Source: Bacillota bacterium (GTDB lineage Bacteria > Bacillota > Clostridia > Peptostreptococcales > Anaerovoracaceae). From it: a DNA stretch of 32,565 bases. The stretch covers positions 1-32,565 of the forward strand of contig JAFUQN010000120.1 in the NCBI GenBank assembly GCA_017472365.1, read 5' to 3'. The notes under the pieces were generated by a model. It was given only the letters and a program-made list of their open reading frames with translations. It was not told where the DNA came from and searched no databases. The position numbers were made by a program, and so were the translations under genes. Numbering within the stretch: the first letter of the stretch is position 1; every line of letters starts with the position of its first letter. Shown piece after piece: positions 1 to 32,565 of the stretch.

Positions 1-1258
1 TCTTATTGACCAACAGTGCACCGAAGAAAATTAAAACAATACCTACAAAATACATCAGCGTACCGACCCAGGATGCATCAGAGAAGAATGCACCTGCAAA
101 CAGGGCAATCACCGGCAGCTTTGCACCGCAGGGCATGAACGGAGTCAGCATCGCGGTAGCTCTTCTTTCTCTTTCGTTACGGATGGTACGACAAGCCATA
201 ACGCCGGGGATCGCACAACCAGTACCGATGACCATCGGGATGACGGACTTACCGGACAGACCTACTCTCTTGAAGATGGGGTCCAGAACAACGGTAGCTC
301 TCGCCATGTAACCGCAGTCTTCCAGCAGAGCGATCAGGAAGTACATTACCATAACCAGGGGCAGGAAGCCTACAACAGCACCTACACCACCGATGATACC
401 GTCAACCAGCAGAGCCTGCATGAACGGAGAAGCTCCTTCCACCATACCAGCAACGTATTCCTGGAAGGTTTCGATCCAGCCTACCAGCCAATCTGCGATC
501 ATGGGACCAACGGTAGCCTGAGAAATGTTGAACACCAGGAACATGACCACTGCGAAAATAGGAATACCAATGATTTTATTAGTCAGAACCGCATCGATCT
601 TATCCTGGCTGTTGTGATCCTTGGTCAGTACCTTACGGTTTTCTACCATCTTTACGATGTTGTTTACAAATTCGAAACGCTTTCTGTCAGCTTCGGTAAC
701 AGCTGCCTTATCGTGCATATCGATATCAGCCTGTACGAAAGGAGCCTTCTGACCTGCACCCTTTAAGGAAGCTGCCTTTTCCACAACAGCCTTCAGGCCG
801 TTGTCACCGGAGGTGATGGATACGGTTTCGATGACCGGGCAACCCAGCTTTTCGGACAGCAGCGCTGCGTTGATCTGCGTATCCTTCTTTTCGTTGATGT
901 CGCTCTTGTTCAGTGCTACCACAACAGGTACGCCCAGTTCCAACAGCTGAGTGGTGAAGAACAGGCTTCGGCTCAGGTTGGTTGCGTCCACGATGTTGAT
1001 GATTGCATCGGGATGTTCGTTCTTTACATAACCGCTGGTGATACTTTCTTCAGATGTGAACGGGGACATGGAGTATGCACCCGGCAGGTCGACTGCGATC
1101 AGTTCTTCAGAACCGTCGTAAAACGCCTTTTTGATCGGACTTTCTTTCTTGTCTACGGTAACACCCGCCCAGTTACCTACACGTTCGTTTCTTCCGGTCA
1201 GCGCGTTGAACATTGTTGTCTTACCGCTGTTCGGATTACCTGTTAAGGCAATTCTCAT
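1..1258 (-). CDS. feoB: Ferrous iron transport protein B, N-terminal 419 residues (gene runs off the left edge)
   Basis: FeoB is the inner-membrane Fe(II) permease with a cytosolic GTPase domain. Reading the minus strand from the ATG at 1258 gives G1 GNPNSGKTT (residues 7-15), G3 DLPG (57-60) and G4 NKSD (117-120). After a helical linker come the first membrane segments of the permease, including a Gate-type stretch around the CAIPGVMACR motif. Family members are usually 600-800 residues, so the C-terminal part lies outside the window. The start is supported by AGGAGG just upstream. It follows feoA on the same strand, but a terminator-like hairpin and two operator-like palindromes separate them, so it may have its own regulated promoter. 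The reading frame is intact where visible. Confidence 0.96.
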   Translation of the reverse strand, partial: MRIALTGNPNSGKTTMFNALTGRNERVGNWAGVTVDKKESPIKKAFYDGSEELIAVDLPGAYSMSPFTSEESITSGYVKNEHPDAIINIVDATNLSRSLFFTTQLLELGVPVVVALNKSDINEKKDTQINAALLSEKLGCPVIETVSITSGDNGLKAVVEKAASLKGAGQKAPFVQADIDMHDKAAVTEADRKRFEFVNNIVKMVENRKVLTKDHNSQDKIDAVLTNKIIGIPIFAVVMFLVFNISQATVGPMIADWLVGWIETFQEYVAGMVEGASPFMQALLVDGIIGGVGAVVGFLPLVMVMYFLIALLEDCGYMARATVVLDPIFKRVGLSGKSVIPMVIGTGCAIPGVMACRTIRNERERRATAMLTPFMPCGAKLPVIALFAGAFFSDASWVGTLMYFVGIVLIFFGALLVNK

Positions 1259-1319
1259 GATTGTTCCTCCTGTTTATTATAATTTCGTTTCTAAAAAAAT
1301 AACAATAGTTTTATCGCAA

Positions 1320-1335
1320 GTTAGTTTTAGCTAAC
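1320..1335. promoter_or_regulatory. Operator-like palindrome GTTAG-N6-CTAAC (site 1, before feoB)
   Basis: Perfect inverted repeat with 5-bp arms and a 6-bp centre in the feoA-feoB gap. The half-site resembles the GGTTAG/CTAACC halves of DtxR/IdeR operators, but the spacing differs. Two further copies of the same pattern in the feo locus support a shared metal-responsive regulator; its identity is inferred. Confidence 0.6.
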
Positions 1336-1353
1336 TCATCGTTTTAAAAAAGA

Positions 1354-1371
1354 GGTTAGCAGTCACTAACC
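1354..1371. promoter_or_regulatory. Operator-like palindrome GGTTAG-N6-CTAACC (site 2, before feoB)
   Basis: Perfect 6-bp arms with a 6-bp centre, centred 35 bp from site 1. Together they form a tandem pair upstream of feoB, between the feoA terminator-like hairpin and the feoB ribosome-binding site. Confidence 0.65.
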
Positions 1372-1382
1372 GGCGGTGTTTA

Positions 1383-1410
1383 AAAAATAGTGATCCTCGT
1401 CACTATTTTT
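1383..1410 (-). terminator. Terminator-like hairpin after feoA
   Basis: Perfect 11-bp inverted repeat (arms AAAAATAGTGA and TCACTATTTTT, 6-nt loop) starting 5 bp beyond the feoA stop. The A/T ends provide a U-run in either direction. It would stop or attenuate transcription from feoA into feoB. Confidence 0.7.
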
Positions 1411-1415
1411 CGAAG

Positions 1416-1634
1416 TTATGCTTCGACCTCGATGGCTTCCGCCAGCTGATCATCGATATTATAACGACCATCCTTAATGGAGACTGTGCAGCCGCCCTTT
1501 CGTCTGGAAACCACGGTGATGGGTTCGCCGGCATAACATCCCAGAGAGAACAGGAACGCGTCCAGTTCTTCATCATCAGTCAAAATTGCTTTGATGATAT
1601 ATTCTGTTCCAATGCTGCCTTCAAGTAATGTCAT
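1416..1634 (-). CDS. feoA: Ferrous iron transport protein A (FeoA domain)
   Basis: A 72-residue protein of the FeoA SH3-like fold, a small cytosolic partner of FeoB needed for Fe(II) uptake. Typical features are the early glycine-containing strand, the central LGCYAGEPITVVSRRKGG turn-strand segment and the closing residues where the family has an 'ALxxxxAxxIxV' strand. The length is normal for stand-alone FeoA. The ATG is preceded by AAGGAG at a good distance. The upstream region carries the GGTTAG-N6-CTAACC palindrome. It is divergent from the flavodoxin-like gene and lies upstream of feoB on the same strand. Confidence 0.93.
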   Translation of the reverse strand: MTLLEGSIGTEYIIKAILTDDEELDAFLFSLGCYAGEPITVVSRRKGGCTVSIKDGRYNIDDQLAEAIEVEA

Positions 1635-1659
1635 TTCCTACTCCTTTATCATACAAAAG

Positions 1660-1677
1660 GGTTAGCCATTTCTAACC
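1660..1677. promoter_or_regulatory. Operator-like palindrome GGTTAG-N6-CTAACC (site 3, before feoA)
   Basis: Perfect 6-bp arms with a 6-bp centre, about 26 bp upstream of the feoA ATG. A further CTAACC half-site at 1697-1702 with a poor partner at 1685-1690 could be a weaker second site. The same motif occurs twice before feoB, which argues for specific control of feo genes. Confidence 0.65.
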
Positions 1678-1799
1678 ATAGTCAAGTTTACTATTGCTAA
1701 CCGACTTTGTCAATATTTTTTCGCAAATTCTGGTAACAATTTTTCCATAGTTCTGCTGCTGCTCTCCCATTCTGTCACCTGCCATAAATAACCTTTGTC

Positions 1800-1827
1800 T
1801 TGCATTTCTTTCCAAAAGAGTTATAAT
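1800..1827 (+). promoter_or_regulatory. Putative sigma-A promoter of the flavodoxin-like gene
   Basis: TATAAT at 1822-1827 with TTGCAT at 1800-1805, 16-bp spacer. The start of transcription would be about 30 bp upstream of the ATG at 1865. Confidence 0.5.
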
Positions 1828-1864
1828 AAAGCCAGAGCATATATATATTTAAGGAGGTATTGCA

Positions 1865-2317
1865 ATGAGTAAAGTATTAGTCGCCTATTTTTCCCATTCC
1901 GGAAAAACCAGAAAAGCATCGCAGCTGATTGCAGAGACCGTGGGTGCAGAACTGTATGAAATTAAAACCGTCAGAGAATATCCTCAGGACGAAGATAGAT
2001 GCATCGATGTAGCCAGAGTCGAATTCAATGCAAAAGTCAGACCCGATCTGAGCGGCGAACTTCCCGAACTGGACAAGTTCGATAAGATTGTTGTCGGCTT
2101 CCCCTGCTGGCACGACACCTGTCCCATGGGCGTCCTGACCTTCCTGGAACAGTATGACTTTACAGGAAAGACCGTATATCCCTTTATGACCCATGAAGGC
2201 AGCGGTCCCAACGGCTGTAACGACGATATGAAAGCTTCCTGTAAAAACGCTGATGTGAAGCCCGCCATGGACGGTAACGGTCTGAAAATCGACGCGATCA
2301 AGGCATGGCTCGCATAA
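1865..2317 (+). CDS. Flavodoxin-like protein (flavodoxin_4 type)
   Basis: A 150-residue flavodoxin-fold protein expected to bind FMN. The N-terminal strand VLVAYFSHSGKTRKAS has the phosphate-binding loop position (SHSGKTRK, residues 10-17), and VVGFPCWHDTCPMGVLTFLEQYDFTGKTVYPFMTHEGSG is the typical middle segment of the short clostridial flavodoxins. AAGGAGGT lies 7 nt before the ATG. The gene is divergent from feoA and monocistronic by its own promoter and strong terminator. Flavodoxins often replace ferredoxin under iron limitation, so its position beside feo is suggestive, but no operator-like palindrome overlaps its promoter. The specific redox partner is unknown. Confidence 0.88.
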   Translation: MSKVLVAYFSHSGKTRKASQLIAETVGAELYEIKTVREYPQDEDRCIDVARVEFNAKVRPDLSGELPELDKFDKIVVGFPCWHDTCPMGVLTFLEQYDFTGKTVYPFMTHEGSGPNGCNDDMKASCKNADVKPAMDGNGLKIDAIKAWLA

Positions 2318-2338
2318 CCGTATAACACACTGAATATC

Positions 2339-2373
2339 AAAAGCCTCTGCATATCAGTGCAGAGGCTTTTTTT
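2339..2373 (+). terminator. Rho-independent terminator after the flavodoxin-like gene
   Basis: 13-bp perfect stem (arms AAAAGCCTCTGCA and TGCAGAGGCTTTT, 6-nt loop) followed by more Ts. It ends only 30 bp before the leuC-like ATG, so it also sits in the putative leader of that operon. Confidence 0.92.
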
Positions 2374-2403
2374 CAACACAACACACAACAAAGGAGTACG
2401 ACA

Positions 2404-3678
2404 ATGGGTAAAACAATGTCCGAAAAGATCCTGGCCAAAGCTGCCGGAAAATCGGAAGTATTCGCCGGTGACATCGAATGGGTCGATATCGATATCGCTA
2501 TGACCGACGATGTCCTCGGTCCCCGTATCGAAATCGCCGAACACATGGAACGGATCCACGACGAAGTCTGGGATAAAGAAAAGCTGGTCATCATCAGCGA
2601 CCACTACACGCCGCCTGCCACGCCGAAACAGGCCGAACTTGTAAAGTATACCCGCGACTGGAGTAAGGCCCACGGAATCAAACACTATTATGAATATATC
2701 GGTCCCTGTCACCAGATCCTGGCCGAAAAAGGATTCGATCTCCCTGGTACCGTGGTCTTCGGTACCGACTCTCACACCACCACCGGTGGCGCCTTCGGTA
2801 CTTTTTCCACCGGATGCGGCTCCACTGAAATGCTGGGGATCATCCTGACAGGTAAAACCTGGGTCAAAGTTCCCGAAACCATTCAGGTCATCTGGAACGG
2901 TACACTGCCGGAAGGTGTTATGGCCAAAGACATTTCTCTGGCAACGATCGGTAAAATCGGACATGCCGGCGCCACGTATAAAGCCGTAGAATACCAGGGC
3001 GAAACCATCAGAAATCTGATCATGGATGAGCGCATGGCCATTTCCAATATGGCCGTAGAAATGGGTGCAAAGGTCGGCCTGATCGAACCGGACGAAACAA
3101 CGGTGGAATACCTGCGAAATGCCGGTGTCACCAAAGATCTGGACATGATCACCAGCGACAGTGACGCAGAATACTGCGAAACCTATACATTCGATGCATC
3201 GGCTTTGGAGCCGATGGTTGCCTGTCCCCATGCCGTGGACAACGTAAAACCGGCATCTCAGCTCGCTGACATCGAGATTCAGCAGGTCTATATCGGTTCT
3301 TGCACCGGCGGCCGTCTCAGCGATCTGAGAGCTTCTGCGGACATCCTCCGCGGTCGCAAAGTCCACCCTGATGTAAGACTTCTCGTCTCTCCGGCATCTC
3401 AGGATATTTATATCCAGGCCTCTGCAGAAGGGATCTTAAAGGACTTGGCAGAAGCCGGTGCCGTGATCATGGCCCCCACCTGCGGCGTCTGTGCAGGACT
3501 CCACTCCGGGCTGATTGCCAATGGTGAAGCCTGCATTTCCACGTCGAACCGCAACTTCCTGGGCCGCATGGGTTCCTCCGGAAGCTTCGTATATCTCAGT
3601 TCTCCCGCCACCGCCGCGGCAACCGCCCTGACCGGGCGGATCACTGACCCGCGTCAGTTTCTGAACCAGGAGGTGTAA
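2404..3678 (+). CDS. leuC: 3-isopropylmalate / 2,3-dimethylmalate dehydratase-type large subunit
   Basis: A 424-residue aconitase-superfamily large subunit that isomerises or dehydrates a hydroxy-diacid using a [4Fe-4S] cluster. The cluster cysteines are visible as C300 (YIGSCTGGR), C360 and C363 (APTCGVCAG). GTDSHT (120-125) and the active-site loop around SNRNFLGRMG (381-390) are intact. The length matches the archaeal/clostridial two-subunit branch, which includes LeuC, homoaconitase and DmdA, rather than the ~465-residue enterobacterial LeuC. No leuA or leuB is nearby, so leucine biosynthesis is not proven by context. AAAGGAG precedes the ATG. The next gene encodes the matching small subunit and starts 3 bp after this stop. 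The substrate is uncertain. Confidence 0.85.
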   Translation: MGKTMSEKILAKAAGKSEVFAGDIEWVDIDIAMTDDVLGPRIEIAEHMERIHDEVWDKEKLVIISDHYTPPATPKQAELVKYTRDWSKAHGIKHYYEYIGPCHQILAEKGFDLPGTVVFGTDSHTTTGGAFGTFSTGCGSTEMLGIILTGKTWVKVPETIQVIWNGTLPEGVMAKDISLATIGKIGHAGATYKAVEYQGETIRNLIMDERMAISNMAVEMGAKVGLIEPDETTVEYLRNAGVTKDLDMITSDSDAEYCETYTFDASALEPMVACPHAVDNVKPASQLADIEIQQVYIGSCTGGRLSDLRASADILRGRKVHPDVRLLVSPASQDIYIQASAEGILKDLAEAGAVIMAPTCGVCAGLHSGLIANGEACISTSNRNFLGRMGSSGSFVYLSSPATAAATALTGRITDPRQFLNQEV

Positions 3679-3681
3679 GCG

Positions 3682-4176
3682 ATGAAAAGTGAAATCAAAG
3701 GAAATGTATTCAAATTCGGTGACAATATCAACACCGATATCATCTCCCCGCCGCAGTACATTGAACTGACCGTGGAAGAAGCCAGTGTACACGCCATGGA
3801 AGGCGTCGATCCTACGTTCACCAAACGGTTCCAGCCCGGCGACATCATCGTGGCAGGGAATAACTTCGGATCCGGTTCCAGCCGTGAAACCTCTCCCCTG
3901 GCTCTGCGTTACCTGGGAACCGGTGCGGTGGTTGCGAAATATTTTGCCCGTATCTTCTACCGCAACTCCATTAACATCGGCCTTCCGCTGTTCGAATGTT
4001 CCGAAACCGACAAGATCGATGCCGGCGACGTACTCCGCATCGACACGGCTAACGGAATCATCTACAACGAAACGAAAAGCGAAGAATACAAATGCAGTAA
4101 AATCCCCGATCATATCATGAGTCTGATTGAAGACGGCGGCCTGGTAAAGCGCCTGGAAAAGATGTTCGGAAAATAG
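3682..4176 (+). CDS. leuD: 3-isopropylmalate / 2,3-dimethylmalate dehydratase-type small subunit
   Basis: A 164-residue swivel-domain small subunit that pairs with the preceding large subunit. GDNINTDIISP (residues 13-23) and NNFGSGSSRE are the family hallmarks. The specificity loop after PPQ reads YIEL (26-29), which does not exactly match the YLxx forms I recall for isopropylmalate or homoaconitate enzymes, so the substrate cannot be read from it. Its AGGAGG lies inside the last codons of the large-subunit gene, indicating translational coupling. A strong terminator follows. Confidence 0.87.
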   Translation: MKSEIKGNVFKFGDNINTDIISPPQYIELTVEEASVHAMEGVDPTFTKRFQPGDIIVAGNNFGSGSSRETSPLALRYLGTGAVVAKYFARIFYRNSINIGLPLFECSETDKIDAGDVLRIDTANGIIYNETKSEEYKCSKIPDHIMSLIEDGGLVKRLEKMFGK

Positions 4177-4191
4177 ACCGCCGAAGGCGGT
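4177..4191. other. Small hairpin directly after the dehydratase operon
   Basis: ACCGCC/GGCGGT arms around GAA, beginning at the base after the leuD stop codon. It has no U-run of its own and stands in front of the stronger terminator at 4206-4240. Confidence 0.55.
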
Positions 4192-4205
4192 TGCCTCAAA
4201 AGAAG

Positions 4206-4240
4206 AAAACCCCGCAGGATCACCTGCGGGGTCATTTATT
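4206..4240. terminator. Bidirectional terminator between leuD and the lipoprotein gene
   Basis: Arms CCCCGCAGG (4210-4218) and CCTGCGGGG (4223-4231) around ATCA. T-rich sequence follows on the plus strand and AAAA precedes it (a T-run for the minus strand). It separates two convergent genes. Confidence 0.9.
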
Positions 4241-4252
4241 TTTTTGATTGTG

Positions 4253-5179
4253 TTATTCCCATTCAGCCAGCGCGTAGTAATAGTAACCTTCATTTACCAG
4301 GGAGAACACTTCATCCGTGGTCAGGCCGGTACCGTATTCCTGCGCATTTTCCAGAACGATATATTCAAAGCCTTCATAAGTGGAATCGAAGGGATAAGCA
4401 GTATAGCCTTCTTCCACATCTTCAACGCTTCCCCATTCCATGGAATCGCCGTAGTATACGGACCATCCTGCAAAGACAGCGCCATCCTTTTCAATGGAAT
4501 CCAAAGCATCCCAACCATCGTCAGCTACCGCCTCGTCCAGAGACTTTCCTGCGGAATACCAGTAGGTATACATTCCAGAATCCATCAGATCTCCCTCAGA
4601 ACTACGGAATATCATTACACCACCGTTCGCTCCCAGAGAGAAACCTACATCGCTGGATTCATATCCATAACCGCCTTCACTCTCGTCCTCTGCAAAGTAG
4701 TCCTCAATCAGGATATTTTCCCACTTAGCCACATAAGTCACCGGTTCTGCAGGAACTTCCAGTTCCATAAGTTCTTCTGTGGAATAGATCGTTCCTTCAG
4801 AAATCAGTTCATAGCTGTATTCTTCAAATCCGTCTTCATCTACCGTGATTACATCTTTGAAAATCATCCACCCTTCAAAGACATCATCTTCAGACTTAGC
4901 TTCCAGTGACGTGATTTCCAGGGCTTCCAAGGCTTCCCCCACGGTCTGTCCGGGTAATGCCGCCATTCCCCAGGACTGGGTTTCCAGCACTTCTCCGGAA
5001 GCATATTCACCGTACAACATTCCATTGGACATCCAGTACGCATCAATGGTAAAGTACAGTTCTTCCATATCGCCCATGTTCTGATCCAGATCCTCATCCG
5101 TACCGGAACCGCCGCAGCCCACAAGTGTCATCATCAATAAACAAAGAATCATAAAAATCGATACATACTTCTTTTTCAT
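4253..5179 (-). CDS. Secreted lipoprotein with two InlB/Listeria-Bacteroides-type repeat modules
   Basis: A 308-residue hypothetical lipoprotein. The signal peptide is MKKK plus a hydrophobic run with lipobox LVGC (C22), so it should be anchored on the outer face of the membrane. Two copies of a module follow, each ending in a 'FxGW ... YxAxWE' pattern: FEGW...YVAKWE in the first half and FAGW...YYALAEWE at the very C-terminus. That pattern is typical of InlB B-repeat/List-Bact repeats found on clostridial surface proteins. The composition is very acidic. The ATG at 5179 is chosen over an in-frame start 11 codons upstream because AGGAGG lies just before it. No enzymatic motif was recognised. 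Confidence 0.8.
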   Translation of the reverse strand: MKKKYVSIFMILCLLMMTLVGCGGSGTDEDLDQNMGDMEELYFTIDAYWMSNGMLYGEYASGEVLETQSWGMAALPGQTVGEALEALEITSLEAKSEDDVFEGWMIFKDVITVDEDGFEEYSYELISEGTIYSTEELMELEVPAEPVTYVAKWENILIEDYFAEDESEGGYGYESSDVGFSLGANGGVMIFRSSEGDLMDSGMYTYWYSAGKSLDEAVADDGWDALDSIEKDGAVFAGWSVYYGDSMEWGSVEDVEEGYTAYPFDSTYEGFEYIVLENAQEYGTGLTTDEVFSLVNEGYYYYALAEWE

Positions 5180-5222
5180 TTTCGTTCCTCCTGTCATTTG
5201 TACCCAGTTCATTTATCCTGTG

Positions 5223-5261
5223 CAGGGTAGATGCTTTCTATCTACGATCCATCCTACCCTG
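5223..5261. other. Hairpin between the two lipoprotein genes
   Basis: Arms CAGGGTAG (5223-5230) and CTACCCTG (5254-5261), with a partly paired 23-nt centre. There is no U-run on either strand, so it may be an mRNA-stability or processing stem rather than a terminator. Confidence 0.5.
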
Positions 5262-5317
5262 TCGCAGTGATTTTTTCGGTGATATTTTACGACAAATCCT
5301 TCAAAATTACAAAAAAT

Positions 5318-5920
5318 TTATTCCGAATCGAACATCGAAGCCGGAAGGATGTCCACATTAGCTCTGTGAACGTAGACAAGCTTACCGTCAATATTGATCA
5401 GTGTTGTCTTAGGGAGATCTTCCGGAATCTCTACATAACATTTATTCCCCTGGAATAATCCTACCGGCGTTCCGTTCTGCGAAGATACCAAAACTACCAG
5501 CTTCTTTCCGAATTGATTTTTATAGTTATTGATCACCCGGTCCACACCGATCAGCCCGCTGCTTCCTCCTTCATTTTCCATGGTTTCCGGAACGGAAAAA
5601 TCCGTGATCAAATCCACACCGGCCTGAGAAAACACCAAAGTGCTTCCTACATGCTGCCACTTGGCACCATCCACCGTAATATTGATATAAGAGGACGGTT
5701 CTCCGGCCTCATCAGTCTCACAGTCCATGGCGATTTTATCACCGTAAGCCGTGAATACCAGATTTCCAAAGTCATCATACTGGCGGATCGTATAGTCGTT
5801 TCCAACCAGCTCTCCCTTCAGTTTCTTCACAAAGGTTTCCGCAGCCGCACAGCCGCTGAATGCGATCGCCAGAATCAAAATCGATGTAATCACCATGCAA
5901 AGCTTCGTCTGTTTCTTCAT
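5318..5920 (-). CDS. DUF5052-like lipoprotein
   Basis: A 200-residue membrane-anchored lipoprotein. The hydrophobic signal ends in FSGC, giving lipidated C24. The following body (ETFVKKLKGELVGNDYTIRQYD and on, with a later WQHVGSTLVF segment) resembles the DUF5052 family from Firmicutes, whose function is unknown. The start at 5920 has AAGGAG 7 nt upstream, inside the end of the upstream ATPase gene. That gene's stop codon is one base away, so the two were probably co-translated. Because the upstream gene is broken, expression of this one may now depend on other transcription. The family assignment is from memory of its pattern and is moderate. Confidence 0.75.
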   Translation of the reverse strand: MKKQTKLCMVITSILILAIAFSGCAAAETFVKKLKGELVGNDYTIRQYDDFGNLVFTAYGDKIAMDCETDEAGEPSSYINITVDGAKWQHVGSTLVFSQAGVDLITDFSVPETMENEGGSSGLIGVDRVINNYKNQFGKKLVVLVSSQNGTPVGLFQGNKCYVEIPEDLPKTTLINIDGKLVYVHRANVDILPASMFDSE

Positions 5921-5921
5921 C

Positions 5922-6833
5922 TCAATTCTCCTTTTCAAATAATCCGCTGTGTTTCTTGAAAAACTCGTAATAGATTTTTGTGTTCTCCAGCTCCCACCAG
6001 TGTTTCGTTTCTGCCGGTGTACTGTCCAGGTCGTAGATCCTGGCTCCTTCCAACGCCAGAAGGAACGGCGAATGGGTAGCTATGATAAACTGACAGCCAC
6101 AGTAATGGGCCATCTTCTCCAGGTTCTTCACCAGTTCCAGCTGCATAGCCGGTGACATACTGTTTTCCGGCTCATCAAGACAGTACAGCGTATCATTTTT
6201 TAACTGTTTTCGGAAATAAGCCAGCGCTGTCTCACCGTTGCTGTTCAACTTCACCTCATCCCCAGCAGTATTCCGGATAAACTGACGCCTCGACACCGAT
6301 TTCTTCCGCGCCATGACCTGAAGCCGCAGAGCTTCATAATCCTGCATCCCCCGCATCTTCACCGTATCTCCGAACTTCAGATTCGCCCACTCAGTTCTGG
6401 CATCATCTTTCTGTTCTGCGATATCCAGGTTGTTGGTCCGTACCGTCAACATGTAGTCAAAAATATCGTCACTGGTGATTATCCGACTTCCATTGGGAAT
6501 CCGCATTGGCTCTCCGTCCTCATCGTCGCACATGGAATACCTGCACCGGTCCACATACATATCGAACATCTCCCCGGAATTATACGGCGCTACTCGTTTT
6601 AATCCCAGCCTCTGAGCGATCAGATTCAACAGCGTACTCTTTCCGGTACCATTCCCACCGTAGAAAATCGTGACCCTATCAAAGAGCACAGCCTCCAGTT
6701 ACTTCTTAGAAAACAGCCGACAGGGGTAAAGATTGTCCACTTATCCGAATTTCTTTCCACCGTTTTCGATCATTTTCCTCTGAATCAGCCAGTCCTCCTC
6801 ACGGATCGGCAAATAAAACGATGATATATACAT
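5922..6833 (-). pseudogene. SMC/ABC-type AAA ATPase, interrupted by two in-frame UAA codons
   Basis: From the ATG at 6833 (GGGGGA upstream, TATAAT at 6864-6869) the frame reads MYISSFYLPIREEDW and so on. It then meets UAA at codon 31 (6741-6743) and again at codon 45 (6699-6701), and continues without a frame change into an ATPase: Walker A GGNGTGKST (codons 59-67), Walker B LYCLDEPE and the ATHSPF switch. Clostridial relatives of this overlap-type ATPase begin with MYIS-like strands and a linker of this length, so both sides of the stops belong to one ancestral gene. The fragment after the second stop could start at GTG 6689, but it would lack the first strands and has GGAGG only 2 nt away. 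It is most likely an inactive gene. Readthrough is not supported by other genes here, which use UAA as a normal stop. Confidence 0.8.
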
Positions 6834-6863
6834 TTCCGTTCCCCCTTTTCTCACCTTAGACCC

Positions 6864-6869
6864 ATTATA
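6864..6869 (-). promoter_or_regulatory. Putative -10 box of the broken ATPase gene
   Basis: TATAAT on the minus strand, about 30 bp upstream of the ATG at 6833. No convincing -35 was found. It supports placing the ancestral start at 6833 rather than inside the ORF. Confidence 0.45.
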
Positions 6870-6951
6870 CCGCATAATGTGGTACAAATAATGGACTTTT
6901 TTATGTAATCTTCCGATATCACTAAATGAAAATATATATCTTTTCAATGCC

Positions 6952-7228
6952 GGGGAGAGTCGATAGTTTTTTATTATCCGTCCTCTCCCCGAATATGCAC
7001 AAAAACTCTTCTCGAGGAGAGTCCCCTATATTATTAACCCCATTCTCTCCCCGAGGTCCATAAAAACAGCGTATTCGGGAGAGAATCATCTTTTTCACGG
7101 CTGTTTCTCTCCCTGAAGTCGTAAAACGGGGAGAGCAGGCTATATTTTCTGGTCTCAACTCTCCTCTTGGCAGTGATAAGGACCTTTCCGGGGAGAGTTG
7201 GCTGTTTTTATTGATTAAGGCTCTCCCT
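6952..7228. repeat. Alternating inverted 8-mer array 1 (10 elements, 31-bp phase)
   Basis: Elements start at 6952, 6983, 7014, 7045, 7076, 7107, 7128, 7159, 7190 and 7221. Odd ones are GGGGAGAG or a near variant (GAGGAGAG at 7014, CGGGAGAG at 7076). Even ones are CTCTCCCC or a near variant (CTCTCCCT at 7107 and 7221, CTCTCCTC at 7159). Every step is 31 bp except 7107 to 7128, which is 21 bp. The 23-nt segments between them are all different; most have a T-tract or A-tract near the middle. The array fills the non-coding gap between the lysS terminator and the promoter of the broken ATPase gene. The continuous minus-strand reading frame across it has no ribosome-binding site and no recognisable protein and is treated as fortuitous. 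Confidence 0.93.
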
Positions 7229-7249
7229 CGCCTCACATCTTTCAATTGA

Positions 7250-7276
7250 GCAACCCGCGCCGCAGGCGCGGGTTGC
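7250..7276. repeat. Perfect 12-bp hairpin beside array 1
   Basis: Arms GCAACCCGCGCC (7250-7261) and GGCGCGGGTTGC (7265-7276) with a 3-nt loop, 21 bp beyond the last array element. It is very GC-rich with no U-run, so not a standard terminator. A short tandem TGGTGTAAAA duplication lies between it and the lysS terminator. Confidence 0.85.
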
Positions 7277-7323
7277 CCGAGAAATGCGTTCCATTTGTCG
7301 TAAACTATGGTGTAAAATGGTGT

Positions 7324-7359
7324 AAAAAAGCCCCTCTGCATCTTCTGCAAAGGGGCTTT
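7324..7359 (-). terminator. Terminator of lysS
   Basis: On the minus strand, outer arms AAAGCCCCT/AGGGGCTTT with an inner TGCA/TGCA stem, ending in a run of six Ts. It begins about 20 bp after the lysS stop and isolates array 1 from lysS transcription. Confidence 0.9.
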
Positions 7360-7378
7360 ATGTTGAAATTTCAACGAT

Positions 7379-8926
7379 TTACTTTTCGATGGGCTTCATT
7401 GTTGGGAACAGGATGATGTCTCTGATGGACGGAGCATCGGTGATCAGCATGATCACACGGTCGATACCGATACCCAGACCGCCTGTGGGAGGCATACCTA
7501 CTTCCAGAGCGTTTACAAAGTCTTCATCCATCGGATGAGCTTCATCATCTTCACCGCTGTCCAGCTGAGCCTGCTGTTCCTTGAAGCGTTCATACTGATC
7601 GATGGGGTCGTTCAGTTCGGAGAACGCATTGGCGATTTCCCAACCGTTCACATAAGCTTCGAAACGACGGGTGATTCTGGGGTCATTGGAATCTCTCTTG
7701 GATAACGGAGAGATTTCAACCGGATGTCCGATAACAAATACGGGACCGTCCAGATAACCGGGAACGTCTTCACAGTATTCTTCGAACATTTCAGCCAGGA
7801 TCTTACCTCTGGTCCAGTGCTTCAGATCGTCTTCTTCCATTTCCTGTTCAACCTTCTTACCGTAAGCGCGAGCCGCTTCACGAGCTTCTTCGTCGGTCAC
7901 GATCTGGTCGAAGTCCACACCGGTGATTTCCTTTACCGCGTCAGACATGGTCAGGCGTCTCCAGGGAGGAGTCAGGTCAAATTCCTTACCCTGATAATTG
8001 ATCACAGCAGTACCATTCGCCTTTAAAGCTGCCTGGTAAACAACCTGTTCGGTCACTTCCATCATCACTTCCATGTCAGCGTAAGCCATGTAACATTCCA
8101 TACCGGTATATTCAGGGTTGTGGTTTCTGTCCATACCTTCGTTACGGAACATCTTACCCATTTCGTATACACGATCCAGACCACCGACGATCAGTCTCTT
8201 CAGATACAGTTCGTTGGAGATTCTCATCTTCAGGTCCATATCCAGGGTATTGTGGTGGGTGTTGAACGGACGAGCAGCCGCACCACCTGCGATGGGAACC
8301 AGAATCGGGGTATCCACTTCCAGATAACCGAACTGTTCTTCCAGTACACGGCGCACTTCCTTGATAATTGCGGATCTCTTACGGAATACATCGCATACTT
8401 CCGGATTTACGATCAGGTCAACGTATCTCTGACGATATCTCTGATCCTGGTCCTTCAGGCCGTGGTACTTGTCCGGCAGCGGCTGTAAAGACTTGGACAG
8501 CAGAACCAGCTTGTCCACCTTGATGGAAATTTCACCGTGACGGGTCTTGAACACTTCCCCTTCGATACCGATGATATCACCCAGGTCATAGGTGATGAAA
8601 ATCTGGTATTCTTCCGGAGTAATAGCGTCCTGACGAACGTAGCACTGGATTCTTCCGGATTTGTCCTGAATATCGATAAAGGAAGCTTTACCCATGTTGC
8701 GCTTAGCCATCATACGACCGGCCATAACGACACGTTTTCCTTCCATTTCTTCAAAATTGTCTTTGATCTGCTTACTGTGGTGGTCTACCGGCCATGTTTC
8801 GTGTAAGAAGGGGTTTCTTCCCATTTCCTGAAGCTTGGCCAGCTTTTCGCGACGAATACGTCTCTGTTCGTTCAGATCCAGCTCCTCAACCACAGGAGCC
8901 TGAGTGATGTTCTTTTCTTCGCTCAT
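7379..8926 (-). CDS. lysS: Lysyl-tRNA synthetase, class II
   Basis: A 515-residue class II enzyme that charges tRNA-Lys. The N-terminal OB-fold anticodon domain is at about residues 65-145, motif 2 is FRNEGMDRNHNPEYT (260-274) and motif 3 is GLGIGIDR (483-490). The family's PGGATARPF appears here as AGGAAARPF (213-221). The length is normal for the bacterial class II form. AGAGGT precedes the ATG. The gene follows greA by about 80 bp, an arrangement common in Firmicutes, and probably shares the greA promoter. A short CCCC/GGGG hairpin lies in the greA-lysS gap. Confidence 0.97.
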   Translation of the reverse strand: MSEEKNITQAPVVEELDLNEQRRIRREKLAKLQEMGRNPFLHETWPVDHHSKQIKDNFEEMEGKRVVMAGRMMAKRNMGKASFIDIQDKSGRIQCYVRQDAITPEEYQIFITYDLGDIIGIEGEVFKTRHGEISIKVDKLVLLSKSLQPLPDKYHGLKDQDQRYRQRYVDLIVNPEVCDVFRKRSAIIKEVRRVLEEQFGYLEVDTPILVPIAGGAAARPFNTHHNTLDMDLKMRISNELYLKRLIVGGLDRVYEMGKMFRNEGMDRNHNPEYTGMECYMAYADMEVMMEVTEQVVYQAALKANGTAVINYQGKEFDLTPPWRRLTMSDAVKEITGVDFDQIVTDEEAREAARAYGKKVEQEMEEDDLKHWTRGKILAEMFEEYCEDVPGYLDGPVFVIGHPVEISPLSKRDSNDPRITRRFEAYVNGWEIANAFSELNDPIDQYERFKEQQAQLDSGEDDEAHPMDEDFVNALEVGMPPTGGLGIGIDRVIMLITDAPSIRDIILFPTMKPIEK

Positions 8927-9004
8927 AGCTTACCTCTTTCTGGCCCCCAGCAGGGGACGCCAAATTCATCATTTACGTATTTATGTTCAACCCGACCGGT
9001 ACGA

Positions 9005-9478
9005 TTACTTGTAAATTTCCAGTACTTCGTAACGGATCAGACCTACTTCAGCGTTGATTTCTGCGATATCGCCAACTCTCTTACCCAGCAGGCTCTTACC
9101 TACCAGAGATTCGTTGGAGATTCTTCCTTCGAACGGATCTGCTTCGGTGGATCCAACGATGGAATATTCGAATACTTCGTCCATATCCAGATCCTTTACC
9201 TTTACGGTCAGACCCAGGTTTACGTGGTCGCCGGTCAGTTCATCGTTTTCGATGATCTTACCCTTGCGCATCATATTTTCCAGCTTCAGGATTCTTTCTT
9301 CCAGTTCCGCCTGTTCGTTCTTTGCAGAATCGTATTCAGCGTTTTCAGAAATATCCCCGTAGGAAATCGCTTCCTTGATTTTTTCTGCTACTTCCGCTCT
9401 GCGGACGGATACCAGTTCTTCGTGTTCTTTAACAATTTTCTCGTACCCTTCCCGGGTCAGCAGGATTTCATCAGCCAT
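9005..9478 (-). CDS. greA: Transcription elongation factor GreA
   Basis: A 157-residue Gre factor that stimulates RNA cleavage in backtracked RNA polymerase. The N-terminal coiled coil (about residues 10-75) carries the tip GDISENAEYDSAK with the acidic residues D42 and E45. The C-terminal FKBP-like domain contains SLVGKSLLGKRVGD. Full length. AAAGGAG precedes the ATG, and an excellent sigma-A promoter lies about 45 bp upstream, so it heads a greA-lysS unit. Confidence 0.97.
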   Translation of the reverse strand: MADEILLTREGYEKIVKEHEELVSVRRAEVAEKIKEAISYGDISENAEYDSAKNEQAELEERILKLENMMRKGKIIENDELTGDHVNLGLTVKVKDLDMDEVFEYSIVGSTEADPFEGRISNESLVGKSLLGKRVGDIAEINAEVGLIRYEVLEIYK

Positions 9479-9522
9479 TGAAATTTCTCCTTTTCTATCT
9501 TACCAAATGGTATATCCAATGA

Positions 9523-9551
9523 ATTTTACCCGATAGAACGACGCTTGTCAA
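9523..9551 (-). promoter_or_regulatory. sigma-A promoter of greA-lysS
   Basis: On the minus strand TTGACA (9546-9551), a 17-bp spacer and TAAAAT (9523-9528). It is one of the best consensus matches in the window. Confidence 0.82.
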
Positions 9552-9577
9552 TTCTTTCGGCGGATTCTCTCTAAAAA

Positions 9578-10534
9578 TTATAATATTCCCGTCATGTATT
9601 GTGTCAGGAAAATGCATGCCACCGGAATAGTCAGCATGGAAAGCAGTGTAGAAATGAACACCAACTCTGCGCCCAGCTTACTGTTACGTCCATACTGTTC
9701 GGCAAATACCACCGGCAGCGAGCCCGCAGGCATTGCCTGGGTCAGCGTGATGACAACGGTAATGATGGTGGGAACATGGAACATCATGCAGGCACCGAAG
9801 GTAATCACCGGCCACAGCAGGAGCTTCAGAGCCGAATAGATCATATATCTCCAGTTGCTCAGCATATTTCCCAGCTTACTGTCACCCAGCTGGACACCGA
9901 TGACCAGCATGGACAGAGGAACCAGCATGTTCCCCACGGTATCACAACTGTCCAAAAGGAAGTCCGGAAGCTGGATATCTGCCATGAACATTCCCACACC
10001 GACAACCGCCGCGATGGTCGGAGGAGACAGAAGGTTCTTCAACTGGCCCTTCCAGTCAACACCCTCTCCTTCTTCACCGCTGCCGTAGCACACCTGAGCA
10101 ATCGCCAGCGTGTACATAAACAGCGTGGACAGCAGATTCATGATCACAGCATAGAAAAATGCTTCATCCCCAAACACCGCAAGGCAGATGGGGAAGCACA
10201 GGAAGCCGCTGTTGGAGAACGTGAGCTCCGCCCAGTAGATTCCAAAATCGTCCCGTTTCGGTTTCATCAGCTTTGTCAGTCCGAAATTGACTACGGCCGC
10301 TCCGACGTAATATACCGCCACGGCCAGAAACCCAACCTTGACCATATGCCAGGTTTCCGGATCGATCCGGTGGGACGATACCGTCGCCAGCGTCAGACAC
10401 GGTGCTGCAATATTCATCATCACAGCAGACAACAGTTTCGTATCTTTTCTGGAGATCATCCCGCATTTGCATGCGATAAATCCCAACAATATTATTAAAA
10501 AAACGGAAATTACTCTAAGTGTAACATCTAACAT
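9578..10534 (-). CDS. AEC family transporter (auxin efflux carrier / malate permease type)
   Basis: A 318-residue integral membrane protein with about ten hydrophobic segments arranged as two similar halves. The first half includes NSGFLCFPI and the second TQAMPAGSLPVVFAEQYG, both typical of the AEC family of anion/organic-acid carriers. The substrate cannot be predicted. It lies 50 bp downstream of dusB on the same strand and only a weak ribosome-binding site (AAAGGG) precedes the ATG. The C-terminus is complete. Confidence 0.88.
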   Translation of the reverse strand: MLDVTLRVISVFLIILLGFIACKCGMISRKDTKLLSAVMMNIAAPCLTLATVSSHRIDPETWHMVKVGFLAVAVYYVGAAVVNFGLTKLMKPKRDDFGIYWAELTFSNSGFLCFPICLAVFGDEAFFYAVIMNLLSTLFMYTLAIAQVCYGSGEEGEGVDWKGQLKNLLSPPTIAAVVGVGMFMADIQLPDFLLDSCDTVGNMLVPLSMLVIGVQLGDSKLGNMLSNWRYMIYSALKLLLWPVITFGACMMFHVPTIITVVITLTQAMPAGSLPVVFAEQYGRNSKLGAELVFISTLLSMLTIPVACIFLTQYMTGIL

Positions 10535-10584
10535 TTCTGCATACCCTTTAATATATCTCTCTTGTTCTTATTCTATGACACTTG

Positions 10585-11556
10585 TTACAACAATCCGATC
10601 ACATTTCTTAACTGCTGGGCATCAGTGATCGTATTTACCTGACCCCTCAGCCGTCCGGATCCGGGCATACCCTTCGTATACCAGCCCACATGCTTTCTCA
10701 TTTCGCGGACAGAAGCATACTCGCCCTTATCAGCCAGGAGACGGTTGAAATGTTCCGTTGCCGTCTTCCGGCGCTCCTCACGGCTCACCGGAACCGGGAC
10801 TTCTCCCTTCCAAAGCGCTGTCGCTTCGCGGAAGATCCAGGGATTTCCCATGGCTCCACGGGCAATCATCACGAAATCGCATCCTGTCTCCTTCATCATG
10901 CGAATAGCATCTTCACCGCAGAAGACATCGCCGTTTCCGATGACAGGAATGGTCAGCGCTTCTTTGACTGCGCGAATCTGCGACCAGTCGGCCACACCGG
11001 TATAAAACTGTTCTCTGGTCCGGCCATGGACCGCCACGGCGCTTGCACCGGCCTCTTCCATAGCTTTCGCAAACTCCACCGCCACGATGGATTCGTCGTC
11101 CCAGCCGATCCGCATTTTGATCGTTACCGGCTTTCCTGCAGCCTTCACAGCGGCCCGTACCAGTTCCTGTGCCAGCTCCGGATGCTTCAAAAGGGCTGAC
11201 CCTTCGCCATTCTTTACAACTTTCGGCACGGGGCAGCCCATATTGATATCAATGATACAGTTCTTGCGGCCTTTCAGTTTATCCGCCGCAAAAGCGATCA
11301 TCTCCGGCTCGGAACCGAAGATCTGATAGGCCGCCGGAAGCTCCTCCTCACGCAGGGCGAGGAGGTACTCCGTGTTTTTATCGTTGTAATACAATCCCTT
11401 GGCACTGACCATCTCCGAATAGACCAGAGCTGCGCCCTGTTCTTTACAAATACTTCGGAATGCGCTGTCGGTGACACCGGCCAGCGGAGCCAGGAGAAAG
11501 GGATTGTCCAGGGTCACAGTTCCCAACGGGAGTTTTTGATTCAACTCTGTGTTCAC
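10585..11556 (-). CDS. dusB: tRNA-dihydrouridine synthase
   Basis: A 323-residue FMN-dependent TIM-barrel enzyme that reduces uridine in tRNA. LAPLAGVTD (22-30), INMGCPVPKV with catalytic C108, the HGRTREQFYTG segment and the late IARGAMGNPWIF phosphate-binding part are all present. It starts with GTG, 5 bp after the coaX stop, with only GGGA as a ribosome-binding site, suggesting coupling to coaX. The position in a ftsH-coaX-dusB-greA-lysS neighbourhood matches Bacillus and clostridial genomes. Confidence 0.95.
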   Translation of the reverse strand: MNTELNQKLPLGTVTLDNPFLLAPLAGVTDSAFRSICKEQGAALVYSEMVSAKGLYYNDKNTEYLLALREEELPAAYQIFGSEPEMIAFAADKLKGRKNCIIDINMGCPVPKVVKNGEGSALLKHPELAQELVRAAVKAAGKPVTIKMRIGWDDESIVAVEFAKAMEEAGASAVAVHGRTREQFYTGVADWSQIRAVKEALTIPVIGNGDVFCGEDAIRMMKETGCDFVMIARGAMGNPWIFREATALWKGEVPVPVSREERRKTATEHFNRLLADKGEYASVREMRKHVGWYTKGMPGSGRLRGQVNTITDAQQLRNVIGLL

Positions 11557-11561
11557 TTCTG

Positions 11562-12371
11562 TTAGTCCCTAACCTTTCCAGAACCGACGGAACGGTTCTT
11601 TTCATAAATGATGCGCAGACCTTCCAGCGTCAGCATCTTGTCCACTTCATCGATGCAGTCCACACCGCTATTGATCAGGGTTGCCAGGCCACCGGTGGCG
11701 ACAACCTGCACCTTCTTGTCGATATGATATGTTTCTTTCAGTTCTTTTTTCATCTGGGTTACAATGCGTTCCACCAGACCCATGTATCCGTAAACGAGAC
11801 CGGACTGCATACTTTCATTGGTGTTTTTGCAGATGGTCTGACCGGGCGCTTCCAGTTCGACTCTGGGCAGCTTTGCCGTCTTTTCAAACAGTGCATCGGA
11901 GGAAATCTTGATCCCGGGAGCGATGGTTCCGCCCAGGTATTCCGCCTTTTCCGAAACAGCGCAGAATGTGGTCGCCGTACCGAAGTCGATGATGATCAGC
12001 GGTCCGCCGTACTTTGCTAAAGCAGCAACCGCATTGACGATACGGTCTGCACCCACCTGCTTGGGATTATCGTATTTGACGATCAGTCCGGTTTTCAGGC
12101 CAGGTCCCACAACGATGGCACGACGGTGAAAATATTTGGTGGATAAATGCTGCAGTGTAAACAAAACAGGAGGTACGACCGTGGAGATGATCACGTCTTT
12201 CACATCGCTGGTCTTCAGTCCTTCGTACTCGAACAGCTGGTTGATGAGGATTCCGTATTCATCGGCACTCTTCTTCGTGTCGGTTTCCATACGCCAGTTC
12301 TGGATCAGCTGACCGTCCTTGAATACACCTAATACTATGTTTGTGTTTCCTACGTCAAAAGCCAATAACAT
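11562..12371 (-). CDS. coaX: Type III pantothenate kinase
   Basis: A 269-residue ASKHA-fold kinase that makes the first committed step of coenzyme A synthesis. The N-terminal [11 protein letters not shown] (residues 5-15) binds phosphate, GADR (107-110) and DFGTATTF (129-136) are family signatures, and the glycine-rich VVATGGLA follows. Full length with AAAGGAGG before the ATG. It lies 15 bp after the PucR-type gene and 5 bp before dusB. Confidence 0.97.
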
Positions 12372-12386
12372 ACGTTTGTTCCTCCT

Positions 12387-13568
12387 TTAGAAGGTCTTTA
12401 CCATCTTTTCGATACGTGCAATCGCCAGAGCCATCATCAGTCCGGGGACGATGGTGTTTCCGGTGATGTCCACACCTAAGATTTCTTTGATTCTCTTTAA
12501 ACGATACTGCACTGTATTGGAATGGATTTCCATCAGTCTGGATGTCTTTGCCGTGGACAGACCTGCATCCAAAACGAAGGTTTCGAGGGTGTCCATCAGC
12601 TGTCTGGTCTTTCCTTCACCGGCGCTCTTAAAGGGCTTCAGAAGATCCAGATAGTTCTTCTTCACCGCACCGCCGTTGAGGCAAATGTTCACACAGTTGG
12701 AAGCCAGCGCCAGCTCGTACTTGGAGAAGGATTTCTTATACGGGAAGATCAGCTGGATGAACGGTTCCGTTTCGTTGATGATCTGGAACGCATTGCATGC
12801 ATCTTCGATCCCGTCCAGTTCACTGACGTGGAATGTCATCTTTGCTCCGGCCTCTCTCATCTGACCGGCAATTTCCTTCCACTGTTCTTCGCCCGGAACG
12901 TTATCTTCTTTCGCTGCGGCTGTCTTCTGGAAAATGACGCCGCAGATTTCATCGCCTTCCGCAATGTTGATATCTCTGACATTGTACTTGTTTTCAAAAT
13001 CAGAGATGATCTTCAGGCCTTCTTCTCCGGACACGCCGGGAACAAAATAAACGCCGGAGATCTTTTCATCCGCGAAATCCGATTCGTTCTTCAGGCTGTA
13101 CGCCAGGGAACGGTTTCCGCGGCGCAACGCCTTGATGAATTCTGCCGTGATATCGCGTTCGGGACGGTAGTTCCACATCCCCATGGCCAGCTCGATGATT
13201 TCAGCCAGCTTGGCGATTTCTTCCTGAGAGTAGGAATCGTCGTTGTCCACCAGCATCAGATAATGTCTGATTCCGCTGATATTGATCGGTCCCCAATAAG
13301 TCAGGAGGCCGTTGACATCAACTCTTGTGCTCTTCTGGTTCTTTTCCACATTGGCAGCCAGCCGGTAGCGGACTGCTTCTTCAATGGTGGTGTTGTGCTT
13401 CGTTTCCACGCTGAATACGGTATTGAAATCCGTGGAGAACAATACCAGCTGGAAGTTGTTGTTGATCGCAGCTTCTCTGGCAGCAGCCTGGAAATTACTA
13501 TATTTTTCAAAGTTCAACAGGTGATAAATACTGTTATTGATCAAGCTGTTGGAAAATGTTTCTGCCAT
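12387..13568 (-). CDS. PucR/CdaR-type transcriptional regulator
   Basis: A 393-residue protein ending in the PucR C-terminal helix-turn-helix: LMDTLETFVLDAGLSTAKTS, then RLMEIHSNTVQYRLKRIKEI, in the last 70 residues. The N-terminal two thirds shows no domain I can name and presumably senses a ligand. It sits 6 bp after ftsH and 15 bp before coaX on the same strand, so it may regulate this operon or respond to a linked metabolite. A spacing of AGGAAAGG to the ATG supports the start. Target genes are unknown. Confidence 0.85.
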   Translation of the reverse strand: MAETFSNSLINNSIYHLLNFEKYSNFQAAAREAAINNNFQLVLFSTDFNTVFSVETKHNTTIEEAVRYRLAANVEKNQKSTRVDVNGLLTYWGPINISGIRHYLMLVDNDDSYSQEEIAKLAEIIELAMGMWNYRPERDITAEFIKALRRGNRSLAYSLKNESDFADEKISGVYFVPGVSGEEGLKIISDFENKYNVRDINIAEGDEICGVIFQKTAAAKEDNVPGEEQWKEIAGQMREAGAKMTFHVSELDGIEDACNAFQIINETEPFIQLIFPYKKSFSKYELALASNCVNICLNGGAVKKNYLDLLKPFKSAGEGKTRQLMDTLETFVLDAGLSTAKTSRLMEIHSNTVQYRLKRIKEILGVDITGNTIVPGLMMALAIARIEKMVKTF

Positions 13569-13574
13569 AATATT

Positions 13575-15707
13575 TTACCTTTCCTGATCGTCTTCGCCGG
13601 GTGTTTTCTTTCCTTCCGGACGAACTTCCGTTTCGGGCTTCGGTTCCGGATTCTTGCGCACCAGCTGGATTTCTCCGACGATCTCCATGCCCATTTCTTC
13701 CGCCATTTTTTTCATTTCAGCTTCTCGCTGAGCCTCGGCCTTCGCCTGTTCCTGTTCGCGTTCCGCCACCTTCTTGTTCTTGTCTGCGATTTCTTTCAGT
13801 TCAAGAACAATATCTTCGATGGTCTTAGTACCTTCAAACAGACCCTGGAACTGGGCACCGTCCAGAGTTTCCACTTCCAGAAGAGCTTCCGCAACGATGG
13901 TCAGCTGGTCCATGTGTTCCTTCAGCAGTTCTTCCGCTCTGGAGAAAGCTTCATCCAGGATGCGGCGCATTTCCGCGTCAATTTTGGCCGCCAGCTCTTC
14001 CGAATAATTCTGGCGTGTACCGTAGTCGCGGCCCAGGAATACTTCGTCGCCATTGGAGAAGTTCACCGGTCCGATGGCATCGGTCATACCGTAACGGCTC
14101 ACCATGTCTCTGGCAATCGCCGTCGCTCTTTCCAAGTCGTTGGACGCTCCGGTACTGATATCTCCCAGCACCAGCTTTTCCGCCACGCGTCCGCCCAGCA
14201 GGTGGATCAGCTGTTCTTCCATATCGGTCTTCGTCACATAATATCTGTCTTCCTTCGGCAGGATCATGGTGAAACCGCCAGCTCTTCCGCGGGGCATGAT
14301 GGTGACCTGGTGTACCGGGTCGGTATTGGGTAAACAAGCGGCAACCACTGCGTGGCCGGCTTCGTGGAAGGCGGTCAGGCGGCGTTCCGGTTCGCTGATG
14401 ACGCGGCTCTTCTTCTGCGGGCCGGCGATGACTCTGGTGATGGCTTCTTCGATTTCAGCCATGTGGATCATCTTACCGTTTCTGCGCGCAGTCAGCAGAG
14501 CTGCTTCGTTCATCAGATTTTCAATGTCCGCGGGAGTAAATCCGGGAGTTCTGCGTGCCAGGATCTCCGCATTGACTTCTTCGGACAGGGGTTTATTTCT
14601 GGAGTGTACTTTAAAGATCGCTTCGCGTCCCTTCACATCGGGTACGCCGATCACTACCTGACGGTCGAAACGGCCCGGTCTCAGAATCGCCGGATCCAGT
14701 ACGTCAGGACGGTTGGTTGCTGCCAGGATGATGATGCCTTCGTTGACACCGAAGCCGTCCATTTCCACCAGCAGCTGGTTCAGAGTCTGTTCGCGTTCGT
14801 CGTTTCCGCCACCGATCCCAGCGCCTCTTCTGCGGCCCACTGCATCGATTTCATCGATAAATACCAGACAGGGAGCGTTCTTCTTGGCCTGATCGAACAG
14901 GTCACGGACACGGGATGCACCGACACCGACGAACATTTCCACGAAATCAGAACCGGAGATGGAGAAGAAGGGGACACCAGCTTCTCCTGCACAAGCCTTG
15001 GACAGGTAAGTCTTACCGGTACCCGGGGGGCCCACCAGCAGTACGCCCTTGGGAATTCTAGCACCCAGCTTTACATACTTCTTCGGATTCTTCAGGAAAT
15101 CAACGATTTCCGATAATTCTTCTTTTTCTTCATCCAGACCTGCTACATCGGCAAAGGTCACGCGTTTCATGTCTTCTTCTCTCACCATGCGCGCACGGCT
15201 CTTTCCGAAGTTCATGACGCCCTTACCGCCGCCACCGCCGTTGCCCATAAAGGACATCCAGAAGAATACCATGAAGCCGATCATCAGCAGTGTCGGCAGC
15301 AGGTTAAACAGCCAGTCCCAGGAGCTGGGCTTGATGCTTTCCATTTCCATCTGGCCATCCTTCATCTGCGGGAACGCATACTGTTCACTGATCAGCATCA
15401 GTTCCATGGTACTGGGAGCGTAAGCGCTCATATAGCTTTCGTCCTCCAGCTCACCGACTACGTTCAGCGAACTGTAATCCATACGGAGCTTTTTGATCTT
15501 TCCGGCTTCCAGTTCCTCGATAAATCTGGAGAAGTCCACAGATCTGACCTCCGGATCGGGCTGTACATCCTTATAGAAGTACGCCATCCCCGCAACCATG
15601 GCAATGATCAGCAGATATACAAAAATGCTTCTCATAGCTCTTCCCTTTTTCGGGTTCTGAGGCCGCTGCGGACCGCGGTTATTTCTATTCTTGTTATTGT
15701 CGTTCAA
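13575..15707 (-). CDS. ftsH: ATP-dependent zinc metalloprotease FtsH
   Basis: A 710-residue membrane AAA+ protease that degrades membrane and regulatory proteins. Two membrane segments (about 27-45 and 132-154) flank an extracytoplasmic domain. Walker A is GPPGTGKT (226-233), Walker B LVFIDEID (281-288), the arginine-finger region is [19 protein letters not shown], and the zinc site is HEAGH (448-452). The C-terminus is a long charged coiled coil with a proline/glutamate tail. It starts with TTG, chosen because AGGAGG lies 8 nt upstream. A promoter overlaps the end of tilS. The hprT gene that often separates tilS and ftsH is absent. Confidence 0.97.
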
Positions 15708-15746
15708 TCAACTGTCCTCCTAAAATTTAGTCTCTCAATCCCAATC

Positions 15747-15766
15747 AAATCGTTTTTGTGCGATTT
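15747..15766. other. Small stem in the ftsH leader
   Basis: AAATCG/CGATTT arms with an 8-nt loop, between the ftsH promoter and its ribosome-binding site. The stem is weak, and a functional role is uncertain. Confidence 0.35.
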
Positions 15767-15784
15767 CCTTGATACATGCGGGAT

Positions 15785-15813
15785 ATTATACCACATTTAT
15801 TGGTGGAATTCAA
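15785..15813 (-). promoter_or_regulatory. sigma-A promoter of ftsH
   Basis: On the minus strand TTGAAT (15808-15813), a 17-bp spacer and TATAAT (15785-15790) with TGG directly before it. The -35 lies inside the 3' end of tilS. Confidence 0.75.
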
Positions 15814-17206
15814 CAAAAATCAATCGCTTTGTTTGTTCTCTCACCTTGTAATTTTCACTGATCTGATATCCCATGATCCAAAGGACCTCATTTCCGATAC
15901 AGATCAGCGGGATTTCGTCTCTTCTCTGACGCGGGATCTTCTTATCCACAAACCAATCCTGAAGCTTTTTTCGTCCGTTGCTTCCCAGCGGCCGGATGAA
16001 GTCACCCGGTTTGCGCATCCGCAGCGTCAGGTCTTCCTCCGTGACCAGCCCTTCCGTTCGTCCCAGTGCTTCTCTTACAGCATCCGCATCGAAGCATCTC
16101 ACTTCCGGCGGCAACTCCCGGATCGCCTGCAGCGATCCGATCTCCGCTCTGTCCGCCTCTCTCACCGAGATCCAACCCGCATTGGGTTCATCTTCCGACA
16201 GCGATCCGCCCGCGGAAGCGGGTGTTTGCCACAGGACGCGGTCATAAGAAACGCTGACACCGTATCCCTTCGGCAGTCCTACCGCCCCGGAAGCCAGATT
16301 TCCACGCAGCAGCTCATCGATCTGCTCCAGGTGGACGGCTGACAGATTGGATGTCAGTCCCAGTTCTTTCAGCTTCGCCATGATGACGCCGTGTCGGACT
16401 CCGGCGGGCAGCTCCCGCAGCGCCACACGGTCATCGACACACGTTCCAATACGGTTCACTTCGTTTCGGACGATTTCGTGGTTTTCCGCAGCGATCTGAC
16501 CCAGGCGACACAGCGCCTCTTCCACATTTTCATTAAAATACTCTCTCATATAAGGGATCAGCTCCAGCCGGATCCGGTTTCTGGTATAGTCCGGCTCCTG
16601 ATTTGTGAGATCAAGACACGGCTCCAGGTGATGGGCCTCACAGTACGCTTCGATTTCACTGCGGTCCGTGGTCAGCAGAGGCCGGATCAGACCGTCCTGC
16701 CTAAGCATTTCCATTCCACGCAGCCCCTCCAGTCCCGTTCCGCGCATGATACGCATCAGAATCGTTTCTGCCTGGTCGTTGCGGTTATGGGCAACCGCGA
16801 CTCTGACGCGGGCCTCCGCTTTTCCTTTCAGCTTCAGCCTGTCCTCCATCGCTTTCTTTTCAGTAAAGAAACAGCGGTAGCGCGCATTCCGTCCTGCAGT
16901 CTCCTCCGAGATCCCCGCGTCGCGGGCCTGCTGGCGTACGTTCTCCCGGTATACCGCACATTCGATTCCGTGGTCCCGGCAGAATCTCTCTGCAAAGGCC
17001 GCATCGTTTTCCGACGCTTTCCCGCGGAATCCATGTTCCAAGTGCACTGCACGGATGGTCAGATCCATTTCTTCTTTCAACCGGATCAACAGGTGCAGAA
17101 GACACAGCGAATCCGGTCCGCCGGAAAATCCGACGATGACCGCGTCACCGCGCCGAAAAAGATCGTATTCTTCTATGATGTTCTGCACTGTTTTCAGCAA
17201 TTTCAT
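15797..17206 (-). CDS. tilS: tRNA(Ile)-lysidine synthetase
   Basis: A 469-residue N-type ATP pyrophosphatase that converts the wobble cytidine of the AUA-reading tRNA-Ile to lysidine. The PP-loop SGGPDS (28-33), then VHLEHGFRG and the HNRNDQAETILMR segment define the catalytic domain. The C-terminal TilS domain includes RKPGDFIRPLGSNGRKKLQDWF. The ATG at 17206 is preferred over the one 8 codons upstream because GGAGGT lies 6 nt before it. It is transcribed toward ftsH, as in Bacillus. Confidence 0.96.
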   Translation of the reverse strand: MKLLKTVQNIIEEYDLFRRGDAVIVGFSGGPDSLCLLHLLIRLKEEMDLTIRAVHLEHGFRGKASENDAAFAERFCRDHGIECAVYRENVRQQARDAGISEETAGRNARYRCFFTEKKAMEDRLKLKGKAEARVRVAVAHNRNDQAETILMRIMRGTGLEGLRGMEMLRQDGLIRPLLTTDRSEIEAYCEAHHLEPCLDLTNQEPDYTRNRIRLELIPYMREYFNENVEEALCRLGQIAAENHEIVRNEVNRIGTCVDDRVALRELPAGVRHGVIMAKLKELGLTSNLSAVHLEQIDELLRGNLASGAVGLPKGYGVSVSYDRVLWQTPASAGGSLSEDEPNAGWISVREADRAEIGSLQAIRELPPEVRCFDADAVREALGRTEGLVTEEDLTLRMRKPGDFIRPLGSNGRKKLQDWFVDKKIPRQRRDEIPLICIGNEVLWIMGYQISENYKVREQTKRLIFVEFHQ

Positions 17207-17238
17207 TCCCGTGACCTCCGTTCCAGACATACGGTACT

Positions 17239-17247
17239 ATTATACCA
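17239..17247 (-). promoter_or_regulatory. Extended -10 promoter of tilS
   Basis: TGG followed by TATAAT on the minus strand, about 33 bp upstream of the tilS ATG. There is no clear -35, which is acceptable for an extended -10 promoter. Confidence 0.6.
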
Positions 17248-17382
17248 CAGCTCCTTAAAATAGAAACATCTTTTGTGCTTCGTATACAAAAAACAGGCCA
17301 ATATTTTGAATTTCTTTTTCAAATGCCCGGTTGCTCCTATAGAAAAGATCCTCCGGAATCCGTAGCGCACTCCCCGGAAATA

Positions 17383-17391
17383 TGGTATGAT
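17383..17391 (+). promoter_or_regulatory. Putative extended -10 promoter of the amidohydrolase-like gene
   Basis: TGG followed by TATGAT on the plus strand, 58 bp before the ATG at 17450. A short TCCGGC/GCCGGA stem at 17401-17417 would lie at the start of the transcript. Confidence 0.45.
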
Positions 17392-17449
17392 ATTGTTATC
17401 TCCGGCGGGAAGCCGGAATTGATACGACTCTACAACAGGAGGACATCCC

Positions 17450-18829
17450 ATGGCTTTTGGTTTTTTCAAAAAGCGTGAATACGCAGATATTGTTTTTAAA
17501 AATGGTACGATCTATACCATGGATCCCGATCAGCCTCAGGCAGAAGCTGTCGCATGTAAAGACGGTGATATTCTGGCCGTCGGCGATGAAGATGATTTGG
17601 AATCGGTGATCGGACCTCATACAGAAGTGATCGACCTGAACGGTCAGGTCATGTTTCCCGGCTTCATCAAGCAGCGCAGCGCTTTGGCGCAGGAGGCGTT
17701 TTCCAACAGTTGCCGGCTGTTTCCGGAATGGACCGGACTCGGTCTGGAGGGGTTGAAAGATGCAGTCGGCCAGGTTCTGGCTCATTCCAAATCCAACGAC
17801 CCGATCTTCCTCTACGGCGGTTTCCGTTACCAGCTGAACGGTCTTGAGCTGCAGGAAATCCGCGAAATGCTGGACCAGCTTTGTTCCAACCGGCCGCTTC
17901 TGATCCTGGTCATGGACTGTTCCCTCTGTCTCATGAACACCCTGGCCATGGAGACGATCAAAAATGCTGCCGAAGAAGACGGAATCCGCAACATCTCTCT
18001 GGACTATATTGTGTCCGTCATCGCGCCTCCGGATTATGAAAGTTATCAGAACTATGTTCTGAAACAGGGGCGCTCTCTTTCCAAGCGCGGATTTACCACC
18101 GTCTATGACTGCGGTTCTTTCGACTATCCTCAGGCTGTCTACCGCAGCAATCTCCAGGAACTTCTTCTGGAAGACCAAATGACACAGCGGTATCTTTCCG
18201 CTTACACGTTATTAGAATCGGAGGATCCCGCCTATGTGATCCACAAACTGCGTCAGCGCCAGACAGAATGCATCGAATTACAGGAGATGATCCGCTGTGA
18301 CGGTATCCACATCTGTGTCATGCCGGTGACGATGGCTTCCGGTGACGGTCAGACCACATCGGAAACATTCTTGAACTTCGACGCAGAGGAACTGGAAAAG
18401 CTCTGTGTGGATGCTGCCGATATCGGCTGTGACTTTGTGATCACTGCCCACGGTCAGAAAGCTCTGGAGCTGGCCGCACGTTCCATCGGCGCCGTCCGTG
18501 ATTCCGGATATAAAAAGAACGCCGCCGTACTTTCGTACGACGACGTCCTTTCCGATAAAGAGATCTATGAGTATGTTCCTGAGGAAGACATTATTCTTTG
18601 GAATTCCGTCGATCCTGACGCCGCTTCCACCGTGGAACAGATGCTGGATCGTCTGACAGTGGATGGCGCTTCCGCCATCGGCATGGAACAGAGGATCGGT
18701 TCGATACGCAAAGGCATGGCTGCCGATTTTACCGTACTGTCCAAAGACCCCTATCAGGGCAGCCTCGACGCGTTCCGCGATATGAAAATCGCATTCACCG
18801 TCGTTAGCGGACGCATCATCGAATTATAG
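17450..18829 (+). CDS. Degenerate amidohydrolase-family protein (YtcJ-like) lacking the metal site
   Basis: A 459-residue protein with the frame of the YtcJ-type amidohydrolases: an N-terminal composite-domain strand ADIVFKNGTIYTMDPDQPQAEAVA (residues 11-34), EVIDLNGQVMFPGFI (about 62-76), and a C-terminal IGSIRKGMAADFTVLSKDP. However, the metal-binding HxH that should follow PGFID is replaced by KQRSA, the His/Asp-containing HAIGD segment reads AHGQKAL, and no RIEHAQ or GSDWP segments are found. It is also shorter than the usual ~540 residues. It is therefore probably a non-catalytic homologue or one with a changed function. The frame is intact, with AGGAGG before the ATG. It lies between tilS and spoIIE on the opposite strand. 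Confidence 0.8.
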   Translation: MAFGFFKKREYADIVFKNGTIYTMDPDQPQAEAVACKDGDILAVGDEDDLESVIGPHTEVIDLNGQVMFPGFIKQRSALAQEAFSNSCRLFPEWTGLGLEGLKDAVGQVLAHSKSNDPIFLYGGFRYQLNGLELQEIREMLDQLCSNRPLLILVMDCSLCLMNTLAMETIKNAAEEDGIRNISLDYIVSVIAPPDYESYQNYVLKQGRSLSKRGFTTVYDCGSFDYPQAVYRSNLQELLLEDQMTQRYLSAYTLLESEDPAYVIHKLRQRQTECIELQEMIRCDGIHICVMPVTMASGDGQTTSETFLNFDAEELEKLCVDAADIGCDFVITAHGQKALELAARSIGAVRDSGYKKNAAVLSYDDVLSDKEIYEYVPEEDIILWNSVDPDAASTVEQMLDRLTVDGASAIGMEQRIGSIRKGMAADFTVLSKDPYQGSLDAFRDMKIAFTVVSGRIIEL

Positions 18830-18838
18830 TTTCAGTCA

Positions 18839-20641
18839 TCAACGGACGACTATGACCACCGCGGTCATGTCGTCCTTTTCTTTTTCATCACAATGTTCGG
18901 TCGCTTTATAAATCAACAGATCGGCAACGGTCTGCGGATCAGAAGATGACAAGCCGGAAATGGTTTCGGTCAGCCACTGGATCCCCTGACCACGTCCGGC
19001 TTCGGCCACTCCGTCAGATAACAGAAGAATCTGATCGCCTGGCTTCAGCTTGTATTCCATGGAGGGGACCGGGATGTCGCCGACGATGCCCATGGGCAGC
19101 GCAGGGATTTTGATCACCTCCACCCGATCATTTCTCTTGATCAGAGTCAGCGACGCCCCGGTTTTATAGAGTTGGAGACTTCCTGTATATTCATCGATCA
19201 ACGCCAGATCCAGCGTGGAGTAAATTTCATCTCCGGCCCGGTAAAGTAAGATCGAATTCATGATGCGCAGAGCCAGCTCCGCCTGAAACCCTGCGGCCAG
19301 AAGGCGGTAAATCGTCTGGACTGTCAGGTTGCTTTCTTCTGCTGCTCTACGGCCACTCCCCATCCCGTCACTGAGCGCCACAGCAAAACACCCTCGCCGG
19401 ATCTCTCCGTAATATACGCTGTCACCGGATACCTGGCCATCCACGGCTACTCCGGCTTTTCCGACGCGAATACGGATCCGGCGTTCCTTTTTTAACGGCA
19501 ACACTGCTGCGTTCCGGATATCCGAAGACAACCGTTCCACTGCGTCAGCCATCCCCTTGAACTGATACGCCATGATCATCCGCCCACTTCGCAGATGCGG
19601 CTCTTCATGAAACGTTTCTCTTTGAAGAATATATGCCCGCGACAGATATTGAAACGTTCTCTGGTAGTTTTCCAGCGTCTGGAGGACATATTGACGCGAT
19701 ACCAAATTATAGCCGCTTCGCAGATCTTCCACCGAAAGCACAGACCGCATCTTCCGGTCCATCGTTTCCGGAAGAAGAAAAAACAAAACAGATGCCAGGA
19801 GCGGAACATAGGCCGGGGAATTAAAAAAGGGAATATCCTGTGTCAGACCGAAAAACAGGCTGACCGCAGAAAAAGATATCGCCGCCAAAAGCTTCGATTC
19901 ATTTCCGCAAAGTCCCGCAGCCATCCCTCCGCACGCAAGGACTGTCGCCACCGACGGCGATGCGGAACTGACTGCTGAAAGAAGCGTTCCTCCGCTCACA
20001 CCGGCCACAGCACCTTCCTTTACACCGCCCGAATATCCGATCCACAGCGTCAGAAGGAACAGCCCGGTCCTCACCACCTGAAATCTGCAAAGCGGTTCCG
20101 GTAATATCCCAATCGCAGGGGACAGAATTCCCTTCAGAAGGATCGTCGCTGTTCCGGTAAGGATCAAAATTCCCTCCGGCCGTGTCAGCGGAAGCTTTCC
20201 AAGACGGATAAACGCAAATAGTTTATAAAAAATATATGTAAAAGCCACGATCAGTACCGCTTCTGAAATCGCAGTCTCAAAACCATAGCGGTACATCATA
20301 TTCATATTCCAAAGCGTGAGCACTTTTCCGGCGGAAAACACGACCGACGCAGCGGCCGCTTTCCCTGCCGGAGCTGCTTTTCTCCGGTCTGCCCAGAGGA
20401 CCGCCATCCAGGCAGCCGCAGTTCCAATCATATCCGCCCAGACCACAAGTCCGTGGCGGCGATTCAGAAATAAGCTGAACAGACTGAGGATCAGCATCTT
20501 TTCTCCCCTGTTTTTTCCATTGACCACAGCAGCCATTAACGCTGCCGGACAGGGATACAAACGATCGAACAATACCGTATAGCCGGACGCCAGTGCCAGC
20601 GTTCCGGAGATTCCCCATCTCATCCAGAAATTCTTGTCCAT
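18839..20641 (-). CDS. spoIIE: Stage II sporulation protein E (membrane PP2C phosphatase)
   Basis: A 600-residue protein. In Bacillus, SpoIIE dephosphorylates SpoIIAA to switch on sigma-F in the forespore and sits at the asymmetric septum. The first ~290 residues contain about ten hydrophobic segments. The C-terminal PP2C/SpoIIE domain starts near residue 400, with GDSVYYGE, SDGMGSG (424-430), LLLSDGVAEA and a final DDMTAVVI. It is about 200 residues shorter than the B. subtilis protein but complete at both ends. The ATG at 20641 is chosen because an upstream GTG overlaps the promoter -10. Three Spo0A boxes lie upstream. It faces the amidohydrolase-like gene. Confidence 0.95.
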   Translation of the reverse strand: MDKNFWMRWGISGTLALASGYTVLFDRLYPCPAALMAAVVNGKNRGEKMLILSLFSLFLNRRHGLVVWADMIGTAAAWMAVLWADRRKAAPAGKAAAASVVFSAGKVLTLWNMNMMYRYGFETAISEAVLIVAFTYIFYKLFAFIRLGKLPLTRPEGILILTGTATILLKGILSPAIGILPEPLCRFQVVRTGLFLLTLWIGYSGGVKEGAVAGVSGGTLLSAVSSASPSVATVLACGGMAAGLCGNESKLLAAISFSAVSLFFGLTQDIPFFNSPAYVPLLASVLFFLLPETMDRKMRSVLSVEDLRSGYNLVSRQYVLQTLENYQRTFQYLSRAYILQRETFHEEPHLRSGRMIMAYQFKGMADAVERLSSDIRNAAVLPLKKERRIRIRVGKAGVAVDGQVSGDSVYYGEIRRGCFAVALSDGMGSGRRAAEESNLTVQTIYRLLAAGFQAELALRIMNSILLYRAGDEIYSTLDLALIDEYTGSLQLYKTGASLTLIKRNDRVEVIKIPALPMGIVGDIPVPSMEYKLKPGDQILLLSDGVAEAGRGQGIQWLTETISGLSSSDPQTVADLLIYKATEHCDEKEKDDMTAVVIVVR

Positions 20642-20669
20642 CGTTTCCCTGTCTCCCTTCTGCAGTTTC

Positions 20670-20702
20670 ACTATACCAAAGTCCGATGTCGCAATTTGTC
20701 GA
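20670..20702 (-). promoter_or_regulatory. Spo0A-type promoter of spoIIE (21-bp spacer)
   Basis: On the minus strand TCGACA (20697-20702), then 21 bp, then TATAGT (20670-20675) preceded by TGG. Known Spo0A-activated sigma-A promoters such as spoIIE and spoIIG of B. subtilis have similarly long spacers, with 0A boxes at the -35. Confidence 0.65.
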
Positions 20703-20736
20703 ACGCCCCTGTCGAATCATTTTTTCTTTTCGACAA
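20695..20736. promoter_or_regulatory. Three Spo0A boxes upstream of spoIIE
   Basis: TTTGTCGAA at 20695-20703 and TGTCGAA at 20710-20716 on the plus strand, and TTGTCGAAAA on the minus strand at 20727-20736. All match the 0A-box core TGTCGAA. The first overlaps the -35 region of the spoIIE promoter. Confidence 0.8.
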
Positions 20737-20748
20737 TCCGGTACAACC

Positions 20749-20776
20749 AAAAAAGCCCGGACATTTCTGTCCGGGC
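20749..20776 (-). terminator. Terminator of the small membrane protein gene
   Basis: Arms GCCCGGACA and TGTCCGGGC with a 4-nt loop, followed on the minus strand by a T-run. It lies 30 bp after the stop at 20806 and just before the spoIIE regulatory region. Confidence 0.92.
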
Positions 20777-20805
20777 CTTCCCCATCATTTTCTTATTTCG
20801 TACTT

Positions 20806-21297
20806 TTACATCAACTGAAAAATCCCCAGAAGTCCGTGAGATCCCAGCGTCATGATCACACCTGCCATGACGATCCCCAGGAGGATTGCCGGTACAGCTT
20901 CTTTCAGGCGCAGATCCATCAAAAGTGCCAGAACGCTTCCCGACCAGGCACCGGTCCCCGGCAGGGGGATTCCCACGAAAAGCATCAACCCCCAGGGGCC
21001 GTATTTATGGATTACGTCGGACTTACTCAGAACCTTCGCCTTATATCTGCGGACAACACCGCCAAACAGACTGGTATGTCCAAGATATTCCAGGATCCAT
21101 CGTCCAAACAGGATCACAAATGGAACCGGGATCACGTTTCCGATGATGCAGATTACCAGAGCTTCTAACCAGTGAAACCCCAGCGCCGCTCCCAGAACCA
21201 CGCCGCCGCGCAGTTCGATGAACGGAACCATGGATACCACCAAAAGTGCCAGCTCCGGGTCAAAATATCCCGAGATAATATCACTAAAACTTTGCAT
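20806..21297 (-). CDS. COG2426-type small multidrug-export family membrane protein
   Basis: A 163-residue integral membrane protein with four to five hydrophobic segments. The VSMVPFIELRGGVVLGAALG segment, GNVIPVPFVILFGRWILEYL and the FVGIPLPGTGAWSGS motif are the hallmarks of the putative small multidrug export family. The export function of this family is weakly established. It starts 6 bp after the fused nucleotidyltransferase gene and ends at a strong terminator, so the two form one transcript. Confidence 0.85.
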   Translation of the reverse strand: MQSFSDIISGYFDPELALLVVSMVPFIELRGGVVLGAALGFHWLEALVICIIGNVIPVPFVILFGRWILEYLGHTSLFGGVVRRYKAKVLSKSDVIHKYGPWGLMLFVGIPLPGTGAWSGSVLALLMDLRLKEAVPAILLGIVMAGVIMTLGSHGLLGIFQLM

Positions 21298-21303
21298 TCT
21301 CCT

Positions 21304-22839
21304 CTAATGTTCCCCTTTCAACCGTTCCAGACAGGTATTCTGAAACAGGTCATATTCTCTGACTTCCACACAGTGGCCATCCTCAAAGGTCAATTCCACC
21401 ACCCAGGGCATCAGATCCACGATCCGCTGGAAATCTTCATATCCAAAGGCCGGATCAAAATGATTCACAACAGTGCTCAGCGCCGTTCCGTGGCTTCCGA
21501 TCGCGATGTTCTTTCCGGGAGCAGTATTCAATACCCGTTCCAGTGCCGCCAGGTTTCTCTTCTGAACCTCACCCAGAGACTCTCCGTGTTCCAGCGCAAA
21601 TGCGAAGTCGCCCCACTGTTTTTCCGCGAAGGAATCGAAATCATCCAGCCAGCCGTCACCCACTTTGCGTTCTCTGAAATCATAATCAGTTTCAATTTCC
21701 AGTCCTGCCCCGTCAGCGAAATGCTTTACTGTATCGATGGCACGGTGATACGGGCTGGACCATACAGCGCCGATGTTCTTATCTTTCAGAAATTCCGTCA
21801 CAAGGAGACGGTCCTTCATTCCCTGTTCCGTCAGTTCTCTGGTCAGATCGTCGTGATTCTCATAATTCGGTTCTGCGTGACGTACAAAATATACTTTCGT
21901 TTTCATGGTTCCAAACAACCTTTCCGGATACTTTCCTTCTTTAATCAGTGCTGCGATCGCATCCACCACCGCCGCTTTATCTTCTTTATATGTAATTCCA
22001 AACCAGGGATCCGGCGTTTCCAACACCTTTACCCTGGCCTGTCCGCTTCGGATCCTCCGGTCGATGATCTCCGGAAGCAGGTACTCTGCTTTCAGATCGT
22101 CCCCATGTTCCTTCAGAAATTCCGGAAATCCTTCGCTCAGAACATCCAGAAATTCCGGTGTCAGCCCCCACATATTCATCGACACGTGCGACTCACCATC
22201 CAACGTACGGACCGTTCCGTCCGCGTCTGCGGCAACCGCCCCCTGCGGGGTCTTTCGGATGTTGCGGGTCTCATCCACTTTCGTCAGATATCCATTGTCG
22301 TCCACCTGACAGATCCCACGCGTCACTGTACCATTATCGCTGAGCGTATTTTTCAGGATGAAGCCAGCCATACAATAATCCGCTGTACTTTCGCCGTGAT
22401 CGCCGGCCGCAAGGCCGGTTGCCAGATAATCATAGACCTGGCGGAAGGCTGATTTTCCATAGTAATCATCCGCATTGATAACAGCGAAGGGTTCGTTCAC
22501 GATTCCCCTGCACGCCAAAATCGCCTGTCCCGTTCCCCAGGGTTTCGTTCTCCCCTCCGGAACAGTGAATCCTTCCGGAAGATCATCCTTCTCCTGGAAT
22601 GCATATTCCACGCGGCAGATGTTCTCCATCCGGTTTCCGATCACTTCCCTGAAATCTTCTTCCAGGTCCTTTCGGATCACGAATACGATTTTATTGAATC
22701 CGACTTCCAGCGCATCATAAACCGAATAGTCCATGATGATTTCACCGCAGGGTCCAACGGATTCCAGCTGCTTGATTCCCCCGCCGTAGCGCGAACCGAT
22801 CCCGGCAGCCATAATGACCAGCGTAATATCCTTTTTCAT
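21304..22839 (-). CDS. Fusion of a sugar nucleotidyltransferase and a histidine phosphatase
   Basis: A 511-residue two-domain protein in one uninterrupted frame. Residues 1-305 are a GT-A-like nucleotidyltransferase: MAAGIGSRYGG (10-20), WGTGQAILAC and the VINADDYYG metal-binding Asp pair. Residues 312-511 are a phosphoglycerate-mutase-type histidine phosphatase: RHAEPN (320-325), SSPYHRAIDT, and a late GSHGTALS carrying the second histidine. Each part is the length of a complete stand-alone protein, with a Met (codon at 21904-21906) at the junction. That Met has only a poor ribosome-binding site (AAAGG about 12 nt away), so one polypeptide is most likely. The start at 22839 has GGGGGAAG upstream. 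Substrates are unknown; a nucleotide-sugar or sugar-phosphate pathway is inferred. Confidence 0.85.
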   Translation of the reverse strand: MKKDITLVIMAAGIGSRYGGGIKQLESVGPCGEIIMDYSVYDALEVGFNKIVFVIRKDLEEDFREVIGNRMENICRVEYAFQEKDDLPEGFTVPEGRTKPWGTGQAILACRGIVNEPFAVINADDYYGKSAFRQVYDYLATGLAAGDHGESTADYCMAGFILKNTLSDNGTVTRGICQVDDNGYLTKVDETRNIRKTPQGAVAADADGTVRTLDGESHVSMNMWGLTPEFLDVLSEGFPEFLKEHGDDLKAEYLLPEIIDRRIRSGQARVKVLETPDPWFGITYKEDKAAVVDAIAALIKEGKYPERLFGTMKTKVYFVRHAEPNYENHDDLTRELTEQGMKDRLLVTEFLKDKNIGAVWSSPYHRAIDTVKHFADGAGLEIETDYDFRERKVGDGWLDDFDSFAEKQWGDFAFALEHGESLGEVQKRNLAALERVLNTAPGKNIAIGSHGTALSTVVNHFDPAFGYEDFQRIVDLMPWVVELTFEDGHCVEVREYDLFQNTCLERLKGEH

Positions 22840-22909
22840 GAGTTCTTCCCCCCGTGATTCCATTCTCACAGTTTTCACAATCCCCGTCAAGTTTATTTTC
22901 CGCAGGAAC

Positions 22910-23293
22910 TCATCCTCCGTACAATTCCAAAGGAAGGTCGTCAGGGTCCCGGAAAAATGTGCACTTTTGACCGCTCAGCGGATCGATCCGAATCGGTTCT
23001 GTTTCGATCCCCAACCGGTTCAGTTCCTGGGCCGTTTGTTCCACATCGCCCACGTAAAACGCCAGATGTCTCAACCCCAGTGCCTCCGGATTCGTTACGC
23101 GTTTTGGTGCATTCTTTTTTCCGAAGATCTCCAACCGAAGCGTTCCCTGCTTTACATCCAGCCTGTAATCGTCCTGTTCCGGACGATACATATCGTGTAA
23201 AATGTCAAACCCCAGTTTCGTTACATAAAATTCTTTCGCTTTCTCAATGTCCGATACAATAATCGCCACATGATGAGCCGTTCCCAAATTCAT
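22910..23293 (-). CDS. VOC/glyoxalase-family protein
   Basis: A 127-residue vicinal-oxygen-chelate protein with two beta-alpha-beta-beta-beta modules. The four likely metal ligands are present: H8 (HHVAI), E55 (RLEIF), H76 (LRHLAF) and E123 (LELYGG). This pattern is close to the GloA2/YaeR-type group, which is often labelled lactoylglutathione lyase although the true substrate is usually untested. GGAGAG precedes the ATG. It follows the glmM terminator on the same strand, so it is probably independent of the amino-sugar operon. Confidence 0.87.
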   Translation of the reverse strand: MNLGTAHHVAIIVSDIEKAKEFYVTKLGFDILHDMYRPEQDDYRLDVKQGTLRLEIFGKKNAPKRVTNPEALGLRHLAFYVGDVEQTAQELNRLGIETEPIRIDPLSGQKCTFFRDPDDLPLELYGG

Positions 23294-23309
23294 TTTCCTC
23301 TCTCCTTGT

Positions 23310-23339
23310 AAAAAGAGCCGGAATCTGCTCCCGGCCCTT
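23310..23339 (-). terminator. Terminator after glmM
   Basis: On the minus strand a 10-bp stem (AGGGCCGGGA with TTCCGGCTCT, including G-U pairs) and TTTTT. It lies between glmM and the VOC gene. Confidence 0.85.
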
Positions 23340-23350
23340 CAAATTTACAT

Positions 23351-24697
23351 TTATGCTCTGTGACCCTTTTCTTCGATCACCTTGATTACACTGTCCACGT
23401 ACTGTTCGCACAGCTCGTCAGTTTCAGCTTCCACCATGACACGGATCACCGGTTCGGTACCGCTTTCACGCACCAGAATACGTCCGGTATCGCCCAGAGC
23501 TTCTGCCACAGCGTTGACTGCGTTCTGAACATCGGGGTCATTCTGCGCTTCCGGCTTACTCTTGACTCTGACATTCTTCAGAACCTGCGGGTAGAACACT
23601 ACAGGTGCAGCCAGTTCGGACATCTTCTTTTCCTTGGCGATCATAACTTCCATCAGCTTCAGAGACGTCAGAATTCCATCGCCTGTGGTTTCGTACTTCA
23701 GGAAAATAGTATGGCCGCTCTGTTCACCGCCCAGGCGGTTTCCGGTTTCCACCATATTTTCATAGACGTACTTGTCGCCCACCTTGGTCTTATCGTATTC
23801 GACGCCAACCTTATCCAGCGCCTTGTACAGGCCGAAGTTGCTCATAACGGTGGTCACGACCTTGTTATTGACCAGCTGTCCGCGTTCCTTCATGTACAGA
23901 CCGTAGATATACAGAACGTGGTCACCGGTGACGATATTTCCCTGTTCATCCACACCCAGACAGCGGTCAGCGTCACCATCATAAGCAAAGCCCACATCCA
24001 GGCCGTTGTCTACGACGAACTTCTGCAGATGTTCAATATGAGTACTTCCGCAGTTGGTGTTGATGTTATAGCCGTTGGGTTCTGCATTCATCACATAGGT
24101 CTTGGCACCCAGCGCATCAAAAACGCTCTTAGCGATCTGCCAGGAAGAACCGTTGGCACAGTCCAGACCAACTTTCTTTCCCTTAAAGCTGTATTTACTC
24201 ATGGAAATCAGATGGCCGATGTATCTGTTTCTTCCTGCGGAGAAATCCACCGTACGACCGATATTTTCCCTTTCTGCAATGGGCAGTTCCATCTTTCCGT
24301 CGATATAGTCCTCGATCATCAGGATGGTTTCTTCATCCATCTTTTCCCCGTTGACATTGAACAGCTTGATTCCATTGTCATAGTACGGATTGTGAGATGC
24401 GGAAATCATGATCCCGCAGTCAAAATCATCCACGCGGGTAATGTACGCCACGGACGGAGTCGTGGTAACGTGCATGATGTACGCATCTGCACCGCTGGCC
24501 ATCAGGCCGGTGCAAAGTGCATATTCGAACATGTAGGAGCTGCGGCGGGTATCCTTACCGATAACGACCTTCGCCTTCTTCCTCTGGTTGGCACCGTAAT
24601 ACCAGCCCAGGAAGCGTCCTACCTGGATCGCATGTTCAAATGTCAGATTTTTATTGGCTTCTCCGCGGAAGCCGTCAGTTCCAAAATACTTTCCCAT
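23351..24697 (-). CDS. glmM: Phosphoglucosamine mutase
   Basis: A 448-residue alpha-D-phosphohexomutase that converts GlcN-6-P to GlcN-1-P for peptidoglycan precursors. The N-terminal FGTDGFRG (5-12) and the phosphoserine loop ISASHNP with S101 are diagnostic of GlmM, as are the metal loop DGDADRC and the C-terminal VRESGTEPVIRVMVE phosphate-binding loop. It starts with TAATG overlapping the stop of the acetyltransferase gene, with AGGAGG upstream, and ends at a terminator. It is the third gene of the ribozyme-led operon nagB / acetyltransferase / glmM. Confidence 0.97.
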   Translation of the reverse strand: MGKYFGTDGFRGEANKNLTFEHAIQVGRFLGWYYGANQRKKAKVVIGKDTRRSSYMFEYALCTGLMASGADAYIMHVTTTPSVAYITRVDDFDCGIMISASHNPYYDNGIKLFNVNGEKMDEETILMIEDYIDGKMELPIAERENIGRTVDFSAGRNRYIGHLISMSKYSFKGKKVGLDCANGSSWQIAKSVFDALGAKTYVMNAEPNGYNINTNCGSTHIEHLQKFVVDNGLDVGFAYDGDADRCLGVDEQGNIVTGDHVLYIYGLYMKERGQLVNNKVVTTVMSNFGLYKALDKVGVEYDKTKVGDKYVYENMVETGNRLGGEQSGHTIFLKYETTGDGILTSLKLMEVMIAKEKKMSELAAPVVFYPQVLKNVRVKSKPEAQNDPDVQNAVNAVAEALGDTGRILVRESGTEPVIRVMVEAETDELCEQYVDSVIKVIEEKGHRA

Positions 24698-25362
24698 TAA
24701 TCTCTTTCCTCCTTGCGGATCACTACCCCGGTATTCTTCCAGATGCTGTGTTCCGGTACAACGCCGCGGACACAGGATGTGGGATACACGTTGGAGTGAC
24801 GGCCGATGACCGTACCGGGATTTAAGACTGCGTTGCAGCCCACTTCCACATGGTCGCCCAGCATCGCGCCGAATTTCTTGATCCCCGTTTCAAATGTATC
24901 TTCCCCGTCTTTAATGACGACGAGCTTTTTATCAGCTTTCACATTGGATGTGATGGAGCCGGCACCCATATGGCTGTAGTGGCCTAAGATGCTGTCTCCT
25001 ACATAGTTATAGTGCGGTGTCTGAACGTGGTCAAAGAGGATCACGTTCTTCAGTTCCACGGAATTTCCCACAACGCAGTCAGCGCCCACCAGAGCAGATC
25101 CTCTGATAAACGCACAATGACGGACTTCCGTTCCCGGTCCGATAATGCAGGGGGCACCTAAATATGCGGACGGAAATACCTTGGCCGTCTTATGGACCCA
25201 CACATGTTCTTCTCTTTCTTCATAGTCATCTCCCAGCGTCGGACCGATGGCCAGAATCAAATCTTTGATCCCTTTCAGAGCTTCCCAGGGATAGGTAAAC
25301 TGGGACAGATAGTCTTTCGCAAGAGTATGATCCAGATCATACAGCTCTTTGATCGTGTACAT
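24697..25362 (-). CDS. Left-handed beta-helix acetyltransferase, GlmU C-terminal-like
   Basis: A 221-residue protein with hexapeptide repeats (about residues 60-205). The segment NYVGDSILGHYSHMGAGSI parallels the GlmU acetyltransferase stretch that ends in GAGTI. There is no pyrophosphorylase domain, so it would acetylate GlcN-1-P without making UDP-GlcNAc. The first ~55 residues form a helical cap. Its stop and start overlap glmM and nagB respectively as TAATG on both sides, so all three are translated together. The inferred substrate, GlcN-1-P, comes from this context and from homology to GlmU; the exact acyl acceptor is not proven. Confidence 0.85.
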   Translation of the reverse strand: MYTIKELYDLDHTLAKDYLSQFTYPWEALKGIKDLILAIGPTLGDDYEEREEHVWVHKTAKVFPSAYLGAPCIIGPGTEVRHCAFIRGSALVGADCVVGNSVELKNVILFDHVQTPHYNYVGDSILGHYSHMGAGSITSNVKADKKLVVIKDGEDTFETGIKKFGAMLGDHVEVGCNAVLNPGTVIGRHSNVYPTSCVRGVVPEHSIWKNTGVVIRKEERD

Positions 25363-26165
25363 TACAGACGTTCCCCTCTTTCGATATCCAGGAAGTACTT
25401 ATAAGCACCCACGGTCAGTTCGTCACAGGCAGCTTCATCGCAGGCGATGATTGCACCGTTGTGATACTGCAGAGCGGAACAGGTCCACTTCTGGCTGACA
25501 GCGCCTTCCACCGTAGCTGCCAGAGCACGCGCCTTGTTGTGTCCGTTGATCAAAACCAGGACTTCTTTCGAATCGAATACGGTACCTACACCTACGCTCA
25601 GAGCCTGTGCCGGAACCTTTTCCGGATCGTTTCCGAAGAAGCGGGAATTCACGATTCTGGTATCGGAAGTCAGAGTACGGAGTCCTGTACGGGAAGCCAG
25701 GCTGGTGAACGGTTCGTTGAACGCAATGTGACCGTCGACACCGATTCCACCCATGAACAGATCGATTCCGCCATAAGAAGCGATTTTAGCTTCATAATCC
25801 GCACATTCCTTTTCCGGATCAGCGGTCATACCGTCCAGAATATTGATGTTTTCCGGCTTCATATCCACCAGATGATCGAAGAAATTATCGTGCATGAAAT
25901 ACCAGTAGCTCTGATCGTGGTCCTTCGGCAGTCCCAGATACTCATCCATGTTGAATGTAACCACATTAGCAAAGCTCAGTTCCCCTGCTTTGTTCTGACG
26001 GATCAGTTCCTTATAGACGCCGATGGGACTGGAACCTGTGGGAAGACCCAGAACAAACGGGCGAGCCTTTTCTGGTCCTTCGTTATGTGCCTTAATTTTC
26101 GCAGTGATATAGTCAGCTGCCCATTTGGTCATTTTATTGTAATCGTCTTGAATAACTACTCTCAT
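25362..26165 (-). CDS. nagB: Glucosamine-6-phosphate deaminase/isomerase, under a glmS-type ribozyme
   Basis: A 267-residue NagB. The active-site loop [12 protein letters not shown] (40-51), FNMDEYLGL with D74, and [17 protein letters not shown] with D144, H146 and E151 match the E. coli enzyme positions within 2-3 residues. The length equals the hexameric E. coli type. The enzyme is reversible: GlcN6P + water to Fru6P + ammonia, or the reverse. The leader carries a glmS ribozyme and the next genes make GlcNAc-1-P, so the aminating direction is plausible here. The ATG at 26165 is used rather than a TTG two codons upstream; the ribosome-binding site (AAGAGAGA) is only moderate. Confidence 0.96.
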
Positions 26166-26200
26166 GATCAAAATCTCTCTTTCTTTTCGATGTTATCCGG

Positions 26201-26347
26201 CGACAAGAGAACCTCTGTTACGGTTTTGATTCCGCTTTTTCCTTTCCCTCTTACGACTTACCGGACAAATTGCCGTGGCAGCATCCGCCGAATCTTTCGA
26301 TCACTGCCAATCCTCGTCACCCTGTTACGGGCCAGGCGCTATAGAAT
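26201..26347 (-). ncRNA. glmS ribozyme: glmS ribozyme (GlcN6P-activated self-cleaving RNA) in the nagB leader
   Basis: Reading the minus strand, the conserved core is present in order: cleavage site A|GCGCC (between 26340 and 26339), GGGUGACGAGGAU, a GGCAG/CUGCC P2 stem, the GAUCGAAAGAUUCGGCGGAU P2.2 block, and ACGGC pairing with GUCGU followed by AAG. The 3' P3/P4 region closes with AAGAG/CUCUU. These match the known B. subtilis glmS ribozyme closely. On binding GlcN6P the RNA cuts itself, and the 5'-OH downstream mRNA is degraded. The next gene is nagB, about 35 bp beyond the ribozyme, not glmS. Confidence 0.93.
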
Positions 26348-26384
26348 CTCCAGTTTACCCCCATGCAGAGATCCCATTTATATT

Positions 26385-26390
26385 ATTATA
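26385..26390 (-). promoter_or_regulatory. Putative -10 box of the ribozyme-nagB transcript
   Basis: TATAAT on the minus strand 45 bp before the cleavage site. TTAAAT lies 17 bp upstream as a poor -35. It implies a separate transcript beginning after glmR. Confidence 0.5.
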
Positions 26391-26452
26391 ACACCATACC
26401 GGTTATAATTTAACAATAATCATGTTCCTTTACCATCTCTCTGTCCTCTTCC

Positions 26453-27400
26453 CTACGATTCCATCAAATAGGAAAAGACCAGATATGCCGTCTTCAGTTC
26501 ATTATGACGAATACTTCCGTTATCGTCAATGTGAACAACATCATCGGCAATCACCGTAACACCCAGATGTTCCAATTCTTCTTCATCGATGTTTACGATC
26601 GACTTCTGTTCCTTGATCCGGTACACATCCGTGATCTCTTCTGCTACATGACCGTTATTCGCCACAACGATATCCACCTTACGGTCGCCCAGATAACGGT
26701 TCAGCGCTTTTACGTGATCACTGACGGTGTATTCATCGGTTTCTCCCGGCTGACACACCAGGTTGGAAATGTACATAATCGGTGCCGACACTTCACTCAG
26801 CGTTTTTTTCACATCCGGTGCAATCAGATGCGGGATGATACTGGTATAAAGGCTTCCCGGGCTCAGGATGATCAGATCTGCCTCCTGCATTTTCTCGATG
26901 ACTTCCCAGGACACCTGAATGGGATGGTCGTAGGTCAGCTCGTTGATGTTGCGGATGTTCCGGCTGACTTCACATTCCCCCACATACGTTCCGGCTTCCC
27001 CATAGCCGATCAGATCCACTTTTTCCTCGGTCAGCGGCAGAACTTCCCCTTTGATGTTCAGCAGCTTACACATATATTTGGAAGCTTCCGACAGATCTCC
27101 CTTCAAATCGATCAGTGCCGCCATCAGGATATTGCGCACGGGATGGTTATATAACGTCCCGTCCTTCTTGAATCGGTAACTGAGCAGCTGAAGAAAATCT
27201 TCATCCACATTGGCCATGGACAGAAGGACCTTCCCCAGGTCTCCTACCGCCGGAATATCCAATTCCTCTTTCAATACGCCGGTGCTGCTCCCATCGTCGC
27301 TGACTGCAATGACCGAAGTAACTTCCACCGGGAACAGTTTTAAACCGGACAGAACACAGGACAACCCGGTTCCTCCTCCAAAAATCACAATCTTCTTCAT
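26453..27400 (-). CDS. glmR: GlmR/YvcK-family gluconeogenesis factor
   Basis: A 315-residue YvcK/CofD-like protein. The N-terminal IFGGGTGLSCVLSGLK (6-21) with SDDGSSTGVLKEELDIPAVGD is the nucleotide-sugar binding signature of the family, and the later ILSPGSLYTSIIPHL is typical. In B. subtilis, GlmR binds UDP-GlcNAc and stimulates GlmS and envelope synthesis. Here it precedes the ribozyme-nagB-glmM unit on the same strand, so all members of this stretch touch amino-sugar supply. The ATG has AGGAGG upstream. The gap to nagB contains the ribozyme leader and a separate promoter. Confidence 0.93.
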   Translation of the reverse strand: MKKIVIFGGGTGLSCVLSGLKLFPVEVTSVIAVSDDGSSTGVLKEELDIPAVGDLGKVLLSMANVDEDFLQLLSYRFKKDGTLYNHPVRNILMAALIDLKGDLSEASKYMCKLLNIKGEVLPLTEEKVDLIGYGEAGTYVGECEVSRNIRNINELTYDHPIQVSWEVIEKMQEADLIILSPGSLYTSIIPHLIAPDVKKTLSEVSAPIMYISNLVCQPGETDEYTVSDHVKALNRYLGDRKVDIVVANNGHVAEEITDVYRIKEQKSIVNIDEEELEHLGVTVIADDVVHIDDNGSIRHNELKTAYLVFSYLMES

Positions 27401-27424
27401 AATAATCTCTCCTCCTAACAGTAT

Positions 27425-27430
27425 ATTATA
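27425..27430 (-). promoter_or_regulatory. Putative -10 box of glmR
   Basis: TATAAT on the minus strand about 25 bp before the glmR ATG. No good -35 is seen, as the region overlaps the tatD terminator. Confidence 0.4.
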
Positions 27431-27448
27431 TCACGTTTCCTTCCATAC

Positions 27449-27478
27449 AAAAAGAGTACACATGCACTGTGTACTCTT
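27449..27478 (-). terminator. Terminator of the metG-tatD operon
   Basis: 11-bp perfect stem (AAGAGTACACA/TGTGTACTCTT, 5-nt loop) followed by TTTTT on the minus strand, 15 bp after the tatD stop. Confidence 0.93.
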
Positions 27479-27492
27479 CATTTTTTATAATT

Positions 27493-28329
27493 CTATTCTT
27501 CAATGTTGAAAAACCGCTTCGCATTGGCCAATGTTGCTGCAGCAACCTCTTCCAATGTCAGTCCCTTGATTTCGGCAACCTTCCGCGCCGTATGTTCCAC
27601 ATACAGCGGAAGATTGGTGCGGTGTTCCTTTCTCGCCGGTTCCGGTGTCAGATAGGGCGAATCGGTTTCGACCAAAATCTTGGACAGATCGATGGCTTCC
27701 ACCACTTCGACAGTCTTTCGTGCATTTTTATAAGTCACAGGTCCGGCGATGGACAGAGTCGCTCCCAGTGCCACATACTGACGGCCCAGCTCCCTGCTTC
27801 CGGAGAAGCAGTGCAGTAACACACGGGCATCCGGCGTACCGTCAGGCTGGGGCGGAAAACAATCCGTTCTCCGCTTGGAAAAAGCTCCTTCTTCCTTTAA
27901 GATGTCCATGACTTCCTGATCCGCCTCACGGGAATGGATCACGATGGGCATCTTCAGTTCCAGAGCCAGCTGGATCTGCTTCCGGAACCAGTGGCGCTGG
28001 ATATCCCGCGGGGAATTGTCATAGTAAAAGTCCAGACCGATCTCTCCGATGGCTTGTACCTTGGGCTTTTTGGCCAGGCCGCGGATCATCGCCAGCATCG
28101 CCTCATCCATCTCCTTCGAATCGTGAGGATGTACACCGACAACTGCATAGCAAAAGTCGTTTTCAGCTGCGTCCTTGACCGCCTGAAGCGAACTTTCCAG
28201 GTCAAACCCGATGTCCATGACATATTTCAGATTGGACTGACGGATCTGTTCACAGAGCTCTCCTCGCTTCTCTCCGTCGAATCGTTCTTCATTGATATGT
28301 GCATGAGAATCAAACAATATTTTTTCCAT
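27493..28329 (-). CDS. tatD: TatD-family metal-dependent DNase
   Basis: A 278-residue TIM-barrel hydrolase. The metal ligands of the family are visible: H9 and H11 (DSHAH), E96 (IGEIGLDF), H132 (VIHSRE), H173 (LLHCFSG) and D223 (VETDSPYL). Between the fourth strand and LLHCFSG there is an extra segment of about 18 residues (149-166, including CFPPQPDGTPD) compared with the usual compact TatD. The ATG overlaps the metG stop as TAATG, with no strong ribosome-binding site, so it depends on metG translation. This metG-tatD pairing is common in Firmicutes. Confidence 0.94.
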   Translation of the reverse strand: MEKILFDSHAHINEERFDGEKRGELCEQIRQSNLKYVMDIGFDLESSLQAVKDAAENDFCYAVVGVHPHDSKEMDEAMLAMIRGLAKKPKVQAIGEIGLDFYYDNSPRDIQRHWFRKQIQLALELKMPIVIHSREADQEVMDILKEEGAFSKRRTDCFPPQPDGTPDARVLLHCFSGSRELGRQYVALGATLSIAGPVTYKNARKTVEVVEAIDLSKILVETDSPYLTPEPARKEHRTNLPLYVEHTARKVAEIKGLTLEEVAAATLANAKRFFNIEE

Positions 28330-30320
28330 TAGCACACCACTTCGCCATCTCTTGCAATGGTGGTCATGAATTCCATACGGTCGCCGTTATCAGCAAACAT
28401 CAGCATACCGTGGGATTCCAGACCTCTCAGCTTTCTAGGCTTCAGGTTGGCTACGACCAGTACCTTCTTACCTACGCAGTCTTCCGGTTTGAAGTGTTCT
28501 GCAACGCCGGAGATGATCTGACGGGTATCCTTACCGATCTTTACCTGGAATACCAGCAGCTTATCAGCCTTGGGGTGCTTTTCTGCAGACAGGATCTTAC
28601 CTACACGGAAATCGATCTTTTCGAAATCGTCGAATTCGATGAAATCCTTATAGGGGATTTCAGGAGCGTCGCCTTCTGCTTCGCCCTCTTCCTTGGCTTC
28701 TTCGGCAGCGCCACCTTCAGCGGCAGCAGCCATCTTTGCAGCTTCTTCCATCTGTGCCTTCTGCATTTCTTCCAGAGCTGCCAGTTCCTTTTCAACGTCC
28801 ATTCTCGGGAAGATCGCATCGCCCTTCTTCACGGTGTTGCCATTCAGAACGTCGAATACGAAGGTGTCTTCCCAACGGATTTCCTGATCTGCGATACCCA
28901 GCTGTTCTCTCATCTTTTCAGAGGTACTGTGCATGAAGGGATAGATCAGAATGGACACGATGCGCAGAGCTTCTGCCAGATTGTGCATTACGGTATCGAG
29001 ACGATCCTTCTTTTCCGGATCCTTTGCCAGAGCCCAGGGCATGGTTTCGTCGATATATTTGTTGGTTCTTCTGATGGCAACCCAAATTTCTTCCAGAGCC
29101 TGGCTGAAACTGAACTTATCCATGTAAGCAGATACCTTTTCTGCAGCGCCGGTGCAAATCGCCTTCAGTTCTGCGTCGGTACCTTCGTCAGTTCCTGCAG
29201 CAGGAACGATTCCGCCGTCATACTTTTCGATCATGCTGACGGTACGGCTTACCAAGTTACCCAGGTCGTTGGCCAGGTCATAGTTCATGCGGTTCAGCAT
29301 AACTTCATTGGTGAATACGCCGTCCTGTCCGAAGGTATATTCTCTCAGCAGGAAGTACTTCAGAGCGTCAACACCATAGCGGTCGATCAGCTTCACAGGG
29401 TCTACGCAGTTTCCTCTGGACTTGGACATCTTTCCGCCTTCCAGTAAGATCCATCCATGGCCCAGTACCTGCTTCGGCAGCGGAGCATCTAAGGACATCA
29501 GCATTGCCGGCCAGATTACGGTGTGGAAACGAACGATTTCCTTACCAACCAGGTGTACATCAGCCGGCCAGTACTTTGCATACAGGTCATCCATCTTTTC
29601 CGGATAGCCCAGTGCAGTTGCATAGTTGGACAGCGCATCCAGCCATACGTAGATTACGTGCTTTTCATCGCCGGGAACGGGAACGCCCCAGTCAAAGCTG
29701 GTTCTGGAAATGCACAGATCGTCCAGGCCCTGCTTTACGAAGGCCAGCATTTCATTTCTTCTGGATTCGGGCTGTAAGAATTCCGGATTGTTTTCAAACA
29801 GGTCGATCAGACGGTCCTGATACTTGGAAAGCTTGAAGAAGTAAGCTTCTTCCTTGGCCTTTTCCACGGGACGGCCGCAGTCCGGGCACTTTCCGTCCAC
29901 AGCCTGAGTTTCGGTCCAAAACGCTTCACAGGGAGTGCAGTACAGACCTTCATATTCGCCCTTATAGATATCGCCCTTGGCGTACATCTTCTTAAAAATT
30001 TCCTGTACGCGTCTTACGTGACGGTCTTCGGTGGTACGAATGAAATCATCATAGGAAATTTCCATGGTTGCCCACAGCTTCTTGATTCCGTCAACGACTT
30101 CATCAACGTATGCCTGGGGAGTTACACCCTTGGCATCAGCCAGCTTCTGGATCTTCTGGCCGTGTTCGTCGGTACCGGTCAGGAAGCGTACATCATATCC
30201 TTCCAGTCTCTTGAAACGAGCCATAGCGTCAGCCATTACGGTGCAGTAAGTGTGACCGATGTGCAGGTTGGAGCTGGGGTAGTAAATCGGTGTTGTGATG
30301 TAATACGGTTTCTTTGTCAT
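28329..30320 (-). CDS. metG: Methionyl-tRNA synthetase with C-terminal tRNA-binding domain
   Basis: A 663-residue class I enzyme. HIGH is at 20-23 and KMSKS at 297-301. The zinc knuckle has the four cysteines C128, C131, C145 and C148. An anticodon-binding helical domain follows, then an alanine/glutamate-rich linker (around 520-560) and the EMAP/Trbp111-type tRNA-binding domain in the last 105 residues. The ATG at 30320 is chosen over longer in-frame extensions because it has AAAGGAGA upstream, begins the conserved KKPYYITTPIYYP, and lies correctly downstream of a strong promoter. Confidence 0.97.
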   Translation of the reverse strand: MTKKPYYITTPIYYPSSNLHIGHTYCTVMADAMARFKRLEGYDVRFLTGTDEHGQKIQKLADAKGVTPQAYVDEVVDGIKKLWATMEISYDDFIRTTEDRHVRRVQEIFKKMYAKGDIYKGEYEGLYCTPCEAFWTETQAVDGKCPDCGRPVEKAKEEAYFFKLSKYQDRLIDLFENNPEFLQPESRRNEMLAFVKQGLDDLCISRTSFDWGVPVPGDEKHVIYVWLDALSNYATALGYPEKMDDLYAKYWPADVHLVGKEIVRFHTVIWPAMLMSLDAPLPKQVLGHGWILLEGGKMSKSRGNCVDPVKLIDRYGVDALKYFLLREYTFGQDGVFTNEVMLNRMNYDLANDLGNLVSRTVSMIEKYDGGIVPAAGTDEGTDAELKAICTGAAEKVSAYMDKFSFSQALEEIWVAIRRTNKYIDETMPWALAKDPEKKDRLDTVMHNLAEALRIVSILIYPFMHSTSEKMREQLGIADQEIRWEDTFVFDVLNGNTVKKGDAIFPRMDVEKELAALEEMQKAQMEEAAKMAAAAEGGAAEEAKEEGEAEGDAPEIPYKDFIEFDDFEKIDFRVGKILSAEKHPKADKLLVFQVKIGKDTRQIISGVAEHFKPEDCVGKKVLVVANLKPRKLRGLESHGMLMFADNGDRMEFMTTIARDGEVVC

Positions 30321-30340
30321 GTTTTTATTTCTCCTTTCAC

Positions 30341-30361
30341 GCCAGCCGAATGGAAGCTGGC
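30341..30361 (-). other. Hairpin in the metG leader next to the ribosome-binding site
   Basis: GCCAGC/GCTGGC arms with a 9-nt loop, just upstream of AAAGGAGA. A second CGGAC/GTCCG stem lies further upstream. The leader of about 90 nt is too short for a T-box and no T-box sequence was seen. Confidence 0.5.
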
Positions 30362-30417
30362 CGTGGTATTTACAGACGGACAAATGCGCGTCCGCTGTTT
30401 TTTGTCTTAACTCTATT

Positions 30418-30446
30418 ACTATACCCCGATTCCGACTGAAAATCAA
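30418..30446 (-). promoter_or_regulatory. sigma-A promoter of metG-tatD
   Basis: On the minus strand TTGATT (30441-30446), a 17-bp spacer and TATAGT (30418-30423). It rules out the longer in-frame starts for metG. Confidence 0.78.
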
Positions 30447-30487
30447 GGGTTTTGGCATATAACACAGCGGTCGGTGGAACGCTGTAC

Positions 30488-30518
30488 AAAAATAAAATGG
30501 CCGCCCTGCAGGGCGGCC
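30488..30518 (-). terminator. Terminator after the histidine phosphatase gene
   Basis: The perfect 20-bp palindrome GGCCGCCCTGCAGGGCGGCC at 30499-30518, followed on the minus strand by ATTTTATTTTTG. It lies 20 bp after the stop at 30538. Confidence 0.88.
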
Positions 30519-30537
30519 TCTTCGCTTATTTCGTTAT

Positions 30538-31167
30538 TTATTTTACTTCGCGGACATTGAAGGGACCGCTGAGTCCCTGGAGCATGGCATACTCATATCT
30601 CCAGTCAAAATCAATCATGGAACCGGGTTCCACTTTGACTCTCCACACATCATCCAGTTCAACGTCCATCAGATATCCAACGGCCGCATGGATCACCATG
30701 GAATGGGACACCACGACGATGGTCTGTTCATCGCCCTTCTCATGGCGTTTGTAGATTTCCTTCAGAAAATCCACTGTCCGGTCGTATAGCTGTCGGAAGG
30801 ATTCTCCACCCGGAACGACACAGTCATTGAAATCCTTCCGGTACTCCGCAAATTCTTCCGGGTACGTTTCTTCCAGCTCCGGAATGGTCATATTCTCAAA
30901 CTTCCCGAAGTTCATTTCCAAAATCCTGTCATCCATGATGATCTCGTCCGCCGCCACTGCGTGGTCGGCGGCGATTGCCTCGGCTAAAAGGCGCGTCCGC
31001 GTCAACGGGCTGGAATAGATCCGGTCGATCTTTATCGAGTGAAGCCGTTCCACAATTCCGGGGATCGTGGCTTCGCCGGCTTTGGAATATAATGCGTCGG
31101 TCCGGCCGTAGACCAGTTTTCGCTCGTTGGCTTCTGTTTTGGGATGTCGGATCATGATCAGTCTCAT
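30538..31167 (-). CDS. Histidine phosphatase family protein (phosphoglycerate-mutase-like)
   Basis: A 209-residue branch-1 histidine phosphatase. The catalytic RHPKT motif (7-11, nucleophile H8), the SSPLTRTRLLAEAIA region, the PGGESF acid segment and the late VVVSHSMVIHA with the second histidine are all present. Similar proteins include alpha-ribazole phosphatases and broad phosphatases; the substrate cannot be decided. AAGGAG precedes the ATG, its own promoter lies 80 bp upstream, and a strong terminator follows, so it is a single-gene unit divergent from the nuclease-like gene. Confidence 0.9.
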   Translation of the reverse strand: MRLIMIRHPKTEANERKLVYGRTDALYSKAGEATIPGIVERLHSIKIDRIYSSPLTRTRLLAEAIAADHAVAADEIIMDDRILEMNFGKFENMTIPELEETYPEEFAEYRKDFNDCVVPGGESFRQLYDRTVDFLKEIYKRHEKGDEQTIVVVSHSMVIHAAVGYLMDVELDDVWRVKVEPGSMIDFDWRYEYAMLQGLSGPFNVREVK

Positions 31168-31248
31168 CTTCGGATCTCCTTCGTTCTACCACTGCAGGAA
31201 CGGTTTTCCGGTCCATCGGGACCACGTTTTAAATATACATACAATGTT

Positions 31249-31277
31249 ATTATACCGTCCTGCGATCTTCCCCGCAA
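31249..31277 (-). promoter_or_regulatory. Promoter of the histidine phosphatase gene
   Basis: On the minus strand TTGCGG (31272-31277), a 17-bp spacer and TATAAT (31249-31254). Confidence 0.6.
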
Positions 31278-31311
31278 TTTCAATTTAATTGGGCTATTTT
31301 TCCAATTCCTG

Positions 31312-31340
31312 TTGACCTCTGGCGCTCTCAGGGATATGAT
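31312..31340 (+). promoter_or_regulatory. sigma-A promoter of the nuclease-like gene and array 2
   Basis: TTGACC (31312-31317), a 17-bp spacer and TATGAT (31335-31340). Transcription should start near 31347, giving a leader of about 32 nt. With no terminator before 32182, the transcript would run into array 2. Confidence 0.82.
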
Positions 31341-31378
31341 TGTTTTGGAATTATTTTACATTTTTAAAAGAGGTTTTT

Positions 31379-32170
31379 ATGAGTCAGAACTTATTTCAAT
31401 TAAAACACATCCTCAGCCTCATGCGGCGGGAACTTTCAACAAAAGAACGGGAACTGGAACATCTCCCGAAAGGCAGCTTATACCTGAAGCCACGTAAAGC
31501 CTATACCTCATTATGTTGGCAGCAGGAGGCCAGTCAAAGCCCTACAAAAACACGTTCTCAAAAGATTTTGGGTGAAGCTCAGCGTCCCATTGCAGAAAGC
31601 ATTCAGCGACGCCACTTATTAGAATCACAAATACCTGTCCTTCAAAACAATATTGATCTTCTTTCTACCTGCATTGAAAACTACCAACCGTACAGCGAGG
31701 ACGATATTCGAAAGTCTTTACCCGAAATCTATACGGCGCCTCTGCAGTATCACGGTTTTGATGATATGACCTGCTCAGTTCCATCATCCTCTCAATCCTT
31801 GTATCCGGAAGGCCTGATCCACAAAAACTCTGTCGGCGAACGATTTCGTTCTAAATCAGAAGTCCAGATTTCCGAGCTGCTTCGGTCCATGAATATCACT
31901 TATGTCTATGAACCATGTCTTTCTCTGGGGGCTAAGACTGTACATCCCGATTTTATGTTAAAACACCCGCGTTCTCAAAAGGCCATTCTCATTGAATACT
32001 TTGGAATGGTCGATGATAACGATTACGGACTTCGTATGCTGGAGAAAATGCGGCTGTATTTAAATCATGGGTACATTCCCGGCCGCAACATCCTTTTTCT
32101 TTTCGAGACACAATCCTCTGGAATCGATCTCATGGCCGTACAAGCTTCAATTAAACAGTTGGTTTCTTAA
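31379..32170 (+). CDS. PD-(D/E)XK nuclease-fold protein next to array 2
   Basis: A 263-residue protein of unknown role. The C-terminal third looks like a PD-(D/E)XK nuclease: RFRSKSEVQISELL with E161, VHPDF with D191, LIEYFGM with E206, and K223 in LEKMRLYLNHGY as a candidate catalytic lysine. The order Glu, Asp, Glu, then a displaced Lys is seen in a widespread clostridial family of uncharacterised proteins ('RSKSE ... PDF ... EHxGM ... K'). The first ~110 residues are helical and partly coiled coil, with LPKGSLYL (29-36), also a mark of that family. The ATG is chosen because AAAAGAGG lies 5 nt upstream. Array 2 begins 11 bp after the stop with no terminator. Nuclease activity is inferred. 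Confidence 0.8.
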   Translation: MSQNLFQLKHILSLMRRELSTKERELEHLPKGSLYLKPRKAYTSLCWQQEASQSPTKTRSQKILGEAQRPIAESIQRRHLLESQIPVLQNNIDLLSTCIENYQPYSEDDIRKSLPEIYTAPLQYHGFDDMTCSVPSSSQSLYPEGLIHKNSVGERFRSKSEVQISELLRSMNITYVYEPCLSLGAKTVHPDFMLKHPRSQKAILIEYFGMVDDNDYGLRMLEKMRLYLNHGYIPGRNILFLFETQSSGIDLMAVQASIKQLVS

Positions 32171-32181
32171 CCTTCTCCTTT

Positions 32182-32530
32182 GAGGAGAGCCACTCGCATT
32201 ATTTGCTTCCGTCTCTCCCCGTTTAGGACTATTTCTGGTAATCGGGGAGAGTTATTATTGATTTCAATCTTGTTCTCTCCCCGTTACGCTCATTTCTCCC
32301 GTTCGAGGGAGAGTCTGGTCCTTTTCCAAAGAACTTCTCTCCCCGATCCGGCTTATTTTCACTGTTCGAGGAGAGTCAGCAGTTTTTTTCGTCATACACT
32401 CTCCCCATCTCAATCCATTTTCATAAATCGAGGAGAGTCACCATTGTTTTTCGCCACTTTCTCTCCCCACAGGTCACGTTTCTTCCTTTTCGGGGAGAGC
32501 AGAATCAAATTTTGTACCACTTCTCTCCCC
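32182..32530. repeat. Alternating inverted 8-mer array 2 (12 elements, exact 31-bp phase)
   Basis: Elements start at 32182, 32213, 32244, 32275, 32306, 32337, 32368, 32399, 32430, 32461, 32492 and 32523: every step is exactly 31 bp. Odd elements are GGGGAGAG (32244, 32492), GAGGAGAG (32182, 32368, 32430) or AGGGAGAG (32306). All six even elements are CTCTCCCC. The first element also pairs locally with TTCTCC just upstream. All eleven 23-nt intervening segments differ, but each has a T-tract of three or more near its centre. Together with 32171-32181 and the tail to 32565, this non-coding stretch of about 395 bp holds no other gene. Confidence 0.95.
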
Positions 32531-32563
32531 TTCGTTCAAAACCCTTCGTTGAAACCCTTCGTT
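32528..32563. repeat. Short direct repeats at the end of array 2
   Basis: CCCTTCGTT occurs at 32528-32536, 32542-32550 and 32555-32563 (steps of 14 and 13 bp), starting within the last array element and running to the window edge. It may continue outside. Confidence 0.7.
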
Positions 32564-32565
32564 CA

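What the first reader, a model, noticed from the sequence alone, without database searches (positions are those of the whole stretch)
32182..32530. Array 2: twelve alternately inverted 8-mers at an exact 31-bp period with unique intervening segments
Seen: 12 elements, GGGGAGAG-type and CTCTCCCC in strict alternation, starting every 31 bp without a single deviation. Only 8-9 of each 31 bases are conserved, and the other 23 differ in every unit. Established: CRISPR repeats are longer and point the same way; REP/BIME elements alternate but conserve the longer repeat body, not a rigid period. Inference: selection acts on the spacing and on the short repeat, while the segments are free to vary or are actively diversified. 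That is what an information-bearing or protein-scaffolding array would look like. I do not recognise a described class.
Basis: seen in the sequence. Interest (0 to 1): 0.93.

Follow-up and report, generated by a model that had tools for sequence, protein, structure and literature searches.

The report
Nuclease gene with phased site array
Beside a gene for a predicted DNA-cutting enzyme lie twelve short DNA words in alternating direction, each exactly 31 letters (about three helix turns) from the next, which are likely docking sites for that enzyme; many related genes in other bacteria sit beside arrays of their own, built of different words.

Summary
In detail: twelve 8-mers (mostly GRGGAGAG / CTCTCCCC) alternate at exactly 31 bp over 32182-32530, and an overlapping contig shows the array is complete. 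It is one of seven arrays of this motif in the genome. It starts 11 bp after a gene (31379-32170) for an undescribed protein with a predicted PD-(D/E)XK nuclease fold (1,550 protein clusters, no convincing Pfam or NCBIfam match). Relatives of this gene across Clostridia sit beside arrays of a locus-specific motif (37 of 107 gene loci, 0 of 40 control pseudo-loci). Paralogues in one genome have different motifs. In orthologues the clear arrays keep the sites and lose the spacers. Site spacings are multiples of about 10.5 bp, and spacer midpoints are A/T (53 of 54 here). Gene-less arrays occur in 4 of 4 genomes examined. Best reading: a double-stranded, helix-phased site array for its cognate nuclease-like protein, organised like a REPtron (TnpAREP with its REPs) but with an unrelated enzyme. 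Binding, cutting and spreading are inferred, not tested. I found no sign that the spacers are guides.

The parts
31379..32170 (+). Gene for the array-associated protein, 263 aa: helical N-terminal domain (residues 1-118) and predicted PD-(D/E)XK nuclease domain (about 146-263)
31814..32167 (+). Predicted nuclease domain; E161, D191 and E206 (catalytic by my assignment) invariant in 92 sequences
32182..32530 (.). Array 2: 12 elements, step 31 bp, alternating; complete
32182..32189 (+). element 1 GAGGAGAG
32213..32220 (-). element 2 CTCTCCCC
32244..32251 (+). element 3 GGGGAGAG
32275..32282 (-). element 4 CTCTCCCC
32306..32313 (+). element 5 AGGGAGAG
32337..32344 (-). element 6 CTCTCCCC
32368..32375 (+). 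element 7 GAGGAGAG
32399..32406 (-). element 8 CTCTCCCC
32430..32437 (+). element 9 GAGGAGAG
32461..32468 (-). element 10 CTCTCCCC
32492..32499 (+). element 11 GGGGAGAG
32523..32530 (-). element 12 CTCTCCCC
6952..7228 (.). Array 1: gene-less array of the same motif, 10 elements, steps 31 except one of 21

Best explanation
Array 2 is likely the docking array of the predicted PD-(D/E)XK nuclease encoded 11 bp upstream: twelve short sites in alternating orientation exactly 31 bp apart, a spacing that would put them all on one face of the double helix. The spacers are A/T at the midpoint, so the DNA between sites probably bends, and the protein likely binds pairs of facing sites cooperatively (inferred). 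Gene and array form one of many such pairs across Clostridia, each with its own motif (linkage shown, recognition inferred). Gene-less arrays of the same motif lie elsewhere in the genome (shown). The most likely way they arise (inferred) is that the nuclease nicks or cuts in or beside its arrays and repair then expands, homogenises and occasionally reseeds them, much as TnpAREP is thought to spread REPs; afterwards selection for binding keeps motif and phase while spacers drift.
For: Linkage: 37 of 107 gene loci pass a two-orientation array test against 0 of 40 control pseudo-loci; without the orientation rule 48 of 107 against 1 of 40. Median distance from gene to nearest array element 76.5 bp in 36 loci. 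Outside the taxonomic family, 6 of 10 loci show clear alternating arrays and two more weaker or one-sided ones. Specificity: 7 genomes with two or more array-positive genes, no motif shared in 24 ordered pairs; motif sharing falls with protein identity, 3 of 4, 5 of 12, 2 of 102, 16 of 1246 and 27 of 2344 ordered pairs; the motif is absent from four congeners without a close orthologue. Selection: site columns identical 365 of 459, between-site columns 1003 of 1681 in 11 scored orthologue flanks; dN/dS 0.03-0.17 in 13 of 14 pairs, one saturated. DNA-level phasing: 153 same-orientation distances in 63 nuclease clusters, nR2 25.6 against a maximum of 11.2 in 2000 jittered sets; repeated in 10 loci of other families; A/T midpoints 53 of 54 here and midpoint more A/T than its spacer in 30 of 34 flanks elsewhere. 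Dispersal: gene-less arrays in G000, G023, G281 and G183, with no nuclease gene in any of the 26 fetched stretches around them. Enzyme.
Against: No binding or cutting was tested. 70 of 107 gene loci fail the two-orientation test, so many arrays are short, decayed or absent; the window's own array is among the 70 because its best exact 8-mer was counted in one orientation only. Three of 11 orthologue flanks show no excess at sites, and three more gave no candidate motif. Main arrays lie upstream of the gene in 23 of 36 loci, which also suits an operator role. No target duplication or clean insertion junction was found. Controls are random genome places, mostly coding, not matched for intergenic content. 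Distances pooled for phasing are not fully independent.
Confidence: 0.6

Rival explanations
1. The protein binds the array only as a large operator or depot: it controls its own gene, or is held on the chromosome until it acts on other DNA such as invading DNA. The enzyme does not spread the arrays.
For: Main array upstream of the gene in 23 of 36 loci. The nuclease domain matches the C-terminus of PADLOC candidate defence proteins PDC-S68 in 92 of 92 members. Several orthogonal copies per genome and strong purifying selection.
Against: Gene-less arrays far from the gene in 4 of 4 genomes; 13 of 36 main arrays downstream of the gene; no conserved partner gene.
Confidence: 0.25
2. A minisatellite in decay: tandem 62-bp units duplicated long ago and drifted, without function.
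For: Arrays do grow by tandem duplication: 52-bp units in G023 with core identity 0.89 within and 0.79 between arrays, a 94-bp duplicate in G281, and neighbouring spacers of C72 reaching 0.74 identity in G000.
Against: In G000 spacers have fallen to mean identity 0.30 and 0.32 while 8-mers, steps and A/T midpoints are kept. Site columns are conserved over spacers between orthologues, and spacings are quantised across unrelated motifs.
Confidence: 0.05
3. An RNA or guide array: transcribed hairpins or unique segments that carry information, CRISPR-like.
For: Facing repeats can pair and the array folds better than shuffles (z -6.5), as any inverted array would. Segments are unique in this array.
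Against: Orientation alternates; steps change by whole helix turns (31 or 21); no invader match beyond chance (a single short protospacer in an unsampled phage would be missed); units near-identical in G023; the window has no Rfam match at gathering score except a glmS ribozyme.
Confidence: 0.05
4. A general chromosome-organising protein binds the arrays, and the nuclease genes merely sit near them.
For: Gene-less arrays between unrelated genes; phased, bendable DNA.
Against: Motifs differ between paralogous loci of one genome (0 of 24 shared) and follow the nuclease protein; one general protein would read one motif.
Confidence: 0.05

Closest known systems
REPtron / RAYT-REPIN (TnpAREP with REP and BIME sequences; PMC8266576 and PMC3116915, abstracts and outlines seen)
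   Same: One chromosomal DNA-processing gene beside its own short inverted repeats, repeats alternate in orientation, gene-less copies are dispersed between genes, several orthogonal pairs can coexist, enzyme and repeat change together
   Different: Enzyme is predicted PD-(D/E)XK, not HuH; PF01797 is absent from this genome; sites are 8-mers held in helix phase on double-stranded DNA with long spacers, not compact single-strand hairpins
VSR-like (EDxHD) homing endonucleases such as I-Bth0305I
   Different: No intron, intein or cleaved empty site seen; many sites in an array rather than one; vertically kept under purifying selection
BIME-type arrays and other dispersed bacterial palindromes
   Same: Alternating orientation, intergenic, multicopy
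   Different: Rigid helix-phased step, only about 8 bp conserved, A/T-centred spacers, different associated gene
PDC-S68 (PADLOC candidate defence proteins)
   Same: The last ~130 residues match (E 7.6e-23; 92 of 92 members)
   Different: Those profiles are about 1,200 residues; this protein is 263 aa and matches no other part of them
CRISPR array
   Same: Short repeats with unique segments of constant length
   Different: Repeats alternate in orientation and are 8 bp; no invader match beyond chance; units tandemly duplicated in G023

Membership tests
REPtron (TnpAREP/REP) | HuH/Y1 transposase TnpAREP (PF01797) | tested here: not met
   0 matches in G000; control genomes ring in 5 of 14; the linked gene has a predicted PD-(D/E)XK fold
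REPtron (TnpAREP/REP) | gene beside its own cognate repeats | tested here: met
   37 of 107 gene loci against 0 of 40 controls
REPtron (TnpAREP/REP) | repeats dispersed without the gene | tested here: met
   4 of 4 genomes
REPtron (TnpAREP/REP) | REP is a compact 20-40 nt imperfect palindrome processed as single strand (from the abstracts and recalled) | tested here: not met
   8-bp arms with 23-nt spacers and helix phasing; processing itself not testable here
CRISPR | repeats in one orientation | tested here: not met
   strict alternation
CRISPR | spacers match invaders | tested here: inconclusive
   none at E 1e-5, chance-level matches only at E up to 10; most true CRISPR spacers also lack matches
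CRISPR | cas genes | not tested
   no search made
Homing endonuclease (VSR-like/EDxHD) | catalytic fold | tested here: met
Homing endonuclease (VSR-like/EDxHD) | gene lies in, and its enzyme cuts, an empty target site | tested here: inconclusive
   no clean empty site in the cases looked at; cutting not tested
PDC-S68 candidate defence protein | about 1,200-residue protein over its whole length | tested here: not met
   only profile positions 1089-1218 of 1221 match
TIGR-Tas (recalled from memory only) | Nop-domain Tas protein and guide RNAs from the array | not tested
   considered as a lead only; the linked protein here models as PD-(D/E)XK

The most novel reading that the evidence does not exclude
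A new class of genetic element: a PD-(D/E)XK nuclease that reads helix-phased, alternating double-stranded sites and maintains and spreads its own arrays, a double-stranded counterpart of the REPtron, present in several mutually orthogonal copies per genome across Clostridia, with enzyme-coated, bent DNA arrays scattered over the chromosome.
Probability: 0.45. Interest if true: 0.88.

Novelty: categorically new. Interest (0 to 1): 0.82.

Why it matters
It would tie over a thousand unnamed protein clusters to a visible DNA target and a predicted activity, and add a second, unrelated enzyme class to the REP kind of genome repeat. It would offer many natural pairs of a DNA-reading protein and its site. 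It also makes an old question testable: why bacteria keep dispersed palindromic arrays. Here enzyme and candidate substrate are named locus by locus, so binding, cutting and array growth can be measured directly.

Tried and rejected
CRISPR or guide array: rejected on orientation, helix phasing and lack of invader matches beyond chance. Motif in viruses: an exact-pattern scan of viral contigs gave 100 stretches; the 80 listed are isolated pairs spread over gap lengths 22, 23 and 24, so chance. Nuclease in viral contigs: 166 pattern stretches, none confirmed. Conserved partner gene: none found; the largest neighbour cluster covers 12 of 104 loci and 7 of 84 nuclease clusters, probably synteny by descent. 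RNA fold z -6.5: uninformative for an inverted array. Rfam at gathering score: only a glmS ribozyme. Foldseek against PDB: no hit at E 0.001; against viral models 6 hits at E 0.001, among them a homing endonuclease and a restriction enzyme; sequence profile against PDB chains: best E 0.13. N-terminal domain: only generic helical hairpins (prefoldin, Rad50 coil); not predicted alone, so its fold is open. Insertion junctions: in congener G003 leuD lies directly beside lysS, so window 4177-7378 including array 1 is absent there, with no clean junction at the array.

Methods changed on the way: one search missed most arrays that one search found; an 8-mer count with one mismatch was too noisy and was replaced by exact 8-mers. 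Genome contigs returned 4 loci, two of them the same loci as L066 and L067. Own-report checks: G023 stretches L294 and L295 share 72 60-mers on opposite strands at contig ends and are one array, so I count five arrays there, not six; the within/between identities treat them as two.

Rows dropped: L061 and L062 (duplicates) from counts; L063 and L064 (Gracilibacteria) count among the 107; L031 left out of the phasing tests; L319 left out of the outside-family set because it belongs to the family; 3 of 14 orthologue pair-flanks gave no candidate motif. The window was added by hand to the array-positive set.

Full report
1. The observation. Array 2 is as described: 12 elements, strict alternation, every step 31 bp, 32182-32530. 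100 shuffled windows never gave an alternating run above 2. The window stops 35 bp after the last element, but contig C156 overlaps it by 141 identical bases and runs on into unique sequence, so the array is complete.

2. Same motif elsewhere in this genome. Seven arrays exist in G000: array 2, array 1 (6952-7228) and one each on contigs C15, C72, C101, C111 and C130. They lie between predicted genes; open frames that overlap three of them look spurious to me. The '> to <' step is 31 in 35 of 38 scored steps; the '< to >' step is 31 in 19 and 21, one helix turn less, in 8 of 31. Spacers of different units are unrelated on the whole (mean identity 0.30 and 0.32; the highest, 0.74, is between units of the C72 array). 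Yet the midpoint of the 23-nt spacer is A/T in 53 of 54; A/T content falls to about one half some six bases away and rises again beside the site. In the eight 13-nt spacers of the 21-bp step the midpoint is not A/T-rich (0.38) and A/T lies nearer the sites. The pattern is tied to distance from the motif, as expected for DNA bent in phase with the helix (inference).

4. A family of gene-array pairs. This genome has four further copies of the gene, one cut short; two of the four pass the array test without the orientation rule or with it, with motifs of their own (AATTCTCA, AAAACCAT). The gene family is in 195 of 296 genomes of the taxonomic family and 37 of 245 of the class, with matches at E below 1e-30 in five families. 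I fetched 100 loci, taken mostly in order of score from the listed matches, leaving out some at contig ends. With an exact-8-mer test (4 or more copies, pair z above 5, both orientations), 37 of 107 gene loci pass against 0 of 40 control pseudo-loci from the same genomes. The controls are mostly coding and so not perfectly matched. Of 10 loci outside the family, L313, L315, L316, L317, L318 and L321 show clear alternating arrays, L311 and L312 weaker or one-sided ones. Motifs differ: AGGCAGGG, ATAGTTGC, GTTACGCA, TAGCAATA, CCCAATAA and others.

5. Motif goes with the gene. In seven genomes with two or more positive genes no motif is shared (0 of 24 ordered pairs). Between loci, sharing (3 or more copies) falls from 3 of 4 ordered pairs at 75% protein identity or more to 5 of 12 (60-75%), 2 of 102 (45-60%), 16 of 1246 and 27 of 2344. 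Four congeners have neither the GGGGAGAG pair nor a close orthologue (best 38-48% identity).

6. Selection on sites, not spacers. In 11 scored orthologue flanks, sites defined in one locus alone are identical in the other at 365 of 459 columns, against 1003 of 1681 between sites. The five clearest give 0.91-1.00 against 0.53-0.76 (for example L110/L149, 52 of 54 against 85 of 151). Three of the 11 go the other way and may hold no true array. The genes are under purifying selection (dN/dS 0.03-0.17 in 13 pairs, the fourteenth saturated).

7. Helix phase. Distances between successive same-orientation sites cluster at multiples of about 10.5 bp: 162 distances in 76 loci, nR2 27-29 at periods 10.5-10.75; 28 control distances give below 0.6. 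With one set per nuclease cluster, 153 distances in 63 clusters give 25.6 against a maximum of 11.2 in 2000 jittered sets; ten loci from other families repeat it (nR2 12-13, phase near 0). Midpoints are more A/T than their spacers in 30 of 34 flanks. This points to binding on one face of double-stranded DNA and is hard to explain for RNA.

8. How arrays grow and spread. In G023 the AGGCAGGG motif forms five arrays, one by the gene and four without it, made of 52-bp units. Units are alike within an array (0.89 in the A-tract core, 0.78 in the linker) and less so between arrays (0.79, 0.63). In G183 the gene of L109 is flanked by inverted copies (82 nt, 76%) of a sequence with relatives at 67-88% identity on 14 other contigs (11 stretches checked); its motif was read by eye, and L109 itself is not among the 37. 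In G281 the GTTACGC motif recurs at four gene-less places with 3 to 14 sites. None of the 26 fetched stretches around such places (20, 6) encodes the nuclease. So arrays grow by tandem duplication, become homogeneous and have relatives far from the gene; older ones such as those of G000 keep only motif, phase and A/T midpoints. The order in time is inferred.

9. Reading. The parsimonious account is a site-specific DNA-binding nuclease with its own array of sites. The organisation matches the REPtron (PMC8266576, PMC3116915: abstracts and outlines seen), but the enzyme class differs and PF01797 is absent from this genome, so it works like one and is not a member. Inferred rather than shown: that the N-terminal domain reads the motif, that the enzyme cuts, and that cutting drives array growth. 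Six answered literature searches listed nothing that describes such a pair; subscription journals and preprints are not covered.

Noticed in passing
26195-26351 (-): glmS ribozyme, 58.4 bits, upstream of a glucosamine-6-phosphate deaminase-like gene (gene name from my reading).
   Followed up: no
4177-7378: In congener G003, whose lysS region is 94% identical, leuD lies directly beside lysS, so this 3.2-kb stretch with two lipoprotein-like genes, an AAA ATPase gene and array 1 is absent there.
   Followed up: partly
32531-32565: Right after array 2 a short direct repeat (TTCGTTCAAAACCC-like, three copies running into contig C156).
   Followed up: no
L031 (G000:C103), about 2640-2960 and 4020-4330: A paralogue of the nuclease gene lies between two long, nearly identical direct copies of its array region (by eye).
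   Followed up: no
L048 (G007:C13): A long helicase-like protein (open frame 1,207 codons) carries a nuclease domain of the same kind inside it.
   Followed up: no
L092, L093, L095, L098, L100, L116, L142 among others: Divergent copies of the nuclease gene occupy the same operon position in several genomes (12 loci, 7 nuclease clusters), which suggests long vertical inheritance with fast divergence.
   Followed up: partly
L063, L064: Two contigs titled Candidatus Gracilibacteria encode a related nuclease domain.
   Followed up: no
L085: A 13-bp tandem repeat (7 copies of an exact 8-mer) lies upstream of this nuclease gene, unlike the alternating arrays.
   Followed up: no
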